Origin: a virus
Virus record (IMG/VR): IMGVR_UViG_3300037486_000321
Span: 1 to 64,000 of that record
Direction: 5' to 3' (one strand)
Length of the DNA: 64,000 nucleotides
Shown here: positions 1-64,000 of the stretch, in pieces
How the letters are laid out: the number at the start of each line of letters is the position of its first letter
Position numbering within the stretch: position 1 is the first letter of the stretch
Notes under the pieces: generated by a model
What the model was told of the DNA's origin: nothing
The model's input: only the letters and a program-made list of their open reading frames with translations
Databases searched by the model: none
Program-made: the position numbers and the translations under genes

Positions 1-32
1 TATATTATAAACCCGCTTAAATTAATCAAATT

Positions 33-392
33 ATGAAATTACAAATTGACACAACATCAAAAACCATAAAGGTTGAAGGAACAGTAAGCCTTTTGGAATT
101 GACAGAAACTTTGGAAAGACTTCTACCCAATGGAGTTTGGAAAACTTTTTCTCTGGAAACAAATGTTACAATCATCTGGAACTCTCCGCAGGTGATTCAA
201 CCTGTAGTTTACCCCGTATGGCCATATTATCCGTGGTGGTGGAGTCAACCATCTATTATTACGTGTGGTACGGGTTATGGTAATGCTAATGCTATTAGTA
301 CACCTCCAGGTACAGAGTATACTCTTACCAATGATTGTGGAGAGTTAAAAACATACACTTTAGCACAAGGAACTTATAATATCGAAATATAA
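33..392 (+). CDS. small conserved phage protein, probable virion component
   Basis: This is a 119-residue protein of unknown function. The N-terminal 50 residues (start MKLQIDTTSKTIKVEG, then an amphipathic helix and LERLLP) resemble a small protein I have often seen beside tail genes of Bacteroidota phages. A Trp/Tyr/Pro-rich segment (residues about 60-75, YPVWPYYPWWW) follows, then a Gly/Asn-rich stretch. The gene starts after an A/T-rich leader with no Shine-Dalgarno sequence. It stands 38 bases ahead of another structural-type gene, which suggests a virion role, but nothing visible proves a function. Confidence 0.7.
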   Translation: MKLQIDTTSKTIKVEGTVSLLELTETLERLLPNGVWKTFSLETNVTIIWNSPQVIQPVVYPVWPYYPWWWSQPSIITCGTGYGNANAISTPPGTEYTLTNDCGELKTYTLAQGTYNIEI

Positions 393-430
393 GGAGTTCA
401 ATTAGTACTAACAATTAAAATTTATGTAAA

Positions 431-874
431 ATGGCTGGAAGTAAAAAAGACAATTTTGAACATGCACTTCTGGATTTAATTTTTCAGAATGCTAATCTGA
501 CACCCATTGGCGATGCCACTGGACTGAGAGGTTCTACGACAGCAGGCAACTTTTATGTTGCTCTGTATACGGCAGCTCCTACAGATTCTGCTCAGGGAAC
601 AGAAACCGTATATACCAATTACACAAGGATTGCGGTTGCTCGTACATCGGGTGGTTGGACTGTAACAACCAACAATGCATCCAATACGGCAGCGATCACT
701 TTCCCAACTTGCGGAGTAACTGGGGCAACCTTATGTGCTTTCTCTATAAATACGGCTGCAACAGTTTCTGTTGATGATGCTATCTATTGGGGAGACCTGA
801 CATCGAACCTTGCCGTAAGTTCTGGTATTACACCGGAATTTGCCATAGGTGATCTTGATGTCAATGAAGACTAA
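431..874 (+). CDS. probable phage tail/virion structural protein
   Basis: The 147-residue product starts with a hydrophilic helix (FEHALLDLIFQN), then FYVALYTAAPT and a Thr/Ser/Ala-rich beta segment. The pattern of a short helix followed by 'xVALYTAxP' recurs in small tail-associated proteins of many phages. It has no signal peptide or membrane segment. It ends 19 bases before a GC-rich hairpin, so it is probably the last gene of its transcript segment. The exact virion role is unknown. Confidence 0.6.
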   Translation: MAGSKKDNFEHALLDLIFQNANLTPIGDATGLRGSTTAGNFYVALYTAAPTDSAQGTETVYTNYTRIAVARTSGGWTVTTNNASNTAAITFPTCGVTGATLCAFSINTAATVSVDDAIYWGDLTSNLAVSSGITPEFAIGDLDVNED

Positions 875-893
875 TTTAAAGTGGACAAAACAT

Positions 894-930
894 ATGCCCG
901 TCTCACTGACGGGGCGGGCATGCTTTGTTT
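894..930 (+). terminator. probable Rho-independent terminator
   Basis: ATGCCCG at 894-900 pairs with CGGGCAT at 915-921. An alternative inner hairpin is CCCGTC, loop TCACT, GACGGG (897-913). The hairpin is followed by GCTTTGTTT. It separates the small structural gene from the glycosyltransferase gene and is one of the few GC-rich spots in this AT-rich region. Confidence 0.6.
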
Positions 931-936
931 CTAATC

Positions 937-1701
937 ATGGGACTAAAAAAGACAGTTTTCACTTTGAATATCAATGGATATGCTCCTGAAATAACACGGA
1001 TTACATATCCACTGATACGGTACTGGGCTAACAAAATTGGGGCAGACTTTCATGTTATTACCAAAAGGAAGTTCCCCGATTGGCCAGTGGTCTACGAGAA
1101 AATGCAGATATTTCAGTTAGGTCAGGAAATGGACAATGATTGGAATATTTATATTGATTCGGATGCAATCGTACATCCTGAAACAATTGATTGGACAGAA
1201 TATTTACCTAAAGATACAGTAGCTCATAACGGTAACGATATGGGAAACATCCGGTGGAAATATGATAGTTACTTTCGCAGGGACGGACGTAACATTGGGT
1301 CGTGTAACTGGTTGACTATTGCCAGTGATTGGTGTCTTGACCTTTGGCATCCTCTTGACATTACTTTAAAGGAAGCCCTTACGAATATCTTTCCTACCGT
1401 ACCTGAACTAAATACAGTTATTACAATAGATCATCTGATTGATGATTACACCCTTTCCCGCAATATAGCCCGTTATGGATTAAAATTTAAGAAATTACAA
1501 CAGGTACAGATTGATGTAGGATTGAGTGATGCAGAATTTCTGTGGCATGTTTACACCCAACCTGTTAAGGAAAAAATAAATGGGTGGGAGCAAACAATGA
1601 AAGATGAGCAAGGTAAAAGTAAAAATGTTCATTTTCCGGGGATGAGAGAAATACTTGATTTGTGGAATATACCTGATCGTATACGTAACTATGCCAAATA
1701 A
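937..1701 (+). CDS. GT-A type sugar transferase (GT8-like), copy 1
   Basis: This is a 254-residue putative nucleotide-sugar glycosyltransferase. After an N-terminal beta strand (KTVFTLNING), a DSD motif (YIDSDAIVHP, residues 72-81) stands where GT-A enzymes bind the metal-nucleotide sugar. Conserved VYEKMQIFQLG and IDDYTLSRNIARYGLK blocks surround it. An upstream in-frame TTG exists, but ATG 937 fits the family start and the second copy. A close paralogue lies at 43235-44014 on the other strand. Its position in front of the giant fibre gene suggests that virion or host surface glycans are modified; the acceptor is unknown. Confidence 0.72.
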   Translation: MGLKKTVFTLNINGYAPEITRITYPLIRYWANKIGADFHVITKRKFPDWPVVYEKMQIFQLGQEMDNDWNIYIDSDAIVHPETIDWTEYLPKDTVAHNGNDMGNIRWKYDSYFRRDGRNIGSCNWLTIASDWCLDLWHPLDITLKEALTNIFPTVPELNTVITIDHLIDDYTLSRNIARYGLKFKKLQQVQIDVGLSDAEFLWHVYTQPVKEKINGWEQTMKDEQGKSKNVHFPGMREILDLWNIPDRIRNYAK

Positions 1702-4700
1702 CACATATAATAGTACAGCTAATACTTCTTGGACTTGTCCAAAGAATGCTATCTATGTGGTAGAATGTTGGGGAGGAGGAGGTGGAGGAGCAAGTTATGG
1801 CCGTACTTCTGCTGCTCATGGATCAAATGGGGGAGGAGGAGGGGCTTATGCTAAATCAACAGTAACCTGTGTTAAAGATACAGTATATACTATTGGTATA
1901 GGTAATGGAGGAGCAGGATCAACAACTAATAATGCCAATGGAGTAAATGGAACGAATAGTCAGTTTAATAATAGTGCTGTAAGAGCTTCATTTGGTGGTC
2001 GTGGATTGGTAGCAGGTTCAACACCCGGCGTGGCTGGAACTGTAGCAAACTGCGTTTATAATGTAATAGCTTATGCCGGTGGCAATGCTGCCACTTATGC
2101 CTTAATGGTTGCCGGTGGGGGAGGAGCAGGAGGTGGTAATACAGCAAAAGGAAATAATGCCATAGGATCAGCTGGTGGAATAGGAGGAGGGGGTGGAAGT
2201 ACAGGTGGGGCAGGAGGGGCTTCAAATACTTCTGGTTCTCCATCTTCAACCAGAGCCGGTGGTGGAGGTGGTGGAGCAGGAGGTAACTTAGGGACTACTA
2301 TTAAAGCTGGGGGAAATGGAAACAATGGTCAGATCATTATCACTTGGAATGATTGGATATTAGGTTCTGCAGATACTACTCAGGCAAATGCTCCTTGCAC
2401 TGGTACATTGATTGGTAAGGGATCATTAGCAGGTAGTTCTGATACTCTTGAGGCAAATGCCAATGTTACAGGGCATTTAAGTGCCCACATGCCAATATCA
2501 GGTGTTTCAAATGGGAGTTGTACTCCTGCCTGTTCAGGTACATTAGTCCCACCTTTCTCAACTGAATATATTGCTGGTGTTATTGGTCAAACATTATCTG
2601 ATGATTTTCAATCTTATTCTACAGGTGCATTAAATGGTCAAGGGAACTGGTTAAATAACAGTGTTACTGCAAATAGTATGTACATTGGGGATACTGCTGG
2701 GGATAAAAGATTTTATTCTTATGGTACTACTACAGAAAACTGTGCAAGAAGAAGTGAATCTTTTAATGCAAATCAATTTGCTCAATGTACTTTAGATGCT
2801 GCTCCAAATGATCCAACAGGTGTTTCTTTAAGGTGTTCTTATACTGGTGGTGTTTATTATCATTTTGGATATTATTGTCGTGAATACTCAAGAGAGGTAT
2901 TTTATTCTGTAAATGGTAGTTACACTGAACTTGGAGGCTCTGGTGGACCAGGAGTTTCTGCTGGAGATGTACTTCGTATTGAACTTACTGGCAATATTTT
3001 AAAAGTATATCTTAATGGAGTTATAGATACTGTATTGAGTGGTGGAGGTATTTATGATGTAAGTTCAGTAATATCAAGTTATCCCGCTTTAGGTTCTGGT
3101 GCAGTTGGGGTTACAGGATTTGATAATGATACTGTTGGATGTGGAGATGATTGGACTGCTGGTGAAATAGGTTGTTGGGTATCAGGTACTCTTACTGCCA
3201 AAGGTTCTCTTCATGGTGCTACAGGAATTGGTGCAAGTTTATTGGATTCTGGAAAGGGAGATTTTACGACGGATACAGAGGGGTTTGTTGCATATGGTTC
3301 TAATACAATAGCTCTTGAAAATGGAGCACTGCGAGTAAATTATGTTGATAATAATCAGGGTGCTTATAATTATCTCAATGCAGCAGGTGATTTAACCACT
3401 GATCTTACCGTTGGACTTGCTTACAGGATAGTAGGGAAGATAAAAGTAAATACAGGTGGTGTTTGGTTTATGGCATATAGATCAGGGATGAAGGGACAGG
3501 TATGGGTAGCAAACACCGAGTATGCTTGGAAGAGTTTGAGTTTTGTATGTGATGATACAGTTAATACGGATGTGGGATTTGGTGATTTTGAATCTGGAGA
3601 AATTATCTGGCTGGATAAATATTCCATTTCTCAGATTATTGGAGCTACTGTTTCAGGAACTCTTACTCCAAAGGCTTATCTTTCTGGTACAATATTTCAA
3701 ACAATCACTGATAATTTCAATTCTTATACTACAGGTGATCTTGATGATCAGGGTTTATGGCGTAAGGTTGAAAGTCCCCAAATAAATATTCTGGATGATT
3801 CTGGAAATAAAGTAATTTATCCCGGTACAGGTGGTGATGCTGGTTATGCCTATGATAAACAGGTTAATCCAAATCAGTGGGCACAAATAATTGTGGGTTC
3901 TTCGGTTGCTAATGATTATGTTGGGATTGCTTTAAGATGTGGTGCAAATGATAGTGAAGAATTCTATAAAGCCATTTTTAATTCCGGGTACGGAACGATG
4001 GAGCGAAATTATGCTGGTGGATATGCTGCTCTTGATACTTATTCTGATGGGGTAGTTACTGACGATGTTATCAGGTTTGAGATTTGGGGTAACCAGTTGA
4101 AATGCTACCTGAATGGGGTTTTGGTGATGGAGGCAACTGATAGTAATTTTACTACAGGGCGAATTGGAATTTCTGCATACAGAGACACTGGTCAGACTTA
4201 TGGTGATAATTGGACTGGTGGTGAATTAGTATGTCAAGTTACAGGTACATTAGGAACAGCAGCTGCAGGTGGTGCCATTGCTGGAGTGTCTAATGGAGTT
4301 GCTACGGTAAGTGGAACATTGGTCGGGAAAGGTACTCTCTCGGGTAAAGTCGATCCTTATCTTACTGATGATTTTCAAGCATACACCGAAGGACCATTAA
4401 ATGGGCAGGGAAACTGGGTGAATAACTGCCCCTCATCTAATGGTATAGCAGTTAAAGATACTGGTGGAGATAAACGATTTTGTGCAAATGTGGCTGCGGA
4501 AGTTTGTGCAAGAAGAACCGAAACTGTAGGAAATGATCAGTTTGCTGAATTTACAGTTGATAGTAATATTAACGTTTCAGGTGCTGCTGTCAGATGCTCT
4601 TACACAAGTTCTGTTTATTATTATTTTGGATACTATGGTGATTCTGGTCAGAAGGCTGTGTTTTATTCTGTTGGTGGTAGTTTTAGTACAATTCAATATG

Positions 4701-7700
4701 TAGGAGGTGGATGGACTAATGGTGATGTTGTGCGTCTTGAAATAGTAGGCAATACTTTAAAATGTTATCGTAATGGTGTTCTTGATCCTACTCTTACGGG
4801 TGTATATGATGTCAGTTCAATTATTGCTACTTATTCAGCTCTTGCATCAGGTTCAGTAGGGGTTTCTGGTGCTGACCATGCTGATACAGCAGGTCGTGGA
4901 GATGATTGGAGAGGTGGGGCATTGGTTGTTTCTGGAGCATTAAAAGGAAAAGGCACTTTGGCAGGTTCTACTAATGGAGTAGCTGATGTTTCAGGTACTT
5001 TAGTATTACCCGCAGGAGTATTAGCAGGAACTATTGATGGAGTAGCTACTGTATCAGGATTAATGCAGTTTACTCTATTGGGTTCTTCCAGTGGAGTATC
5101 TGATGTATCAGGGATTCTTATAGGTAAAGGTAATTTAGTTGGACAAACTAATGGTACATGCTCTCCAGCAAACTCAGGCACTTTAGTTGGTGAAGTTTCT
5201 CTATCAGGAACAACAGATGGAGTAGCTGATGTTTCAGGTACTGTGATTGGGCTTAGTGCTGGATCATTATATGGTATAACAAATGGTGTAGCTTCAGTAA
5301 CTGGACTGGCATTTATTAATCTATTAGGGACATCATCAGGAGTGGCTTCTTGCTCTGCTACTTTGGTTGGAAAAGGGGCAATGAAGGGAAATACTGGAGT
5401 TGGAGCAAGTTTAATGGATTCAGGTAAAGGTACATTTGATTCTGGGACAGAAGGTTGGGTTGCTTATGGAACTAATATAATCACTAATGATGCAGGAGCT
5501 TTAAAGATTGAATTTGGATCACTGGGCAATCAATATGGTGCTTATGTGTATCTCAGGGAAAGTTCTGATCTTAGTCAAGATTTAGTTGTTGGTAAACGAT
5601 ATGAGATAATTGCTAGAGTAAAGGTTAATGTGGGGACTACAATTTATTGGCAATTTCTTAGTTCTACAGCTACTGCGGAAATTATATGTCAGAATACAGA
5701 TTGGGCATGGATTCAATTACAATTAATTGCTTTAGTTTCTACTACTAATACATTTCGTTTAAGAGGTTTGGGGACTGGAGAAATAACCTGGTTGGATGAA
5801 TATACTGTTTGGGAACTTCTTGGGTCATCACTTTCGGGTATACTCAAAGGTAAGGGTATTTTAAGTGGAAGTATTAATGGAGTTGCCAATGTTTCAGGTA
5901 CTTTGCATGGACATTGTTATCCGATAGGTGTAGCAAATGGTATTGCCAGTTGTTCTGCTACATTAGTTGGTCATTGTCATCCTGTAGGAACTACTTCTGG
6001 TGTGGCTGATGTATCTGGTTCTTTACATGGACATGGCAAATTATATGGAACTATAAATGGAGTTGCCAGTTGCTCAGGTCGTCCAGTACAATTAACCATG
6101 ATAGGTCAGACAGATGGTATTGCCACTGTTACTGGATTGATGTTTTTCAGATTTCATGGTACTATCAATGGAATTGCTAGTTGTTCAGCTACATTAGTAG
6201 GAAAAGGACAAAGGGCTGGAATTATTAATAGTGTTGCTACAGTATCTGGAATATTAAAAGGACATGCTCCCAAAGCAGGTATAATAAATGGCACAACATC
6301 CTGTTCTGCTTTATTACATGGATATGGGAAACTGTATGGTATTATAAATGGAGTAGAATCAACTGTTGGGGTATTGAAGGGTGAAGGGATATTAACAGGA
6401 ACAATTGATGGAGGTTCTTTGTTATCTGGATTGTTGGGGGGAGTAGGAACATTGATAGGATTGTTGGGGGGAGTTACTGTCACAGCAGCAGAATTGATTG
6501 GTTGGGGAATACTGACAGGAGAGATAGATGGAGTTACTTTGTTGACTGGGGATTTGAGTGAACGTCAGCCAGGTAAGTGTGATGGAATAATAAATGGGGT
6601 AACATCTGTAAGTGGTACATTACCAGGTTGGGGAGATTTGAAGGGAGTTTCTGCTGGTACAGCATTGGTTCAAGGATTGTACACTCCTTTGTATGTTGGT
6701 GAGGAATTATTGGAACCGTCATTAATTACCACAGAAATATTTGAGCAATCATTGATTACTACTGAACTAGCTTACAAATCACTGATAACAGAAGAGATAG
6801 GTGATGAGTTAGGTGGGATAGCTTTAATAACATTTATTAATATTACCAATCTTGGTGTGGTTTCTTCTACTACATTGGATCAGACAGATATTATACGAAC
6901 AATATTGGAAGCTGGATATACATTACCTATTAGATTTCCTACTGGTACGTATCGTTGTAGAAATCTGTATATCCAACAAAATGGACAACATGTTATAATA
7001 GATGGGACTATAAAGAATATTGATGGCACTTTATTTACTGTAACTCAGGATGCCTTAGAGGGGCAGAATATTATTTACATTGAAGATGCCACGGGCTCCC
7101 AGTTAGATTACTTGGAAATGTTGATTAATGAGGCTCCAAATTATTATTATTATGTTAGCTTTTTTGATGAGTTATATACTATTGAGGGTGGAGGAACTGA
7201 TCAGATTCATCATAATGCTTGGGTATCAAGATTAACTGGGGTGAATAAAACCTCTAAGTATATTACAATAAAAGATAATATTCCTGTAATGCCAAATTAT
7301 TGTGGTGGTACTTTACATGTTACTAATGGGGCTGTGGTTACTGTTTTGTATAATGTGTTTGAAGTTAATGAATGTATAAATCCTCAATTTTCAGGAAGTG
7401 GAACAGTTGATGCAAATAGATATAATTTTGTAGACCTGAACCCTGTATGGATTTCAGGTGAGGAAGGGCATCCTGAGTTTGCAGGAAGTGGAGGAAATTT
7501 TATTGAGTGTTTTAGTGTTAGATTTGGGTATGGTTTTGAAATGACGGGTGATATAAAATTGAGGGATGGGAAAGATAATATCATTGTATGGTATATGGAT
7601 GGCTCTATTCATTTGGATGGAGTAAATTCATACAATGCTCATAATAAGAATATTGCGTATATCATTTGTCCAGAGGAAGATTATCCAGACATTGTGGGAT

Positions 7701-9037
7701 TATTTGAGAATTTGGAGGCAGATGGATCAGATTATGAAGATGGTTTTATTGGATATACAAGTTCAGATAATCTGACAATAAGGAATTGTGTTGCCCGGAA
7801 TTGTCCGAGATATGGTTTTTCTTGGAATAGATGGACTTCTCATAATAATTATGCAGAAAACCTGGAGGCATATAATTGTGGTAATTCTTTCAGTTGCAAC
7901 AGAGGTGGGATCACAGATGTATTAACACTTCGTAATTTATATTATGAGGGGGGTGGACGACATGATAAGTCTGGTGATTATCAATCAGGAATGGAGTTGA
8001 GGAGTCAAACGGCAATAATTGGGGGGTATGAAGATATTTACAATTTGGGGTTTATCACTGATAAGCAAACGTATGGCATTCTTGTTATGTTTAACAGAAA
8101 TATTAATTTAATTTGGGAGGTTACTGCACCAGCAAAGAATAAACTTTGTGTTGGGAATCTTACCCCACCACATTCTTATGGTTATTGGCTGAGGATTACC
8201 TCTACCAGTTATAATATAGTTGTTGATGGAGGAGGGGTATTGGAGGTTAATAATTTTAAATATCTATTTTGGATAGAAACAGGATCCACAGGGATTGTGA
8301 TAAAGAATTGTAGGTTTAATAGTTACACTAATCTTGGAACTATTGACGCTTCTGCAACTTTTGAAAATAATTATTTCAATGGTGTTTTGTATGCCTCTGG
8401 TTACCCTGGTACTTCAGTTGAATTGATGAGATGTTTTGATGCGGCACTTGGGGTGAGCAGATCAGGTGAAGATGTTTCAGTGTGGGATGATAAAAGTGCA
8501 TATGATGACGATGCTTTGCAAGGAACTACTGATCTTATGCCTCATTGGATTGATGCTCAAGTTAATGGCCTTCCTGTTATAAAAGGAGATGGGATCAATG
8601 ATATATTAACTCTTGAAGCAGGGGTATTGATCAGTGGGGATTTTGCAATGTTTGCTGTTATAGGTGGAGTTACTGGACCGGGACATATGTGTGGATATTC
8701 TTCAACCGTTTATACAAGGTATTTACAAAATTCAACTATATGGAGAAATAGTACAACTCATACATTTGATCATTCAAATGTTCCTTTAACAACTGGATAT
8801 TTCTTACATCACATAGTAAGGAGGTCTGGAGAAGTTAGGAGTTATAGGAATAGTGTAGAAAGTTTGACTGGGGTAGTAACTAATTCAAGTCAATATGGGT
8901 TGCGTTATTTGTTTAGCTACGGTACTATTTATGGTAGTGGGGCAAAAGCTGAATTTAGACTTTATCAAGGTACCCTTAGTGAATCGGATGAAGAATTTAT
9001 ATTGAATGAATTAAATACGAAATATGAACTTTATTAA
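1691..9037 (+). CDS. giant multidomain tail fibre / adhesin
   Basis: The 2448-residue protein starts at ATG 1691, overlapping the previous gene by 11 bases; the frame is open further upstream. The order is: Gly-rich domain (about 1-220); jellyroll/LamG-like domains at about 304-493, 674-845 and 893-1074, each opening with DDF or DNF and a GxGxW-type segment; two CBM4/9-like modules (about 513-650 and 1237-1376) opening with GASLxDSGKG; short repeats of the form GVAxVSGTLxGKGxLxG between and after them; a right-handed beta-helix-like region (about 1717-2237) with LDQTDIIRTILEAG and GTYRCRNLYI; and a C-terminal LamG-like domain. It is probably a receptor-binding or carbohydrate-binding virion protein. 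No catalytic residues could be assigned. Confidence 0.8.
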   Translation: MPNNTYNSTANTSWTCPKNAIYVVECWGGGGGGASYGRTSAAHGSNGGGGGAYAKSTVTCVKDTVYTIGIGNGGAGSTTNNANGVNGTNSQFNNSAVRASFGGRGLVAGSTPGVAGTVANCVYNVIAYAGGNAATYALMVAGGGGAGGGNTAKGNNAIGSAGGIGGGGGSTGGAGGASNTSGSPSSTRAGGGGGGAGGNLGTTIKAGGNGNNGQIIITWNDWILGSADTTQANAPCTGTLIGKGSLAGSSDTLEANANVTGHLSAHMPISGVSNGSCTPACSGTLVPPFSTEYIAGVIGQTLSDDFQSYSTGALNGQGNWLNNSVTANSMYIGDTAGDKRFYSYGTTTENCARRSESFNANQFAQCTLDAAPNDPTGVSLRCSYTGGVYYHFGYYCREYSREVFYSVNGSYTELGGSGGPGVSAGDVLRIELTGNILKVYLNGVIDTVLSGGGIYDVSSVISSYPALGSGAVGVTGFDNDTVGCGDDWTAGEIGCWVSGTLTAKGSLHGATGIGASLLDSGKGDFTTDTEGFVAYGSNTIALENGALRVNYVDNNQGAYNYLNAAGDLTTDLTVGLAYRIVGKIKVNTGGVWFMAYRSGMKGQVWVANTEYAWKSLSFVCDDTVNTDVGFGDFESGEIIWLDKYSISQIIGATVSGTLTPKAYLSGTIFQTITDNFNSYTTGDLDDQGLWRKVESPQINILDDSGNKVIYPGTGGDAGYAYDKQVNPNQWAQIIVGSSVANDYVGIALRCGANDSEEFYKAIFNSGYGTMERNYAGGYAALDTYSDGVVTDDVIRFEIWGNQLKCYLNGVLVMEATDSNFTTGRIGISAYRDTGQTYGDNWTGGELVCQVTGTLGTAAAGGAIAGVSNGVATVSGTLVGKGTLSGKVDPYLTDDFQAYTEGPLNGQGNWVNNCPSSNGIAVKDTGGDKRFCANVAAEVCARRTETVGNDQFAEFTVDSNINVSGAAVRCSYTSSVYYYFGYYGDSGQKAVFYSVGGSFSTIQYVGGGWTNGDVVRLEIVGNTLKCYRNGVLDPTLTGVYDVSSIIATYSALASGSVGVSGADHADTAGRGDDWRGGALVVSGALKGKGTLAGSTNGVADVSGTLVLPAGVLAGTIDGVATVSGLMQFTLLGSSSGVSDVSGILIGKGNLVGQTNGTCSPANSGTLVGEVSLSGTTDGVADVSGTVIGLSAGSLYGITNGVASVTGLAFINLLGTSSGVASCSATLVGKGAMKGNTGVGASLMDSGKGTFDSGTEGWVAYGTNIITNDAGALKIEFGSLGNQYGAYVYLRESSDLSQDLVVGKRYEIIARVKVNVGTTIYWQFLSSTATAEIICQNTDWAWIQLQLIALVSTTNTFRLRGLGTGEITWLDEYTVWELLGSSLSGILKGKGILSGSINGVANVSGTLHGHCYPIGVANGIASCSATLVGHCHPVGTTSGVADVSGSLHGHGKLYGTINGVASCSGRPVQLTMIGQTDGIATVTGLMFFRFHGTINGIASCSATLVGKGQRAGIINSVATVSGILKGHAPKAGIINGTTSCSALLHGYGKLYGIINGVESTVGVLKGEGILTGTIDGGSLLSGLLGGVGTLIGLLGGVTVTAAELIGWGILTGEIDGVTLLTGDLSERQPGKCDGIINGVTSVSGTLPGWGDLKGVSAGTALVQGLYTPLYVGEELLEPSLITTEIFEQSLITTELAYKSLITEEIGDELGGIALITFINITNLGVVSSTTLDQTDIIRTILEAGYTLPIRFPTGTYRCRNLYIQQNGQHVIIDGTIKNIDGTLFTVTQDALEGQNIIYIEDATGSQLDYLEMLINEAPNYYYYVSFFDELYTIEGGGTDQIHHNAWVSRLTGVNKTSKYITIKDNIPVMPNYCGGTLHVTNGAVVTVLYNVFEVNECINPQFSGSGTVDANRYNFVDLNPVWISGEEGHPEFAGSGGNFIECFSVRFGYGFEMTGDIKLRDGKDNIIVWYMDGSIHLDGVNSYNAHNKNIAYIICPEEDYPDIVGLFENLEADGSDYEDGFIGYTSSDNLTIRNCVARNCPRYGFSWNRWTSHNNYAENLEAYNCGNSFSCNRGGITDVLTLRNLYYEGGGRHDKSGDYQSGMELRSQTAIIGGYEDIYNLGFITDKQTYGILVMFNRNINLIWEVTAPAKNKLCVGNLTPPHSYGYWLRITSTSYNIVVDGGGVLEVNNFKYLFWIETGSTGIVIKNCRFNSYTNLGTIDASATFENNYFNGVLYASGYPGTSVELMRCFDAALGVSRSGEDVSVWDDKSAYDDDALQGTTDLMPHWIDAQVNGLPVIKGDGINDILTLEAGVLISGDFAMFAVIGGVTGPGHMCGYSSTVYTRYLQNSTIWRNSTTHTFDHSNVPLTTGYFLHHIVRRSGEVRSYRNSVESLTGVVTNSSQYGLRYLFSYGTIYGSGAKAEFRLYQGTLSESDEEFILNELNTKYELY

Positions 9038-9048
9038 AATCAAATATA

Positions 9049-9354
9049 ATGGGAAAAATATATGTTGATCAAAGTAGCTTGAGAGTAACTCTGGATACAG
9101 GAGTGAATTGTTCAACGGCATTGGATATGAAAATAAAATACCGTGATCCCGATGGTACTGAAGGAGAATGGGATGCCTCATTACATCCAACAAATAATAA
9201 TTATATTTTCTATGATTTACAATCAGATGAATTATTTATGGAAGGTGTTTGGACATTCTGGGCATATGTAGTATTTGCTGATGGTAGGGATGCTCCGGGG
9301 GAGCCTATCTGTGTTAAGGTTTGGGAAGAAGGAGCATGTAGTTATAATAAATAA
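9049..9354 (+). CDS. Ig-like phage tail/fibre accessory protein
   Basis: The 101-residue protein starts KIYVDQSSLRVTLDTG and contains MKIKYRDPDGTEGEW, then GVWTFWAYVVFADG, and ends with a short KVWEEG strand. This is the layout of a single Ig-like beta-sandwich found in small proteins encoded next to tail fibres in many phages. It begins 11 bases after the giant fibre and probably serves as a linker or accessory domain of the fibre complex. No enzyme motif is visible. Confidence 0.6.
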   Translation: MGKIYVDQSSLRVTLDTGVNCSTALDMKIKYRDPDGTEGEWDASLHPTNNNYIFYDLQSDELFMEGVWTFWAYVVFADGRDAPGEPICVKVWEEGACSYNK

Positions 9355-9358
9355 AGCA

Positions 9359-9796
9359 ATGATAAACTTATTTTTGAGACGAATGTACTTTAAACCTGAT
9401 TACACAATAGGAAATCTATATGTGGGGGATAGGTTTATTTGTAATACCTTGGAAGATGTTGTAAGAGATTTGAATGCGGATGGAGATTTGGATGATCCCG
9501 GTGAGTGTAAAGTATATGGAGAAACTGCTGTCCCTTATGGAAGATATGAAGTAAAGGTTACATACAGTCCCAAATTCAAACGTGATCTTCCATTGGTGAT
9601 TGATGTAAAGCACTTTACAGGTATCAGGATTCATCGTGGTAATACAGCCAAAGATACTTCTGGTTGTATACTGGTGGGAGAGAATACGGAAAAAGGCAGG
9701 GTTACCAATAGTGCATTTCATGAAAAAGAAATCATTGCCATGTTAAAAGCATATATTCAGGCAGGAGAAACGATTTATATTAATATTATTAAATAA
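9359..9796 (+). CDS. DUF5675-like protein, candidate lysin
   Basis: The start at ATG 9359 gives 145 residues and avoids an 80-base overlap with the preceding gene. The sequence has ICNTLEDVVRD near residue 27, VPYGRYEV near 58 and RIHRGNTAKDTSGCILVG at 90-107. The last block, with His92, Asp99, Ser101 and Cys103, recalls the HxG...SxGC active site of YkuD-type L,D-transpeptidases and is the hallmark of DUF5675 as I remember it. A peptidoglycan-active role is therefore plausible but inferred. It has no signal peptide. Confidence 0.65.
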   Translation: MINLFLRRMYFKPDYTIGNLYVGDRFICNTLEDVVRDLNADGDLDDPGECKVYGETAVPYGRYEVKVTYSPKFKRDLPLVIDVKHFTGIRIHRGNTAKDTSGCILVGENTEKGRVTNSAFHEKEIIAMLKAYIQAGETIYINIIK

Positions 9797-9806
9797 CTTT
9801 ACGGTA

Positions 9807-11321
9807 ATGGAACGTACAACGGAAGTTCGGACAAAAAATAATAGTAAGCTAACTACTCAGCAATTAGTGACCTTTGCTAGTGCATTGGTTGGGAGAGCTA
9901 ATCTGATAACTAGGCTTGGTAAACAATATGGTGGGGATAGAAACCTGTATGAAGCTCTTGGGTATAAACTTGATTTAACATTTGATGATTACTACACCCA
10001 ATATGAAAGACAGGATATTGCAAAGGCTATTATTGATCGTCCTGTTAATGCAACCTGGCAGGGAGCTTTGGAACTTATTGAATCCAATGAACCGGAAGAT
10101 ACTGAATTTGAAAAGGCTTGGACTGATCTAAATAGAAAGATAGGGTTAAAAACTCGTTTGGCTCGTGTAGACCGTCTCACTGGTATTGGTCAGTATGGTG
10201 TATTACTATTAGGACTGGATGATGTTAAGAATTTAGATGGGTATCAACGTGAAGTTAAAGGTTCTCATGTTCTAACCTTTGTAAAACCATTTAGTCAGAA
10301 GTCAGCTCCAATCTTTAGTTATGTAGAAGATTCAAAGGATATTAGGTATGGAATGCCTCTTCTTTATGAGATTGAAGTAGGTGATCCAACAAGTAAATCC
10401 ACCAAAAATGTAAAAGTGCATTATTCTCGTATTATTCATATTACTGATGGTAATTTGGAATCAGAGATATTGGGTACTCCAAGACTAGAAGCTGTGTTTA
10501 ACCGATTAATGGATATTGAGAAGATCGTTGGAGGGGATGCAGAGATGTTTTGGAGAGGTGCTCGTCCAGGATATCATGGTAAAGTGGATCCAGAATATTC
10601 TTTGACTCCTACTGCCAAAGAGGATTTGCAAGATCAAATAGATGAATATGAGCATCATCTTCGTAGATTTCTTATAAATGAAGGTGTGGATATAGAAGCT
10701 TTGGCTCAACAGATTTCTGATCCAAGTCCTCATGTGGATACTCAAATAAAGATGATATCGGCTGAGACTGGTATTCCTATGCGTATTCTGTCGGGGAGTG
10801 AACGTGGAGAATTAGCTAGTTCAGAGGATAGGGGAGAGTGGCTTACCTATGTACAGGCTCGTAGGGAAGAGCATGCTGAACCGCACATTCTAAGACCAAT
10901 GGTGGATCGCTTTATTGAACTTAATATTTTACCTGTACCAGAAAGAGATTATACGGTTAAGTGGGCAGATTTATTCTCAATAAGTGAAAAGGCAAGGGTT
11001 GAAATTGGGAAGAGTAGGGCTAATGCATTACGAGAATATACATCTAATCCTATTGCAGAAGCTATTATTCCACCTACTGTATTTATGATGAAGTTTTTGG
11101 GACTTACTACTGATGAAATTGAGTTAGTTGATCGGATAAGGGAAGATGAGATGGAAGAAGAAGTAAAATTAATGGCTAAGGTTAAAAAGGAATTGGAACC
11201 AGAGCCTCCTGTGGTTCAACCCGGAGGTAATCCAACCAGATCAAAAACAGAACAAGGAGAAAAGAAAGCTAAACCAACCCATGGAGAACCAGTGAAACGT
11301 AAGAGGAGACCAGCTGTATGA
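9807..11321 (+). CDS. portal protein (DUF1073 type)
   Basis: The 504-residue protein forms the dodecameric ring through which DNA enters the capsid. It has the portal-like blocks YYTQYERQDIAKAIIDRPV (about 56-74), GIGQYGVLLLG (about 127-137), RIIHITDG and MIEKI-type helices, and LSGSERGELASSEDRG near residue 330. The C-terminus is charged and Pro-rich. Its order before a MuF-like gene, protease/scaffold and capsid gene is the standard head module. The stop overlaps the next start as ATGA. Confidence 0.85.
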   Translation: MERTTEVRTKNNSKLTTQQLVTFASALVGRANLITRLGKQYGGDRNLYEALGYKLDLTFDDYYTQYERQDIAKAIIDRPVNATWQGALELIESNEPEDTEFEKAWTDLNRKIGLKTRLARVDRLTGIGQYGVLLLGLDDVKNLDGYQREVKGSHVLTFVKPFSQKSAPIFSYVEDSKDIRYGMPLLYEIEVGDPTSKSTKNVKVHYSRIIHITDGNLESEILGTPRLEAVFNRLMDIEKIVGGDAEMFWRGARPGYHGKVDPEYSLTPTAKEDLQDQIDEYEHHLRRFLINEGVDIEALAQQISDPSPHVDTQIKMISAETGIPMRILSGSERGELASSEDRGEWLTYVQARREEHAEPHILRPMVDRFIELNILPVPERDYTVKWADLFSISEKARVEIGKSRANALREYTSNPIAEAIIPPTVFMMKFLGLTTDEIELVDRIREDEMEEEVKLMAKVKKELEPEPPVVQPGGNPTRSKTEQGEKKAKPTHGEPVKRKRRPAV

Positions 11322-12268
11322 TAAATACTTGTGAACATAGTATACTTGTACAAAGTAGGTACGATCCAACTCATACTACAACGTTGAGGAATGCTTTTGC
11401 TAGAGATATGAAGCATAGGTTTGTTGAGATTATGAAGATAATCTGGATGGCAATAGTTGATAAGGATTGCTTTGGTTTAACCAGTAGGATTAGTGTTTTT
11501 CAGATGATACCTCCAGGTGATGGAGCTTTTGCTTTTTCAAAAAGCAGTAGGAAGGTTGAAGAATTTATGAAATGGTTGGATGAACAGGTACAAATAGGAT
11601 TGCTTACCGTAGCAGAAGCAGAACAGGTGGGGGAATCAATAAATGCAGCATGGACTAATTTATATGTATGGGATTCATATAAGAGAGGGATTATGCGAGC
11701 ACGTACAGAGATGACCCGTGCAGGAATGGTGGTACCATCAATATCCGACTCAGGGGGAATAGATATGGTAATGGGGACACCCTTTCATATGGATCGGGTT
11801 GGGGTTTTGTTTACACGTGTCTATAACGATTTAAAAGGTATTACAGAACAGATGGATTCACAAATAAGTCGTATTTTAGCTGAAGGGATGATTAATGGAG
11901 ATGGCCCAATGTTACTTGCAAGAAAATTAGTTGCTGTTATTAATGGAGATGGAATTGATAAACTAGGTATTAGGGATTCATTAGGTAGATTTATTCCAGC
12001 CATGCGTAGGGCAGAAATGTTAGCTCGTACAGAAATGATTAGGGCTTATCATTTAGCAACAATTCAGGAATATCGTAATTGGGGAGTACTGGGAATAAAA
12101 GTTCAAGGAGAGTGGAAAACGGCTGGAGATGATAGGGTTTGTGACCAATGTGCAAGTATGGAGGGGAAAGTATTTACATTGGATGAGATTGAACCAATGA
12201 TACCCGCACACCCCCTCTGCCGTTGTTTGGCATTGCCATATATTGAAGAATTACAAAAATATTATTAA
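11318..12268 (+). CDS. MuF-like minor head protein
   Basis: This 316-residue protein is of the SPP1 gp7 / Mu gpF family, which is packaged with the portal. The hallmark is C-terminal: ARTEMIRAYHLATIQEY, then GEWKTAGDDRVCDQCASMEGK and IPAHPLCRCLALPY, with the paired cysteines typical of the family. An internal 'RARTEMTRAG' block repeats the first motif. The start codon overlaps the portal stop, so translation is coupled. Confidence 0.85.
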   Translation: MINTCEHSILVQSRYDPTHTTTLRNAFARDMKHRFVEIMKIIWMAIVDKDCFGLTSRISVFQMIPPGDGAFAFSKSSRKVEEFMKWLDEQVQIGLLTVAEAEQVGESINAAWTNLYVWDSYKRGIMRARTEMTRAGMVVPSISDSGGIDMVMGTPFHMDRVGVLFTRVYNDLKGITEQMDSQISRILAEGMINGDGPMLLARKLVAVINGDGIDKLGIRDSLGRFIPAMRRAEMLARTEMIRAYHLATIQEYRNWGVLGIKVQGEWKTAGDDRVCDQCASMEGKVFTLDEIEPMIPAHPLCRCLALPYIEELQKYY

Positions 12269-12287
12269 ATTATAGGAGGAAAAAATT

Positions 12288-12398
12288 GTGAGTAGATTAG
12301 TAAGTTATAGAAAGAAGAAATGTAAAAATTGTAATAAAATATTTAAACCTACATCGGGAAAACAAATTTATTGTAGGAAATGTAAATTTTATTATTAA
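12288..12398 (+). CDS. 36-residue zinc-ribbon-like miniprotein
   Basis: A short frame starts at GTG 12288 behind an excellent ribosome binding site (TAGGAGGAAAAAATT). It encodes two CxxC pairs (KCKNCNKIF and IYCRKCKFYY) 13 residues apart, the pattern of a minimal zinc ribbon rich in Lys/Arg. It sits between the MuF-like protein and the protease/scaffold gene. Function is unknown; it may bind DNA or a head protein. The strong binding site and cysteine spacing are the reasons to call it a gene. Confidence 0.6.
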   Translation: MSRLVSYRKKKCKNCNKIFKPTSGKQIYCRKCKFYY

Positions 12399-12443
12399 TA
12401 ATTGATGAAACTATGTTAAACAAATATGAAAGGAGAGTGAATT

Positions 12444-13700
12444 ATGCCTTGGGCGATTGAGGACGTTCCGCAACATAAAAAAGGATTAACTCCAAAACAG
12501 GCTGCTCAGTGGGTTGCTATGGCTAATTTCGCTCTTGCCGCCTGTATAAAGAAAGGTGGAACTGACAAATCCTGTGCTCCACAGGCTATACGAATAGCAA
12601 ATGGAACAACAGGTCATGAAGAAGGTTACTCCACTCATAAGAGTGTGCAGGAACCTAACTATGAAATAACTACCCGTAAACATCAGGGGAAAGATTATAT
12701 GGTAGTTCCCGTGGTGATGATGGTTGAAGGAGTCCATCATGGAAGTCATGGACCAGTATTTCATTCTATAATTGAATTGGGGAAGTTTCCTGAATCATGG
12801 AATGGAATGCCTGTTGTAGTGGATCATCCACAAATTGATGGAGTGTCGGTGTCGGCAAATTACCCTGATATTATAGATGAACGAACTACGGGACGTGTCT
12901 ATAATACCTTTATAGATGGGAACCGATTGAAAGCTGAAGCGTGGATTGATTCAGAGAAATTAAAAGCATTGTCTGCCGAATTGATTGAACAGTTGAAAAA
13001 AGGAGAATTGATAGAAGTTAGTGTTGGTGTATTCTCTGATGAAGAACTTGTGGCAGGCGATTGGAATGGAGAACACTATGAAGCCATTGCCAGAAATCAT
13101 AGACCAGATCACTTAGCACTTCTGCCCGGCAGTGTTGGTGCCTGTTCTGTGGCTGATGGTTGTGGGATTCGTGTTAATATAGATTCTAATACTAATTTAA
13201 AAACGAAGGAGGTTACCATTATGGGTGAAGTATGTAATCCCTGCGTCAAAAAGAAAGTAGATGAACTGATTGCAAACAGTCAGGGCAAATACACTGAGGA
13301 CGACAGGGAAATTCTACAGACTTTGAGCGTACCATTGCTGGACAAAATTGCCCAGCCTGTTACGGTTGAGAAGATTGTAGAGGTTGAAAAGATCGTTGAA
13401 AAGGAAGTTCAAGTGAATACCCTTTCCGATGAGGACAAAGCGATGCTTGAGTTTGGGAAGGCTCAGACGAAAGCAACTCGTGACTCTCTGGTCAAAAATA
13501 TTCTGACCAACACAAAAGATGTTTGGACAGATGAACTTTTGGCTGCTAAGGATTTAGATGATCTGAAAAGGATAAGTGGAATGGTGAAAAAGGAAGAAGT
13601 GACTGATTACTCTCTATTAGGGGCGGAAACAATCCAAGCCAATGAGGGAGTACCAATACTGCTTCCTATTGGAGTTGGTGTTGACGATAAGAAAAAATAA
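12444..13700 (+). CDS. ChaB / DUF2213 prohead protease-scaffold fusion
   Basis: The 418-residue protein begins with a ChaB-like segment (MPWAIEDVPQHKKGLT, residues 1-16, through AIRIANGTTG). A DUF2213-like protease-type domain follows (about 75-240) with VVDHPQIDG, GELIEVSVGVFSDEE and HRPDHLALLPGSVGACS. The remainder is charged, partly coiled coil (VEKIVEVEKIVEKEV), as expected of an internal scaffold. A protease-scaffold just upstream of decoration and capsid genes is the usual layout. It starts behind AAAGGAGAGTGAATT. Confidence 0.8.
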   Translation: MPWAIEDVPQHKKGLTPKQAAQWVAMANFALAACIKKGGTDKSCAPQAIRIANGTTGHEEGYSTHKSVQEPNYEITTRKHQGKDYMVVPVVMMVEGVHHGSHGPVFHSIIELGKFPESWNGMPVVVDHPQIDGVSVSANYPDIIDERTTGRVYNTFIDGNRLKAEAWIDSEKLKALSAELIEQLKKGELIEVSVGVFSDEELVAGDWNGEHYEAIARNHRPDHLALLPGSVGACSVADGCGIRVNIDSNTNLKTKEVTIMGEVCNPCVKKKVDELIANSQGKYTEDDREILQTLSVPLLDKIAQPVTVEKIVEVEKIVEKEVQVNTLSDEDKAMLEFGKAQTKATRDSLVKNILTNTKDVWTDELLAAKDLDDLKRISGMVKKEEVTDYSLLGAETIQANEGVPILLPIGVGVDDKKK

Positions 13701-13714
13701 AGGAGGTAAATCTA

Positions 13715-14176
13715 ATGAATATCGCACACAACACGATTAAACTGAAGAAATATTCGGATGTCATTGAAGAACACAAAGCAGGTGGGACAATATATCCGGG
13801 TATGCTTCTCATTATGAGTGCTGAAGACACAGTAATCGCTCACAATGATGACAATCCAGCAACTTTCATCCCGATGGTTGCTCTGGAAGATGAACTACAG
13901 GGAAAAGGGATTGATGATCCCTATGTAACAGGAGACCAGGTTCAGGTTTGGATTCCTTACCGTGGTGACTGGGTTTATGCCATCGCTGAAGATGGAACGA
14001 ACTATACTGTTGGATCATTTGTTGGTTCAACTGGTAATGGTTATGTTCATGCCTACTCATCTGGCGTACCTTTTGGAGTTGTAGTAAAAGCTCTTGACCT
14101 CTCCGGTTCATCGGGAGCGGAAGAATCCGAAGCACCTTTTGGCTATAACAAAAGAATCATGATCAGGGTATTATAA
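13715..14176 (+). CDS. putative capsid decoration/stabilisation protein
   Basis: The 153-residue protein lies between protease/scaffold and major capsid gene, the usual place for a head decoration protein. It is beta-rich, with TIYPGMLLIMSAEDTV, FIPMVALEDELQGKGIDDPY and GDQVQVWIPYRGDWVYA, a pattern typical of trimeric decoration proteins. A strong binding site (AAAGGAGGTAAATCTA) suggests high expression. No sequence motif proves the assignment; position is the main evidence. Confidence 0.65.
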   Translation: MNIAHNTIKLKKYSDVIEEHKAGGTIYPGMLLIMSAEDTVIAHNDDNPATFIPMVALEDELQGKGIDDPYVTGDQVQVWIPYRGDWVYAIAEDGTNYTVGSFVGSTGNGYVHAYSSGVPFGVVVKALDLSGSSGAEESEAPFGYNKRIMIRVL

Positions 14177-14195
14177 AAAGAAGGAGGAAAATACA

Positions 14196-15308
14196 ATGAT
14201 ACAAATTGATTTAATTGGAACTGATGGCCAGGTGCGTGGAGAAGTAGCAAATTACTTCGCAAGTCAAAGAAGGCTTGATCCTGGTTGTATGAGACCTTTT
14301 ATTCACACCGATGGCAGAAGCTATGTGACGGTGTATAAAGGCTCTGGTGATCCTAAAGACCCAGCAAATTACAAGTCTGTACAGACTAATGCTGGGGCAA
14401 CCCTTCGTCCAGATGAATGGAAACAGTTGGATGAGGCAGTACAGAGAGTCGCTGAAATCCGCCTTGGTGGTGTAGATGATCTCATTGGAAGAGGTCTGAC
14501 ATACAACCTTGGCAATGCTATGGGTACTACGGTACTTGAATGGCATGATCTTCAGGGGGACCTGGAAGCTGATCTGACGATGGATGCTGTTACCCGTGCT
14601 CTTGGAAACCGTCCTGTCTGGCAGTACAATTACATTCCAATACCTATCATACACGTTGATTATGAGATCAACGCAAGGGCATTGGCAACCAGCCGTAACA
14701 TGGGGAATCCTCTGGATACCACATTGGCTGAGCGTGCTGCAAGGGCAGTTCAGGTGAAAATGGAGAACATGCTTTTTACCAATACTACTTATAGTTTTGG
14801 TGAAAAGGATAGCAGAAGTCACAATTCAATTTACAGTTATGTGAATTTCCCGGATAGGAACCAGGTTTCACTTGGAACCGCTTGGGATGATTCTTCCGTA
14901 ACTGGAAAGGACATTGTTGATCAGGTTATCTCATGGAAGCAAGTTAGCATTAATGCCAAACATTATGGGCCGTGGATGATCTACATCCCAACGACATATG
15001 AAACCATTTTGGATGAGGATTATGTTGGCACTGCTCCTGATACCGCTCCTAATACGACTATCCGTCAAAGGATTCTCGCAATATCTGGAATACTTGGCAT
15101 AAAGGTTGTTGACACATTGGCAGCTGATAACGTTCTATTCATTCAAATGACATCGGACGTTGTGCGGATGATCCGTGGAATGGGTCTACAGAATGTTGAA
15201 TGGAGTACTGAAGGTAAATTCATTACCAAGTACAAAGTACTTACCATTCAGGTTCCTCAGATTCGTTCTGATGCAGCTGGTAATTGTGGAGTAACCCACA
15301 TTGCCTAA
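14196..15308 (+). CDS. major capsid protein (HK97 fold, encapsulin-like family)
   Basis: This 370-residue protein follows the protease and decoration genes, has the best ribosome binding site of the head genes (GAAGGAGGAAAATACA) and is followed by a terminator. The sequence has a long N-terminal helix region (RPDEWKQLDEAVQRVAEIRLGGVDDL), an E-loop-like and P-domain arrangement, and VLFIQMTSDVVRMIRG / ITKYKVLTIQVPQIRSD near the C-terminus. This is typical of phage capsid proteins related to the Linocin/encapsulin family. Codon use is visibly more GC-rich than in neighbours, as for a highly expressed gene. Confidence 0.85.
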   Translation: MIQIDLIGTDGQVRGEVANYFASQRRLDPGCMRPFIHTDGRSYVTVYKGSGDPKDPANYKSVQTNAGATLRPDEWKQLDEAVQRVAEIRLGGVDDLIGRGLTYNLGNAMGTTVLEWHDLQGDLEADLTMDAVTRALGNRPVWQYNYIPIPIIHVDYEINARALATSRNMGNPLDTTLAERAARAVQVKMENMLFTNTTYSFGEKDSRSHNSIYSYVNFPDRNQVSLGTAWDDSSVTGKDIVDQVISWKQVSINAKHYGPWMIYIPTTYETILDEDYVGTAPDTAPNTTIRQRILAISGILGIKVVDTLAADNVLFIQMTSDVVRMIRGMGLQNVEWSTEGKFITKYKVLTIQVPQIRSDAAGNCGVTHIA

Positions 15309-15311
15309 TCT

Positions 15312-15340
15312 GAGAAGGACTAATCAAGTCTCTTTCTTTT
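15312..15340 (+). terminator. terminator after major capsid gene
   Basis: GAGAAGGACT, loop AATCA, AGTCTCTTTC forms an imperfect stem (one A/C mismatch), followed by TTTT. It lies directly after the capsid stop codon. Confidence 0.5.
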
Positions 15341-15359
15341 AATTTAATAATTAAACATT

Positions 15360-15680
15360 ATGGAACGAACAAATGGTAAAATAAGGTGGAAGCATACTGG
15401 TGGTGGTATTCTCCGCTTAAGAGATGGAAGAGTAATTAAACCTGGTGAAACATTTCTTGCTTATCCAAATGATGTACCAGAGGCTTTCCGTGATACAATA
15501 AAGCCTTTGGATCCAGTATCAACCGTACCAGAATCAGCAGTAGTCAAAGTCAAATTCTCTGTTCAGAGGAGAGGAAATAGTAATTGGTATGATGTTGTTG
15601 ATGCACAAGGAAAGGGGGTCAATGAGAAGGCTTTGAAAAAAGTTGATGCTCTCGAACTGGTTAAAAAGTTGGAGGGCTAA
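15360..15680 (+). CDS. small head-region protein, tandem paralogue A
   Basis: The 106-residue protein has a beta-rich N-terminus (KIRWKHTGGGILRLRDGRVIKPGETF) and a C-terminus with NWYDVVDAQGKGVNEKAL ending in a helix (LELVKKLEG). The next gene has the same plan, so the two look like an old tandem duplication. Similar small proteins occur after capsid genes in other phages, perhaps as head-completion or decoration factors. The function is not known. Confidence 0.6.
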   Translation: MERTNGKIRWKHTGGGILRLRDGRVIKPGETFLAYPNDVPEAFRDTIKPLDPVSTVPESAVVKVKFSVQRRGNSNWYDVVDAQGKGVNEKALKKVDALELVKKLEG

Positions 15681-15682
15681 CT

Positions 15683-16090
15683 ATGGAACCCAATGATGTA
15701 GTAATTCGTTGGAAAGTTGTTTCCAGCCAAGCCTGGTATTGGGGTAAGAAGATTATGAAGCCAGGGCAGATATTCTCCGCCCCTGAAAGTGCTATTCCAA
15801 TTCAAAATCGGTTAGCGGTTATTCCTTTGGATACTATTCCTGATATTCCTGATACTTCAGAGAAGGAAATCCCTGCAACTATTCCTCCTCCAGAAGTGGA
15901 TTTATCAGCTGATAGACCAGTTGTATATCGCATGAAAGAACGGGAGGATAAGGATATGGAAATGGATGCAGAAGGACATATTATCAATCATGGTTCTTAC
16001 TATGATGTAATATCTTCTGAAGGAAAGGTTGTTAATGAACAACCATTAACCAGAGAGCAGGCAAAGTTAATGATTAAAAAACTAAAGTGA
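15683..16090 (+). CDS. small head-region protein, tandem paralogue B
   Basis: The 135-residue protein starts 3 bases after paralogue A. It shares VIRWK near the start, KIMKPGQIFSAPE in place of VIKPGETFLAYP, and SYYDVISSEGKVVNEQPL then a Lys-rich helix (AKLMIKKLK) at the end. It has a Pro/Asp/Glu-rich insert in the middle (about 50-95). The stop overlaps the start of the glycan-gene block. Function is unknown; a head-completion or decoration role is an inference from position. Confidence 0.6.
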   Translation: MEPNDVVIRWKVVSSQAWYWGKKIMKPGQIFSAPESAIPIQNRLAVIPLDTIPDIPDTSEKEIPATIPPPEVDLSADRPVVYRMKEREDKDMEMDAEGHIINHGSYYDVISSEGKVVNEQPLTREQAKLMIKKLK

Positions 16091-16815
16091 TGAACTGGGA
16101 GGTTCCACGTATATGGGAGGGAGGGGATGTTTGGATCCTTGGAGGAGGTCCATCGGTAACAAAGCAATTTGATATACCAGATGAACTTGTTCAAAATGTA
16201 ATGAACGGAATTTCTTCTCCCTCAGTATACTCTCCTTATATGGAAGCTATCCATAAGAAGCATGTCATTGCCATTAACGTTGCATACTTGATTGGAACTT
16301 GGATAGATATGGTTTTCTTTGGGGATAATAAGTTTTTCCTTCCCCACATGCATCAATTAGCAGCATGGCCAGGTTTGAAAGTATCTTGTCATGATGCGGC
16401 TAAAGGTTATGATTGGGTTAAGTTTCTTGGCAGAGATGGGAATCATCCAAAAGGAATAACCCCAAATCCGAATATGGTTGCTTGGAATGCCAATAGTGGA
16501 TCGGCTGCAATTAGCGTAGCTGCCAATGCGGGAGCAAAAAGAATTATACTGTTGGGATTTGACATGACCTTAAATGGAAATGGAGAGAAACATTGGCATA
16601 AACTTTATGCGGGAGAACCTACATCAGTGAAACCTGCTGGAAGAAGGGGAGTGCCAAGAGATCCAAGAAAATCTCTTCCTTTCCATAAACATCTTATAGG
16701 ATTCCCATATATTGCCCGTGATGCAAAGATTCGTGGGATTGAAATAATTAATGCCAGTCCTGATAGTGCAATTAAAGAATTTCCAAAAATGACAGTAAAG
16801 GAGCTATTGCAATGA
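16090..16815 (+). CDS. DUF115/MptE-like Rossmann protein
   Basis: First gene of a seven-gene coupled block, about 241 residues from ATG 16090 (a GTG three bases upstream is also possible). It has a nucleotide-binding-like loop (VWILGGGPSV, about 14-23), a strand-turn HVIAINVAYLIGTWIDMVFFGD, and GSAAISVAANAGAKRIILLGFDM at about 139-161. These are features of DUF115 proteins, related to MptE-like pyrophosphokinases and to flagellin-modifying Maf-type transferases. A role in making or transferring an activated sugar is likely, but the substrate cannot be read. The stop overlaps the next start as ATGA. Confidence 0.65.
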   Translation: MNWEVPRIWEGGDVWILGGGPSVTKQFDIPDELVQNVMNGISSPSVYSPYMEAIHKKHVIAINVAYLIGTWIDMVFFGDNKFFLPHMHQLAAWPGLKVSCHDAAKGYDWVKFLGRDGNHPKGITPNPNMVAWNANSGSAAISVAANAGAKRIILLGFDMTLNGNGEKHWHKLYAGEPTSVKPAGRRGVPRDPRKSLPFHKHLIGFPYIARDAKIRGIEIINASPDSAIKEFPKMTVKELLQ

Positions 16816-17468
16816 TGGTATTCATTATAAATTATAATCGTTTATTGTTGCCAGTGAAAATGGCAAAGTGGTGTTACCTATTTGGATTGGAACCAGTGTT
16901 TATAGATAACAATTCTGATTATCCTCCATTATTGGAATATTATAAGAATTGTCCTTATAGGGTAGTCCACTTTAATCAAAATCATGGGCACATGGTATTA
17001 TGGAATGGTAGTAATGATGTGCTTGATTTATTGGTAGGGAAGCATGCTCGTTATATTGTATCTGATCCTGATTTAAACTTAGAAGGTATTCCGGGAAACT
17101 TTCTTGATGTATTAAATGCAGGATTGGATAAGTTTCCACATATTGACAAATGTGGATTCTCACTTGAGATAAATGATTTACCTAATACAGAAGAAGGAAA
17201 TTATATCAGGACTCAAGTTGAACCAAGATATTGGAGAAAACGGTATGATAGTATGTATTATAACTCTCCAATAGATACCACTTTTGCTTTGTATCGGGAA
17301 GGAGTTCGTCATTATTCTCATACCGCAGTAAGAACAGAACGTCCTTACACCGCAAAGCATGTACCTTGGTATTACTCAGATTTGAGTAAGTTACCGGAGG
17401 ATGAACAATATTATTATCGTACAGCAAATATAAATAGTGCAACAGGAAAGAAAAGATTAGTGAAATGA
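16812..17468 (+). CDS. GT-A fold glycosyltransferase-like protein
   Basis: The 218-residue protein opens with a GT2-like strand (VFIINYNRLLLPV) and PVFIDNNSDYPPLLEYY. It carries a DxD-like SDPDL at about 79-83 (YIVSDPDLNLEGIP), the expected metal/nucleotide-sugar site. It is smaller than typical GT2 enzymes. Overlapping ATGA junctions on both sides imply coupled translation with the DUF115-like gene and the next transferase. It probably acts in the same glycan pathway; donor and acceptor are unknown. Confidence 0.65.
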   Translation: MMVFIINYNRLLLPVKMAKWCYLFGLEPVFIDNNSDYPPLLEYYKNCPYRVVHFNQNHGHMVLWNGSNDVLDLLVGKHARYIVSDPDLNLEGIPGNFLDVLNAGLDKFPHIDKCGFSLEINDLPNTEEGNYIRTQVEPRYWRKRYDSMYYNSPIDTTFALYREGVRHYSHTAVRTERPYTAKHVPWYYSDLSKLPEDEQYYYRTANINSATGKKRLVK

Positions 17469-18229
17469 AAATTATAATCGTAATGACATATTATGAACGA
17501 CAGTTCCAACTGACTAAGACTTTGGAATCTTTGAAAAAATCAGAGCACAAAGATTTTGAAGTGATTGTTGTGGATGATGCCAGTTATGATAATATTGTTC
17601 ATAATATAAAGGAATACCCGGTAACTGTAGTGAAGATGAAGAATAAGACATGGACTAATCCAGAACCAGCTTATAATATGGGATTACTACTGGCGATGGA
17701 ATCTAATCCTGATATTATTATTGTGCAGAATGCAGAGTGTTATCATGTAGGAGATGTTATTTCCTATGCCAAAAAGGTAACTGATTCTACATATTTTTCA
17801 TTTGGTTGTTTTAGTTTAGATCGGGAAAATACATTTAAAGAACATAATGTTTTTTACCTGGCTGATAAAAATAGGCGTAGAGCCAATTTTGATGGTGATC
17901 TTGCTTGGTATAATCACCCAGTGTACAGACCCAATGCCTTTGATTTTTGTATTGCCGTAACGGCAAAAAATATGAAGTTATTAAATGGGTACGATGAAAG
18001 ATTTAGTGATGGACATGCTTATGGAGACAATAATCTTATTGAAAGAGTGGGAGTACTTGGATTGCAAATCAAGATTCCTCTCGTTCCATTCGTAGTTCAT
18101 CAATGGCATTATGTTCATGCCCATCCGGCAGATTATATCAGATTGGAGGCAAAGAATAAACTTTTATTATTGGAAGCAAGGAAAGAAAATTCATATAGGG
18201 CAAAACATATTTACACAAAGGACTTATGA
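17465..18229 (+). CDS. family 2 glycosyltransferase
   Basis: The 254-residue protein has the canonical GT2 start (IIIVMTYYERQFQLTKTLESL), VIVVDDASYDN at about 35-45, NPEPAYNMGLLLAM, and GYDERFSDGHAYGDNNLIERV at about 175-195, where GT2 enzymes have the acceptor-site ED motif (here GD). There are no membrane segments, so it acts in the cytoplasm on a soluble or membrane-linked acceptor. It is coupled to both neighbours by ATGA overlaps. Confidence 0.8.
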   Translation: MKIIIVMTYYERQFQLTKTLESLKKSEHKDFEVIVVDDASYDNIVHNIKEYPVTVVKMKNKTWTNPEPAYNMGLLLAMESNPDIIIVQNAECYHVGDVISYAKKVTDSTYFSFGCFSLDRENTFKEHNVFYLADKNRRRANFDGDLAWYNHPVYRPNAFDFCIAVTAKNMKLLNGYDERFSDGHAYGDNNLIERVGVLGLQIKIPLVPFVVHQWHYVHAHPADYIRLEAKNKLLLLEARKENSYRAKHIYTKDL

Positions 18230-19338
18230 AAGTATTGCTTATAAATCCATGGCAGAGTGATGTGTTCCCTTCACCATCACTTGGGTATCTACAGGCTTCT
18301 TTGAAAGAAGCTGAGGTAGATGTCAAAGCCTGTGATTTAGATGAAGCAATGTTAGAAAAGGATGAATATGATCTGGTTGCAATTAGCTTTCATAGTTTCT
18401 CTGTTAGACATGCTATTACTTTAAGGAATAAATTTAAGAGCAGGATGATATGTGGAGGACATCATCCCTCAGCCCTTCCTGAGCAGATGTTATCCGTTGG
18501 ATATGATCAGGTGGTAGTAGGAGAAGGGGAGAGGGCGATCGTTGATGTAATCAAAGGAAATAAGGCTCAAATCATATATGGAGAAAGTAGTAATCTAAAT
18601 GATATTCCTTTTCCAGATTATACGGGGCTTAGTACAAGATTGGATTGGGGACTTCCAATAATTTCTTCCAGAGGTTGTCCATTTGATTGTACATTCTGTG
18701 CCTCGTCTAATTTTTGGCATAGGCAATGGAGGATGAGGTCAGCCGAGAATGTTTTGGATGAAATCATAGAGGGAGTGGTAAATAAGGGGTATAAAAATTT
18801 TATGTTTGAGGATGATAACTTTACAATGGGGAAGGATCGGGCAATTCAAATATGTAATGGACTTACAACTATTGGAGGATTATCTTGGCAATGTGCTAGT
18901 AGAGCAGAAACACTTGTTGATGATGAGTTATGTATTAATTTAAAGAGGGCTGGATGTCATACAGTATGGCTTGGTGTGGAATCATTATCTCAGGATAGTC
19001 TGGATCGTTGTAGTAAAAGAACAACTGTGGAGAAAATGCTAACGGGCATTGGAACAGCTCGTTCACATGGATTGAGAACCTTATCTCAGTTTATTGTAGG
19101 ATTGCCGGGAGATACTCGTAAGAATATTGAGGAAACAGTAAGAAATATAAGAACATATAGAATTGGTAATAGAGGGTCAAATATACTATGGATTCTTCCC
19201 AATACTGAAGCCCATAAAAAAGCTAAGGAGAAAGGATTTGATGATTCAACATATCTCAATGATGGTAATTTATTTTACACTTTTGAACAAGATATAAAAA
19301 CATTACAACTTTGGGCACATTTAATAAATGCAGCATGA
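18226..19338 (+). CDS. radical SAM enzyme with B12-binding domain
   Basis: The 370-residue protein has an N-terminal B12-binding-like Rossmann domain (residues 1-115: LLINPWQ, SPSLGYLQASLKEA, VVGEGERAI) and a radical SAM barrel with CPFDCTFC (Cys151, Cys155, Cys158), which binds the 4Fe-4S cluster. FEDDNFTMGKDRAIQIC and LGVESLSQDSLDRCSKRT are typical later blocks of the BchE/P-methylase-like group. The C-terminal region is short. It may methylate or rearrange a sugar or lipid precursor; the substrate is not deducible. It belongs to the coupled glycan block. Confidence 0.82.
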   Translation: MKVLLINPWQSDVFPSPSLGYLQASLKEAEVDVKACDLDEAMLEKDEYDLVAISFHSFSVRHAITLRNKFKSRMICGGHHPSALPEQMLSVGYDQVVVGEGERAIVDVIKGNKAQIIYGESSNLNDIPFPDYTGLSTRLDWGLPIISSRGCPFDCTFCASSNFWHRQWRMRSAENVLDEIIEGVVNKGYKNFMFEDDNFTMGKDRAIQICNGLTTIGGLSWQCASRAETLVDDELCINLKRAGCHTVWLGVESLSQDSLDRCSKRTTVEKMLTGIGTARSHGLRTLSQFIVGLPGDTRKNIEETVRNIRTYRIGNRGSNILWILPNTEAHKKAKEKGFDDSTYLNDGNLFYTFEQDIKTLQLWAHLINAA

Positions 19339-20228
19339 AAATATTAGTAACTGGTAGTGAAGGAAATATTGGAAAGGTACTTGTCCCTTACCTCAAGAGC
19401 AATGGGCATGTAGTATTCTGTATAGATATTCAACAGAAGTTTGAAGATGGATACCGAACTGTTGATATCAATAATGGAGCAGATATTATTAATGCCTTTT
19501 ATGAATTTCGTCCTGATGTGGTATTTCACATGGCTGCTATGGTTAGCAGAGTTACTTGTGAACATTCCCCTGTTACTACGATTAAGACAAATGTTTGTGG
19601 TACGGAGAATGTAATTCAATTGTGTAAGCAGGTGGATGCCAAACTTATTTTCTTTTCCACATCAGAGGTATATGGTAATATTGGGGGCAACCTTTCGGAA
19701 GCTCGTACTGATCTTAAACCAAACAATATTTATGGGCTAAGTAAATTGATGTCAGAACAGTTGGTAACATATGAAGTAGCTAATGGATTAAAGGCAATCA
19801 TTGTTCGTCCATTCATGTTTTATCATGAGGATGAGACCTTTGGAAATCATCGTTCAGCAATAATACGATTTGTTGTTTCTCTGCTTAAACATCAGAAAAT
19901 AACAGTTCATAATAGGAGTTACCGCTCTTGGATGCACCTTGATGATGCGGTAGTAGTCCTTGAAAAGTTATGTTATGTGGATCAATTTGTAACTATTAAT
20001 GTTGGGAATCCTGAGTTACATTTAATGGAGGTTGTGGCACATAAGATTTGCAGTAAAGTTGATCGTATATATGCTGATTATGTTATTGAAGAGGAGTTGC
20101 CAGAGAAGATGACTTTGACGAAAGTGGCAAATTTTACTTTACAAAAATTATTGACTGGATATGAGTGTGTGATATCACTGGATGAGGGAATTGATCGGGT
20201 AATTGAAAAGGTTAAGAAAAGATTATGA
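19335..20228 (+). CDS. NAD-dependent sugar epimerase/dehydratase (extended SDR)
   Basis: The start at ATG 19335 (ATGA overlap with the radical SAM stop) gives 297 residues. The Rossmann motif is TGSEGNIG (6-13). FHMAAMVSRVTCEHSP and the catalytic YGLSK (Tyr133, Lys137), with STSEVYG just before, complete the extended SDR pattern. Such enzymes epimerise, dehydrate or reduce nucleotide-activated sugars such as UDP-glucose. The C-terminal substrate region is of ordinary length. It provides a modified sugar donor for the neighbouring transferases, by inference. Confidence 0.83.
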   Translation: MKILVTGSEGNIGKVLVPYLKSNGHVVFCIDIQQKFEDGYRTVDINNGADIINAFYEFRPDVVFHMAAMVSRVTCEHSPVTTIKTNVCGTENVIQLCKQVDAKLIFFSTSEVYGNIGGNLSEARTDLKPNNIYGLSKLMSEQLVTYEVANGLKAIIVRPFMFYHEDETFGNHRSAIIRFVVSLLKHQKITVHNRSYRSWMHLDDAVVVLEKLCYVDQFVTINVGNPELHLMEVVAHKICSKVDRIYADYVIEEELPEKMTLTKVANFTLQKLLTGYECVISLDEGIDRVIEKVKKRL

Positions 20229-20932
20229 ATATTGCTATTATTACACCCACAGGAGGTCGTCCAAAGCAAATTCAGCTTTGTGCTGAGTTTATGCATAGGC
20301 AGGACTATGAAGGGAAAGTATTATGGGTAATTGTGGATGATGTCTTACCAGTTACGACTAAATTTATTTCCAATGAGTTTCGTGATAATTGGAAGGTATT
20401 AAAAATTTACCCACAAAAGAAGTGGATGCCCGGATTAAATACTCAGGCAAGTAATTTATTAAAAGGTATTGATATTATTGCGTTTTTTGAAGTTGATTAT
20501 GTTTTTATAATTGAGGATGATGATTATTATTCTCCACAATATTTGAGCGTAATGATGGAGAAGTTAAAAGGATGTGATGTAGCAGGACAAATGTACACAA
20601 TCTATTATGATGTTGTAAATAGGGGATGGATGAGGAATGGAAATGTTGGACACGCTAGTCTTTTCCAAGTAGCTTTTAGGTTAAGTGTGCTTGATACTTT
20701 CAAAGCTATCTGTACACAAAAAAATAAGTTTATTGATATGAGTTTCTTTAGAGCAATAAATCATAGAAAGGTTAATCTGTTTGATGGGCAGGATTTGGCA
20801 ATAGGTATTAAAGGACTTCCGGGTAGGGCTGGAATAGGAATGGGGCATAGGATGGATGTTAAGATGACCAGTGATGTAAATTTTGAGAAATTGAAAGAAT
20901 TAATTGGTGAAGATTATAAATATTACGAATGA
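20225..20932 (+). CDS. GT-A glycosyltransferase
   Basis: The 235-residue protein starts IAIITPTGGRPKQIQLCAEF like GT2 members. It has FIIEDDDYYSPQYL (about 97-110), with a DDD metal site, and NLFDGQDLAIGIKGLPG in the acceptor region. No membrane segments are seen. It is coupled by ATGA overlaps to the epimerase and the sulfotransferase genes. Confidence 0.75.
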   Translation: MNIAIITPTGGRPKQIQLCAEFMHRQDYEGKVLWVIVDDVLPVTTKFISNEFRDNWKVLKIYPQKKWMPGLNTQASNLLKGIDIIAFFEVDYVFIIEDDDYYSPQYLSVMMEKLKGCDVAGQMYTIYYDVVNRGWMRNGNVGHASLFQVAFRLSVLDTFKAICTQKNKFIDMSFFRAINHRKVNLFDGQDLAIGIKGLPGRAGIGMGHRMDVKMTSDVNFEKLKELIGEDYKYYE

Positions 20933-21594
20933 ACCAACCAATATTCATAACAGGGGTAGAGCGATCAGGTAGTTCCATGATAGCGAAGATATTTGATATC
21001 TGTGGAGTACACAAGGGAACAGTATCAACAATGTATGAGAATTTTGGAATGAACTTATTGATGGATGGATTTCTCAGTTCTAAGGTTGGTTTATTTCCTG
21101 ATATAAAAGGATTAAGTATTCCTATGGATTGGAATGCTAAAGTGTTGGAAATACTGGATCGGGAAGGATACAAGGATGGTTCGTGGATGTGTAAAAGTCC
21201 TAAACTGGGGCAAATGTGGCCAGTGTGGAATTATGCCTTTCCTAATGCCCGTTGGATTATTGTAAGAAGGAGAACGGGAGATATCATTGAGTCTTGTATA
21301 AAAACTGGATATATGACAATGTTTAAGGATACAAATAATTTAAAGCGGGTAGGAGCAGGGGATGAAGTAGAAGGGTGGAAATGGTGGGTTCATCAATATG
21401 AAAAACGATTTGTCACAATGATTGAAGCAGGAGTTAATTGTCGGATAGTGTGGCCAGAGAGAATGGTATGTGGTGATTATCAACAGATATATGAAACTCT
21501 GGAATGGTTAGGTTTGGAATGGAATAGTAAAATAGTAGAAACAATAGATCCAATGTTAATAAAAAGTAGGAGGAAAACAAAATGGCATGTTTAA
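20929..21594 (+). CDS. sulfotransferase
   Basis: The 221-residue protein has a PAPS-binding 5'-phosphosulfate loop (FITGVERSGSSMIAKIF, about 6-22), WMCKSPKLG (about 86-94) and the 3'-phosphate motif ARWIIVRRRTGDIIES (about 107-122). This is the order of PAPS-dependent sulfotransferases. It would place sulfate on a glycan or another small acceptor; neither the acceptor nor the PAPS source is encoded nearby. It is the last gene of the glycan block. Its 3' end contains the ribosome binding site (AGGAGGAAAACAAA) and first 13 bases of the next gene. Confidence 0.78.
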   Translation: MNQPIFITGVERSGSSMIAKIFDICGVHKGTVSTMYENFGMNLLMDGFLSSKVGLFPDIKGLSIPMDWNAKVLEILDREGYKDGSWMCKSPKLGQMWPVWNYAFPNARWIIVRRRTGDIIESCIKTGYMTMFKDTNNLKRVGAGDEVEGWKWWVHQYEKRFVTMIEAGVNCRIVWPERMVCGDYQQIYETLEWLGLEWNSKIVETIDPMLIKSRRKTKWHV

Positions 21595-21986
21595 CAACGG
21601 CAGAAGAAGTTTTGGAAATAATGAAAGGGTGTACTCTGACAGATGCTCAAATACATCCATTCATTAATGCAGCTCACCTTCTTATGAATCGAGTATTTGA
21701 ATATGATACTACTACTACGACTGATCAGAAAGCAGAACTTGAAAAGTGGTTAACTGCTCATATGATATTTTCTATTTATGGCTCGGGTGGTAGTATTGGT
21801 GGTAGTGGAGCTGTGAAACGTGAGAAAGTGGGAGATGCAGAAATAGAGTATGCAACCACAACCTTTGGCAAAGGACTTGATTCATCTCCATATGGGGTGA
21901 TGTTAAAGGTATTGGATACTACCGGATTATTAGCAAATGCGGGTAAGAGGGCAGCAAGTATTTATGCAGTTAAAAGTTTTGAATAA
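21582..21986 (+). CDS. head-tail connector (adaptor) protein
   Basis: The 134-residue mostly helical protein (LTTAEEVLEIMKGCTLTDAQIHPFINAAHLLMNRV) fits the gp6/gp15-like adaptor fold that binds under the portal. A Gly/Ser-rich mid loop and a C-terminal strand (AASIYAVKSFE) follow. Order and size match: it is followed by stopper, gp10-like, terminator and tail tube genes. The start overlaps the sulfotransferase end by 13 bases, which implies that the glycan block was placed inside the head-tail module. Confidence 0.7.
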   Translation: MACLTTAEEVLEIMKGCTLTDAQIHPFINAAHLLMNRVFEYDTTTTTDQKAELEKWLTAHMIFSIYGSGGSIGGSGAVKREKVGDAEIEYATTTFGKGLDSSPYGVMLKVLDTTGLLANAGKRAASIYAVKSFE

Positions 21987-22378
21987 TGGGAATAGCAGCA
22001 CTTATAGCAAGTAAATGTGTTCAGACCTGTGTCTATTGGGGTTCCCCAGTAGAAGATGGGTTTGGGAGTAAAACTTTTGCTGCTCCAATAGAGATACCAT
22101 GCCGTTGGGAAGACAAAGATCAGGTAATGGGAACTCAGGTTGGAGGAGAAGTTACTGGAGGAATATCATTATCCCGATCAGTAGTCTTTGTTACTCAGGA
22201 TTTGGATGAGCAGGGTTATTTGTATTTGGGTGTGTTGGCTGATCTTACTGCGGGGGAGATTACTAACCCAAAGTTAAAGGAGACAGCTTATATCATTAAA
22301 CGGTTTGAGAAGACACCTGCTTTGGGTTCAACAACTGAATTTTTACGTAAGGCATTTTTAACACCATTTTTAAGATAA
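21986..22378 (+). CDS. putative head-closure (stopper) protein
   Basis: The 130-residue beta-rich protein starts directly on the previous stop (TAATG). It has TCVYWGSPVEDGFGSKTF, PIEIPCRWEDKDQVM and LKETAYIIKRFEKTPAL, with a C-terminal strand, consistent with the small SPP1 gp16 / HK97 gp7-like stoppers. The evidence is mainly gene order: adaptor, this gene, gp10-like protein, terminator, tail tube. Confidence 0.65.
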   Translation: MGIAALIASKCVQTCVYWGSPVEDGFGSKTFAAPIEIPCRWEDKDQVMGTQVGGEVTGGISLSRSVVFVTQDLDEQGYLYLGVLADLTAGEITNPKLKETAYIIKRFEKTPALGSTTEFLRKAFLTPFLR

Positions 22379-22383
22379 AGCAA

Positions 22384-22947
22384 ATGGCATCCGCAAGATT
22401 ATTAAGTAGTGCAAGATATTATGCAAAGAGATACCCTAATACTCATATGAGGGGATTTGAACAGGTTATGAATAATCTTAATGCGGCTATTAAGAGAATG
22501 CATTATAAATCTGAGAGGGGGGCTATCAATGCGGTAGCATATATACGTAATGATACAGAGAAGACACCATATATCACTCCTCTTGATTTTGGTAATTTAC
22601 GGGCAAGTTGGTTTGCCGTATCTAATAAAGGAACTGTTCCAGATCCAATAGGAAAGAGTGGTCATTTTAAGGATAATAAGGTAAGGAGATTTACAGCAGG
22701 ACAATTTAAGTCTTGGCATGAGGAGGCAATTACTGAAGCAAAGGCATTAGCTGGAATGGATCCAAATAAGAGTAATGTGATATTTGGATATAGTGCTATT
22801 TATGCTATGTGGGTTCATGAAATGTTGGGGAAGGAATTTAAACGACCTGAGTCTGGACCAAAATGGTTTGAAGAATCAATGAATCGTAATCAAAAAAAGA
22901 TAATTCAGATAATTAGGGAAACATCAAAAATACCAGGAACAAGATGA
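22384..22947 (+). CDS. HK97 gp10-like neck/tail component
   Basis: The 187-residue protein has MRGFEQVMNNLNAAIKRM, then DTEKTPYITPLDFGNLRASWF, then VIFGYSAIYAMWVHEMLGKEF and a long C-terminal helix. The 'TPxDxGxLRxSW ... Y.A.WVHE' series is typical of HK97 gp10-type proteins of the head-tail interface. The stop overlaps the next start as ATGA. Confidence 0.78.
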   Translation: MASARLLSSARYYAKRYPNTHMRGFEQVMNNLNAAIKRMHYKSERGAINAVAYIRNDTEKTPYITPLDFGNLRASWFAVSNKGTVPDPIGKSGHFKDNKVRRFTAGQFKSWHEEAITEAKALAGMDPNKSNVIFGYSAIYAMWVHEMLGKEFKRPESGPKWFEESMNRNQKKIIQIIRETSKIPGTR

Positions 22948-23345
22948 ATGCACCATCAGTAGATATACGGGATATGTTAGAGGCAGAGAGTTCACTGAAT
23001 CTGACGTTTGGTGAAAATCTATTTATAGGTAAAGATCCAACAACTCCTCAGAACATGGTTACCATATTTGATACTTATGGGCGTCCTCCATCACTTACTT
23101 TGGGTGGACAATCTGAAGGTAGTTACTATTATCCATCCGTTCAGATAAGAGTTCGTAATGTTTCTTATCTAACAGGATGGAATTTAATACAAGACATAAT
23201 GACATCACTACATGGCCGGGCACACGAAACATGGGGTGGTACATTATATACTGTTATTTACTGTTCCAGTGGCCCAGCGTTACTGGATTGGGATGATAAT
23301 GGGCTAGTTCGTTTTATTATAAATTTTAATTTACAACGGCGATGA
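22944..23345 (+). CDS. tail terminator / minor capsid-like protein
   Basis: The 133-residue protein starts with a helix (DIRDMLEAESSL) and contains NLFIGKDPTTPQNMVTIFDTYG and YYYPSVQIRVRN, then LTGWNLIQDIMTSLHG. This fits the tail terminator fold (lambda gpU-like) that caps the finished tail. The position between gp10-like protein and tail tube supports it. The stop overlaps the endonuclease start. Confidence 0.72.
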   Translation: MNAPSVDIRDMLEAESSLNLTFGENLFIGKDPTTPQNMVTIFDTYGRPPSLTLGGQSEGSYYYPSVQIRVRNVSYLTGWNLIQDIMTSLHGRAHETWGGTLYTVIYCSSGPALLDWDDNGLVRFIINFNLQRR

Positions 23346-23902
23346 AATCTGGAGTTTATAGAATAGTTAATGTTGTAAATGGAAAACTTTATGTAGGAAG
23401 TTCTACTGATGTTAAGTACAGGCTTTGGAGACATCAACATGAATTGCTTTGTAATAAGCATGAAAATAGGTATCTTCAGAATGCTTGGAATAAATATGGA
23501 GAACTTTCCTTTAGTTTTGAGATTCTTTTCTATTGTAAACGAGAGTGGTTACTTCAGCGTGAACAGGAAATGATTGATTATTATCAGTCAGCTAATGGTA
23601 AGGGATATAACCTATGTTCTGTTGCAGGTAATTGTTTAGGCATTAAACGCTCTCAAAAAACAAAAGAGAAGATGAAAGGAAACACTAATGGAAAAGGGAA
23701 TAAGGGAAGAGTTATGTCACAGGAAGCAAAAGATAAAATGTCTCTTGCCAAAGTGGGTAAATCTTCAGGTATGAAAGGGAAACATCATACTGATCATGCT
23801 AAAAAACTGATGACCTTAGCCAAGGAAGGAAAGATAAGTCCAAAAAAGGGAAAGACTTACAAAAAACGAACTGGAGAATTTCGTGTTTTTAATTTAAACT
23901 AA
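23342..23902 (+). CDS. GIY-YIG homing endonuclease
   Basis: The 186-residue free-standing endonuclease has a GIY-YIG domain at about 1-90: GVYRIVN and KLYVGSSTDVKYRLWRH, followed by an NKYGELSFSFEIL block and a catalytic-type Glu (REQEMIDYY). Lys-rich NUMOD3-type repeats (KTKEKMKG, EAKDKMSLAKVGKSS) follow and bind DNA. It separates the tail terminator from the tail tube, and both neighbours are intact, so it appears to be an inserted selfish gene. It uses an ATGA overlap for translation. Confidence 0.88.
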   Translation: MKSGVYRIVNVVNGKLYVGSSTDVKYRLWRHQHELLCNKHENRYLQNAWNKYGELSFSFEILFYCKREWLLQREQEMIDYYQSANGKGYNLCSVAGNCLGIKRSQKTKEKMKGNTNGKGNKGRVMSQEAKDKMSLAKVGKSSGMKGKHHTDHAKKLMTLAKEGKISPKKGKTYKKRTGEFRVFNLN

Positions 23903-23917
23903 AAAGGAGGTAAAACT

Positions 23918-24346
23918 ATGAGTAATGCGATTGCTGGTGTTGGAACAAAATTTTATCGGTGGAGTGGCTCTACATGGGCCGCTCTGGCCGAGATTAATTC
24001 CATCACTGGACCAAGTATGACCAGGGACTTCATCGACGTCACGTCGTTGGATTCCACTGGTGGATTCCGGGAGTTTATTACCGGTTTCCGTGATGCAGGT
24101 ACGGTATCTCTTGCGATGAACTTCACTCATGAAACTTTTGCGATAGTGAAGGCTGATTTCGAGAGTGATGCTGCTAAGAGCTATATGATTTGCCTACCGG
24201 ATGAAGAGGTCACAAGTTTGGAATTTTTGGGTCTTATTACAGAGATACCATTGACAATTCCAACTGATGATAAAATCACTGCTGATGTAACAATCAAGAT
24301 CAGTGGTACAGTTGACCTTACATCAGGTACAGGATCACATGGTTAA
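23918..24346 (+). CDS. major tail tube protein
   Basis: The 142-residue protein has ITGPSMTRDFIDVTSLDSTGGFREFITGFRDAGTVSL at about 30-66, the well-known block of the lambda gpV-like tail tube family, and ITADVTIKISG near the end. A strong binding site (AAAAAGGAGGTAAAACT), relatively GC-rich codons and a terminator behind it fit an abundant virion protein. It precedes the frameshifted tail chaperones as expected. Confidence 0.87.
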   Translation: MSNAIAGVGTKFYRWSGSTWAALAEINSITGPSMTRDFIDVTSLDSTGGFREFITGFRDAGTVSLAMNFTHETFAIVKADFESDAAKSYMICLPDEEVTSLEFLGLITEIPLTIPTDDKITADVTIKISGTVDLTSGTGSHG

Positions 24347-24357
24347 TAAGTGATATC

Positions 24358-24380
24358 AAATTCCTAATCAAGGATTTTTT
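24358..24380 (+). terminator. terminator after tail tube gene
   Basis: TCCT, loop AATCA, AGGA (24362-24374) is flanked by AAA/TTT and followed by TTTTTTC. The loop AATCA is the same as in the terminator after the capsid gene. The stem is short, so it may be partial. Confidence 0.45.
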
Positions 24381-24408
24381 CTTTAATTTTATTAATAATC
24401 AAAAACAA

Positions 24409-24837
24409 ATGGAAAAGATTTTAAACAGGGAAAACCTTTTAACAAAGGAACCACTTGAGATCGTGAAAGTTGATCTCGGCAAGGACGAATATGTATTTGT
24501 TCGTCAGATGACAGGACGTGAAAGAGATAAATTTGAACAATCTCTTATCAAACGCACTCGTGACAATAAAGGTAAGGTTACTGGTTATGAACAGGCACTG
24601 GATGATTTCAGAGCCAAATTAGCGGTAAATTCAGTGTGTGATGAGCAGGGAAATTTGCTTCTGCAATCTGGTGATTATCCTCAACTGAGCCAAATGATGA
24701 GTGCAGCGAGACTGGAGAAGATTGTAAATGAATCTCAGAAACTCAATGCAATAACTGAAGAAGATAAGGAGGAACTCATAAAAAACTCCGAAGTCGCCCT
24801 TGGCGACAATTCCTCTTCCGACTCTGTAGAGAGTTAG
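24409..24837 (+). CDS. tail assembly chaperone, short form (G-type)
   Basis: The 142-residue protein begins after an A-rich leader and resembles tail assembly chaperones (VDLGKDEYVFVRQMTGRERDKFEQSL; DFRAKLAVNSVCDEQGNLL). It is encoded between the tail tube and tape measure, where chaperones that coat the tape measure are found. The C-terminal part overlaps a -1 reading frame with a canonical slip site, so most ribosomes should make this short form and some the long form. Confidence 0.82.
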   Translation: MEKILNRENLLTKEPLEIVKVDLGKDEYVFVRQMTGRERDKFEQSLIKRTRDNKGKVTGYEQALDDFRAKLAVNSVCDEQGNLLLQSGDYPQLSQMMSAARLEKIVNESQKLNAITEEDKEELIKNSEVALGDNSSSDSVES

Positions 24838-25175
24838 GTGTAATCCATCCTGATTACCTATTGGATCATCTGACATTAGAGCAGATACAAGAATGGGAGG
24901 CGTATGATAAGATAGATCCAATAGGGAAATGGAGGGATGAACTTGGTTGGGCTTCATTGGAAGCTCAGTTTACAAACTTAATGACTTGGGCACATGCCAA
25001 GAGAGGTACAAAACATACGGCGAAAGATTTTATGCCTGATTGGGAGCATGATGAATCAAAAGTAATGGAAATTCAATCAGTTGATGATATGAAAAAGGCA
25101 CTTAAAGATATAGCAAAGGCACAGAATAAAAAGGGATATGTTCCTACAAAACCACCTAAAAAAGAAATAAAATGA
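24409..25175 (+). CDS. tail assembly chaperone, long form by -1 frameshift (GT-type)
   Basis: A -1 shift at A AAA AAC (24780-24786) joins the first 126 codons to the frame that is open to 25175, giving about 255 residues. The -1 frame lacks stops from the slip site on and reads LCRELGVIHPDYLLDHLTLE, then IQEWEAYDKIDPIGKWRDE. This CRELG...L..ITxxQ..EW.AY..I.P.G pattern is typical of T domains of GT chaperones. The stop overlaps the tape-measure start (ATGA). ATG 24861 alone would lose the conserved start of the T domain, so a separate gene there is less likely. Confidence 0.8.
24766..24807 (+). promoter_or_regulatory. programmed -1 ribosomal frameshift signal
   Basis: The parts in order are an internal Shine-Dalgarno (AAGGAGGA, 24766-24773), slip heptamer A AAA AAC (24780-24786) in the correct phase, a 6-base spacer (TCCGAA), and hairpin GTCGCC, loop CTT, GGCGAC (24793-24807). 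This is the same three-part design as the E. coli dnaX frameshift signal. Confidence 0.85.
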
Positions 25176-28100
25176 ATTTAGGTACATTAATAGCAACCTT
25201 AACAGTAGAAACTGCTGGATTAAAAAGGGGGGTAATTGATTTTGGGATGCTTGAAAAGAAAATCCTTGCCGGCTCAAATAAAATGGTACGGCAATTAGGG
25301 ACTTTATCTGCTGCAGTGAAGAGGGTTGATAAAAATATAACTGCTATGGCTGTCAGCCCAACTATGAGTGTATGGGAGAAGAAGATGCTTGCTGCCACAA
25401 ATAAGATGGTTCGACAGTTAGGTAGAGTAACCAATCAAACACGAATGTTGAAAAAGGAATTGTTGTTACTTCAAAGTGTAGGAGGGATGATGGGGGGAGG
25501 GATAATGGGGGGAGGTAAAGGTAAAACTAAAGGGACAGGAATATTTCCAGTTATGACTCCTGGTTTTGCTGCAGGGGCTGAAGTTCCATTAGGAATTACT
25601 AAAGGACTACCCGATCCAAAGCAACTTGCTCGTACTTGGGGAGCTACTCTTTCTTCAATGAGTATGCGTTTAAGGAGTTTTGGTTGGTTGGCTACTACAG
25701 TATTTACAGCCCCATTAATTATGGGGGCAAGTGCCGTATCAAAGTTGGGTAGAGAGTATGAAATGGCAATGGCTAAAATACAAGGCTTGGTTGGGATTAA
25801 TAAACGAATGGTTGATGAATGGAATAAGTCTTTATTAAATATGTCAAAAGCTGTTGCTATAGGTCCAATGGAATTAGCTGATACCTTATATTATGTAGCA
25901 TCTTCAGGTTTTAAAACAAAGGAAGCTCTTAATATTACAGAAATGTCAGCAAAGGGAGCAGCTACCGGATTAGGGGAAACCAAAGATATTGCTAATTTCC
26001 TTACCTCAGCCATGAATGCTTATCGGGCATCAGGGTTGTCAGCTGCCCGGGCAATGGATATTTTGACTGCGGCAGTGAGGGAAGGTAAAGGAGAGCCCGC
26101 AGAAATGGCAAGGGCACTGGGTACTATATTACCTATTGCTTCAGAATTAGGAGTATCACTTGACCAGGTTGGGGGAGCATTAGCATCAATGACATTAATT
26201 ACTTCTCAGACTTCCAATGCAGCCACCTATTTGAGAAATGTTCTTATGAAGTTGATTCACCCATCGGCTGGTACAGAGAAGGCATTAGCTCGTATGGGAA
26301 CATCAATTGAGGAGTTACAAAACATATTAAGGACTCAGGGATTAATGCCCGCCTTATTAAAGATAAGAGAACTAACTGATAAGTATGGTGAATCAGTGGC
26401 AGATATATTTCCAAACATTAGAGGTTTGCTTGGTATGCTAAACCTTACTGGGCAGAACATGAAGTATAATGAAAAGGTAATGAAGGAAGTAACTGCGTCA
26501 ATGGGTGATTTTGAAAGGGCTTTCTTTATTGCTTCTGGTACAGTAGCCTTCAAATGGAATGCCGCAGTAGCAGGTATGAAAGCAAGTTTTATTAAATTGG
26601 GAACAGTTGTTGCTCAACTCATACTTCCAATTATGGAAAAATGGATTGGACGTATTGATTCAATAGTTAAATGGTTTAATAACTTGAGTAGAGGATCACA
26701 GCGTTTACTTGTTCATTTTGCTGAGATATTGGCAATAATGGGGCCATTGTCTTTGCTGTTCAGTGCTTTTGGAATAATTATTGGTGGGGTGAAGGAAGCA
26801 TTAACTGCTTTAGGGATAAGGGTGGGTGTATTCTCTGCCTTGCTGAAATCTATTCCATGGGTATTGGCTATAGTGGCCGCACTTAAATTGGTAAGTGTTA
26901 TTGCCAGATTGATAAAGAAGAAAAATGAACTTAACCGTATTACAAAGGAAGTTACTGCCGCTACTGAGACTGAAGTAAATAAAATGAGGTATCTCTATGA
27001 GGTTGCTACAAGCCTTACTGCTGGTTATGAAAGAAACGTTGCTGCTCGTCGTGAATTGAATGACATCTATGGTATTTATCTAAACAATCTGGTGGATGAG
27101 GAAGGATTCATTAGTGATATTGCAGATGCGTATAAAGGGGCTGAGGAGAAGTTAAGAGCATTTATTGATACAAAGGAAAGGGAAAGAATAATAGAAGAAA
27201 AAAGAGCAGAAGAGTCCGCTCAATTTGCTAAACATTTAGGAGAATATGATACAGCTGCAAAGAAGTATTTCAGTGCTCAACAATACTTGGATTTCAGTGA
27301 AGCATTGAGAACTATGCTCAAGCAAATGAATGATTTGAAAACTTCGGAAGATGATGCTATGAGTGTGTGGGTAAAGGGGCAGGGGTATGTGGATGATTTT
27401 ATGAGTCAATGGGGGGAGATGTTACAATTTGCTGCTAAGACGGCTGGTGATAATAAGATAGCTAAGGCAATGGAATCAATGTGGGCAGGACAGGATTCTA
27501 GATTTGAGGCATCTTTATATTTATTGGAAAGACAGAAATTTGCTATTGATTCTGTAGTTAATGAGCAATTAAGGATGATTGGGATAAATGATGAAATTGT
27601 TAAGAAGATAGAGGAGTTGGCTGATAAATCAAATTCTGCATATAATAGTATAAAGAATGAAGGTATTAGAGGATTAATGCAGTCAATGGAAGAACTGGAA
27701 AAGGCAATAGTCAGAGAGGATGAATTAATGGTAGGTACTGGACAGGAGAGTGAGGCTGCGGCTAAGAAAATGGATTTGTATGCAGGAGTATTGAGAAAAC
27801 TTGCTATATGGACTACTCCAGAGGCAAAATTGTTGGATGTTGAAGCTGCCACAGAAGCTCAGGAAATGATTGAAGGTATTCAGCAGAAGATGAAGTCTCT
27901 TAGGTTGGAAATTGATGATCTTAAAAAAGATATAGAAACTCTTACGGATGTTGTGGATGATTTTAATAAAGAGTTAGCTTTCCTTGATCTTATTCAAATG
28001 CATAAGGACACTTTAGGTGAACTGGGGCAGCAGTTTGATTATGTTGGAGAGAAGACAAAGCTGTATGAAAGTACATTGAAAAAATTAGTTGAAAAAGGAT

Positions 28101-29836
28101 GGATTGAGGAACAGCAGGCAAAAGATATGATTGTGGCATTACAGAATATGGAAGCTAATATATTTCCAGTTACTACAGCTTTAAATGAATTGGTAAATAC
28201 TCTTGAATTGGTACAACTGAGAGCTAAGTTTGAAGGTCCAAAGTTTGACGTAGTTGCTGCAGGGATTTCAGCATATGAAGCAGCATATAATAAAGTAATA
28301 GAAGGAGTTACAAAAATGGATAACCTGGAAACTACAGTAATTAATATTCAGGTTGATGCCACAGGAGCTACTCAAACTATTAAACTCGTTGATTATTTGA
28401 ATTGGTTAATTACCAAGTTATATAATAATATTGAAGCCCTCAAAGATGTTCAACAAGCTATGATTGATCAGGAGACTATAAACCTTCTACAGGCTGAAGC
28501 TGACGCATTTGGTGGGGTTGTAGGAAAGATAGATGTTTTGAATTATGCTCTTGAAGCAGCGGAAAGGAATCTGAGAGCTTTATTTAGAAAACAAAAAATG
28601 GGGATTGTTCCAGAGGAAGATATAATTAGAGCGGTTGAGAATATCAACATATTGAAAAATTCAATAGCTTCTTTGAATGAGGCTCTTGATCTAAAGTATT
28701 TACAGGATATGTATGCTGCTTTAAATAATGTGGCTACAGGAGCTGATTTACTTGATGGGTATATAAATTCCTTGGAAGAAGAATTGAGAAGGTTATCAGC
28801 AGATGCTAAAGGAAATACGGAAGCATTCAAGGAATTAGCAAAACAATACCAAATGTATAAGAATATTGGTATTATGATGGAGAAGGTAAATGAAGTAATG
28901 GAGGGATTTATTAGAACTCTGATAGAAGGAGGGGACGAAACAGAAAGCCTTGGTGAAAAAATAAATAAATATCTGATAGCTACTTTAAAGGATTTGGTTG
29001 CAGATTTACTTACGGCAATCGCCAAATTTATTCTTTTAAAAGTTGTGGTTGAAAGTCTGCAAAAGAGTTTTGCCAAATCTGATTTTGGAAAAGGATTGTT
29101 GGAATCAATAACAAAAGGATTAACTGGATTAACCGGATTAGGTGTATTTACTAATATTTTTAAAACTGATAAGATTACTGAGTTTATTACTGTTCTGGAT
29201 GCCCTGAAGGTTGATATGGGAGAGTATAATGGTATTATTAAAAATTTACTTACCAGTCAGAATCAGGTAACTGACGTTGTAGCAAAGTCAACCACATCTT
29301 TCTTTGCGGCAGCAGAAGCTACTGGAGCACTTACTGAAATGCAAAAGGTGGAAGGAATAACTTTGGATTCTTTGGTTGCTGCGGATAAAGCAAGAGCAGC
29401 ATCTCAAGGATTGGTTAAGGCAGCAACGGCAGCTACTACGGCAACTGATGCAGCATCCATTCCAATTAAGGCAGGAGCTTCGGCAGCTTCATTTCAAAGC
29501 GCAGGAGCCAGTGCTGTTGAGGGGGCGGCGAAAACACCATTCCCATTTAGTTTAATTGCTATGGCACTCGCTGGTGCTCTTGTGATAGGAATTATTGCTT
29601 CCATAATTGCCTCATCAAGGAAGGCAAGGAAAATGGCAGGAGGAGGTATAGTCCCACCAGGTTATCCGGGTGATACTTTTCCAGCACTATTAACATCAGG
29701 AGAAAAAGTAATCCCACTGGATCGAATGGAAAAGCAGACATTGAATTTGGAAGGAGCAGAAGTAAGGTTTGAAATTGAAGGAGATCGACTGGTGGGTATA
29801 TTAAAGAAACAACTTAAAAAGTCATCAATATATTAA
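25172..29836 (+). CDS. tape measure protein
   Basis: The 1554-residue protein fixes tail length and helps DNA pass the membrane. The N-terminal third has the PhageMin-type region (KLGREYEMAMAKIQGLVGI; MELADTLYYVASSGFKTKEAL; GVSLDQVGGALASMTL). Hydrophobic segments lie around residues 520-600, long coiled coils fill the centre, and an Ala-rich C-terminus includes LIAMALAGALVIGIIASIIA. At about 1.5 angstrom per residue it predicts a tail of roughly 200 nm or more, an estimate from the general rule. Confidence 0.88.
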   Translation: MNLGTLIATLTVETAGLKRGVIDFGMLEKKILAGSNKMVRQLGTLSAAVKRVDKNITAMAVSPTMSVWEKKMLAATNKMVRQLGRVTNQTRMLKKELLLLQSVGGMMGGGIMGGGKGKTKGTGIFPVMTPGFAAGAEVPLGITKGLPDPKQLARTWGATLSSMSMRLRSFGWLATTVFTAPLIMGASAVSKLGREYEMAMAKIQGLVGINKRMVDEWNKSLLNMSKAVAIGPMELADTLYYVASSGFKTKEALNITEMSAKGAATGLGETKDIANFLTSAMNAYRASGLSAARAMDILTAAVREGKGEPAEMARALGTILPIASELGVSLDQVGGALASMTLITSQTSNAATYLRNVLMKLIHPSAGTEKALARMGTSIEELQNILRTQGLMPALLKIRELTDKYGESVADIFPNIRGLLGMLNLTGQNMKYNEKVMKEVTASMGDFERAFFIASGTVAFKWNAAVAGMKASFIKLGTVVAQLILPIMEKWIGRIDSIVKWFNNLSRGSQRLLVHFAEILAIMGPLSLLFSAFGIIIGGVKEALTALGIRVGVFSALLKSIPWVLAIVAALKLVSVIARLIKKKNELNRITKEVTAATETEVNKMRYLYEVATSLTAGYERNVAARRELNDIYGIYLNNLVDEEGFISDIADAYKGAEEKLRAFIDTKERERIIEEKRAEESAQFAKHLGEYDTAAKKYFSAQQYLDFSEALRTMLKQMNDLKTSEDDAMSVWVKGQGYVDDFMSQWGEMLQFAAKTAGDNKIAKAMESMWAGQDSRFEASLYLLERQKFAIDSVVNEQLRMIGINDEIVKKIEELADKSNSAYNSIKNEGIRGLMQSMEELEKAIVREDELMVGTGQESEAAAKKMDLYAGVLRKLAIWTTPEAKLLDVEAATEAQEMIEGIQQKMKSLRLEIDDLKKDIETLTDVVDDFNKELAFLDLIQMHKDTLGELGQQFDYVGEKTKLYESTLKKLVEKGWIEEQQAKDMIVALQNMEANIFPVTTALNELVNTLELVQLRAKFEGPKFDVVAAGISAYEAAYNKVIEGVTKMDNLETTVINIQVDATGATQTIKLVDYLNWLITKLYNNIEALKDVQQAMIDQETINLLQAEADAFGGVVGKIDVLNYALEAAERNLRALFRKQKMGIVPEEDIIRAVENINILKNSIASLNEALDLKYLQDMYAALNNVATGADLLDGYINSLEEELRRLSADAKGNTEAFKELAKQYQMYKNIGIMMEKVNEVMEGFIRTLIEGGDETESLGEKINKYLIATLKDLVADLLTAIAKFILLKVVVESLQKSFAKSDFGKGLLESITKGLTGLTGLGVFTNIFKTDKITEFITVLDALKVDMGEYNGIIKNLLTSQNQVTDVVAKSTTSFFAAAEATGALTEMQKVEGITLDSLVAADKARAASQGLVKAATAATTATDAASIPIKAGASAASFQSAGASAVEGAAKTPFPFSLIAMALAGALVIGIIASIIASSRKARKMAGGGIVPPGYPGDTFPALLTSGEKVIPLDRMEKQTLNLEGAEVRFEIEGDRLVGILKKQLKKSSIY

Positions 29837-29839
29837 TCC

Positions 29840-32800
29840 ATGGCAGACTATGGGCTTAAATATCAATCGGACTTTTATAATTACTTTGGTAAGTTAGTGT
29901 CGGTTAAGATTTACCGGGTGGATTATGAGTTAGAAACAATTGATATACGGACATCTGAGGTAACCATCCAGAGTAATTATACTGATGATGATACCTCAAT
30001 TATTGGTAAGGGAGCAAAGATTGTTGTTATAGCTGATACAGAGGATATGGATTATCTTGAAGATTTATTGCTTTCCACTGAAAAAGAATTTCTATGTACT
30101 ATTGAATATAATTCTCAACCCGTGTTTAAGGGGTACTCCATTTGTGATATGAATGAGCGACAGTTACTGCCATTTGCTCAAGTAACTTTACAATTTACGG
30201 ACTATATGCATAGAACAGATGGGCAATATCCAAAGTTTATGAAGTCCATAGGACAAAATACAGAATTGTATTCAATTATCAATGAGATGCTTTTGGCTAC
30301 GGAACTTGAATTCAATCTCTTTGTTAATTCTACTTTATTTGAGGATACAATGACTCAGGAGGCGAATGATACTTGGCTTACTCAAACCTATGTCCAGAAT
30401 AGTATATTTTACAGTGATGCCTTCACTATTGATAATATCTATGATGCAATAAATAAGTCCCTTAAATCGTTCAGTGCTTTTATGTACTCTTACAATAATA
30501 AATGGGTAATTGAACGTCAGGAAGATATTACCCGCGATGGGACTTGGGTTACTTATGGACAGGAGGTTATTAATGATCTTGCTTCTACAGCAAGGCAATT
30601 TGTTAATGACCATTATGCTACAATATTAGCGGAAGAGGTTGTGCATGTAACTGCTCTTGTACTTGATCCAAATGATGCCCATTTGGTATTTACAGGATAT
30701 TTTGATTTTACCACTCCTACCATTGCAAATGCTACTGGTGATCTGGCTGGAACAGTTAATACCCCTTCTCAGAATTATACAACCTCAATAGATGCCATTT
30801 ATCGTTTGTATCCTAATAATGAATCAGGTACGGTAATTATGGTCTGTATTGGAATAAGTAGGCATATGCATTATCAAACTAGTCAGCAAATTACTTGTTC
30901 TCATTTTGTCTCTGATTATGTAAGTGATTATGCTGATGTTGGAATTACTTTGACTTATGCTCAGGATGGGGATGGGTGGTATGTTCAACTTCAGAGAACT
31001 GGTCAGATTAATGCCAGAGTGCGGACGTGGTTATCTGGTGATTTTGATTTAACAATTGATCATGTTCAGACGTATGTAGCAGCAATTCCAAAAGTTCAAG
31101 ATATTGCACTCACTGGAGTTTATGGAACGGCGAATGTAACAGTAAATGGCTCCAGTAATTATTTACTTGGAGTACCAAGTACTCCTGATTCTGATATAGA
31201 TACGGTAATTGCATCAGTAACGACTCCATTAAAACAAATTCTAAACAAACAGGATGGTGATTGGGCGTATGTGGATTGTAGTCAATTAGTTGAATATGAT
31301 TCTGGATTACATACTTTGATATTAAATCTGCGGGATAAATTACTTGATACCCTTGTATTTAATGATTGGCCATCTCCTGATGCAATTGAAACAACTGATT
31401 GGTTATTCCCAAATTCAGATTCAGATGTAGACCTTGAGTATCGCACTTGGTATGTTAATTCCCACTATGATGCAGAAGATATATCGGTAGGAGAAGATAT
31501 GCATGATATTTCACAATGGGTTCGTTTCCAGGGTGATCTTAATAGGATGTATGGGTGGAATTATAAATTTGCTGTATATGGTAATCAGGATTCTGAATCA
31601 GCAGATACTATACTTACAATAGGTTACAAAATGTCTACGGATATAATTCCTAGTAATGCCTGCAAGGTGTCTCTTGATGTAATAATGAGAATAATAGGTG
31701 GACCATATAACAATGCCTATATGTCATTTGCTGGGCCAATTGATCCTATTAGCACTTATGGATACGATCAATATGGGATAAGTGGTCCGTATGGGATAAA
31801 TATATTTCCTGAGCATTTGGTATTGTATGCTAATACTACTACGGTATTCCACAGATGTAGAACATGTACACTAGTAGATATTGGTTGGGAAGAGAAGGAA
31901 AAAACATGGGAGTTCTCTGTGGAAATTAATTTGGAAGATTGCCCTGTTCGTATTTACAACGATGCTAATAATTATGTGCAATATGATAATTTTTGGGGAT
32001 TAATGGGTAGTCCTGAGTATCAAATGTTTGTGATCACTTTTTTACCCGCTCGTTATTCCATTCGTAATAAGGATGATCCTCGTATTACTGATGCGGGACT
32101 TGGGCATGACTTTGCTACAAATTATTTAGGAGATATTATGGTAACTGTTAATGCCGAAACGATAGCCAATAAAATTACCTATGTTATAAATAAAGACTTT
32201 ATAAAGACTCAGGAGGTTGATCTATATTTGTTTGATTTAGAGAATATGAATTATGGGAATGCCCTTTTGTGTCAAGATGGATTTAGTAGAACAAAATTAT
32301 GGGCATCTGAAAATTCTATTGTTCCAATTCCTTTATATGAAGTATTAGCCAAATGTAAGTTTCGGAAATATGGTAGGACTATTCACCGATTGAAAGGAAA
32401 AATACTATCTGATAATGTTCTAAAACCATTTGCCCTCTTAACTGATGATACTATTCTGGATGAATATGAAAATGTTATTACTTTCTTATTGAATGGATTT
32501 ACTTGGGATTTGGTAAATGGAACGTATGATATTGAAGCTGAAGAGTATTCAGAAGAGAATGTCGTAGTGGATGGAGTGGAATATGATGAAGAAGGAGAAA
32601 TTGTATATCCTACTCCTGCTACTCCCATTTGGGGTTCATGTTGGATGGAAACCAGTGGATATAGACATCCAATTCATTTATCATGGGAACCTGTAGAAGG
32701 TGGAATGATTGGTTATAAAGTGGAACAATATCCATATTTTGTCAATCATTTGGGGACTCTTGTTGATGGAGTATGGACGGCTCCATGGGGGGAGTGGAAG

Positions 32801-32959
32801 GATGCATGGAAGCAGGTATATATTGGCAATCCCAATTCTTGTAACATTACACAAGGGGCAGGAGCTACAGCACATGCTCTTTCATTTAGAGTTTGTGCTT
32901 ATAATCCAACAGGACAAAGTGGTTGGAGTTCATCAAAGAATTATAGTTGGACACCATAA
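29840..32959 (+). CDS. tail hub / tip protein with C-terminal fibronectin III domain
   Basis: The 1039-residue protein starts four bases after the tape measure, where distal tail/hub proteins are encoded. Residues 1-260 are beta-rich and hub-like (KIYRVDYELETIDIRTSEVT; FKGYSICDMNERQLLPFAQV). The middle is large, Asp/Tyr/Thr-rich and lacks motifs I recognise. The last 110 residues form an FN3-like domain (HPIHLSWEPVEGGMIGYKVE ... ALSFRVCAYNPTGQSGWS). It probably links the tube to the fibres. It has a typical ribosome binding region only in part (ATTAATCC). Confidence 0.7.
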   Translation: MADYGLKYQSDFYNYFGKLVSVKIYRVDYELETIDIRTSEVTIQSNYTDDDTSIIGKGAKIVVIADTEDMDYLEDLLLSTEKEFLCTIEYNSQPVFKGYSICDMNERQLLPFAQVTLQFTDYMHRTDGQYPKFMKSIGQNTELYSIINEMLLATELEFNLFVNSTLFEDTMTQEANDTWLTQTYVQNSIFYSDAFTIDNIYDAINKSLKSFSAFMYSYNNKWVIERQEDITRDGTWVTYGQEVINDLASTARQFVNDHYATILAEEVVHVTALVLDPNDAHLVFTGYFDFTTPTIANATGDLAGTVNTPSQNYTTSIDAIYRLYPNNESGTVIMVCIGISRHMHYQTSQQITCSHFVSDYVSDYADVGITLTYAQDGDGWYVQLQRTGQINARVRTWLSGDFDLTIDHVQTYVAAIPKVQDIALTGVYGTANVTVNGSSNYLLGVPSTPDSDIDTVIASVTTPLKQILNKQDGDWAYVDCSQLVEYDSGLHTLILNLRDKLLDTLVFNDWPSPDAIETTDWLFPNSDSDVDLEYRTWYVNSHYDAEDISVGEDMHDISQWVRFQGDLNRMYGWNYKFAVYGNQDSESADTILTIGYKMSTDIIPSNACKVSLDVIMRIIGGPYNNAYMSFAGPIDPISTYGYDQYGISGPYGINIFPEHLVLYANTTTVFHRCRTCTLVDIGWEEKEKTWEFSVEINLEDCPVRIYNDANNYVQYDNFWGLMGSPEYQMFVITFLPARYSIRNKDDPRITDAGLGHDFATNYLGDIMVTVNAETIANKITYVINKDFIKTQEVDLYLFDLENMNYGNALLCQDGFSRTKLWASENSIVPIPLYEVLAKCKFRKYGRTIHRLKGKILSDNVLKPFALLTDDTILDEYENVITFLLNGFTWDLVNGTYDIEAEEYSEENVVVDGVEYDEEGEIVYPTPATPIWGSCWMETSGYRHPIHLSWEPVEGGMIGYKVEQYPYFVNHLGTLVDGVWTAPWGEWKDAWKQVYIGNPNSCNITQGAGATAHALSFRVCAYNPTGQSGWSSSKNYSWTP

Positions 32960-32971
32960 TATAATAAAGGA

Positions 32972-33877
32972 ATGTCAATATACATTTATAAATATTTGGA
33001 GTATGTCCCGTGGGATGTAGTAGGAGTAGGTGTTGTTCAACATAAAGGGGGAACTGCTCTTGCCACCCCACCTTGTGATCTATCTAATTATTACACTAAA
33101 AATCAGTTATCCTCATACCACAGTTCTCAAGTTCATTGGACTAATATTATTTGGGATGGCAAGTTGGGTTCATTGAATTGCTTTGGACAATCTATAGTTA
33201 CTGGAATGTTGGCTGATACGGCAACCAAATTAGCCAGAGGTTCTATTATAGGAACATCAACTGTAACAGGTACTGGACGAACTTATTGTGAATTTTTAAA
33301 AGGGACTGTCAATAGTACCAGTTCTACAGCAGGTTCTATTCATCCGATATATGGAGAAGGTACTACTTATATATTCCGATATTCTATCGAAGATGATTCA
33401 TCGGCTAATGTCAATCTGGTTGGGGATGTAGCATCACCGGGAAATAGTAAATTGTATGGGACTAATAGTTCTGGAGTTCGTGGGTGGTATGACATTCCTA
33501 CAGCAGGTGTTCCAGATGTGCATAATGATACACATGAAAATGGAGGATCGGATGAAATAAGTGTTGCTGGATTAAGTGGAGTACTGGCAGATGCTCAAAC
33601 TCCAGCTACACATTACCATGATTCTGATTATGTTTCAATAGTGGGTTCTCCTACTGAAGGTAATTTTCCAACATTGACCGCAGGTGGAGAAATACAAAAT
33701 AGTAGTTATAATGCATCTAGTTTTCTTTATATTACGTGGGGTTCAAAATATTCATCATCAGATGCTGGCACGGTTGGACAACGATCAATAGATGATGACT
33801 ATTTATATATCTGTGTTGCTACTGGTGGGGCTGGGGCAGCAACATGGAAAAAAACAGCATTAATGCAGTCTCCTTAA
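32972..33877 (+). CDS. tail fibre protein
   Basis: The 301-residue protein contains the fibre motif DLSNYYTKNQLSSYHSSQVHW (split here as DLSNYYTKNQLSSY followed by HSSQVHW), common in fibres of Bacteroidota phages. A trimerising-type segment HNDTHENGGSDEISVAGLSG and a C-terminal KSALMQSP-like end follow, with DDDYLYICVATGGAG shared in style with the end of the 34160 gene. It lies between the hub and two further fibre genes. The receptor is unknown. Confidence 0.7.
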   Translation: MSIYIYKYLEYVPWDVVGVGVVQHKGGTALATPPCDLSNYYTKNQLSSYHSSQVHWTNIIWDGKLGSLNCFGQSIVTGMLADTATKLARGSIIGTSTVTGTGRTYCEFLKGTVNSTSSTAGSIHPIYGEGTTYIFRYSIEDDSSANVNLVGDVASPGNSKLYGTNSSGVRGWYDIPTAGVPDVHNDTHENGGSDEISVAGLSGVLADAQTPATHYHDSDYVSIVGSPTEGNFPTLTAGGEIQNSSYNASSFLYITWGSKYSSSDAGTVGQRSIDDDYLYICVATGGAGAATWKKTALMQSP

Positions 33878-33889
33878 AATTTAAACATT

Positions 33890-34150
33890 ATGGCAAAGAG
33901 TAAAACCATCAGGAAAAAATTAGAAGATTCCATAGCTGTGGCTAAAAAGATTGAGGAAGAACTCAAGCAAGTGGAACAGGAAGAAAAAGAGATGGTGGAT
34001 GATGTACGAAAGCAAATTGAATCCCTTTGTGAGGAACATGAACTCATGTGTGGAGTTGTGCTTACAAAAGGTGATATTGTTAAGGTGATTGAACTGGCAC
34101 TGCAAACAAATGAAAATATTACAATACCGTTTAATCTATACACTAAATAA
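33890..34150 (+). CDS. small coiled-coil protein in fibre region
   Basis: The 86-residue protein is predicted as a coiled coil from about 8 to 50 (KLEDSIAVAKKIEEELKQVE), then VVLTKGDIVKVIELALQTNE. It has no signal or membrane segment. It is encoded between fibre genes behind the A/T-rich leader TTAAACATTATGG. Role unknown; it could be a fibre chaperone or a minor fibre subunit. Confidence 0.55.
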   Translation: MAKSKTIRKKLEDSIAVAKKIEEELKQVEQEEKEMVDDVRKQIESLCEEHELMCGVVLTKGDIVKVIELALQTNENITIPFNLYTK

Positions 34151-34159
34151 TTAAATATT

Positions 34160-35743
34160 ATGGCACAGTATGATCTTTTATTAATCCAAAATGTACATGC
34201 TACTCTGACAGAGTTTACAGAGAGAGCTGTTCATCTTAGTAAAGGCGATATTTTATCTGCCGATACTAGTCATGTCCCTACTGTTTTAGCGGCTGGAACT
34301 GATGGGTATATGCTCGTAAGGAGTGATGCCGCTACAACTGGTCTTGCTTGGCAGGTTATTTCTGGAGGGCATACACAGAACACAGATACCGGAACCACCG
34401 AGACAATATTCCATATTGATAGTGATGGTTATGCCATTGAACTTACTGCCGCATCAGCTTCCAAGTTTGATGTTAAGGTTAGTGGTGGTGCTACGTATGC
34501 TGATTTACAGGCAAAGGATGCTACTTTTGCTTCACTGACATTAGATGATCTTAAAGCAGCGGGAACAGCATCAACAGCTGATCTTTGGAGTGAAGTAACT
34601 ACTGGATCAATTACTCTTGGAGCAGGTATTACAACTGGAACAGTGAATATCGCTGCGGCTGGAACTGGAGCATCCAGTATAAATATTGGACATACGAATG
34701 CTACAATATATCTTGTAGGTTCCATTGATACTCCAATCTTATCAGCAGTGGCATTAGGAACTAATTCAAGTGGGGTAGTTGCCGCAGCATCAACCACTGG
34801 ATCAGGTACTACTTTAGTATTAGGTACAACTCCAACATTTACTACATCAGTTATTGGTGGAGCCTCATTTGATGTATTTGATACTGCTTCAACAACTGTT
34901 AATGCCTTTGGAGCAGCTACTACTCTCACTCTTGGATTTGATGGTACAGGAGCGAGTACGACAAACTTTATTACTGGAGCAATTACCACTGGATTAACAA
35001 AAACTATTAACATTGGTACGGCTGGTGCAACTGGATCAACTACAAATATTAATATTGCTACTGCTGGTGCGGGTACGGCTGCTATGAATGTTAATCTTGG
35101 TAGTGCTTCAGGTGGTACGGTTACGGTAAATAAGGATTTAGTTGTAACGGGTGATCTTACCGTAAATGGTACAACCACTACGATTAATGCTACTACCTTA
35201 ACTGTAGATGACAAGAATATTGAGATTGGTTCCGTAGCTTCTCCAAGTGATACAACAGCTGATGGTGGTGGTATTACTTTAAGAGGATTAACCGATAAAA
35301 CCATTCTTTGGGATAATGCAAATGATAATTGGTCATTCAATCAGAGTGTAAATCTTGAAACTGGTTTAACTTACAAGATTGCTAATACCACAGTTCTTTC
35401 AGCAACTCAGGTATTGGGGGTTACCCTTGGAACAATGGCTTCCGCAACGGCAACTGATTATGTGGCTAAAGCCTTATATGATGCCAATACAATCCTTTAT
35501 GCCACCTCTGATAATACTCCAGCAGCACTGACTGTAGGTGAACAAACTCTTGTTGGTAGGGTTACATCAGGTGCGATTGCAGCCTTAACAGCAGCTCAGG
35601 CAATGGGAGTTCTGTGGCAAACTGCTCCAGCGGCAAAGGGGAGTACAGGAACTCTTGGTCAGATCGCAAAGGATGATAATTACTTTTACATTTGTACAGC
35701 AACCAATACATGGAAACGTTCAGCAATAGCAACTAACTGGTAG
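34160..35743 (+). CDS. tail fibre with shared N-terminal anchor (copy A)
   Basis: The 527-residue fibre begins MAQYDLLLIQNVHATL and includes HLSKGDILSADTSHVPTVLA, ending this block near residue 66. The same block opens the next gene, so it probably anchors both to the same place. The rest is a Thr/Ala/Gly-rich repetitive beta structure (for example TLTLGFDGTGASTTNF and KTINIGTAGATGSTTNINI). The C-terminal end IAKDDNYFYICTATNTWKRS is a common fibre tip. A long open frame on the opposite strand is only a shadow of its regular codons. Confidence 0.75.
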   Translation: MAQYDLLLIQNVHATLTEFTERAVHLSKGDILSADTSHVPTVLAAGTDGYMLVRSDAATTGLAWQVISGGHTQNTDTGTTETIFHIDSDGYAIELTAASASKFDVKVSGGATYADLQAKDATFASLTLDDLKAAGTASTADLWSEVTTGSITLGAGITTGTVNIAAAGTGASSINIGHTNATIYLVGSIDTPILSAVALGTNSSGVVAAASTTGSGTTLVLGTTPTFTTSVIGGASFDVFDTASTTVNAFGAATTLTLGFDGTGASTTNFITGAITTGLTKTINIGTAGATGSTTNINIATAGAGTAAMNVNLGSASGGTVTVNKDLVVTGDLTVNGTTTTINATTLTVDDKNIEIGSVASPSDTTADGGGITLRGLTDKTILWDNANDNWSFNQSVNLETGLTYKIANTTVLSATQVLGVTLGTMASATATDYVAKALYDANTILYATSDNTPAALTVGEQTLVGRVTSGAIAALTAAQAMGVLWQTAPAAKGSTGTLGQIAKDDNYFYICTATNTWKRSAIATNW

Positions 35744-35747
35744 AATT

Positions 35748-38700
35748 ATGGCACAATATGATATTCGATTAGAGCAGAATGTTCATGCAACATTAGTTGA
35801 ATATTCAGAGAAATTTATCCACTTGAGTAAAGGGGATTTATTGTCTGCTGATACTAGTCATGTCCCAACGGTATTGGCTGCAGGTACAGATGGTTATTAT
35901 TTGAAGAGGGATGATGCTGAGACAACAGGATTGAAGTGGGTTACAGCTCCGGGTGGATGTACCTTATCAGGGGTAACTGACAATACTATTTGTACTGTTA
36001 CTGGAGCCAATGCTATTCAGGGAGAAGCAAACCTGACTTGGAATAGTAGTAATGTATTAGGGATAGCTGGTGATATTAATTTCTCAGGAGCAGATCGGAC
36101 CATACTTGGTGGGGCAGGAACAGCCGCAGCTGGATACGATGTAATAATAAGAGGTGGTACTGGTGGTGCTACAAACTATGCTGGTGGGGATGTTCACATT
36201 CGTGGAGGTACTCCAAATGGATCAGGTGTTTATGGAAAATTATATCTTGGATGTAGTGGGGCTGGAGTATCTTATGTAGATGAAACATTTATTCAACCAT
36301 CGGCAACAGGTACTGGATATACAAGTTTATTGGCAGTGGATGTAAACTGTGAACTTTATTCTATTACATTTTCAAACCATGCTGTGGCGGACTATGTAGT
36401 AACAACTGATACTTCTGGTGGATTAAATGGAGAAGCGAATCTAACATTTGATGGATCATATTTATCAGTGACAAGTTATGTTGTAGTTCCATCAGCTACA
36501 GGAAGATATGTGTTTGGTACATCTGCTGATGGTGATTCATATTTCTATGAGCAAACGGATGATACCTACATAAGATTGTGCATGGGCAGTACAGACAGAT
36601 GGTTGTGGGGTACTGGAACTTTTTGTGGTGTAATTGCTACTGCTGGAGCCGTGTTAAATGAAGCAGTAACCGCAACCAACCCAACTTTATGTCCTGACAG
36701 ATCAGATTTAACATTAGGAATTGGAGGAAGTGGAACAAGTGATTATTTATCTCTTATTGTTGCTTCAACTGAGTATATAAGATTAACAGTTACAGAAGTT
36801 ACCGTAACAGGAAATATATATCTTGCAACAGGAGCTGATCGTACAATAAAAGTTGCAGATGGTACAACAACGGCTTATGATTTAACCATCAGGGCTGGAT
36901 ATACAACTAGTGCTGCACAGGCTGGTGATTTGTATTTATATGGTGGACAGAATGCAAACGGAAATGGTGGATTTGTTTATATTTATGGTGGACAGGGCAC
37001 TGGGGCAGGAGGTACTACTTATATTTATGGGGGAACTGGATCAGGAACAGGTGGGCCATTATATCTTATTGGTGGTTCAGGAGGTTCGGGTGGTGGTAGT
37101 CTTTATATAAGGGGTGGAGATGGCACGGCTACAGATGGTACTATTTATATTGGGGATTCTACTACAACGTATATATCATTAGGCAGTGCCGCAGTTGGTA
37201 GTGCCACAGCTGAAGTAGGGGAATATTTATTCTTGGATGCAACTGATGGGTATTTGAAAAAAGCTACAAACAGTCTGGTTTCTGTAACCCCTACTCCTGT
37301 TGACGGGCAGATTGCTGTTTGGACAAGTGCTACGAATCTTGAAGGTACAACGGCCTTAACTTATAGCAGTGATAAGGTTACATTGACCGAAAGTTATAAT
37401 GGAGATGTTGGTTTTACAATTAGCAATACTAGTGCTAGTAATGCAGCAAGAGCAGTGTATACTGCTTCATCAGATGGGGCAACCATGTATCTTATGGCAA
37501 CTGGGACAACTTATGCTACAACACAATGGGGATTGGCTGGTAGTGATGTTGGTGAATTAATGGCATCATCCAGTTGTTCACGGGTAATTATTGGATATAA
37601 TACAACAGCTGCTTCACATATGTACCTTGCTGTAGGTCCAATAGCTAGTGCCACCGCTGTCAGTTTGATTGATTTATATTATTATTCTACTGATACTCAA
37701 ATGTATGTAGGAATTGGTGCTGCTGCGATACCTACTTCAAAATTATATGTTTATCAAAATCTGGCTTCTACATGGGCTGGGTATTTTTATAATGATTCAT
37801 CTACAGGGGATGGATTATATGTAAAGACAGATGGAACAACAACTTCAGAATATGCTCTGCAAGTTGAAACTGGGGGAACTGGGGCATTTGAGGTTTATGC
37901 GGATGGAAGTGTTTCTATAAATTCAACTTCTGGAGTTCCTTTATATATTGGCGGTGTTATTGACTCATCTGTTGCGTGGGATTGGATGGAAATACAACTT
38001 ACGGCTACCACTACCTTGGGTATTGGAGAAGGAATTAGTATACGTTTTGATGGAACATCTGATCAACTGGGATATTTAACATTTGTAAGAGATACTGCTA
38101 CTGCAGGTTATGGTAAATTCCTGCTGCAGGTTTCAAAGAGTACTTTGAGTACACCAGGGGTATATGATGATATAATAATAGACAGTGCTGGTGATATATG
38201 GCTTGGGTATACTGGGAATACTCCATTGGTGACTATATATGAATACGTAGGAATTGGTATAGCGGCCAGTTCATCTTATAATCTGAGGGTGGATGGAAAT
38301 ACTTATGTAGGTACTTATCTTGGTATAGGAGTGGCTCCCAGTTCGTCTTATGCATTGTATGCTTACAAGAGTGCTACAAGTCAATATGCCGCACTATTTC
38401 AAAATGCTGGGGCTGCTTCTACTGCTTGGGGAATCAATATTCGAGCAGGTAGTACATCTTATGCCTGTGCTCGTTGGATTAATTTTGATGATTCAGATGG
38501 TACTCAAACTGGTTGGATTTCTTCAACTAATAGTACGGATATTGCTATTGTAGCGGCATCAGATGTCAGACTAAAAACTAATATAGATACATATAGTGCA
38601 GATGCCTTACAATTACTTGAGTGTATTCCAATTAATACATTTGAATTTATAAAGCAGGTAGGTCTGGAAGGTCATAAGCCAAGGGTTGGTTATATAGCAC

Positions 38701-38897
38701 AATATGTTGAACCTATGTTTCCTGATATGGTAGAGTATGATGAAATATCAGATGTTTATGGAGTTAAGAAACAAACCCTGATTCCAATAATGCATAAAGG
38801 GATTAATCAATTATATAACCAAACAAAAGATCATGAATCAAGGATAAAAGTGCTAGAAGATGAACTTCAGGCACTCAAATCAACAATAGTTACTTAA
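35748..38897 (+). CDS. tail fibre/spike with shared anchor and S74 chaperone (copy B)
   Basis: The 1049-residue protein shares the first ~65 residues with the preceding fibre (IRLEQNVHATLVEYSEKFIH). Gly-rich repeats (YGGTGSGTGGPLYLIGGSGG) and long beta-rich shaft segments follow. The last 112 residues, from SDVRLKTNI at residue 938, match the peptidase S74 intramolecular chaperone, which trimerises the fibre and then cuts itself off before the serine. HKGINQLYNQ and a terminal coiled coil support this. The mature fibre should therefore end near residue 937. Confidence 0.83.
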   Translation: MAQYDIRLEQNVHATLVEYSEKFIHLSKGDLLSADTSHVPTVLAAGTDGYYLKRDDAETTGLKWVTAPGGCTLSGVTDNTICTVTGANAIQGEANLTWNSSNVLGIAGDINFSGADRTILGGAGTAAAGYDVIIRGGTGGATNYAGGDVHIRGGTPNGSGVYGKLYLGCSGAGVSYVDETFIQPSATGTGYTSLLAVDVNCELYSITFSNHAVADYVVTTDTSGGLNGEANLTFDGSYLSVTSYVVVPSATGRYVFGTSADGDSYFYEQTDDTYIRLCMGSTDRWLWGTGTFCGVIATAGAVLNEAVTATNPTLCPDRSDLTLGIGGSGTSDYLSLIVASTEYIRLTVTEVTVTGNIYLATGADRTIKVADGTTTAYDLTIRAGYTTSAAQAGDLYLYGGQNANGNGGFVYIYGGQGTGAGGTTYIYGGTGSGTGGPLYLIGGSGGSGGGSLYIRGGDGTATDGTIYIGDSTTTYISLGSAAVGSATAEVGEYLFLDATDGYLKKATNSLVSVTPTPVDGQIAVWTSATNLEGTTALTYSSDKVTLTESYNGDVGFTISNTSASNAARAVYTASSDGATMYLMATGTTYATTQWGLAGSDVGELMASSSCSRVIIGYNTTAASHMYLAVGPIASATAVSLIDLYYYSTDTQMYVGIGAAAIPTSKLYVYQNLASTWAGYFYNDSSTGDGLYVKTDGTTTSEYALQVETGGTGAFEVYADGSVSINSTSGVPLYIGGVIDSSVAWDWMEIQLTATTTLGIGEGISIRFDGTSDQLGYLTFVRDTATAGYGKFLLQVSKSTLSTPGVYDDIIIDSAGDIWLGYTGNTPLVTIYEYVGIGIAASSSYNLRVDGNTYVGTYLGIGVAPSSSYALYAYKSATSQYAALFQNAGAASTAWGINIRAGSTSYACARWINFDDSDGTQTGWISSTNSTDIAIVAASDVRLKTNIDTYSADALQLLECIPINTFEFIKQVGLEGHKPRVGYIAQYVEPMFPDMVEYDEISDVYGVKKQTLIPIMHKGINQLYNQTKDHESRIKVLEDELQALKSTIVT

Positions 38898-38919
38898 CCA
38901 AAGTTAAATTTTAAACAAA

Positions 38920-39249
38920 ATGAAAATTAAAACTTTAAATCAGACAATCCTAAACACGGATGATCAACCAATTCTGAGGGAAAGTGGTCAACTCAGATTG
39001 AGAGATGTTATTGAAAATTCTATTCTTGCCCCATTAGAAGGGGATGATGAAAAGAAAAAGTATGACCGCTGGGAGATTTACAAGCTAATCAAACATGCTA
39101 GTAGTGAAGTTAGTCTTACGGCAGAGCAAATTGCTACAATCAAAAAAGCTATTGGAAAACTGCAACCCCCACTGATCCTTGGTCAGTGCTTTGAAATGCT
39201 GGAAGGTGAAGCCGAAATGACAGTTGAAAAAGGAGGACATAAAAAATAA
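38920..39249 (+). CDS. conserved hypothetical phage protein
   Basis: The 109-residue, mostly helical protein carries QTILNTDDQPILRESGQLRL and KYDRWEIYKLIKHASSEVSL, then LTAEQIATIKKAIGKL and a charged tail. I have seen similar proteins between fibre and lysis genes in other phages, but no function is known to me. It starts behind an A-rich leader. Confidence 0.6.
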   Translation: MKIKTLNQTILNTDDQPILRESGQLRLRDVIENSILAPLEGDDEKKKYDRWEIYKLIKHASSEVSLTAEQIATIKKAIGKLQPPLILGQCFEMLEGEAEMTVEKGGHKK

Positions 39250-39267
39250 CCTTTAATCTCAATTACA

Positions 39268-39642
39268 ATGGATAAGGCTACAATTGATTTTATTACCAAG
39301 ACAACTGATCAGCAAAATGAGCACTTTGAAAAGCTGATCAGCATGAAGGATGAAAATGATTCCTTAAAATTCAAGGCTGTCCAGAAGGCAATTGATACTG
39401 GTCTGGATATGATAGCATTAGAACTTCGTCAAAGGAATGGAAACATTGAAAAGATGCAAAAGGAACTTTGTGAAGTTAAGGATCATACCAGCTGGTGGAG
39501 ATTCTTTCAACGCAATCCAAAGGTGACTGCGGTTACATTAATACTGACCGTAGTAGGAAGTTTGGTATTGTTTGGTATTAAGATCAATGAAGATGGTGTA
39601 GGAATATCTTTATTCCAACATATTATAGAAAAGATATTTTAG
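39268..39642 (+). CDS. coiled-coil membrane-anchored protein (lysis region)
   Basis: The 124-residue protein has a long hydrophilic helix (about 1-75) that may form a coiled coil, and a single membrane segment at about 89-108 (VTAVTLILTVVGSLVLFGI). The layout recalls XhlA-type or other lysis accessory proteins. It is followed by a multi-pass membrane protein and a third membrane protein, so the three may form the lysis cassette. This is inferred from topology only. Confidence 0.55.
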   Translation: MDKATIDFITKTTDQQNEHFEKLISMKDENDSLKFKAVQKAIDTGLDMIALELRQRNGNIEKMQKELCEVKDHTSWWRFFQRNPKVTAVTLILTVVGSLVLFGIKINEDGVGISLFQHIIEKIF

Positions 39643-39668
39643 TTGTCTAAATTTTAAAAATTAAAATT

Positions 39669-40082
39669 ATGAAAAAGATGTTTTTGTTTTTGGTTTTGCT
39701 GTTTGGTTCTCTGGCATTGTTTGCTCAGGAACCAGAAGTACCAGCAGATGTAAGTGATCTACTGAGTAACCTTGGTGTTTACCTTGGATCACTGGCAGGA
39801 CTCGCAGGTATTGTGATCTTCCTTACAGGTATTCTTAATACTGTACTTAAAATCACAAAGGCTTGGCTCAAGTTTGTGGTCGCTATCGTAGTAGCTCTTG
39901 TCTTGGCAGTGGTAACTAACCTATTAAACTTTGGTTTGTTTGCTGAATCTGCTTGGCTTGAAACTATACTTTATGGAGTAGGATTGGGGGTGGTTGCTGG
40001 AGGTATTTTTGATATTCCAACAATAAAGATTCTTGTAAACATTCTTCTTTCCTTATTATTAAAATTTAAAAAACCCGAATGA
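39669..40082 (+). CDS. membrane protein with signal peptide, holin candidate
   Basis: The 137-residue protein has an N-terminal signal peptide (KKMFLFLVLLFGSLALFAQE, probable cleavage after FA), then about three membrane segments (LAGLAGIVIFLTGIL; LKFVVAIVVALVLAVV; TILYGVGLGVVAGGIF). The FAQ ending is typical of Bacteroidota exported proteins. Size, segments and position at the end of the late unit suggest a holin. Its start is preceded by TTTTAAAAATTAAAATT, a leader with no Shine-Dalgarno sequence. Confidence 0.6.
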   Translation: MKKMFLFLVLLFGSLALFAQEPEVPADVSDLLSNLGVYLGSLAGLAGIVIFLTGILNTVLKITKAWLKFVVAIVVALVLAVVTNLLNFGLFAESAWLETILYGVGLGVVAGGIFDIPTIKILVNILLSLLLKFKKPE

Positions 40083-40663
40083 AAAACGTGCTCATTGGGA
40101 TTGGGATTGCAGTTATCTTGATACTTCTCTTTTTATGTTTTCAATATGGAAAAAGAATTGGTACCAGGGAGGTTTCCAAACTTAAAGAGGTGATTGATAG
40201 TATAAATGCCATCCCACCAGATACCTTTATAGTGCGGGATACTATCAAACCTGATCCGGAAATCAGATGGAGGCAAGGAGAGGCAATACTTGTTCCTACA
40301 CCCATTGATACCTTTGGAGTCAATAAATATCCTGATAGCCTTGTCACTGCTGATCTGGCTATATATGTAAATGATGTAATTAAGGGGGTTATCCTAAGCA
40401 GAGATATAGGATATAAATTATTTGTTCCACAGATTATAACGGAAAGGGTTACGGTGATTGAGAAAGTTCCTACTATTGTGGATAGGCCAGTAGATTCAGA
40501 TGGGGTTCTGATTGGTGCTGGGCTTGGAGCAGGTGCCGGATTTGGTTGGTCTGCAGGAGCCGGGTACAAATATCAAAGAAGTGTTTTTGGTGTTGATTAT
40601 CTAAGATTTCAAGAACAGAATTACTGGCTACTGTCATATAAGTATTTGGTTTTTAAGTGGTGA
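40079..40663 (+). CDS. membrane-anchored periplasmic protein, possible spanin-like
   Basis: The 194-residue protein has an N-terminal membrane anchor (VLIGIGIAVILILLFLCF) and a periplasmic part with DSINAIPPDTFIVRDTIKPD and VPQIITERVTVIEKVPTIVD. A Gly-rich segment (GVLIGAGLGAGAGFGWSAGA) and aromatic strands at the end resemble part of an outer membrane-type barrel. Such proteins with 'DTxIVRDTI' repeats are common at the end of late operons in Bacteroidota phages. A spanin-like role is a guess. The ATGA overlap with the preceding gene indicates coupling. Confidence 0.55.
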   Translation: MKNVLIGIGIAVILILLFLCFQYGKRIGTREVSKLKEVIDSINAIPPDTFIVRDTIKPDPEIRWRQGEAILVPTPIDTFGVNKYPDSLVTADLAIYVNDVIKGVILSRDIGYKLFVPQIITERVTVIEKVPTIVDRPVDSDGVLIGAGLGAGAGFGWSAGAGYKYQRSVFGVDYLRFQEQNYWLLSYKYLVFKW

Positions 40664-40691
40664 GTGGAGGTTTAGTTTTAGTTAAGGTTAG

Positions 40692-40725
40692 CCCCCGGTT
40701 ACGAGTTGACTGGGGGTTTTCTTTT
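40692..40725 (+). terminator. strong Rho-independent terminator closing the late unit
   Basis: CCCCCGGT (40692-40699), loop of nine bases, ACTGGGGG (40709-40716) pair over eight positions with one G-U, followed by TTTTCTTTT. The rightward and leftward transcription units meet here. The reverse direction lacks a T-run, so it acts on the rightward unit. Confidence 0.85.
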
Positions 40726-41061
40726 GTGACTTGTTAATCCTGCAACATCTACAAATTCCCATTGGAATCTCTTATACATTCTTTTCTTTTTAATAGCATA
40801 TCTGATACCGGCAGGATCACCCTTAACATCCCGAGCAGCGATTGACAGGGCTGTGTATTGTTTCACATGATTTCCCCAACGGTCTATACTTACTACACAT
40901 TTCCCCAGGTTATGATGGACGGGACCTCTACCAATGTCAAACCCTATACCAATAGCCATGCATATTCTCTGTTGAATAAAGTTATAGCAAAGATGAGTAG
41001 GTAGATGAAACTCATGAATAATCTCTTCCGTTAAATGTTTAGCAGCTTTATCGTACTCCAT
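40699..41061 (-). CDS. NUMOD1/HTH-like DNA-binding protein
   Basis: The 120-residue protein has a helical N-terminus (HLTEEIIHEFHLPTHLCYNF) and a segment VVSIDRWGNHVKQYTALSIA followed by ARDVKGDPAGIRYAIKKKR. The second half resembles NUMOD1/IENR1-type helix-turn-helix units, which bind DNA in homing endonucleases and some regulators ('vvxiDxxGnxixxyxSxxxAa'). No nuclease domain is attached. Last gene of the leftward unit; its stop codon lies within the terminator hairpin of the other unit. Confidence 0.5.
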   Translation of the reverse strand: MEYDKAAKHLTEEIIHEFHLPTHLCYNFIQQRICMAIGIGFDIGRGPVHHNLGKCVVSIDRWGNHVKQYTALSIAARDVKGDPAGIRYAIKKKRMYKRFQWEFVDVAGLTSHKRKPPVNS

Positions 41062-41062
41062 A

Positions 41063-41668
41063 CTATTGTACTTTAGTTATTCCTTTATGAATACTTACTT
41101 CAAAAGTTCGATCAGCATAATTAGCCAGTATAGGTTCATGGGTAACAATGATAAATTGCAATCCTAACTTAACGGATAGCTCTTTAATCATCTGAGAAGC
41201 TCTTTCCTGCATGTCTGCCGATAGGAAACGTAAAGGCTCATCCAGTATTATTACATTACGTGTACGGGGCTGATTCATACTCCAGGAAGCTATTCTAAGG
41301 GCAAAAGCTGCCACATCCACTGCTCCACCACCACTGGCTGATAATGGATCAACCTTCTCCCCGCTACGCACAAAATAAAGGTCACACTCCGTTTTATTTC
41401 TTCTCTGGATAAATTCTACAGCTAAACCATAAGGATCGTCAAAAACGGCTTCTAAGGCCAGAGAAGTGATATCAGAGATGTGATATTGAAGTTGCTGTTG
41501 GGTTTTAATCCCTACTGCCCGAATAATCTCCCGTGCCTGTTCATGCCTGCGTAGACGGCGTTTACAATCCGTTACATCCACTTTTAGAGCATTTAGGTTG
41601 CTATCCATCTGTGCCTTCTGTCCCTTCTGATGTTCCAGAGTGTATCTAAGATGTTGTATGCTGTTCAT
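41063..41668 (-). CDS. SbcC/Rad50-like ATPase, C-terminal half
   Basis: The 201-residue protein has an N-terminal coiled coil (1-50) and then the C-terminal lobe of an ABC/SMC ATPase: signature loop SASGGGAVDVAAFALR (110-125), Walker B with VIILDEPLRFLS (139-150) and H-loop VTHEP (175-179). It has no Walker A. The missing N-terminal lobe is encoded about 10.5 kb away (52198-53259). Together with the SbcD-like nuclease the halves should form an Mre11-Rad50 type complex that processes DNA ends. The stop/start junction with the next upstream gene is ATGA. Confidence 0.8.
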   Translation of the reverse strand: MNSIQHLRYTLEHQKGQKAQMDSNLNALKVDVTDCKRRLRRHEQAREIIRAVGIKTQQQLQYHISDITSLALEAVFDDPYGLAVEFIQRRNKTECDLYFVRSGEKVDPLSASGGGAVDVAAFALRIASWSMNQPRTRNVIILDEPLRFLSADMQERASQMIKELSVKLGLQFIIVTHEPILANYADRTFEVSIHKGITKVQ

Positions 41669-42195
41669 ATTTCTTCTTTAATTATTTGTCCACTTCCAAT
41701 GAATGATAAATGGCAATCATGGTGTTGCTCTACTGCCGAGTATTCTAAAGAGGCTTCTGTTAAATAAATATCTCCAACATATTTATTCTTATCATACACA
41801 AATACAGCTTTCAATTTATCACCTCTACTCAAAGCATTAGTAAAAATCATGTACTCTACCTCTCCAGTGATTGCACTATTTATTTTGGGTACTTCTACAC
41901 CCCATCTAATTAATGTAGATGGGTAATATACCCAATTATCATCATGTACGTATGGAATTATATCACGTTCCATATTTAAGTTAAAGTTATAAGAATATCC
42001 CAGTAACCTATCATTGCCATCATATATAAAAATGCACTTGTTTGGGAAAGGACGAAGAATAGTTGGAACTCCTTCAGTGTGTTCTACTAATGGTGGAGGC
42101 ACTTCTTCAATAGCCCTCATTACTGGGGTAGGAACCAGTGCTACAATAGTGGCACCAAATAGGGAACGGAAGAAATCACGCCTGTCTACTTTCAT
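41665..42195 (-). CDS. exported protein with Tat-like signal
   Basis: The 176-residue protein begins MKVDRRDFFRSLFGATIVAL: twin arginine, FF and a hydrophobic stretch ending VPTPVMRA, as in Tat signal peptides. The mature part is beta-rich (NKCIFIYDGNDRLLGYSYNF; KLKAVFVYDKNKYVGDIYL) without recognised motifs. A folded export substrate in a phage early-type operon is unusual. It overlaps the neighbours on both sides, including the SbcC C-terminal half. Function unknown. Confidence 0.6.
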   Translation of the reverse strand: MKVDRRDFFRSLFGATIVALVPTPVMRAIEEVPPPLVEHTEGVPTILRPFPNKCIFIYDGNDRLLGYSYNFNLNMERDIIPYVHDDNWVYYPSTLIRWGVEVPKINSAITGEVEYMIFTNALSRGDKLKAVFVYDKNKYVGDIYLTEASLEYSAVEQHHDCHLSFIGSGQIIKEEI

Positions 42196-42418
42196 ACTTC
42201 TCCTCCAGTTCCTCTAATCCTTTTTCAATATTGGCATTTAGATTGGCTATATCTTCTTCAAAAGTCTCCATAAGTTTTTCTGCTTCCTTGATAGAATTAC
42301 ATTTCCAGTCATCCTTCAGTTGTTTCATCAGGGCAGTTTGTTGCCCTTTGAGTTCAGCAGTAGATTGTTTGGCTTCTTCAATCTGCTGTTTTAATTTCAT
42401 TAATCCTCTTGCATCCAT
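42176..42418 (-). CDS. small coiled-coil protein near SbcC half
   Basis: The 80-residue protein is almost fully helical (LMKLKQQIEEAKQSTAELKG and EEDIANLNANIEKGLEELEE) with a single Cys at residue 39. Its character is that of the coiled-coil arm of SbcC proteins, and it lies next to the C-terminal ATPase half, so it may be a third piece of the arm. This link is inferred. It overlaps the next gene by 20 bases. Confidence 0.6.
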   Translation of the reverse strand: MDARGLMKLKQQIEEAKQSTAELKGQQTALMKQLKDDWKCNSIKEAEKLMETFEEDIANLNANIEKGLEELEEKYESRQA

Positions 42419-42429
42419 AGTATTTAATT

Positions 42430-42615
42430 TTAACTGGCAGAGGGATCAAAATCAGTAGGACTAAGATGTTTCCGTACTGGTTCTTTCTCTGATTTGCCAT
42501 TTAGTAACTTCGTTAATTGTTTCAGTACTTGTTTCATCCTCCAACGAAATGGATGATTCTTTTTGAAAAGATATTCCGTACGGGAATATGCTTTGCCTTT
42601 TAAATTTCCTTTCAT
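42430..42615 (-). CDS. small basic hypothetical protein
   Basis: The 61-residue Lys/Arg-rich protein (KAYSRTEYLFKKNHPFRWRM) has no signal or membrane segment. It overlaps the methyltransferase stop as ATGA. No function recognised; nucleic-acid binding is possible from its charge. Confidence 0.5.
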   Translation of the reverse strand: MKGNLKGKAYSRTEYLFKKNHPFRWRMKQVLKQLTKLLNGKSEKEPVRKHLSPTDFDPSAS

Positions 42616-43238
42616 AGTTTTGTCAATTTAACTTTCATTGCTGTAATAACATTATTCCAACACCGGGTGGCAAACTTCTTCTCATCATCACTCTGATATT
42701 TTACATCCTCAAAATAATAATACCCCATAAGTTTGAAATCAAAGTCTGCTTTGATATTATAGTGTTCCAGATTGCTCACCAACAACCACTCTTTATTAAA
42801 GTACCTGTAAGTAACTTCTGTTATACATCGGCAATGGGTTGGATCTTGATGAGCCAAGCCACTTGTATAATAAGGAGTGGTTATATAGGCTTCTCCTCGT
42901 GGTTTTAATATGCGGTGCAGTTCTTCCATGAATAAGATAAGCCCATCGGAAGGAGCTTCAAGATCATTTTCTTCTTGCATAAGTTTGATCTGAAGATCAG
43001 CCCAACTATCAGATTCTTTAATTAATCTGACTAATCTTCTTGCTATGGTATCATGTGGAATATGCTCCAAGTAGTGATTACATATTACTTCAATAGCGGA
43101 GTCATCTTCAATTGGCCACGGATAATCTTCCAGGTTCCAAACATAATCTACATTTGGAGCTGTTGCTTTATCTATATTGAAATACCCTTCAATACGTTGC
43201 TGCCCACTTGCTAGATTTAATTTAAGTTGGTTTATCAT
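42612..43238 (-). CDS. SAM-dependent methyltransferase (class I)
   Basis: The 208-residue protein has motif I as LNLASGQQRIEGYFNID (7-23), then LEDYPWPIEDDSAIEVICNH, and EELHRILKPRGEAYITTPYY further on, as in type 11/FkbM-like small-molecule or sugar methyltransferases. It carries an insert around residues 75-95 (DSWADLQIKLMQEENDLEAP). It is coupled (ATGA) to the sugar transferase gene just upstream, so a sugar or glycan is a likely substrate. Confidence 0.75.
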   Translation of the reverse strand: MINQLKLNLASGQQRIEGYFNIDKATAPNVDYVWNLEDYPWPIEDDSAIEVICNHYLEHIPHDTIARRLVRLIKESDSWADLQIKLMQEENDLEAPSDGLILFMEELHRILKPRGEAYITTPYYTSGLAHQDPTHCRCITEVTYRYFNKEWLLVSNLEHYNIKADFDFKLMGYYYFEDVKYQSDDEKKFATRCWNNVITAMKVKLTKL

Positions 43239-44014
43239 TTAGTATCTTTTATTTTAAAAACACCAGAACCACCTGTAGCATTTGCTGATTTGTAATATGA
43301 ATCCCATCCTAAAGGTTCATATTTCTGTACAGATTCAGGAACATGCCAAGCCTTTACATGATCTTTCAGTTTACTTATTTTTATTTCATCAGAGGTCATA
43401 TACCAATGAATACAGAATGCCTTTCCTTTTATGTAATCATGCCTATCCCGTATATCAGCTATTTTATCTGTTTTTAATCCGAATCGGGCAATGTTATGAG
43501 ACAAAGCATAATCATCAATCAAATGTTCTTTTGTTATTCCGGCATTCATTTCCTCATGTGTAGGGAAGATATTATCAAAGGCTGCTGCAGGAGATACTTC
43601 CAAAGGTCTCCACATATCCAGGCACCAGTTACTACCTATGGTAAACCAGTTACCAGTTCCCCAGTGCTGACCATGCCTTAAAAAGTATTCATCATATTTC
43701 CACCTTACACATGCCATATCTGCTCCCCAGTGAGCAACAGTATCTTTGTTTAGGAAAATAGTCCAATCTGGTGAAGCAGGATGGATCAGGGCATCACTAT
43801 CAATATAAATATTCCACTCATTACCCATCTCCCTACCCAGTTGAAATATTTGAAGTTTTTCGTAAGTGATTGGCCATTGTGGGAACTTTCGCTCAGTGAT
43901 TACATGAAATTGTGCTCCAATCTTATCAGCATAATACTTGAGCAGTGGGTATGTAATTGCTGTTATTTCTGGACAGTAATTATTAATGTTTAATGTAAAT
44001 ATTGTTTTTTTCAT
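43235..44014 (-). CDS. GT-A type sugar transferase (GT8-like), copy 2
   Basis: The 259-residue paralogue of the gene at 937-1701 has the same start (KKTIFTLNINNYCPEIT), ERKFPQWPITYEKLQIFQLG and DSD site (NIYIDSDALIHP, 68-79), plus IDDYALSHNIARFGLKTDK. It differs mainly in the last 60 residues, which could change the acceptor. It is coupled to the methyltransferase by ATGA, suggesting that a sugar is added and methylated. Two copies in separate transcription units suggest different timing or targets. Confidence 0.72.
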   Translation of the reverse strand: MKKTIFTLNINNYCPEITAITYPLLKYYADKIGAQFHVITERKFPQWPITYEKLQIFQLGREMGNEWNIYIDSDALIHPASPDWTIFLNKDTVAHWGADMACVRWKYDEYFLRHGQHWGTGNWFTIGSNWCLDMWRPLEVSPAAAFDNIFPTHEEMNAGITKEHLIDDYALSHNIARFGLKTDKIADIRDRHDYIKGKAFCIHWYMTSDEIKISKLKDHVKAWHVPESVQKYEPLGWDSYYKSANATGGSGVFKIKDTK

Positions 44015-44039
44015 TCTATTACTTTAAAATAATTTGTAT

Positions 44040-44423
44040 TTAAAAAGTTATCTTAATTCCTATGGAAGGAATATAAGCGGTATCATCAAATTTTGATAAA
44101 TAAATCATAATCCTATTTTGACGATTCGTTCCACTTATCCAAAGAGGAATTCCAATACTCGCAGCCACCAAACCCACACCTATTAAAACTTTACCTGTTT
44201 CTGCCTGACTATTCAAAATCAACCCTCCCACCAACGCTGGTACTCCTGCGGCCGTTAACACAATACCAACAGTTGCGGTACCTGTTGCTGTAGCGTAAGC
44301 CGTATATAATTGTTTTTCAGACATTTCACTCAAATGTATCACACTATCTGGCTTATGATGATACGGTTGTGCATTTACCAATGCACTGTAAACAAATAAT
44401 AAAATAATAATTAGATTTTTCAT
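44040..44423 (-). CDS. exported membrane protein with signal peptide
   Basis: The 127-residue protein has a signal peptide (NLIIILLFVYSALVNAQP, cut after NA) and a mature part with LHLSEMSEKQLYTAYA-type helix (here IHLSEMSEKQLYTAYAT) and two membrane segments (GIVLTAAGVPALVGGLIL; VLIGVGLVAASIGIPLWI). The fold recalls small Bacteroidota envelope proteins. Function in the phage is unknown; a change of the host envelope is possible. Confidence 0.55.
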   Translation of the reverse strand: MKNLIIILLFVYSALVNAQPYHHKPDSVIHLSEMSEKQLYTAYATATGTATVGIVLTAAGVPALVGGLILNSQAETGKVLIGVGLVAASIGIPLWISGTNRQNRIMIYLSKFDDTAYIPSIGIKITF

Positions 44424-44428
44424 AGCTA

Positions 44429-45325
44429 TTATTCGATTGCTTTATAAATGATTTGTTTTACGGAATCTCTTACTTGATTTGTTTTAAAAAACTCTTCCAG
44501 GTTTTGTTCAAATGACATTCCTGCTTTCCAATCACTATCCAGTTTACTAATGAAAGCATCAATGCGGTTATCCCTTTGTTCAATCTTATCAATATGTGCA
44601 CGACTTATTACATCCTTTTCATGTGGTAATTCTACTCGCTGTACTATATTATCCAAAGCAAACCAAAGGTAAATAGAAGGTATTTGATCCACCTGATCAG
44701 CGTCCTGCCGTGTCAGACTGCCTGGATTAACTAAATGTCGCCCATTGTATTCCTCTGTAAAGGGCTTGTGATTATGCCCCGTTAGGATAAGATCATATTG
44801 TGGGTATTTACGAAGCAATCCTGCCGCAAGTGAATCAGTACATCCTGCCCAAGGTCTCTTTCCCTGATAAGTCATAATGTGCCACATTAATATATCTCGT
44901 TTTCCTATTGTTATTGATGGGCATGTAGTAGGTATTTCCCCCCAATGATACCCTTCTACTATCTCTAATTTCCTTGCAGTTAATAAGGTATATACACCAC
45001 ATTTAAAGGTTAATTCCAGATTATGCTGTGGCAAATCATGGTTGCCTAATATTGTATAAAACTCATTTGGTAAATATACCATAGCCACACTTAACAGATG
45101 TGGAGAAGGTTTCCAGTGATTAAACAAATCACCAGCATGAAGAACTGGACAACCATACTTCTTCTGGAGATCAGAAATAAAATCTACCTTCTCCCATTGG
45201 GCAGTCCAAAAGTCATCCATCCGACAGACTGGACGATCCTCTCTCAGGTGCCAGTCTGCCGTCAGGATAGCATCAGGAATTCTATCGGTTCTTGTACGCT
45301 GCAATTTCATCTGCTGTTGCTGCAA
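44429..45325 (-). CDS. SbcD/Mre11-like nuclease
   Basis: The 298-residue metallophosphoesterase carries the full motif set: ADWHLR (Asp24, His26), HAGDLF (Asp66), LGNHDLP (Asn95-His96-Asp97), MWHI (His149) and TGHNHK (His184, His186). This is the catalytic subunit of the SbcCD complex, which trims DNA ends and hairpins. The C-terminal helical part probably binds the SbcC coiled coil. The partner ATPase is encoded as two separate halves in the same unit. The gene overlaps the end of its upstream neighbour. Confidence 0.85.
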   Translation of the reverse strand: MQQQQMKLQRTRTDRIPDAILTADWHLREDRPVCRMDDFWTAQWEKVDFISDLQKKYGCPVLHAGDLFNHWKPSPHLLSVAMVYLPNEFYTILGNHDLPQHNLELTFKCGVYTLLTARKLEIVEGYHWGEIPTTCPSITIGKRDILMWHIMTYQGKRPWAGCTDSLAAGLLRKYPQYDLILTGHNHKPFTEEYNGRHLVNPGSLTRQDADQVDQIPSIYLWFALDNIVQRVELPHEKDVISRAHIDKIEQRDNRIDAFISKLDSDWKAGMSFEQNLEEFFKTNQVRDSVKQIIYKAIE

Positions 45326-45806
45326 TAGTGTGGTTAAAGCACCATACCGTGTCCTGATCTTCTACCGGAATAGGTAAGGCATCCCACTGGAAATTAAAAG
45401 CCCAGTCCAAAATCATTTCCTTAATAGTTGGTTCTACAATACTCAGGTATACATCATTAAATTGTTGATTAGTGTAACTCATCATAGAAGCTGGAAAATT
45501 AAATACTGGAGCAATCGTATCAAGTAATATAACATTAAATTGCCGTTGTGATACATTCCCTGAGACGTCTGTTGCTTTTAATACTACCGTTACCTGTGGG
45601 TTTGTTGCATTGAGCAAAGTACCGGGTACTGGAGTCTGTGTGTATGATGCAATGGCACAGTTATCACTGACTGTTACAATTAATGTATAGTTAGGTAATG
45701 GTGCCACACAAGTTGCCCCCGCATAGATTGTTTGTGTGGGAACTTGAGAGATGCAGTTGCATGCGAGCGCAACTGCCACAATTAAAAAACCAATTAACTT
45801 TTTCAT
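45282..45806 (-). CDS. secreted protein with HYR/Ig-like domain
   Basis: Start ATG 45806 (174 residues) is chosen because of AAGGAGGACTAAAA just before it. The signal peptide MKKLIGFLIVAVALACNCIS is followed by YTLIVTVSDNCAIASYTQTP, NPQVTVVLKATDVSGNVSQR and VILLDTIAPVF. These are HYR-type beta-sandwich features (TDxxGNxSxxxF...DTxxP) found in extracellular proteins. A Cys-containing cleavage zone leaves a lipoprotein possible. The C-terminal 44 bases overlap the nuclease gene. Role may be adhesion or an envelope function; uncertain. Confidence 0.6.
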   Translation of the reverse strand: MKKLIGFLIVAVALACNCISQVPTQTIYAGATCVAPLPNYTLIVTVSDNCAIASYTQTPVPGTLLNATNPQVTVVLKATDVSGNVSQRQFNVILLDTIAPVFNFPASMMSYTNQQFNDVYLSIVEPTIKEMILDWAFNFQWDALPIPVEDQDTVWCFNHTIAATADEIAAYKNR

Positions 45807-45822
45807 TTTTAGTCCTCCTTTT

Positions 45823-46497
45823 TTATTTAGTAACAATAACCTTAGACATCCCTAATTTAGATAAAATTATTTGCATAGGTAAATGTATTTCATTTTTAAA
45901 TTTGGCAGTGAGTAATCCATCAATGTAATATCGTATATAATCCCATCCCCAATCAATGGTATGAAGATGATACTCATTCTGAAGGTCTTGCATCAGGACT
46001 TTACTTCCAAACAGTACTCCTACTCTATGATATCCCGTATATTTGTCACCTTTCCTACCATTATGATTAACATGAATGGTATATCCAAAGTGCTTGGAGA
46101 ATAACTCAATATCAATTTCATAATAGTAATTTGTTCCACTAAATCCTAACAGATTTGGATTTACATCATCCTCATCATGTATTTCCAGTAGCCAGATTGC
46201 TGGGTGCTGATCATCCGTACCTTCCCCATTTAGCATGCATAAAAAATTGAATTCTCCATATCGCTGCCAAAATCCTGCTTTTTCAGATTGTCTGGTATCA
46301 TGGTAAGTATTTGGGTCATGTTGTTTCTTATCATTAAAAGCCCAAGGAAGAAATTCATTCCATTGCCCATCCTTAAAAGTAATGCTATTAAATGTCAGAT
46401 TTCTGCTAATAAGAGTAAAAGGAACTCCTCTATTTTTTATCAGATAGTCCCAATAGAACTTCTGCTTAATAAACCAGTTGTTAATTTTTTGCCACAT
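45823..46497 (-). CDS. GH16-like glycoside hydrolase
   Basis: The 224-residue protein shows a concanavalin-like GH16 pattern: GEFNFLCMLNGEGTDDQHP, AIWLLEIHDED, then the catalytic EIDIE (Glu127, Asp129, Glu131) in YYYEIDIELF. HLHTIDWGWDYIRYYIDGLL follows at about 177-196, equivalent to 'Y.f.W.pd.I.wyvDG' in GH16. The E-x-D-x-E form is the type with no beta-bulge. It has no signal peptide. It could cut a host capsule or matrix polysaccharide, or serve as a non-catalytic sugar binder. It is next to the HYR-type exported protein. Confidence 0.65.
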   Translation of the reverse strand: MWQKINNWFIKQKFYWDYLIKNRGVPFTLISRNLTFNSITFKDGQWNEFLPWAFNDKKQHDPNTYHDTRQSEKAGFWQRYGEFNFLCMLNGEGTDDQHPAIWLLEIHDEDDVNPNLLGFSGTNYYYEIDIELFSKHFGYTIHVNHNGRKGDKYTGYHRVGVLFGSKVLMQDLQNEYHLHTIDWGWDYIRYYIDGLLTAKFKNEIHLPMQIILSKLGMSKVIVTK

Positions 46498-46921
46498 CTT
46501 TTTTTGTGTTTCTGGTTATAGTATTTAGTGATGCTGTAAGTATAGCAAATAATCTCATATTTAAAAGTTCAGTAGATACCTTAGCCACAAGAAAAGAAAA
46601 GGATATAACCTTGATCTTACATGATTCCGCAATTTCTCTACAGACATGGGTTGATTGAACAGTGATAGCTTCAAAATGATCATCTTTTCTTACCCGTCCT
46701 TTGCAAATCATACCATCTTCTAATTTTGTAGTAGCAACAAACCAATCTTTTGGACTTTCTTCATCCTGAATAAATATAACCTTTGATTTATCTTCCAATC
46801 CAATATTTGCACAGGCAGCTTTACTAAAGGAAATCATACCAGTTTTGGTGTTCATTCTCACAGTGGCTTGCCCCTCTCTCACTAATTGTGAGTTTGTTTT
46901 GTTGTATATTTTTATTTTCAT
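46481..46921 (-). CDS. hypothetical protein with possible AbrB-like start
   Basis: The start at ATG 46921 (ATGA overlap with the upstream stop) gives 146 residues. The N-terminus is MKIKIYNKTNSQLVREG, then VRMNTKTGMISFSKAACANI and KSKVIFIQDEESPKDWFV. This looks like a small beta-rich dimer of AbrB/SpoVT type, though this is uncertain. The C-terminal third is hydrophobic-basic (FLVAKVSTELLNMRLFAILT). Function unknown. Confidence 0.5.
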   Translation of the reverse strand: MKIKIYNKTNSQLVREGQATVRMNTKTGMISFSKAACANIGLEDKSKVIFIQDEESPKDWFVATTKLEDGMICKGRVRKDDHFEAITVQSTHVCREIAESCKIKVISFSFLVAKVSTELLNMRLFAILTASLNTITRNTKKDVAKN

Positions 46922-47331
46922 AATGCGGTATATGCTAAAATAAACATAGATAACCAGAATACCCTTACCCAAAATGCCACAGCACCGGAGCCAATACATA
47001 CGGCTTTAAATTTTCCATCAAAGCCTGTATCACTCAGATAATATATACCTTTCCTAAATCGTACTCCCAATGCAGCATCATGGGAAATCCAGAATATAAA
47101 TACCATAATAGGAAACAGTAGCAATCCATACCAATCTGTAATATATATGTCAAATGCGGTAAGGATGGCAAAGAAAGCCCACATCTGAGCATTGCCATAG
47201 AACTTCCACTTACTTTTGGCTTTTATATATCCTTTGGAATCCTGAACCATCCAGTAGTCCTGAGCTGTTTCAAATAGGATGGTAATAAGTAATACAGCCA
47301 AACTCAATCCAACTAATAATAGTGTTTTCAT
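46918..47331 (-). CDS. four-segment membrane protein
   Basis: The 137-residue protein has about four membrane segments: LLLVGLSLAVLLITILF, MWAFFAILTAFDIYI, GLLLFPIMVFIFWI and AVAFWVRVFWLSMFILA. A cytoplasmic charged loop (GYIKAKSKWKFYGN) lies between. ATGA overlaps on both ends indicate coupling. Function not known; phage membrane proteins of this type often alter the host envelope. Confidence 0.6.
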   Translation of the reverse strand: MKTLLLVGLSLAVLLITILFETAQDYWMVQDSKGYIKAKSKWKFYGNAQMWAFFAILTAFDIYITDWYGLLLFPIMVFIFWISHDAALGVRFRKGIYYLSDTGFDGKFKAVCIGSGAVAFWVRVFWLSMFILAYTAL

Positions 47332-47525
47332 TTTATTTCCTCCTTAGTTAATGAATCATAAAAATCAGTTATTTCTTTTCGTAGAATTTCTACATCAACA
47401 TCTGTAAATTTACCAGTATGAATAATTGTCATTAAAGCAAAATCTATCAATTCATCTTTGAAGTTTAATTTAAAGTTTTCAAGGAAATAATTTGATTTCC
47501 AACCCGGATAATAATTCATTAACAT
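47328..47525 (-). CDS. small hypothetical protein
   Basis: The 65-residue protein (start ATG 47525; ATG 47519 also possible) is mainly helical with VDVEILRKEITDFYDSLTKE. It shares ATGA-type junctions with both neighbours. No recognisable function. Confidence 0.5.
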   Translation of the reverse strand: MLMNYYPGWKSNYFLENFKLNFKDELIDFALMTIIHTGKFTDVDVEILRKEITDFYDSLTKEEIK

Positions 47526-47833
47526 TTTACTTTTTCCTTTTCAATTAATTCTAATACACATTCGATAAATGCAGAATCATCAATTTTATCATTTGATTTA
47601 TGAAATTCTGTTTGATTATCATTATGCCAGATATTAGCCGATGTTCCATATTCAGTGTAGGTTATTTGAATCCTATATCCTCTTTTTATCAGTTCATCTA
47701 TTATCCATTTCTGTTGGTTGCGGTCATGGAGAAAGTCAAGAATAATAAAATCCTTACCATTGGGGTGTATCCATATTTTCTTCCAATCGTGTTTTAATCC
47801 CAGCCAAATTGCTATTTTTTCATTTGTTGTCAT
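47519..47833 (-). CDS. phage ABA-sandwich-like protein, copy 1
   Basis: The 104-residue protein starts MTTNEKIAIWLGLK and includes the segment DFLHDRNQQKWIIDELIKRG, shared nearly word for word with the gene at 48780-49145. The layout fits the small 'phage ABA sandwich' family found in many accessory regions, function unknown. It overlaps its neighbours. The duplication points to recombination in this region. Confidence 0.6.
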   Translation of the reverse strand: MTTNEKIAIWLGLKHDWKKIWIHPNGKDFIILDFLHDRNQQKWIIDELIKRGYRIQITYTEYGTSANIWHNDNQTEFHKSNDKIDDSAFIECVLELIEKEKVKC

Positions 47834-48042
47834 AGTTTATTTCTCCAATAATTGATATTTGATGTAGTTGGTCTTCCATTTGTTTCAATCCATTTTGATA
47901 ATTCGTTAAATAATATTATATCATTATCAAAGGTTTCTCCAAATCCCTTAAACATTCTGATAAAGCATTTTGCCCAGAATAGTTTGAATCTAAATGGAAG
48001 TTTATAAAATGGGATTTTATTTAATATTTTCTCCGTTTTCAT
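47830..48042 (-). CDS. small hypothetical protein
   Basis: The 70-residue protein has an aromatic, basic N-terminal half (KIPFYKLPFRFKLFWAKCFI) that could be membrane-associated, then LFNELSKWIETNG. Its start codon lies at the edge of the 48-base direct repeat, which serves as its leader. The stop overlaps the next start. Function unknown. Confidence 0.45.
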   Translation of the reverse strand: MKTEKILNKIPFYKLPFRFKLFWAKCFIRMFKGFGETFDNDIILFNELSKWIETNGRPTTSNINYWRNKL

Positions 48043-48086
48043 AGTTCCGTATTTTGGTTATGTTTTATTCCGTGTTTTGGCGGTTT
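48039..48086 (-). repeat. 48-base leader repeat, copy 1
   Basis: On the minus strand the unit runs from AAACCGCCAAAACACGG to TACGGAACTATGA and contains the start codon of the next gene. The same 48 bases occur at 49142-49189 in the same direction. It could be a shared leader or promoter, or a recombination site. Confidence 0.8.
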
Positions 48087-48591
48087 ATATTTTCCCAATC
48101 TTAAGTATTTCTCTGCAAATATCTGCACATTGTTTTAAAGTGTCTTTTCTTGCATCAGTAGCATCAGCAGCAACAGCAACAGCAGAAGCAGAAGTAGCAT
48201 CAGCATCAGCACCATAAGCAGCATAGGCAGCAGCATAAGCAGCATAAGCAGCAACAGCACCAGCATAGGCATCATAAGCAGCATAAGCAGCAGCTTTTAA
48301 TTCTTTATCCGTTGCCTCATTCTTTGCCCATTTTTCTGCAATATCTAATGCTTTAAGGCTTCTTTCATCTTTCATTAAATGCTGTACAAGTCTGGCACAT
48401 TTAACTTTCGCAAGAGTGATTTGTTTAATATCGCTCCATCCAAGTTTATCTTTCATTATGAAAGCCAGCCACAACATCCAATCTCCTCTTTCACATTTAT
48501 TCCATGCTTCTTTAAGAGACATATCCCTAACCCATTCAATAGCATCTGAACAGGCATTTAATTCGATGAGTTTTTGTTTTAACGTTTTCAT
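48085..48591 (-). CDS. Ala/Tyr-rich low-complexity protein (Imm-5-like N-terminus)
   Basis: The 168-residue protein has an N-terminal domain (about 1-95) with SLKEAWNKCERGDWMLWLAF, a pattern I associate with a family of phage proteins described as putative immunity proteins. The region at about 100-150 is nearly only Ala, Tyr, Asp, Gly and Val (AAYAAYAAAYAAYGADADAT). It is encoded by GCA/GCT/TAT-type triplet repeats at 48150-48300. The repeat is prone to length changes. The C-terminal CADICREILKIG resembles an ordinary helix. Function unknown. Confidence 0.55.
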   Translation of the reverse strand: MKTLKQKLIELNACSDAIEWVRDMSLKEAWNKCERGDWMLWLAFIMKDKLGWSDIKQITLAKVKCARLVQHLMKDERSLKALDIAEKWAKNEATDKELKAAAYAAYDAYAGAVAAYAAYAAAYAAYGADADATSASAVAVAADATDARKDTLKQCADICREILKIGKI

Positions 48592-48592
48592 T

Positions 48593-48793
48593 TTATTTTT
48601 TCTCCTCCTTATTAGTTCGATTATCTTTATAATATTTTATTAATTCAAAAATACATTTAGCCTCTCCTGTGCTTGAAAGTTTATGTTTTTCCTCAAGATA
48701 TTCTACCATTTGATCTAATGTAAGGGTATTCCAATCTAAAAATCCTATACCTATGTATTTGTTTTTCTCTATTTGCTCCTTACTTAATTTCAT
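48593..48793 (-). CDS. small hypothetical helical protein
   Basis: The 66-residue protein starts at ATG 48793, overlapping the upstream stop by 14 bases (an in-frame TTG at 48805 is less likely). It has MKLSKEQIEKNKYIGIGFLD and LDQMVEYLEEKHKLSSTGEA. Nothing specific can be said about its role. It lies between the two 48-base repeats. Confidence 0.5.
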   Translation of the reverse strand: MKLSKEQIEKNKYIGIGFLDWNTLTLDQMVEYLEEKHKLSSTGEAKCIFELIKYYKDNRTNKEEKK

Positions 48794-49145
48794 TTTCTTT
48801 ATCAATTAATTGTTCGACTGCCTGAATAAGAGCTTCTCCATCATCGGGTTCACTTCCTCCATATTCTACGATTTTTTCTCCCATTCCTTCTAATTTATAA
48901 ATCGAAACCCAAGTTCTTTTATCCGTTATATGAATTTTAATTATCCATCCTCTCTTTTTGAGTTCATCTATTATCCATTTCTGCTGGTTGCGGTCATGGA
49001 GAAAGTCGAGATACTCTACTATCCTTAATTCACTGGATTCTTTATCAATATTTTCATTAATATAAGAATAGGATTCTCCTTCTGAACTTATCCATTTATG
49101 TTTTTTAACCCCCAGCCATTTGGCTATTTTTTCATTTGTTGTCAT
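48780..49145 (-). CDS. phage ABA-sandwich-like protein, copy 2
   Basis: The 121-residue paralogue of the gene at 47519-47833 has the same start (MTTNEKIAKWLGVK), the same YLDFLHDRNQQKWIIDEL segment and similar ending (EALIQAVEQLIDKE). Its leader is copy 2 of the 48-base repeat, so duplication of gene and leader may be related. Family function is unknown. Confidence 0.6.
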   Translation of the reverse strand: MTTNEKIAKWLGVKKHKWISSEGESYSYINENIDKESSELRIVEYLDFLHDRNQQKWIIDELKKRGWIIKIHITDKRTWVSIYKLEGMGEKIVEYGGSEPDDGEALIQAVEQLIDKENEIK

Positions 49146-49189
49146 AGTTCCGTATTTTGGTTATGTTTTATTCCGTGTTTTGGCGGTTT
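49142..49189 (-). repeat. 48-base leader repeat, copy 2
   Basis: Identical to the unit at 48039-48086. Here the repeat also encodes the end of the YopX-like protein (TAKTRNKT and stop). It then leads into the next start codon. Confidence 0.8.
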
Positions 49190-49520
49190 CTGGGTCTTCG
49201 TAGATATTGCCAATAATTAAAAGATTTTTACAATCAAATAAATACCCACATCCTGTAACTTGCTTTGATGGATCTTCGAGGCTTTTTGCATACCAGCCAG
49301 TATCTTGCCATATGATTATACTTCTTGTTTTTTCATCTCCCAGATAATCATGTAGAACTATATCCCCCTCGTAAATCTCTTTGCCGTTCTTATCTTTGAG
49401 TCCAGTGAATTGCATAATCACTATATCATCTCTGGATAAGTCTGTTATTTTCCAATATGGAGGGACTTCTGACATTAATTTATCATTTGGGAACCATGCT
49501 CTAAATTTTAATGTTTTCAT
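49161..49520 (-). CDS. YopX-family phage protein
   Basis: The 119-residue protein has the YopX hallmark: KFRAWFPNDKLM at the start, IVIMQFTGLKDKNGKEIYEG and DIVLHDYLG, then TGCGYLFDCKNLLIIGNIYE. The family is widespread in phages, and its function is unknown to me. The last residues come from the 48-base repeat. The start overlaps the upstream HNH gene. Confidence 0.8.
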   Translation of the reverse strand: MKTLKFRAWFPNDKLMSEVPPYWKITDLSRDDIVIMQFTGLKDKNGKEIYEGDIVLHDYLGDEKTRSIIIWQDTGWYAKSLEDPSKQVTGCGYLFDCKNLLIIGNIYEDPETAKTRNKT

Positions 49521-50055
49521 AGTTTAGGCTTTTTGGCGGTTTGAGTTTAATTATTCTATAAACTGATGAGTAACTCATATTATATTTAGTTTTTAATAAA
49601 GACATTACGACTCCATTATTATAATCACTTATAATACTATCTCGTATTTCTTTATTAAATTTTGTATTACCTAATCCTATTTTCATCTTCCTTTCTTCTG
49701 AGCAATGCCCTCTTTTTTGAGCAATTTTTAAGATACGGTGGGCGTGAAGTGTATTCTCATGATATGTAACCCATTCTAAGTTGTTTGCATTATTATTTTG
49801 CTTATTACCATCTTTATGATTTACACAAGGTTTATTATCAGGATTTGGAATAAAATGAATTGCTACAAGTCTACTAATAAGCATTGGTGTTCTTTTTTCA
49901 TTAACACGCCATAAATTAGCAATCATATATCCTGTTTTATTAGTAAATGGATGTAAAAATTCACCCTTTTGACTTATTTTACTTTTAATAATTCCATTAT
50001 TATTAATTTGATAACTATCCTCAAACCCCTTAATATCTTTCCAGATTTCTTCCAT
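49501..50055 (-). CDS. HNH homing endonuclease (NUMOD4)
   Basis: The 184-residue protein has a NUMOD4 DNA-binding part (IWKDIKGFEDSYQINNNGII), an HNH nuclease core (CVNHKDGNKQNNNANNLEWV, then YHENTLHAHR, about residues 76-105) and a C-terminal helix-turn-helix (ISDYNNGVVMSLLKTKYNMS). It is a free-standing selfish gene. The end (LKPPKSLNYENIKI) runs into a fragment of the repeat leader and into the YopX gene start, as if inserted there. Confidence 0.85.
   Translation of the reverse strand: MEEIWKDIKGFEDSYQINNNGIIKSKISQKGEFLHPFTNKTGYMIANLWRVNEKRTPMLISRLVAIHFIPNPDNKPCVNHKDGNKQNNNANNLEWVTYHENTLHAHRILKIAQKRGHCSEERKMKIGLGNTKFNKEIRDSIISDYNNGVVMSLLKTKYNMSYSSVYRIIKLKPPKSLNYENIKI
49518..49542 (-). repeat. 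shortened leader-repeat relic, copy 3
   Basis: TCATAGTT and TTTTGGCGGTTT, the two ends of the 48-base repeat on the plus strand, occur here with the middle missing. They overlap the end of the HNH gene and the YopX start codon. Confidence 0.5.
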
Positions 50056-50060
50056 GATTT

Positions 50061-50369
50061 TTATTTGATTGAAATTATTTTACATTTACCTTCTCCTGTG
50101 AGTTCGATAAAACAGGATTGGTTGAGTGATAATTCCTTGTATAATAACTTTGCAGGCGTTTGAATCCAATAATATCCTTTAACTAATTTTATTTTCCCAA
50201 TATTCTCCACATCTGCAATTACTTTAGAGGCTTTCCATTTTCTTAATCTCTGTTCATGGGCTTTACAAGCACCTTCACACCATGGATAATCTTTATCTAT
50301 TTCTGGTTTAGAAATCCTATATCCAGTCACCTGTACCGGATTAAGATTAGAGATTCTGGCTGGTATCAT
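50061..50369 (-). CDS. hypothetical protein
   Basis: The 102-residue protein has YPWCEGACKAHEQRLRKWKA near the middle, with a Cys pair, and LVKGYYWIQTPAKLLYKELS. No family recognised. It shares an ATGA junction with the small zinc protein upstream. Confidence 0.5.
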   Translation of the reverse strand: MIPARISNLNPVQVTGYRISKPEIDKDYPWCEGACKAHEQRLRKWKASKVIADVENIGKIKLVKGYYWIQTPAKLLYKELSLNQSCFIELTGEGKCKIISIK

Positions 50370-50491
50370 TTTTTATCAATTTTAATTAAGTGAACATCCT
50401 TTTGAGTCTTATCACACCAACTCTTTATCCATTTTTTATCTGAATCTCGTTTCACAATCACCCCGCAATGGATACATCTGTATTTATTCAT
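50366..50491 (-). CDS. 41-residue Cys-containing miniprotein
   Basis: A short frame from ATG 50491 encodes MNKYRCIHCGVIVKRDSDKK, then WIKSWCDKTQKDV. The CxxC pair plus a later Cys and His resemble a small zinc site. It has an ATGA overlap with the following gene, and there is no other gene in this 126-base gap, so it is probably real. Function unknown. Confidence 0.55.
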   Translation of the reverse strand: MNKYRCIHCGVIVKRDSDKKWIKSWCDKTQKDVHLIKIDKK

Positions 50492-50495
50492 TTTT

Positions 50496-50735
50496 TTATT
50501 CTTTTCCGTTCCAGGTGTCATAAATAGGTTTGTGTTGTGATCGTGGATAAATAGTGAAATGTATGCTGTCAGAAAAATCTATCAGATGATGCCTGCCAAA
50601 ACCAAACTCCCTTATCACTTCTGAGGAAGGAATAGTCCATCCATTTGGACTTACCTTCCAATGCTTTATATCTTTACTCTTAACTGGCAGAAGAGTTAAA
50701 CTTAGTATGATCAAAAGGCTTATGCTTTGTTTCAT
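50496..50735 (-). CDS. small secreted protein
   Basis: The 79-residue protein has a signal peptide (KQSISLLIILSLTLLPVKSK), and a mature part with HWKVSPNGWTIPSSEVIREF and HLIDFSDSIHFTIYPRSQHK. No function recognised. It overlaps the end of a small membrane-protein gene by 56 bases. Confidence 0.5.
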   Translation of the reverse strand: MKQSISLLIILSLTLLPVKSKDIKHWKVSPNGWTIPSSEVIREFGFGRHHLIDFSDSIHFTIYPRSQHKPIYDTWNGKE

Positions 50736-50859
50736 TTTTTCCCTTTATGATTTCTGAACAATTTGCTTCTCGAATAATGAATACAATTGTTAATAAAAAT
50801 ATTACCCATGATATCCACCCGGATATTTCCATAAATCTGTTTAAAAATAAGTGTATCAT
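50680..50859 (-). CDS. 59-residue single-span membrane protein
   Basis: The frame starts at ATG 50859 on the stop of the upstream gene (ATGA), behind AAAGGAGAAATAGA. It has a membrane segment (ISGWISWVIFLLTIVFII) and a short charged tail (HKPFDHTKFNSSAS). The gene is just under usual length limits but has a good ribosome binding site. Function unknown. Confidence 0.55.
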   Translation of the reverse strand: MIHLFLNRFMEISGWISWVIFLLTIVFIIREANCSEIIKGKNETKHKPFDHTKFNSSAS

Positions 50860-51143
50860 TCTATTTCTCCTTTCATATTTATGTTCTGACGTAGATCAAT
50901 CCAAAGTGAATCAAGTATATCATAATATCTTGAAGTATCATCCTCAGGTCTGTAATAATAAAGCCAATATCCGCTTGTCATATATTTAGCATATAATACA
51001 TTGACTCTACTGCTGATACTGTCCAATTCATTATTATATTCAGTGATCACTTCACGATATTTTGTAATTGTCCTATGTGAAAAATATGCATCCAACAATA
51101 TTCCACAAAGAATACCAATTATAAACATTATTAATTTTTTCAT
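50856..51143 (-). CDS. membrane-anchored small protein
   Basis: The 95-residue protein has an N-terminal membrane segment (KLIMFIIGILCGILLDAYF) and a helical extracytoplasmic part (TKYREVITEYNNELDSISSR). Its ATGA overlaps link it to the WecB-like gene upstream and the small membrane protein downstream. Function unknown. Confidence 0.55.
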   Translation of the reverse strand: MKKLIMFIIGILCGILLDAYFSHRTITKYREVITEYNNELDSISSRVNVLYAKYMTSGYWLYYYRPEDDTSRYYDILDSLWIDLRQNINMKGEIE

Positions 51144-52201
51144 AATAAGTTATTAATTACAGTTACCATTTTTTCTGCTACCTTACTACCAAAAATATTT
51201 CTTTGTTCTCCTGAAGGTTTGAATAATTCAATTTTATCTAAGAAAAATTTCTCTGATGGATCAATCAATAGGTTCCATCCGCTATCTACCGTTTCAGTCC
51301 ATTCTGTCTCAGTTCTAAGGGTAATGCAGGGTTTATTTAAAATGTATGCCTCCTTTTGAACTCCACCAGAGTCAGTTATTATCCTATTTGCGTAATATTC
51401 CAAGGAAAGGAAATCCAAATACCCAACTGGACTAACGAATTCAATAGCTCTACTATAATTTGAGGGTAAATACTTCAAAATCTTTTGTGTTCTTGGATGA
51501 ACTGGAAACACTGTTCTACCTTTTAATCTGGATATTTCATCTAATATATGTGATAATATTAATGGATCATCTACATTGGATGGTCGGTGAAGAGTAAGTA
51601 GATTATATTCTCCACTTGACAAACATAAGTTATTTACTATCTTTGATTTATTGAGAGCGATTGGAAGATTTTGTTTTAAGGTATCTACCATTATATCTCC
51701 AGTTACGGTAGTTCTTAGTATCAAACCTTCAAAATGAAGATTAGTAAAGGCATTCTCAGTCGGAGCAAATAACCAGGTTGAAACATGATCAGCTACTATT
51801 CTATTAACTTCCTCTGGCATAGTTTTATTAAAGCTGCGTAGTCCTGCTTCAATATGAATAGTAGGGATTAATAACTTTGATGCCGCCAGTGCCCCTGCCA
51901 TTGTAGAGTTTGTGTCTCCAAAGATTAATACCATATCAGGTTTACCGGATAAAAACATTGTTTCCAAATCAATCATCATTTTCCCCACCTGTTCTGCATG
52001 AGTACCAGAGCCTATGTTAAGGTTATAATCTGGACTAGGAATACCTAAATCTTTGAACATCTTTTCTGACATAGCATAATCATAATGCTGTCCAGTATGA
52101 ATTATAGTTTCATCATGGTATTTCCTAAGAGCCTTTGATAAAGGTGCCAGTTTGATGAATTGAGGTCTTGCCCCTACAATTAAAAAGATTTGCTTTCTCA
52201 T
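51140..52201 (-). CDS. wecB: UDP-N-acetylglucosamine 2-epimerase (non-hydrolysing)
   Basis: From ATG 52201 (ATGA overlap with the SbcC half) the protein has 353 residues, nearly the usual length. Motifs: IVGARPQFIKLAPL (8-21), THTGQH-like HTGQHYDYAMS, GDTNST (95-100), IEAGLRS (117-123), MPEEVNRIVADH and LHRPSNVDD, then a VHPRT and TDSGGVQKEA block. The enzyme interconverts UDP-GlcNAc and UDP-ManNAc. In a phage it may feed the virion or host-surface sugar changes suggested by the transferase genes. The key acidic residues of the family appear to be present. Confidence 0.85.
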   Translation of the reverse strand: MRKQIFLIVGARPQFIKLAPLSKALRKYHDETIIHTGQHYDYAMSEKMFKDLGIPSPDYNLNIGSGTHAEQVGKMMIDLETMFLSGKPDMVLIFGDTNSTMAGALAASKLLIPTIHIEAGLRSFNKTMPEEVNRIVADHVSTWLFAPTENAFTNLHFEGLILRTTVTGDIMVDTLKQNLPIALNKSKIVNNLCLSSGEYNLLTLHRPSNVDDPLILSHILDEISRLKGRTVFPVHPRTQKILKYLPSNYSRAIEFVSPVGYLDFLSLEYYANRIITDSGGVQKEAYILNKPCITLRTETEWTETVDSGWNLLIDPSEKFFLDKIELFKPSGEQRNIFGSKVAEKMVTVINNLL

Positions 52202-53259
52202 TTCTTTATTGATTGCCCACATAATATACAGGTATCTCCCATCCCCTTATCAAATTGTTTCTGTAGAATTTTTAACTGTTCCTCTGTTCCTTTTATTCCT
52301 GCCTGTAATACTGTTAAATGTTGTATATCATTTACTAATGATCTCAATTGTGATTTAAAAGTATCCCTCTGATCAATATTCCAGATTATTTTATTAACTG
52401 CATCATAGGATTTTAATAATTCTTCTCCCTTACTTATATTATTATTTACCTGCTGGATGTGATTTACAAGACTTTCCAATTTAAGTAGTTTAACTTCCTT
52501 TTCTCCACTCAGAGTGATATTATTGTCAATGGAATTTACCTGTTTTTCTAAAGAAAGTATATTGGTATATTCATCAATTTCATCATTAGTATTTTGTAGT
52601 TCTCCACAGAGAAGTTCCAACTCTTTCAAAGCATTTCTCTTACTAATCAATCTTTTCTCAGTCATTTCCAATACTTCCACTTCTACCTCAAATTTCTCAA
52701 GATGATCAAACTTCTTTAATTCTTCCTCCTGTTGACTTACTTGGGTAGTCTTAAATTTAATACCTTGTTCAAGTTCCCTGATTTCCCGCTGTATGTTTTG
52801 AATTCCACTATCAATCTTATCCAACTTGGCCACCCGATTAAAGTGTTGGGTTACTTCACCCGGAGTATTACTCAGTAGGAAAGGAGCATCTAACTGGTAT
52901 TGGAGATTGATTTCAGTAATGTTTAAAGCCTTAATTATTTCCTCTGGGACATCAGTTCCAAATGCTTTGAAGGGAATTACTGAATCTTTATTACTAAGAG
53001 CATAACTATTATCATTATTTGTTTTATTTCGCTCTATGATATCCCCATTATTTAATTCAATGTTAATAGATGTCTCTCCTCCCCATGTTGACCGCATTGT
53101 ATCACCACTGGGACGGTTCCATACTACCCACCTTAGAGCACGAATAATAGCAGTCTTACCTGAGTCACTACTCCCTATTATCACATTTACACCCGGACTG
53201 AGTTCCAGTTTGGAGTACTTGTGACTTTGAAAGTTTTGTATTTTAAGTGACTTTATCAT
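52198..53259 (-). CDS. SbcC/Rad50-like ATPase, N-terminal half with zinc hook
   Basis: The 353-residue protein begins SLKIQNFQSHKYSKLELSPG and has Walker A GSSDSGKT (29-36) and Q-loop region NLQYQLDAPFLL. A long coiled coil follows (about 150-340). The protein stops just after CILC (344-347), the CxxC of the zinc hook at the tip of Rad50 arms. The other arm and the Walker B lobe are encoded at 41063-41668. It is coupled by overlap to WecB on one side and a small coiled-coil protein on the other. Confidence 0.82.
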   Translation of the reverse strand: MIKSLKIQNFQSHKYSKLELSPGVNVIIGSSDSGKTAIIRALRWVVWNRPSGDTMRSTWGGETSINIELNNGDIIERNKTNNDNSYALSNKDSVIPFKAFGTDVPEEIIKALNITEINLQYQLDAPFLLSNTPGEVTQHFNRVAKLDKIDSGIQNIQREIRELEQGIKFKTTQVSQQEEELKKFDHLEKFEVEVEVLEMTEKRLISKRNALKELELLCGELQNTNDEIDEYTNILSLEKQVNSIDNNITLSGEKEVKLLKLESLVNHIQQVNNNISKGEELLKSYDAVNKIIWNIDQRDTFKSQLRSLVNDIQHLTVLQAGIKGTEEQLKILQKQFDKGMGDTCILCGQSIKK

Positions 53260-53459
53260 AAGTCTCCATTTATTTGATCATTAATAATCCATTCCAATGC
53301 ATTTATTTCTCCAAGAATCGTATTGATTTTTTCTCTTATCTCATTTCCTGTTGATGATAACATATCTATCTGGCATAATTTAGCATGATCATTTCTTGCG
53401 GTTTCTAACTTTTGATAAAGAAAAACTATTTGTTGTTGAATTAAGCTAAATGATTTCAT
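53256..53459 (-). CDS. small coiled-coil protein
   Basis: The 67-residue protein is helical (FSLIQQQIVFLYQKLETARN; IREKINTILGEINALEWIIN) and precedes the SbcC half with an ATGA overlap. It may assist the SbcC complex, but there is no direct proof. Confidence 0.5.
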   Translation of the reverse strand: MKSFSLIQQQIVFLYQKLETARNDHAKLCQIDMLSSTGNEIREKINTILGEINALEWIINDQINGDL

Positions 53460-53465
53460 AGTTGG

Positions 53466-53993
53466 TTATCGGTTTAACATTTTGAGAATTTGTGATTGCT
53501 TAGTGGCCACATAATGGATTGCCAGGGCATCAGCTACTGCTTCATCCACGTACTTAAACTTTGTCCAGTAGACATCATATAATTTATCTATTGCTTTGAT
53601 CATGTCATCTTTTGTAGCAGCTTTCTTATCCAGTACAGCTTTTTTGGCATCCTGTTCGGAATAATACTCAATAGGTATTCCCATGCATTCAGAAATAGTA
53701 GTAGTAATTCCTGTAACAATACCAATCATCACTGCGGCACTGGCATTCTGACTACCATGTGGGGCTTCACTCAGTAAGAAGTTTACATCATACTTTTTTA
53801 TTATTTCTAATAGTTGTTGAACTATCTCCACAGTCCTGCGGTAACGATCATCTGAGGTGCGGATTCTCCGCTTCTTTTGTTCTGGAGAAGTACGAATACA
53901 TCCTGATGCTCGTATTGCTCCTCTTGGACTTAATACAGCCCATCCCCACCCTGTAAAGCTGGGATCATTTGTTAATATTGTAAATTGGGACAT
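53466..53993 (-). CDS. RuvC-like Holliday junction resolvase
   Basis: Start ATG 53993 (175 residues) avoids overlap with the RecA gene. An RNase H-like fold is suggested: ILTNDPSFTGWGWAVL (Asp10), LLSEAPHGSQNASA (Glu76) and KYVDEAVADALAIHYVA (Asp150/Glu151, Asp155), which supply the four acidic residues expected of RuvC. It resolves recombination or packaging junctions. It is located directly downstream of recA. Confidence 0.78.
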   Translation of the reverse strand: MSQFTILTNDPSFTGWGWAVLSPRGAIRASGCIRTSPEQKKRRIRTSDDRYRRTVEIVQQLLEIIKKYDVNFLLSEAPHGSQNASAAVMIGIVTGITTTISECMGIPIEYYSEQDAKKAVLDKKAATKDDMIKAIDKLYDVYWTKFKYVDEAVADALAIHYVATKQSQILKMLNR

Positions 53994-53994
53994 A

Positions 53995-55044
53995 CTAACG
54001 TTTTGGTTTACGATTTGATTCAAATTTACTTTCTATTTCTTCCCAAAGATCAATGGTTTCCTTTCTGAGTTGATCTTCAAGTTTATCCTTCTCTATCATT
54101 TTTATAGAGGCTTCCATAGACTTATCTAATCCCTTGCCTGTTATGGTATAAATAGTATTCTTAGTATAACTTTTAATGAATTGTAGATTTTCTCGTATGT
54201 CATCTATACCATAATCAAACAGTATGGTAACGGGTGCGGTGTGGAAGGGTTTCCAGATAGAACTCTTAGCAACTTCTATATCTACCCTCACTCCAATGAT
54301 TCGACTAACCTCTTTTCCCGCAAAAGTTTTATCCACCTTGTGTTTATTACTAATGGATGCCTTTAGGCGTAGGCTGGAATAAAACCCCACACTTAATCCT
54401 CCTGGAGTGCTGTATTTCTGATAACTCTTTGGATCAACATCAATACGCACCTGATTAGAGCATACCATCAGGAGATTATCACGGGCTAGTATTCGGCAGG
54501 TTTTCCGTAACTGTTCTGAGAACTCCTTGGCACGTCTCATCCCCATCTTATCTCCTTCATCACCTTCCATCTCCATATCTGTGGACAGTGCCGCAAGGGA
54601 ATCTGCAAATATCCCATTAATAACTTTTGGATTCTCAGGGTTCCATGCTCTTACCGCTTTGAATACTTCGGTTACTGTATTAGGATTCTTGTAGTCTCCT
54701 TCCTTCAATTCTAACCCGAAGAGTTGGGCGAAGGTTTTATTAAGCCTTGCTTCGGGATCGTGGAACATAACTTCTCCACCTTCTCTTTGAATAGCTCCTG
54801 CAATTTCGCTAAGGAGCACTGTTTTTCCACTACCACTTGGACCGAATATTTCAACCAGAATTCCACCTGGTAGACCACCGCCTCTGGTTTGTCCACCGGA
54901 GACGGCAAGATCGAGTAATGTTGATCCCGTACTGATAACTTTTCCAAAGTTTCCATCATATTCAGGTTTTTTACTATTAATACCACTCATCACTTTTTTC
55001 TTCATCTGATCACTCAATGTCTGAGGTTTGTTCTTACGTTCCAT
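53995..55044 (-). CDS. RecA-like recombinase
   Basis: The 349-residue protein has a RecA core: STGSTLLDLAVSGG, Walker A GPSGSGKT (68-75), VINGIFADSLAALSTDME (Walker B), NLLMVCSNQVRIDV and STPGGLSVGFYSSLRLKA, with the 'TPGG' loop-2-like segment. It drives strand exchange. An acidic linker (MEGDEGDKMG) replaces the usual loop 1. It lies with SSB, a UvsY-like candidate and RuvC, forming the phage recombination set. Confidence 0.87.
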   Translation of the reverse strand: MERKNKPQTLSDQMKKKVMSGINSKKPEYDGNFGKVISTGSTLLDLAVSGGQTRGGGLPGGILVEIFGPSGSGKTVLLSEIAGAIQREGGEVMFHDPEARLNKTFAQLFGLELKEGDYKNPNTVTEVFKAVRAWNPENPKVINGIFADSLAALSTDMEMEGDEGDKMGMRRAKEFSEQLRKTCRILARDNLLMVCSNQVRIDVDPKSYQKYSTPGGLSVGFYSSLRLKASISNKHKVDKTFAGKEVSRIIGVRVDIEVAKSSIWKPFHTAPVTILFDYGIDDIRENLQFIKSYTKNTIYTITGKGLDKSMEASIKMIEKDKLEDQLRKETIDLWEEIESKFESNRKPKR

Positions 55045-55045
55045 C

Positions 55046-55405
55046 TTATTTTATTTCAGATATGATTTCATGAATTGTATCTTCTGATAATCCTTTGAAA
55101 GTTAATTCTTCACTCAATTCCTTTTTATATTTTAAAAGGGATGCTCTATCACCATGTTTGGCTTTTTTTAACTTCCATTGTAATAAACAATCCTGTTTAA
55201 TTTCATTAAGTAACTGTTCAATTATTTCCCCCATTTCCTCCTGTTTATGTATCCAATCATCCAGTAATTCACCTATAAGTTTGGATTTAGTTACTTTTTT
55301 AGCCATAGAATACAAGGTTAAATAATTACTAACACGTGAGGGCAAAGAAGCCCCCACGTGTGTAAAATTAACCCTACGATCCTTTCTTATTCCTAGTATT
55401 TTCAT
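55046..55405 (-). CDS. hypothetical protein, start uncertain
   Basis: From ATG 55405 (ATGA overlap with the SSB stop) the protein has 119 residues; from ATG 55306 it has 86 (MAKKVTKSKLIGELLDDWIH). The second start looks more natural, because the first 33 residues are coded by a region that contains a 12-pair hairpin and have odd composition (NFTHVGASLPSRVSNY). The rest is helical (LLQWKLKKAKHGDRASLLKY). No family recognised. Confidence 0.5.
   Translation of the reverse strand: MKILGIRKDRRVNFTHVGASLPSRVSNYLTLYSMAKKVTKSKLIGELLDDWIHKQEEMGEIIEQLLNEIKQDCLLQWKLKKAKHGDRASLLKYKKELSEELTFKGLSEDTIHEIISEIK
55332..55361 (-). promoter_or_regulatory. 12-base-pair hairpin in front of the 55306 start
   Basis: In the leftward transcript ACACGTGGGGGC, loop TTCTTT, GCCCTCACGTGT forms 12 pairs including one G-U. 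On the other strand this wobble is an A-C mismatch, so selection is for the leftward RNA. The T-run behind it is poor (TAGTAATTATTT). It could be a weak terminator or attenuator between SSB and downstream genes. Confidence 0.55.
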
Positions 55406-56535
55406 GATTTTTCTTTTTCCTCAATACAATCATCCCATGATTTACATGAAGCACATTCATCATATTCATCAGTGTCTACCCCAAATTTATGTCCATGAGG
55501 ACATTTCTCCTTACCTGATTTAACAGTTTCTGTTTTATGAGCTCGGTGCACTTTTGAAGCAGGTTTTTCTTCTTCCTCCTCTTCTTCTACTTCATCATCA
55601 CTCTTCACTGAACCTTTTGGTGGTTTTGGTTTCCGCATAGGTTTTTCCTCTTCTTCCTCCTCCTCTTCTTCTTCTGTTTCTTTTCTTTTTGAATGGGGTT
55701 TCTCCTTTGTGTATTTAGTCCTTCTGTGGGTTTTTTCCTCTTCATCCGTATCATCTTCATCCTTTAATTTTCCTCCATCCTCTTCCTCACCCTCAATTTC
55801 AAAGAATTTTGCTTCAATCTCCTTATAGGACATTACATTCAGCATATTGTCCAGATTGGGAACAACCTCCAGAATTGCTTCATCATATTGTTCATCCCTC
55901 TCCACAAAGTCAATACGACTGGCTTCAGCAAATGGTTTACTGCCTCCAATGGTACTTGAGTCAAATCGTACTTTTACTGTTTTACCTTCTTCCAAATCTG
56001 GAAATATCCCATTAGCTTGATTTTCCTTGAGTTCTTCATTCAGTAATTCCTGAAACAAGAATTGACTAATATCAAAGATATGAGGCTTATCCTCAAACTT
56101 TTTATTGTCAATGGGAATAACTACATAGAGATTTCTCAGGGAAGCCTTTAATGCTTTAAGTTCGTCCTTATCAGCATCACCTTCTTTAATCCGTTTAGCC
56201 CGGTGCTCACATATAGGACAGGGTTTTTTAAATGATGTAGGACAAACCACCATATCATTATCTACCCCTACATTCCTATGAACTTTGTAAGGACGCTTAT
56301 ACCAGAGTGATCCAAGTATTGCAATTCCATCTTCAGCATCCAAATCAGGGTGCTTTGGATCAGTTACCACATAGGGCATAAAATCCAACAGGACGTTTTT
56401 ACTACCTGGTTCAGGAGTAAATACACTCACCCCTTTTGGTAGTGACAGATAACCATAGGATGAAGCAGCTTTTTGCTGACGTTCTGCATCCTTGTTTACT
56501 TTTCCTAAAAAACTACTTTTCTTTTTCAGTGCCAT
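55402..56535 (-). CDS. gp32-like single-strand DNA-binding protein
   Basis: The 377-residue protein has an N-terminal region with LPKGVSVFTPEPGSKNVLLD, a zinc-type pair CPTSFKKPCPICEHR (about 98-112) and YVVIPIDN as in phage gp32-like SSBs. The linker (about 265-345) is very acidic with poly-Glu runs and basic patches. The C-terminus is a Cys/His cluster (KCPHGHKFGVDTDEYDECAS, then CKSWDDC). It covers single-stranded DNA and recruits RecA and polymerase by its acidic tail. It stands two genes from a UvsY-like candidate. Confidence 0.78.
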   Translation of the reverse strand: MALKKKSSFLGKVNKDAERQQKAASSYGYLSLPKGVSVFTPEPGSKNVLLDFMPYVVTDPKHPDLDAEDGIAILGSLWYKRPYKVHRNVGVDNDMVVCPTSFKKPCPICEHRAKRIKEGDADKDELKALKASLRNLYVVIPIDNKKFEDKPHIFDISQFLFQELLNEELKENQANGIFPDLEEGKTVKVRFDSSTIGGSKPFAEASRIDFVERDEQYDEAILEVVPNLDNMLNVMSYKEIEAKFFEIEGEEEDGGKLKDEDDTDEEEKTHRRTKYTKEKPHSKRKETEEEEEEEEEEKPMRKPKPPKGSVKSDDEVEEEEEEEKPASKVHRAHKTETVKSGKEKCPHGHKFGVDTDEYDECASCKSWDDCIEEKEKS

Positions 56536-56695
56536 TTTCTTTTTGTTTTAAGTTATTAAATTTATTTCCAAGGTGTATGTCCAGTTCTCGTAGCCACCCT
56601 TTCATTTGCCATCGGCTACTAGAATAGAGGAACCAAATCCAAATTGAGATGGTTGTAAGTCCTCCTAATATGTATAAGATTATTTTCCACCACAT
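56513..56695 (-). CDS. small membrane protein
   Basis: The 60-residue protein has one membrane segment (KIILYILGGLTTISIWIWFL) and a basic cytoplasmic tail (HLGNKFNNLKQKENGTEKEK). It overlaps the SSB start by 23 bases and starts directly after the upstream gene, so it belongs to the operon. Function unknown. Confidence 0.5.
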   Translation of the reverse strand: MWWKIILYILGGLTTISIWIWFLYSSSRWQMKGWLRELDIHLGNKFNNLKQKENGTEKEK

Positions 56696-56696
56696 G

Positions 56697-57182
56697 TTAT
56701 TTAGTTTTACGTGTCATTGATCCTACTACAGAATTTGCTTTTTTCTGGTTATGTTTTTGTTGTGCTTCAAAGGATAAATCCCTTGGCATCTTTGGACCAG
56801 CAAAGTATTGCTGTCCATGTAGGCGTACCAGGTTTTCCAGAGCATCCTTTCGAGCATCCACTGCTTTTACTGCACCATATGCTATGTCATTTTCATATTT
56901 GGCTTCTATAAGAGTATTACTTGCCTTCTGATAATCTTTATGACTAATAATGACAGCGGTAACTACGGCTTCTGTAATCTTATCAATACTATATCTGTCA
57001 GGATTACTTCTAACCGCCTTATCCAGTTCAGCTCTGACAAGTTCCAATTTTTCTTTAGCCTTGTCCAGTTCCATACGAGTGCTTGCAGAAATCTGAGCAT
57101 ACTTCATCATTAGGGAAGGTTGATCCAACCACTCTACATCAAGAGCAGTTTCATCAATTCTCATGTCTTGTTCGTAGTTCAT
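56697..57182 (-). CDS. possible UvsY-like recombination mediator
   Basis: The 161-residue helical protein opens MNYEQDMRIDETALDVEWLD and has LDKAKEKLELVRAELDKAVR, LIEAKYENDIAYGAVKAVDA and LENLVRLHGQQYFAGPKMPR. This is a well-conserved phage family usually found next to SSB. Helix length and location suggest the UvsY role of loading RecA on SSB-coated DNA, but I base this on recollection and context only. Confidence 0.6.
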   Translation of the reverse strand: MNYEQDMRIDETALDVEWLDQPSLMMKYAQISASTRMELDKAKEKLELVRAELDKAVRSNPDRYSIDKITEAVVTAVIISHKDYQKASNTLIEAKYENDIAYGAVKAVDARKDALENLVRLHGQQYFAGPKMPRDLSFEAQQKHNQKKANSVVGSMTRKTK

Positions 57183-57184
57183 AA

Positions 57185-57439
57185 TTATTCTTTTTTGGGT
57201 TTGTAGTTATTGGATAATTCTATATTGGTTATACTCCCTAATAGTTTTAAGGCTTCATCAGTATCACTTATTACTTTATTTATCACTTTTGCCTGTTCTT
57301 CTGCAGCAAGTATTTTTTCTTCTAACCAATGGACATATTCAAATAAATCATCTGCATTAGCCATGTCCCTGTATTCTATACCATAGATAGACTTTCCAGT
57401 ATCTTTTAGGTACAGCATTTTTAAATCTCTGTTTGTCAT
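57185..57439 (-). CDS. hypothetical protein
   Basis: The 84-residue helical protein (DDLFEYVHWLEEKILAAEEQ and VISDTDEALKLLGSITNIEL) is the first gene after the structured RNA. It has no recognised family. Confidence 0.5.
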   Translation of the reverse strand: MTNRDLKMLYLKDTGKSIYGIEYRDMANADDLFEYVHWLEEKILAAEEQAKVINKVISDTDEALKLLGSITNIELSNNYKPKKE

Positions 57440-57457
57440 AGTTTTTATGTTTTAAAA

Positions 57458-57790
57458 GAAATAGTGTCGGGGGTGTGGTCAGTCGGGCTTATAGTAATCT
57501 GAAATCGGAAGTCAACACAATCGTCAATTCGGTCATTCGGTATTAATGGTTATCACAGTCGGAGTTCCTTCCCAATTATTTAATGACTACATGGGCAGTC
57601 TGCTTTTTCTAAGTCTATTGCTCTACCAGTTGAGCTACCAGTAGGTTGTACTGGATGGGACTCGAACCCATTACCCATAGATCCATTTAGCATAGGTTTG
57701 GCTGATAGCCAAGTATAATTGCAACGATCAACCGGTTTGATCTACCGTTTAAGGCACGGTGCCAACCTTCACCCCCACGCCCACTATTTC
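57458..57790 (-). ncRNA. structured RNA with permuted tRNA-like domain (Y RNA / YrlA-like candidate)
   Basis: No protein is encoded in this gap. In the leftward RNA the ends pair: GAAATAGTG (57790-57782) with CACTATTTC (57466-57458) and GGGGGTG (57776-57770) with CACCCCC (57475-57469). Inside are local hairpins (GATCAA/TTGATC; TTGGCT/AGCCAA), then helix CTAAATGG/CCATGTAG (one mismatch), then a tRNA-like domain. The long terminal stem carrying a closed tRNA mimic is the plan I know for YrlA-type Y RNAs that bind Ro60/Rsr. GTGAAGGT in the terminal stem faintly recalls the Ro60 site of animal Y RNAs. At 333 bases it is longer than usual Y RNAs. Alternatives are a permuted tRNA gene or a split self-splicing RNA. 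Confidence 0.7.
57614..57681 (-). other. circularly permuted tRNA-like cloverleaf
   Basis: In transcript order: anticodon-stem 3' strand TCTAT, variable loop GGGTA, T-arm ATGGG-TTCGAGT-CCCAT, acceptor CCAGTA, loop CAACC, acceptor TACTGG, TA (positions 8-9), D-arm GCTC-AACTGGTA-GAGC, A26, and anticodon-stem 5' strand ATAGA. TCTAT and ATAGA pair fully, as do both acceptor strands (six pairs) and the T and D stems. Thus all four helices of a tRNA exist, but the 3' half comes first and the acceptor end is closed. No normal anticodon loop is formed. Confidence 0.85.
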
Positions 57791-57808
57791 AAAGAACTTA
57801 ATTATTCC

Positions 57809-58150
57809 TTATTTAAACTTTAGCAAAGTTTTAAGATCATTGGAAGCAGGAATCAGTTCATCTTCCCTATACTTCTTCCAACCAATATCATTCAAATCCT
57901 TCCCTGTCCCATGAGCAATTATGTATTCAGGTGATTTCTTTTCTGAATCCTTTGACCTATGCTTATTATAAAGATGGTTTACATCTTTAGCAAAAACTGG
58001 TCTGCAAAAATAATTGGTTTGGACTCCAGCATTACATATCTGGACAATGATTTCCATTACTACAAATCCAGATAATGAACCTTCCTCAGGATGTTCAAAT
58101 TTGTATTGGATGATATCTCCAATATCAAACTGGGTTTTAAGATTTTTCAT
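57809..58150 (-). CDS. hypothetical protein
   Basis: The 113-residue protein starts QFDIGDIIQYKFEHPEEGSL, which looks like a small beta-barrel, and ends with a helical segment (DDELIPASNDLKTLLKFK-like). No family recognised. It is the gene directly before the structured RNA in the leftward unit. Confidence 0.5.
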   Translation of the reverse strand: MKNLKTQFDIGDIIQYKFEHPEEGSLSGFVVMEIIVQICNAGVQTNYFCRPVFAKDVNHLYNKHRSKDSEKKSPEYIIAHGTGKDLNDIGWKKYREDELIPASNDLKTLLKFK

Positions 58151-58154
58151 AATC

Positions 58155-58463
58155 CTATTCCTTTACAGGTTCCACATAATCCTTCATAACATCATTCCCT
58201 ACCTCAATTTCAGTAGTCCAGTTTGCCTGTTGAATGGCAGCATCAACCAAACGCAGTTGTTTGGCATACCAATCAAACCCCGCTGCTACCTGTGCAAGGG
58301 TAATCTTTGGGACTTTCACCACCACATCATCCACATTCTCGGTGACATTCCGGCGAGTGGCCTTGACTTCAAAAAGCCCCTCAACATTGATTTTCTTGAG
58401 CTGATCTACTTTTTCATTCAGCTCTTTCCTTCTGAGTAAAGCCTCCGCTAATTTGATCTTCAT
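58155..58463 (-). CDS. DUF6847-like helical phage protein
   Basis: The 102-residue protein starts MKIKLAEALLRRKELNEKVD and ends YAKQLRLVDAAIQQANWTTE, the typical outer helices of a small family common in phages and bacteria. The central segment (DDVVVKVPKITLAQVAAGFD) links two helices. No biochemical role is known to me. It lies after the clamp-loader gene. Confidence 0.65.
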   Translation of the reverse strand: MKIKLAEALLRRKELNEKVDQLKKINVEGLFEVKATRRNVTENVDDVVVKVPKITLAQVAAGFDWYAKQLRLVDAAIQQANWTTEIEVGNDVMKDYVEPVKE

Positions 58464-58494
58464 GATTAAAGAATTAAAGGTTAAACATAAATAA

Positions 58495-59415
58495 TTATAT
58501 ATTATTTTTAGTTACGGCATAACAAGCATACACCAGTTGTGGAAATCCACTATCATAGAAAGGAGTAACAAAAGCCTCTAAAATTGCTCCACACACAGGT
58601 TCATCCTTTCCATTGGTTAAGACAGCTGAACAATACCCTAACACTGCCCTACGCACCCCCTCTACATCCTGATCTTTCAGTCCAACCAGAATCCCAGATA
58701 TTTGTTTCCAAGAAGCATTTTTAAGCAAGGCTCTACAAAGTTCTATGGATTGTACCACTTCAGCTTCTGCTTTCTTGGCCATAGTCATTCTGTTCTCCAT
58801 AGGTACAGTAAGCACCTGTTCCAGTATTTGCAAGGCATTACGTGGTAATCCACGGGCACTGGTTACTATCTGATTATAGATTTCATCAGTTAATTCCTCC
58901 CCTTCTTTCCTAGCTATATATCTCAGAAGTCCTTTCATCTGAGGATCACTCAATGGAAGCAACTGAAACTGTTGACACCTTCCCTTTATTGTACCTATAA
59001 GTTTTTGAGGCTCTGTGGTACAAAGAATGAAGTATACGTGTGGTGGAGTATCTTCCAGTATTTTTAATAGAGCGTTCTGAGCATCATTTGTCATCTTGTG
59101 ACACTCATCTATCAACCAAAGTCTCCTGTCTCCCTCAAGAGCTTTAAACCCACTGTTTTTACGAATATCTCTTATGGTGTCAATCCCTCGGAAGTCTGCT
59201 GAGTCAACTTCTATGAAATCACTGCCTTTGCATCCAAGTCTGGATGCAATAATACGACCTATTGTGGTTTTACCACAGCCAGTCATTCCATACAATAGAA
59301 AAACATGAGGGCAGGTTTCTGTGTGACTCAGCATACCTTCCAAGGTTGACAATACATCTGTATTACCTTTAACCTGAGATAAAGTAGAGGGACGATATTT
59401 TAGGTATAAGCTCAT
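58495..59415 (-). CDS. clamp-loader ATPase (DnaX gamma/tau-like)
   Basis: The 306-residue AAA+ protein begins LYLKYRPSTLSQVKGNTDVL, has Walker A GMTGCGKT (43-50), Walker B LIDECHKM (101-108), sensor 1 CTTEP (132-136), an RC-type finger (IKGRCQQFQLLPLS) and sensor 2 GLPRNALQILEQ. This is the DnaX/RfcS pattern. It would load a sliding clamp for the phage polymerase. No clamp gene is visible here. There is no long tau tail. Confidence 0.83.
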   Translation of the reverse strand: MSLYLKYRPSTLSQVKGNTDVLSTLEGMLSHTETCPHVFLLYGMTGCGKTTIGRIIASRLGCKGSDFIEVDSADFRGIDTIRDIRKNSGFKALEGDRRLWLIDECHKMTNDAQNALLKILEDTPPHVYFILCTTEPQKLIGTIKGRCQQFQLLPLSDPQMKGLLRYIARKEGEELTDEIYNQIVTSARGLPRNALQILEQVLTVPMENRMTMAKKAEAEVVQSIELCRALLKNASWKQISGILVGLKDQDVEGVRRAVLGYCSAVLTNGKDEPVCGAILEAFVTPFYDSGFPQLVYACYAVTKNNI

Positions 59416-59708
59416 TTTTCAATGTATTCTTTTAATATACTATCTCTTGCAATCTTCATCATTTGATTATGCAAATCAACTAAATCCTTTTCAGATGAAG
59501 TAAATGGTAATTTATCTTTTAATTTTTCATATTCTTTAAGAAGGTATTCTTTTAATTGAATTTCAGTAAGATCCATTGCTTTTTTGAGCATTTCATAATT
59601 AGCAATTACAAGCAGATTTGCAGTTAGACACTTCATATAGTAATCATAGAAATTATCTGCCAAATCAGTGGCAGCTAAATATTGGTGTAACATCTTTTTG
59701 AAATCCAT
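59412..59708 (-). CDS. hypothetical helical protein
   Basis: The 98-residue protein is helical (KKMLHQYLAATDLADNFYDY, then LTEIQLKEYLLKEYEKLKDK). It is coupled to the clamp loader (ATGA overlap). No family recognised. Confidence 0.5.
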   Translation of the reverse strand: MDFKKMLHQYLAATDLADNFYDYYMKCLTANLLVIANYEMLKKAMDLTEIQLKEYLLKEYEKLKDKLPFTSSEKDLVDLHNQMMKIARDSILKEYIEK

Positions 59709-59783
59709 AGTCTTTTATAATTTATTTTCATATGTTGTTATATACTATTATACAATTTATAATTTATTTTTTCTGCGGAATTA

Positions 59784-61169
59784 TTAAATTTTTTTCTTAT
59801 CCACCCAACTTCCATCTACAGGACACACCTCTATATCCACATCTAATGGCACTATGATCCATTTCCAAGCTTCAGGTAATTTCTGACAAGTAATTCTTTT
59901 TATCAATGATATTGTAGTGTTTAATTCTGATGGTTCCACATCCAATAACATTGAGTCATGAATTTGCCCAATTAATCTGGTGTCCATATGTAAAGCTTGA
60001 AGATGTTTATTAACTTCAATAAAACTCCATAGTAAACAATGAAATGCCGCACCTTGAATTGGGTAATTACACACCTGTTTACTATCCATCACCCCTCCAC
60101 ACCTGAATCCAGTAAGTAAATCTATATATCCATATTTTTTATAAATAGAATACCAACGGTCTTTCCAATCTGAGTAATCTGAAAATCTTTTTTTCCAGAA
60201 ATCTCTTTCTATTTTCTCAATATGTTTTTCAAAAGCAGTTAATGACTTAATTCCTTTGCTGATAAGATGATCAGAAAGAGTTCCTTCAGGCATTGGTATT
60301 CCTTCTCCTTCCTTCCACCTATTTATAGATAATTTTCCCCACAGACATGCCATACTATAAGCACAGTTTTTATAGTAATCCCCATAGAATTCTGGGAATA
60401 CAAATCCATTCTTAGCTGCTTGCCGTAAAGTGGTATGTGATGGCTCTCCTTTGTCATATGTATCAAGCATAAATATTTGCTTTGCCATATCTCTGTGCAT
60501 ATCAGAAGTGGGATCATTAATATACTTTAGCATAGTTGGATCTTTGTGATAACATGCCCCTATACGTACTTCTAATCCACTATAATCAACTTCCAAAAGT
60601 TGATGTCCAGGACGGGGGTATAATGCTCTGCGTACAATTTTCATTGCTTCTTCATCCCTCTTAGGAATATTCTGGAAATTAGGGTGGTCAGAACTGGAGC
60701 GAAAGGTTTGCACAAGATGAAGATTAAAAAAAGGATGAATGTACCCATTGACTTGTTCCCTAATGAATGCTTCAAGGTAGGTATCTCTTATTTTCTTTAA
60801 TTTACGGATTTCCAGCAAGGTATGTAACTCTGGAATGTCTATTCTTTTTAAAGTTTCATCATCAGTAGCTCCCTGTCCTGAGGCAGTTTCTTTTTCAATT
60901 TTTATTTTCTTTATCTTATATAGAAATATGGATAACTGAGTATTGGAATTGATATTGACAGATTTTCCCATAGCATATTCCCAATGTTTAAAGAACTTGG
61001 TTTGTTTAAATTGTTTTTCCAAGGAATCTATTCTATGGGTAAGTTGAAATTTTTTATTATTTACATAATCCGTATCTATCCGCATCCCTGCTTGTTCAGC
61101 ATGAGATAGGGCTAAAATCCCATTATGTAGTAATTGGTAAGCCTCATATGTTTTAGCTTTCACAATCAT
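59784..61169 (-). CDS. family A DNA polymerase, polymerase domain only
   Basis: The 461-residue protein holds thumb, palm and fingers of a PolA enzyme: SSDHPNFQNIPKR (159-171), motif A EVDYSGLEVRIG (193-204), motif B RQAAKNGFVFPEFYG (249-263) and motif C GQIHDSMLLDV (401-411). The last has HDS where cellular PolA has HDE. There is no exonuclease domain; this part is encoded 2.1 kb upstream as a separate gene. The starts of this and the glycosyltransferase gene overlap. It should copy the phage genome together with the exonuclease protein. Confidence 0.87.
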   Translation of the reverse strand: MIVKAKTYEAYQLLHNGILALSHAEQAGMRIDTDYVNNKKFQLTHRIDSLEKQFKQTKFFKHWEYAMGKSVNINSNTQLSIFLYKIKKIKIEKETASGQGATDDETLKRIDIPELHTLLEIRKLKKIRDTYLEAFIREQVNGYIHPFFNLHLVQTFRSSSDHPNFQNIPKRDEEAMKIVRRALYPRPGHQLLEVDYSGLEVRIGACYHKDPTMLKYINDPTSDMHRDMAKQIFMLDTYDKGEPSHTTLRQAAKNGFVFPEFYGDYYKNCAYSMACLWGKLSINRWKEGEGIPMPEGTLSDHLISKGIKSLTAFEKHIEKIERDFWKKRFSDYSDWKDRWYSIYKKYGYIDLLTGFRCGGVMDSKQVCNYPIQGAAFHCLLWSFIEVNKHLQALHMDTRLIGQIHDSMLLDVEPSELNTTISLIKRITCQKLPEAWKWIIVPLDVDIEVCPVDGSWVDKKKI

Positions 61170-62046
61170 TTTGTATATCTTTTAAATCTTTCAATATCAT
61201 TCCGTAATTATTTACTCCTTTGTGGATAACTACACCTGATTTCCTTATCAATTTATTGTGTTTAAAAGGTCTGTAATCTACTTGATGTTGCCAACGTCCC
61301 CACTTCCATGTTATATCTGTCAGCTTAGGATGACGTTCTTTCAGAGTTTGTGCCATTTTCAATCTCCCATTCTCTATCAGATACAATTCTTCAGTATTCC
61401 CTCCCTTTACTGTCATAGTAGTGCTTTTCTCCTGTAGAAAAGCATAAAATAATATAGTACACCATCTATCTTTTAAAACTCTTATACTGAGGTCTGTGTC
61501 TTCATTGTACCGTCCTCTCCAATGATAAGGTATTTTGTTCAGTATTAGTATACAGGAATAAATGCGGGTATTCAGTACAAATGCTGGGTAATACTGCCTT
61601 CTCAGAGCAAAAAAATCATATTGAAATCCAGCTAATGCTACATTTTCATACCGATCCACAAAGTCTTCCGCAGCTCTAAATATATTTCCTGATGTTACAT
61701 GGGAATGTAGGTTATTATTTAACCTCAGAAATCCAGATATATTATCATCTAATACCCAATGCCGTTTTGATCCTAAAGTCATAGAATGATCCCAACAGAA
61801 ATTTCTTGCGGGACCTGAACCTTTGCTTTTACTATTTCCAAGATTATCACATACATCATACTCATCCTGATACTTTTTAGGTAAAACTAATATCTTGTTA
61901 GGGGGTATTACTGCGGCATATTTTTTGTATTCCTGCTCCTCTACCACTATGTGATAAGGTACTTTCATGCTTTCAAAACATTTACTTGTCAACCGTGATT
62001 CCCAACGTCCCTTGGATACTACGTATACTGGGTATTTTGGATTCAT
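61153..62046 (-). CDS. TET-associated-type glycosyltransferase (TAGT/GREB1-like)
   Basis: The 297-residue protein has YPVYVVSKGRWESRLTSKC (5-23), YHIVVEEQEYKKYA, GSGPARNFCWDHSM and RHWVLDDNISGFLRLN (95-110). This series is that of the glycosyltransferases named for their link with TET/JBP in phages, which are thought to decorate oxidised bases in DNA. The DD of VLDDN would bind metal and nucleotide sugar. The first 65 bases overlap the radical SAM gene and cannot be trimmed without losing the SKGR motif. It lies between the polymerase halves. Confidence 0.75.
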   Translation of the reverse strand: MNPKYPVYVVSKGRWESRLTSKCFESMKVPYHIVVEEQEYKKYAAVIPPNKILVLPKKYQDEYDVCDNLGNSKSKGSGPARNFCWDHSMTLGSKRHWVLDDNISGFLRLNNNLHSHVTSGNIFRAAEDFVDRYENVALAGFQYDFFALRRQYYPAFVLNTRIYSCILILNKIPYHWRGRYNEDTDLSIRVLKDRWCTILFYAFLQEKSTTMTVKGGNTEELYLIENGRLKMAQTLKERHPKLTDITWKWGRWQHQVDYRPFKHNKLIRKSGVVIHKGVNNYGMILKDLKDIQNDCES

Positions 62047-63001
62047 ATGGAGGCATTTTTACAAATTTTTCACCATCATAGTATTTACCTACTTGCTCAT
62101 CAGTCCAATGTTTAAAATCACAACGGGAGAATGTTATACAACAACGAGAACAGTATGAAGTATCTGCTCTATTTTTCAACCGCAACCTTCTTCGTATAGT
62201 TTGTAATTCTTTACCAAACCAATATTTTAAAAATCCATTAATTCCCCCCTCATTTACTGAGCCAAACACTCCTGCAGTTTCTCCCCAATTATCTTGACAA
62301 CAAAGTAGATAACTTCCAGATACATGAACTGGAACATAAAGAAATGGTTGATTGCAACGTCTTGTTAATGGCTTTGTGACAGGGTATAATCCATATTTAC
62401 GAGCTTTACCCCAATTCAAATGATTATACCAAGTACCTAATAATCCAGCATGATAGCGTGATTTTGGCCAATTATCTGGCTGTTCTTGTAATACTATCAT
62501 TTTTATATCTGGTCCCCAGTAAGTCCACGGGCTTTTTTTCTTCTCTTTGTTATCATAATACTCATACCATTCATATCCTGACTCTTTTGCTAGTTTAATG
62601 TGCAATTCCTTTGGGGCATACATATCTACATAGAGAATGTTTACTCCTGCCTCAAACAATTCCTTATAAGTTAGTTTTCCATTAGAGATCATAGTACCAT
62701 TTGTAGTAATCTGAATTTGCCCAAGTGGATTTATTTTACGGGCAATTGATAAAAATTCAAGCAAATCAGGATGTAAAGTTGGTTCTCCTGAGATACATAA
62801 ATCAATCCTGCAAGTGGGAGATATTTCCTTTAAAATATTAAAACAGTTTATCCAAGTTTTCTTTGACATAAAGGATATATCATTAGGTGCATCTAATGCA
62901 TGAGAGCAGTGACCACAACGCAAATTACAACCATGTACGGGTTCAATTGCCCAAACCCATGGAGTTAATTCATTTAGTGGTTTTATCCTTTTTATCTTCA
63001 T
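61982..63001 (-). CDS. radical SAM / SPASM-type enzyme
   Basis: The 339-residue protein has CNLRCGHC (Cys25, Cys29, Cys32), GEPTLHPDLLEFL, ITTNGTM and a C-terminal Cys cluster (SYLLCCQDNWG, YCSRCCITFSRC), as in SPASM-type auxiliary cluster regions. It would generate a radical on a substrate that could be a peptide, sugar or base. Its overlap with the TAGT-like gene and the small upstream gene suggests a common pathway. DNA-base modification is the guess that best fits the context. Confidence 0.8.
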   Translation of the reverse strand: MKIKRIKPLNELTPWVWAIEPVHGCNLRCGHCSHALDAPNDISFMSKKTWINCFNILKEISPTCRIDLCISGEPTLHPDLLEFLSIARKINPLGQIQITTNGTMISNGKLTYKELFEAGVNILYVDMYAPKELHIKLAKESGYEWYEYYDNKEKKKSPWTYWGPDIKMIVLQEQPDNWPKSRYHAGLLGTWYNHLNWGKARKYGLYPVTKPLTRRCNQPFLYVPVHVSGSYLLCCQDNWGETAGVFGSVNEGGINGFLKYWFGKELQTIRRRLRLKNRADTSYCSRCCITFSRCDFKHWTDEQVGKYYDGEKFVKMPPYESKIPSIRSIQGTLGITVDK

Positions 63002-63272
63002 TTTTTATTACATCTACATAATCTACATATACTTTATTTCTGCGTACAATCTGTACTTTTGGGTACCATATAAACTTTGCCCTTTTACTTATTGTTTGGC
63101 TCATCAATTTTGCAAACCTCCGCACTCCTTCTTCATCACGAAAATGTACCAGAATAGAACGGTAAGGAGTCAGGTCTTTCTGACTGAATTCAGGCATTCC
63201 CTGCCATTCCTTTCTCCATGACTTGAAATTTTCCAAATCCCCAAACAAAGTTTCTTTAGGTTCTTTTGCCAT
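62970..63272 (-). CDS. small conserved phage protein near modification genes
   Basis: The 100-residue protein contains MPEFSQKDLTPYRSILVHFR, then DEEGVRRFAKLMSQTISKRA and FIWYPK. I recall this motif from many phage proteins encoded beside radical SAM or other base-modification-type genes, but no function is known to me. The end overlaps the radical SAM gene by 32 bases. Confidence 0.6.
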   Translation of the reverse strand: MAKEPKETLFGDLENFKSWRKEWQGMPEFSQKDLTPYRSILVHFRDEEGVRRFAKLMSQTISKRAKFIWYPKVQIVRRNKVYVDYVDVIKNEDKKDKTTK

Positions 63273-63274
63273 GA

Positions 63275-64000
63275 TTAAAATGGTAATATAAGTTCTCTTT
63301 GTAATTTAGATAATCTGTATTCAAAGATAGAATCCAATGCACAATACTTCAGTAATTTATCTTTCCCCTGTTTATCATTAACCAATTCCATAATCCTGTT
63401 TATACTATTTGCACTGGTTTCATCCACAGATTGAAGATATGATTCTACTTCAGAAGAATAATCCACCACACCAAACTGAGTATATACTTGAAACTTTAAA
63501 CCAGTAACCCCTGGTTGGTTATCAAGGATGTGAGCAGCCAACATAGTATCCCATATCCAATTGTTTACGGATTGTTTTAGCCTTACCACACTCCATGATT
63601 CCTCAAACTTCATATTCTGTGCTATTTTTCCTATTTGTGGATTGGCTAACAGGTTTACAAAAGGTTTACGTTCTTCTCTGCTGTGTGGCATCATAAAAAC
63701 ATAAACATGGTCAGGACTATCAGCTACAGAGCAACAAACAATCCTGTGTCCTACGGCATGAGGTTTTTTGCCTGTGGTTTCATAATCAAAGGCTATTTCT
63801 CCTTTTATTCCATTCAATACGGATAAATCTTCTATTATGTCTATCTTAGGTTCTTTATATTGTGGAAAAGGAATACCTATCATTCCAATAGCCTGTTTTA
63901 AGTCCTGTTTCCATATGGTTTCCTCTACCCCTTCCTCTGATCTCTCAATATAACTAGGGTGAAATGTAGGACAAATCCACGACTTCAAATCCTGATCAGG
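63275..64000 (-). CDS. DNA polymerase 3'-5' exonuclease gene (cut by window edge)
   Basis: The frame is open to the right edge, so the start is missing. The visible 241 residues include WICPTFHPSYIER near the edge, which resembles the C-terminal 'HPS' block of uracil-DNA glycosylase-like domains fused to phage polymerases. The DnaQ/PolA exonuclease domain follows: Exo I FDYETTG, Exo II KIAQNMKFEE and Exo III YCALDS (Tyr and Asp spaced YxxxD). The gene ends before any polymerase motif. It is the proofreading partner of the polymerase at 59784-61169. Confidence 0.83.
   Translation of the reverse strand, partial: PDQDLKSWICPTFHPSYIERSEEGVEETIWKQDLKQAIGMIGIPFPQYKEPKIDIIEDLSVLNGIKGEIAFDYETTGKKPHAVGHRIVCCSVADSPDHVYVFMMPHSREERKPFVNLLANPQIGKIAQNMKFEESWSVVRLKQSVNNWIWDTMLAAHILDNQPGVTGLKFQVYTQFGVVDYSSEVESYLQSVDETSANSINRIMELVNDKQGKDKLLKYCALDSIFEYRLSKLQRELILPF

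Follow-up and report, generated by a model that had tools for sequence, protein, structure and literature searches.

We found that a tRNA-like module with swapped halves in the genome of a tailed phage lies inside a larger structured RNA, whose anatomy and assignment to a family are, on comparison of related sequences, very probably real, and in which one internal slot holds a permuted tRNA body, a linear tRNA or no whole tRNA depending on the member. The window (i.e., the whole stretch of DNA analysed here, 64,000 nucleotides) belongs to a virus record of 70,138 bases, and its phage encodes portal, tape-measure, RecA-, PolA- and RuvC-like genes. The RNA is sited within the replication module, in the intergenic stretch 57440-57808 (minus strand), between a DIP1984/DUF6847 gene upstream and a UvsY-like gene downstream (see Table 1). 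An earlier note on this DNA had read the module as a permuted tRNA gene or a split self-splicing RNA; it is partly supported by our results, and it missed the larger conserved RNA around the module.

Elsewhere in the window, a TET-associated glycosyltransferase (TAGT, E 2.7e-44) at 61153-62046 (minus strand) suggests modified DNA bases, and a NUMOD4-HNH homing-type endonuclease at 49501-50055 (minus strand) adjoins a YopX-like gene.

Table 1 Features of the RNA, its tRNA-like module and neighbouring genes (positions are those of the window unless a contig is named)
Feature	Position	Strand	Remarks
Whole structured RNA	57459..57789	-	about 331 nt; bracketed by the outer helix; 12 distinct syntenic elements in the window clade
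Leader AAGTTCTTTGAAATAGTGGG	57780..57799	-	invariant: identical in 12/12 clade members
Outer helix, 5' strand	57770..57789	-	GGGGGTG/CACCCCC (window) vs GGGTGC/GCACCC (L005): change on both sides at two positions
Outer helix, 3' strand	57459..57477	-	pairs with 57770..57789
5' H-type pseudoknot	57744..57769	-	AAGG/CCTT interleaved with ACCGT/ACGGT; covarying
Hairpin GATCAA-ACCGG-TTGATC	57726..57742	-	change on both sides at 5/6 positions in the window clade; also helix 3 in the 39-sequence count
Anticodon-arm-like hairpin TTGG-CTATCAG-CCAA	57698..57712	-	start of the tRNA slot; stem cells paired 48/48 in the clade
Permuted tRNA-like module	57614..57681	-	T-arm, acceptor, linker, acceptor, D-arm; closed by an anticodon-stem-like helix
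Anticodon stem, 3' strand TCTAT	57677-57681	-	followed by GGGTA
T-arm ATGGG-TTCGAGT-CCCAT	57655-57671	-	read from sequence
Acceptor, 3' strand CCAGTA	57649-57654	-	read from sequence
Linker CAACC	57644-57648	-	read from sequence
Acceptor, 5' strand TACTGG	57638-57643	-	followed by TA
D-arm GCTC-AACTGGTA-GAGC	57620-57635	-	followed by A
Anticodon stem, 5' strand ATAGA	57614-57618	-	followed by CTTAG
Second pseudoknot	57571..57600	-	GACT/AGTC with CCCA/TGGG; found in 7/12 clade members, a count that leaves out L005, L006, L010, L176 and L192, where the pairing was not made out
Unstructured 3' tail	57477..57568	-	CCGA motifs at multiples of ~7.6 nt
UvsY-like gene	56697..57182	-	phrog_231, E 3.9e-5; downstream neighbour, near the element in most clade members; context only
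DUF6847/DIP1984-family gene	58155..58463	-	linked partner, just upstream of the RNA in most elements
RNA-bearing gaps in cultured Vibrio phages	L256:1780-2120; L255:1780-2200		unannotated, after DUF6847

The permuted tRNA-like module

The swapped tRNA halves claimed earlier are real: the interval proposed for them, 57614-57681, coincides exactly with the module on the minus strand, and the order of 3' half, linker of about five bases and 5' half can be read directly from the sequence, as can the C-C mismatch at 1-72. The best Rfam match was YrlA, full length over 57603-57693 (43.6 bits, E 1.5e-8; gathering score 69), and the acceptor, T and D stems are paired in the YrlA-like module. Across 10 modules of type 2 (defined below), the acceptor strands, which were chosen by hand, pair in 58 of 60 cells with changes on both sides at all 6 positions, and none of 2000 strand shuffles matched this pairing. 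Folding energy alone is unremarkable, being ordinary for the module (z about -0.7) and z -2.3 for the whole intergenic stretch.

Permuted modules fall into two types. The window's module is of type 2, in which the anticodon stem is where the chain comes in and goes out; type 1 modules are broken in the variable loop and have a complete anticodon hairpin with the loop ATGTTAA. Acceptor ends lack CCA and are joined by linkers of 3 to 16 nt, some of which are UUCG- or GAAA-closed hairpins. Taken alone, the module thus described appears to be a variant of the YrlA-type tRNA mimic, and a mimic, which had been the fallback of the earlier note, is the best fit.

Anatomy of the whole RNA

We assessed the 5' domain by drawing its structure on 39 sequences. 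The proportion of paired cells was 74.8%, compared with 59.9% for shuffled and at most 49.8% for slid sequences, and the covariation score was 0.452 (0.200 shuffled, at most 0.183 slid; 0/500 shuffles as high), in a count that includes six window-clade rows misaligned in helix 1. Changes on both sides were seen in all five pairs of pseudoknot helix 2. This 39-sequence count is a stronger test than the 12-member pairing test in the window clade, the helices of which were chosen by hand and in which the 5' pseudoknot stems, AS2 and TST1 comprise few distinct strands and did not beat shuffling.

An unanchored scan for the inner pseudoknot was uninformative (45 of 46 members vs 33.1 expected), and the scan was therefore anchored. 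With anchoring, the stem paired with its own partner in 31 of 32 members, compared with 32% for swapped partners (0/2000 permutations), a count in which 8 of the 46 members were not anchored and which is weakened because misplaced anchors (L175, L231 and L255) stayed in. In the held-out set, own partners paired in 18 of 19 cases vs 38% when swapped (0/2000 permutations).

The second pseudoknot occurs in the variants CCCA/TGGG, CTAC/GTAG, CCGA/TCGG and CCGT/ACGG. Its place in the family bears on the pairing of the module's flanks, CTAAATGG and CCATGTAG, that had been noted previously: 7 of 8 pairs do form in the window, but the pairing is not conserved, as L001 keeps CCATGTAG without CTAAATGG, and family-wide it is CCCA (57592-57595) that pairs with TGGG (57571-57574) within the second pseudoknot, in place of the flank pairing.

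At the 5' end stands the leader, which we take to be boxA-like. Stretches of GYTCTTTGA, likewise boxA-like, precede the distant members L251, L235, L318 and L320 (by eye) and are perhaps an antitermination signal. No folding signal is seen in the 3' tail (mean MFE z 0.07 over 46 tails), which carries 4.26 CCGA motifs per tail vs 0.37 expected, at spacings of 7-9, 14-16, 22-24, 30-31 and 38; these counts are not independent because the tails are homologous, such that one inherited ancient array is seen repeatedly. The tail looks suited to an oligomeric protein. Within the window-clade elements, no ORF of 60 aa was found save a spurious one in L006.

Distribution and linkage to DUF6847

A protein search with the clamp loader returned 54 viral relatives, several of which carry the element between the same genes. 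Related elements begin with AAGTTCTTTGAAATAGTGGGCGTGGG and end with CCCGACACTATTT, and two pattern scans yielded 12 distinct elements in the window clade, the window included. Reading these sequences, we found one permuted body in the window, L010, L180, L182 and L187, two in L003, L005, L176, L192 and L193, and one of another type in L006. The closest relative by clamp loader (L001; 78% identity) has the scaffold and no tRNA body. In L187, the clamp-loader ORF (614 aa) starts 17 nt past the element and departs after GESGCVDCDTEFLSETGW in what looks, by eye, like an intein in the ATP-binding loop.

Searching with the DUF6847 protein, we obtained 53 loci, and a profile of the 3' part of the RNA (i.e., the tail), rebuilt once, matched directly downstream of DUF6847 in 49 of these 53 viral loci (the misses being L246, L252, L253 and L254). 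With a larger query the tail profile matched 77 of 80 DUF6847 loci, including 30 of 33 previously unseen contigs. Two cultured Vibrio phages (Zobellviridae) hold the RNA downstream of DUF6847, in a gap of 300-370 nt that bears no annotation, so that the RNA adjoins DUF6847 in nearly all viral loci found, cultured phages included. For the 46-member counts, L245 (a copy of L244), L242 (on the contig of L193) and L250 (weak) were dropped beforehand; the held-out set comprises 26 of 30 members, the near copies L289, L301, L307 and L326 having been dropped.

The partner gene product matches Pfam DUF6847 (PF20935; E 1.6e-7, 31.8 against a cut-off of 27) and, below the cut-off of 70, NCBIfam DIP1984 (NF038048; 36.5 bits, E 4.9e-9), and its predicted structure is poor (pLDDT 59.8). 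By guilt by association, DIP1984 is most likely the protein that binds the tail. The corresponding context was found in 0 of 4 bacterial genomes with DIP1984; a search of bacterial DIP1984 gave weak coiled-coil-like matches only (6/143, none above the cut-off), and plasmids yielded no DUF6847.

Blastn of the element against phage records gave only cross-matches, in 13 records, to ordinary tRNAs or to tRNA-like stretches lacking annotation, and blastn of one distant member against phage records gave no match; a pattern scan of genome contigs gave four matches (L198-L201) to the short leader only, and a tail pattern scan one contig, a known one. The scaffold is matched by no Rfam 15 family, and no description of this RNA was found in the open-licence PMC literature; its novelty is judged against these two sources.

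Among known RNA classes, tmRNA was rejected (ARAGORN reported none in the window or in 12 elements, and tmRNA_permuted scored only 12.3 bits, on L005), as was a plain tRNA, for which ARAGORN found none in the window and at a loosened threshold gave a spurious tRNA-Asp. No Rfam model of GOLLD or ROOL matched.

The tRNA slot in different members

The slot sits between the 5' domain and the 3' domain of the RNA. Of 46 members, 16 have a permuted tRNA body in it and 16 a linear tRNA, while the slot of the other 14 contains no whole tRNA; states were assigned by script except for L180 and L249, which were assigned by eye. The five clade members with two modules (L003, L005, L176, L192 and L193) also have these in a linear-like arrangement. 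Some linear members, such as L220, have a 7-bp acceptor followed by ACCA and could be true tRNA genes. ARAGORN joins halves of two different modules into a tRNA-Asn in L192, L193, L215 and L242, and such annotations in phages may be false.

Anticodon-arm-like hairpins (i.e., a stem of at least 4 bp closing a 7-nt loop NUNNNRR; a few matches are other hairpins by eye) were present in 33 of 46 members, where dinucleotide shuffles predict 6.2; the held-out set gave 18 of 26 vs 3.3 expected. The anticodons vary, GUU being the commonest and GCU, GAU, UUU, CUU, UGU, UAA and UUG occurring too. In the window, the hairpin loop CTATCAG makes a poor anticodon loop, and the strict rule finds no hairpin in L001 and 12 others of the 46.

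Mapped onto a DUF6847 tree with 39 rows, the three slot states call for 12 changes, and the permuted state for 6, with strongly supported branches (5 of 35 are starred) alone forcing only 2. Because the tree needs 12 state changes, the slot topology has probably flipped more than once at one place.

YrlA-like modules in other phages

A pattern scan of viral contigs gave at least 121 matches; those listed divide into 50 tandem tRNA genes and 71 matches of other kinds. The acceptor pairs at 6 or 7 of its 7 positions in 51 of the 71 non-tandem matches listed. Among the same listed matches, Ro60/TROVE was found in 21 of 37 tested non-tandem records, compared with 4 of 50 tandem-tRNA records (Fisher p 7.6e-7). 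Phages commonly carry permuted tRNA modules of the YrlA-like kind (L055-L174, among the matches listed), and the TROVE-linked modules of other phages are phage Y RNAs or close kin.

Some of these modules have features of their own. In 19 of the 51 well-paired modules, among the matches listed, the broken anticodon stem is completed by a hairpin that has U33 and whose loop looks like that of a real anticodon. One 308 kb phage record, in which TROVE is present, has three YrlA-like modules within ~600 bases (L073:309-916). A tetraloop seals the acceptor end of the permuted modules in L060, L069 and L087 (UUCG, GAAA and UACG, respectively), and in L069 a Lys (UUU) anticodon arm is otherwise complete.

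In the RNA family of the window, the module seems to resemble the YrlA tRNA-mimic domain, and its identity as a Y RNA is unproven because the window clade and the tested DUF6847 phages are without TROVE: the gene was found neither in the window's own record nor in any of 12 window-clade records or 10 DUF6847 records (two counted twice; the records may be fragments). This weighs on the reading of the RNA as a regulator of the Y-RNA type, in which the module would play the part of the YrlA tRNA-like domain (nuclease tethering or gating), with DIP1984 or a host Ro60 replacing the phage Ro60. The shared topology, the Rfam score and the company that such modules keep with TROVE in other phages speak for it, but the lower Ro-binding helix is absent from the alignment, and linear and tRNA-less members are unlike Y RNAs; we consider it rather unlikely.

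Proposed function and alternative explanations

We propose that the RNA may form a phage RNP, probably with DIP1984, that shows a tRNA body or an anticodon arm as a decoy for tRNA-attacking host enzymes. As an account built from sequence, this is plausible, short of probable, and the decoy function by itself we put forward somewhat more tentatively. Specifically, the RNA would be transcribed and stable; an oligomeric protein, most likely the product of the adjoining DIP1984/DUF6847 gene, would coat the tail; and the RNP would present the tRNA elbow or anticodon arm as decoy or bait for tRNA-recognising host enzymes, the targets most likely being anticodon nucleases of phage defence.

For a tRNA to work, its ends must be free and chargeable and its anticodon loop intact. 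In a decoy, the displayed surface alone would matter, not chargeable ends, leaving the slot free to alternate among a linear tRNA, a permuted one and an anticodon arm on its own. We favour a displayed tRNA mimic because the linkers join the acceptor ends, the outer ends form no conserved loop, and a tRNA-shaped surface or anticodon arm persists. The presence of linear and permuted tRNAs in one slot is a natural experiment, and it suggests selection on the tRNA surface, not on the ends.

There is some precedent. According to PMC11555353, phage tRNAs defeat anticodon-targeting defences, and PMC7790460 proposes competitive inhibition of an anticodon nuclease by the YrlA tRNA-like domain; YrlA is not cut by the nuclease studied there, where decoy action is unproven too. 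RNA-repair genes would hint at tRNA damage; a Pfam scan covering 30 of the window's proteins found none, which counts against a decoy.

More broadly, we may be dealing with a new class of phage RNP, a proposal we regard as tenable and still tentative: a DIP1984-type coat on a single-stranded tail with a repeat of ~7.6 nt, bearing an exchangeable tRNA surface whose anticodon would drift in an arms race with tRNA-targeting immunity. Should the decoy reading be correct, the phage would be countering anticodon nucleases by means of an RNA, and a role would be suggested for the uncharacterised DIP1984 family.

The tRNA-shaped surface of most members would also suit an RNA that acts on translation, its anticodon arm or tRNA body docking in the ribosome to inhibit or redirect host translation, and PMC12286853 states that ribosomes are bound in pull-downs by GOLLD, likewise a large phage RNA. 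In the permuted members, however, the scaffold is attached through the anticodon end and would impede entry into the decoding site, and the anticodons vary with no obvious codon logic, making this explanation unlikely in our view.

An improbable explanation is that a real tRNA gene is nested in a carrier RNA, from which the tRNA would be excised; maturation of the permuted form would require a cut in the linker and ligation of the outer ends. Linear tRNAs in 16 of 46 members, some with 7-bp acceptors and ACCA, fit such a gene, and permuted tRNA genes do exist elsewhere (PMC10085705). The permuted topology claimed earlier is indeed real and is kept in relatives. A rejoined tRNA is nevertheless disfavoured: in the tRNA loop that the joined outer ends were suggested to form, U33 would survive in no more than two of the 10 type-2 modules (judged from their sequences), and the C-C mismatch at 1-72, the absence of CCA, the varying linkers (closed tetraloops included), the swaps in the slot and the 14 of 46 members without a whole tRNA all point the same way.

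We also doubt that the slot is a neutral landing site, i.e., a tolerant insertion point at which tRNA fragments come and go and the scaffold alone works. Frequent changes of slot state and the lack of a tRNA body in L001, near the window, would agree with this, but the modules covary under selection and the anticodon-arm hairpin is far above chance even without a tRNA body.

Finally, a permuted group I intron-exon unit splicing a tRNA circle, suggested by the order of the halves and the structured outer flanks, has a negligible chance of being correct, given that Rfam group I and II models, Intron_gpI included, gave no match even at E<=10 (which agrees with the earlier failure to see a convincing group I core and leaves a split self-splicing RNA without support), that what the flanks form, pseudoknots plus a tail, does not resemble a group I core, and that the junctions are not conserved.

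Comparison with known systems

Like the permuted tRNA genes of algae and archaea, the phage module has its 3' half before its 5' half, a short linker and a pairing acceptor; unlike them, it has no conserved anticodon loop on joining, no CCA, and scaffold on both sides. GOLLD and ROOL are also large pseudoknotted phage RNAs linked with tRNAs, and the linkers of GOLLD sometimes hold tRNAs, as described in PMC12286853, whereas the RNA family of the window measures about 330-400 nt and is distinguished by an unstructured CCGA tail, the link to DUF6847 and permuted modules.

A further likeness is to YrlA (Rfam RF02553), a permuted tRNA mimic in which T-arm, acceptor, linker, acceptor and D-arm are closed by a helix. 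The phage RNA differs in having no counterpart of the lower Ro-binding helix (positions about 12-19 and 91-104), in placing the module in a larger scaffold with a periodic tail, and in that the same slot takes linear tRNAs in relatives. With the defence-evading phage tRNAs covered in PMC11555353 the RNA possibly has its role in common; those are ordinary functional tRNAs, whereas here the tRNA would be a sealed or embedded mimic.

Follow-up and report, generated by a model that had tools for sequence, protein, structure and literature searches.

The locus lies within the window, by which we mean the whole stretch of 64,000 nucleotides that was analysed (bases 1-64000 of an uncultured virus record that is 70,138 bp long), and it holds the exonuclease and the polymerase of a family A DNA polymerase (PolA) in separate genes, 2.1 kb apart and both on the minus strand. 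The features, in window coordinates, are as follows.

58495-59415, minus strand: clamp loader ATPase belonging to this replication module (phrog_5846, E 8.9e-68)
59784-61169, minus strand: free-standing family A polymerase domain, 461 aa (PF00476, E 5.1e-48; residues 1-459 of the model align to Klenow 514-928, Z 28)
61153-62046, minus strand: TAGT-family glycosyltransferase, 297 aa (PF20691, E 2.7e-44, above cut-off)
61982-63001, minus strand: radical SAM/SPASM enzyme, 339 aa (PF04055, E 4.7e-13; PF13186, E 8.1e-5)
62970-63272, minus strand: SMALL, conserved 100-aa partner of TAGT (in 86/90 TAGT loci; fused in Aeh1 p093)
63275-64000, minus strand: uracil-DNA glycosylase (UDG) and 3'-5' exonuclease gene, 3' part (PF03167, E 1.4e-21; PF01612, E 7.8e-10; residues 213-404 on Klenow 324-518)

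Read along the minus strand in the direction of transcription, the module comprises an N4/N6-type DNA methyltransferase, a clamp-like processivity factor, a second, related methyltransferase, the UDG-exonuclease, SMALL, the radical SAM/SPASM enzyme, TAGT, the polymerase, a 98-aa protein and the clamp loader. The preliminary description had placed three genes between exonuclease and polymerase, an arrangement that is confirmed at the coordinates it gave. It missed the glycosylase domain upstream of the exonuclease domain because the exonuclease gene runs beyond the window edge: the stop codon is at 63275 and the start at record position 64492, giving 405 aa in all. No second complete polymerase gene was found when the whole 70,138-bp record was searched (no second PF00476, PF01612, PolB or PolIIIalpha match), and there is a single PolA place in each of 20 related records tested, these records being metagenomic and possibly incomplete. 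A host search of genome contigs gave a sole match (56%); the contig in question, 4.4 kb long and binned as Thermoplasmata, may itself be viral, and no host was inferred.

The position of the break was read from confident AlphaFold models (pLDDT 88 and 91), for which alignments of relatives served as input. In these predicted structures, residues 213-404 of the exonuclease chain align to Klenow residues 324-518 (Z 20) and residues 1-459 of the polymerase chain to the Klenow polymerase domain, residues 514-928 (Z 28.0, rmsd 2.9, 346 residues). The modelled break therefore falls at Klenow residues 514-518, the boundary between the exonuclease and polymerase domains to within a few residues, and near the place where the Klenow fragment was cut in the laboratory to give a separate polymerase domain. 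The earlier statement that the polymerase protein starts in the thumb was roughly right, the chain beginning at the very start of the polymerase domain, and the exonuclease protein is, as had been claimed, without any polymerase motif, the polymerase domain residing in its own gene. Three known ways of interrupting a gene were considered and rejected as the origin of this break: a group I intron, since the 11 kb surrounding the break gave no Rfam match at E 0.1; a homing endonuclease of the kind associated with split T4 gp43-type polymerases, since the three inserted genes of the window give no GIY-YIG, HNH or LAGLIDADG match and the polymerase belongs to family A, not B; and an intein, which none of the window genes was seen to contain. 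The polymerase of a relative (L147) carries one likely intein.

The polymerase scores 164 bits against PF00476 (cut-off 34.3), as a family A polymerase, and the exonuclease 39.3 bits against PF01612 (cut-off 23.6), as a PolA 3'-5' proofreading exonuclease. The polymerase has motifs A, B and C with the catalytic Asp pair: its residues R157, D195, E200, R249, K253 and Y262 do not vary among the 79 split and 12 fused forms, and H404/D405 are present in 79/79 split and 11 fused forms, with a gap in the remaining one. The DEDDy residues D236, E238, Y383 and D387 of the exonuclease are kept, and at the Exo II acidic position (Klenow D424) the whole family has Glu, one-gene forms included. The assertion that all catalytic residues survive in both parts thus stands for split and fused forms alike except at the Exo II Asp, and the loss of key residues in relatives that could have spoken against two functional parts was not seen, the motif residues being kept in the 79 two-gene and 12 one-gene forms with a few exceptions and gaps. 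Purifying selection acts on both: measured between the window and its nearest relative (L004), pN/pS is 0.22 (UDG-exonuclease) and 0.17 (polymerase). The modelled UDG domain resembles family 4 and UdgX structures (Z 24), and C24, C27, C97 and C117, invariant in the alignment, would be expected to hold an Fe-S cluster; as its score against NCBIfam TIGR00758 (94.4 bits) lies under the curated cut-off of 125.3, we call the domain family-4-like only.

Searches of viral contigs yielded 91 non-identical related pairs, the window's own included, and the two-gene form prevails among them (79/91, against 12/91 in one gene). Exonuclease and polymerase genes lie no more than 150 bp apart in 38 of the 78 split pairs measured, many overlapping by 4-20 bp. 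In a tree of exonuclease plus polymerase, the 12 one-gene forms fall at about five places inside the two-gene tree; AU tests reject both the grouping of all fused forms of the clade (p 3e-4) and that of all split forms (p 4e-4). Comparison shows the two-gene state to be old in this clade of uncultured phages. A split ancestor requires 5 fusions and a fused ancestor with fission only requires 18 fissions, and the fused linkers, 7 to 18 residues long, differ in sequence, as would fit separate joinings. A two-gene ancestor with later re-fusions therefore fits best by parsimony, its direction being likely rather than proven because the tree is a quick one (LG+G4) with long, distant outgroups. Repeated, independent fission of a one-gene ancestor at the hinge, by frameshifts, stop codons or insertions, is possible if fission is much easier than fusion: a single indel would suffice, the overlaps of many split pairs fit such events, and distant relatives are mostly one gene (annotated phages include LysYB1, ctfzr933 and others with the one-gene form and ctLwi270 with the two-gene form). 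Set against the count of 18 events to 5 and the diversity of the linkers, we regard this history as rather unlikely.

How the two chains work was judged from family knowledge and from the neighbourhood. Most likely they would reassemble as one proofreading PolA, since the neighbourhood is constant, the ancestry is shared with one-chain forms and both parts are conserved. The polymerase chain has all that synthesis requires and would extend DNA. The UDG-exonuclease chain has all that editing requires; it would act on 3' ends and might also detect uracil or take it out. Both could be helped to stay on DNA by the clamp and clamp loader that the phage encodes in the same module. Co-divergence was rejected as a sign of contact: evolutionary distances of the exonuclease correlate with those of the polymerase (0.77) no better than those of the clamp do (0.78), which shows only joint inheritance of the module. 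This lack of specific support for contact agrees with two proteins that work apart, the polymerase synthesising without proofreading and the UDG-exonuclease serving as a separate repair enzyme, as does the fact that each part is modelled as a complete fold; ExnV1, a stand-alone viral exonuclease that is probably a piece of a PolA, is likewise soluble and folded (PMC9629493). Yet the pair keeps its order and orientation in related loci, it forms a single chain in about five lineages, and the split polymerase parts of Aeromonas phage 25 co-purify (PMC2988022), so that we hold separate action to be rather improbable and reassembly the better reading.

The three genes between the two parts had been taken for a modification cassette inserted into the interdomain hinge. 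TAGT (TET-associated glycosyltransferase) scores 152 bits against PF20691, with a cut-off of 27.5. In TAGT loci SMALL usually adjoins or overlaps the start of TAGT, and it forms the N-terminal domain of the TAGT protein of phage Aeh1 (p093, i-Evalue 2.4e-20); in the window the radical SAM gene stands between the two, and in L254-L256 a radical SAM piece is fused in frame to TAGT. Relatives in Aeromonas phages are annotated as HMC-glucosyltransferases, which makes a role of the cassette in DNA modification plausible. The label is only a prediction, no gene for a hydroxymethylated base having been found in the record: a search run without a working positive control found no TET/JBP dioxygenase in this record or in 20 further ones, most of them with TAGT, and no thymidylate-synthase-type gene was found in the record. 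We found no isolated phage carrying the radical SAM enzyme and no solved structure near TAGT by sequence.

The preliminary description proposed that the split in this phage arose when these genes entered the hinge of a polymerase then encoded by one gene, a reading suggested by the position of the cassette exactly at the domain boundary and by the existence of one-gene relatives. Two genes, a cut between domains and conserved parts are indeed what the locus shows, but the cassette as their cause did not survive comparison. Most relatives are split without it, often with genes overlapping or 2-60 bp apart; sister and outer lineages that surround the window's lineage on the tree are split without the cassette or its scar, those further out (L007, L008, L009, L011 and many more) having nothing in between; and in other phages the cassette sits at other junctions.

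The nearest relative is L004, whose polymerase is 82% identical. Only 51 bp separate its exonuclease and polymerase genes, and the junction is identical in L005, on a separate contig. It opens with ACC-ATGGCAAA, the start of SMALL, and continues as the 3' end of the TAGT gene, which it matches at 30/34 bp (alignment score 48; the best of 1000 shuffles reached 35). The four differences (GGA/GGT, TAC/TAT, GGA/GGG and TTG/TTA) are all synonymous in the TAGT frame, and we infer that TAGT was still whole and under selection at the time the lineages diverged and that L004 lost it later, probably by recombination at the short repeat CAAAG. As the scar shows, the cassette was present in the ancestor shared with L004, and its loss did not restore a single gene: the polymerase of L004 is still split. 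The relatives show that the split long predates the arrival of the three genes it now contains, and we give hinge insertion by the cassette a very small probability. That one gene was merely seen as two through sequencing or assembly error, as a metagenomic assembly and few-base overlaps in some split pairs might suggest, is practically negligible given 2.1 kb of intact genes between the two genes of the window, 79 non-identical split pairs, identical L004 and L005 junctions on two contigs and the split in the annotated circular genome MW202554.

The old split is instead a slot, at which unrelated genes are repeatedly gained and lost, SMALL, radical SAM and TAGT being one such passenger. Its cargo varies among lineages: another radical SAM family (L014, L021, L025), C5-type DNA methyltransferases (L031, L070, L073), an N4/N6 methyltransferase (L024), GIY-YIG (L031/L032), PAPS reductase (L059), MazG (L076) and many unknown genes. 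Insertion is common in the replication module and commoner at the split, spacing exceeding 150 bp at 40/78 exonuclease-polymerase junctions and at 21/67 clamp-exonuclease junctions (raw counts). The cassette genes themselves occur elsewhere in the module, in the orders clamp-SMALL-TAGT-exonuclease-polymerase (L089), SMALL-TAGT-radical SAM-exonuclease-polymerase (L251), radical SAM-TAGT-clamp-exonuclease-polymerase (L252) and radical SAM-clamp-SMALL-TAGT-exonuclease-polymerase (L249). A split core gene thus serves as a carrier site for exchangeable genes, many of DNA-modification type, and the locus is a case in which gene neighbourhood alone would mislead about cause.

Taken together, we consider it very probable that the window encodes a family A enzyme of the UDG-exonuclease-polymerase type as two genes divided at the domain boundary, that the split is old and its junction a slot, and that the chains most likely reassemble. 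More tentatively, and with somewhat less than even confidence, we propose that a large phage clade uses a two-subunit family A polymerase with a separate UDG-exonuclease subunit, having switched about five times between two-chain and one-chain forms. Pol III, whose epsilon is a separate exonuclease subunit, offers a parallel. If true, these switches are built-in evolutionary experiments on what the joining of domains is for. Proofreading in family A is normally viewed as DNA moving between two sites of one chain, and proteins that hold the two sites on two chains, beside close one-chain relatives, would allow a direct test of what, if anything, fidelity and processivity owe to covalent linkage.

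A literature search of open-licence papers found no published description of such a two-gene PolA, and the nearest known systems each share part of its design. The SPO1-type UDG-exonuclease-PolA polymerases of Lysinibacillus phage LysYB1 and Manatee Spring phage ctfzr933 have the same three domains in the same order, but in one gene, where here there are two, cut between exonuclease and polymerase. Podoviridae sp. ctLwi270 (MW202554, annotated circular) likewise has separate, neighbouring UDG-exonuclease and polymerase genes, both annotated 'DNA polymerase', but it is distant (a very long branch), has about 150 bp between the genes and lacks the cassette. The split gp43 of Aeromonas phages 25 and 44RR is also a two-chain phage replicative polymerase, whose parts in phage 25 are active and co-purify and into which a mobile gene may have entered after the gene was already split (PMC2988022); it differs in belonging to family B (PolB) and in having a seg homing endonuclease or an untranslated spacer linked to the split. 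The OM43 phages MEP401/402 likewise have a PolA divided over two ORFs that flank a third, small one (PMC10580990), but the cut is inside the polymerase domain, the authors suspect an intron and no UDG part is reported. A split phage polymerase is therefore of a known kind; what is probably new is a PolA cut at its domain boundary, in a state that is ancient in a large clade of uncultured phages, where the two genes have probably been fused again several times.

Features of the window and of the loci compared with it on viral contigs (L-numbers, followed by positions within the locus) are these:

16087-21594: run of genes of sugar-related appearance, judged from ORF sequences only
L003:5490-6275 and L003:7322-8017: pair of N4/N6-type DNA methyltransferases
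L147:6330-8816: polymerase ORF, 828 aa
L254:5001-6320, also in L255 and L256: radical SAM and TAGT (TET-associated glycosyltransferase) joined in one ORF
62970-63272, minus strand: SMALL, 100 aa, conserved partner of TAGT

The first run, surrounded by structural genes, encodes glycosyltransferase-like, epimerase-like and sulfotransferase-like proteins together with a B12-type radical SAM-like protein, and these genes look sugar-related. Directly beyond the window edge, the clamp (processivity factor) gene in L003 is flanked on both sides by the related methyltransferases, which are 57% identical. The L147 polymerase ORF carries an insert, likely an intein, at the RTFRS motif beside a conserved Arg.

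TAGT occurs as a tandem pair of copies in L187, L204, L212, L213, L216 and L239. In L254-L256, an N-terminal radical SAM part without SPASM is joined in frame to a TAGT part missing its first ~43 residues.

SMALL, which falls in no family of Pfam, PHROG or NCBIfam, shows the conserved motifs W, MPEF, F, F, Q and WxP. It is fused to TAGT in seven viral contigs and in phage Aeh1.
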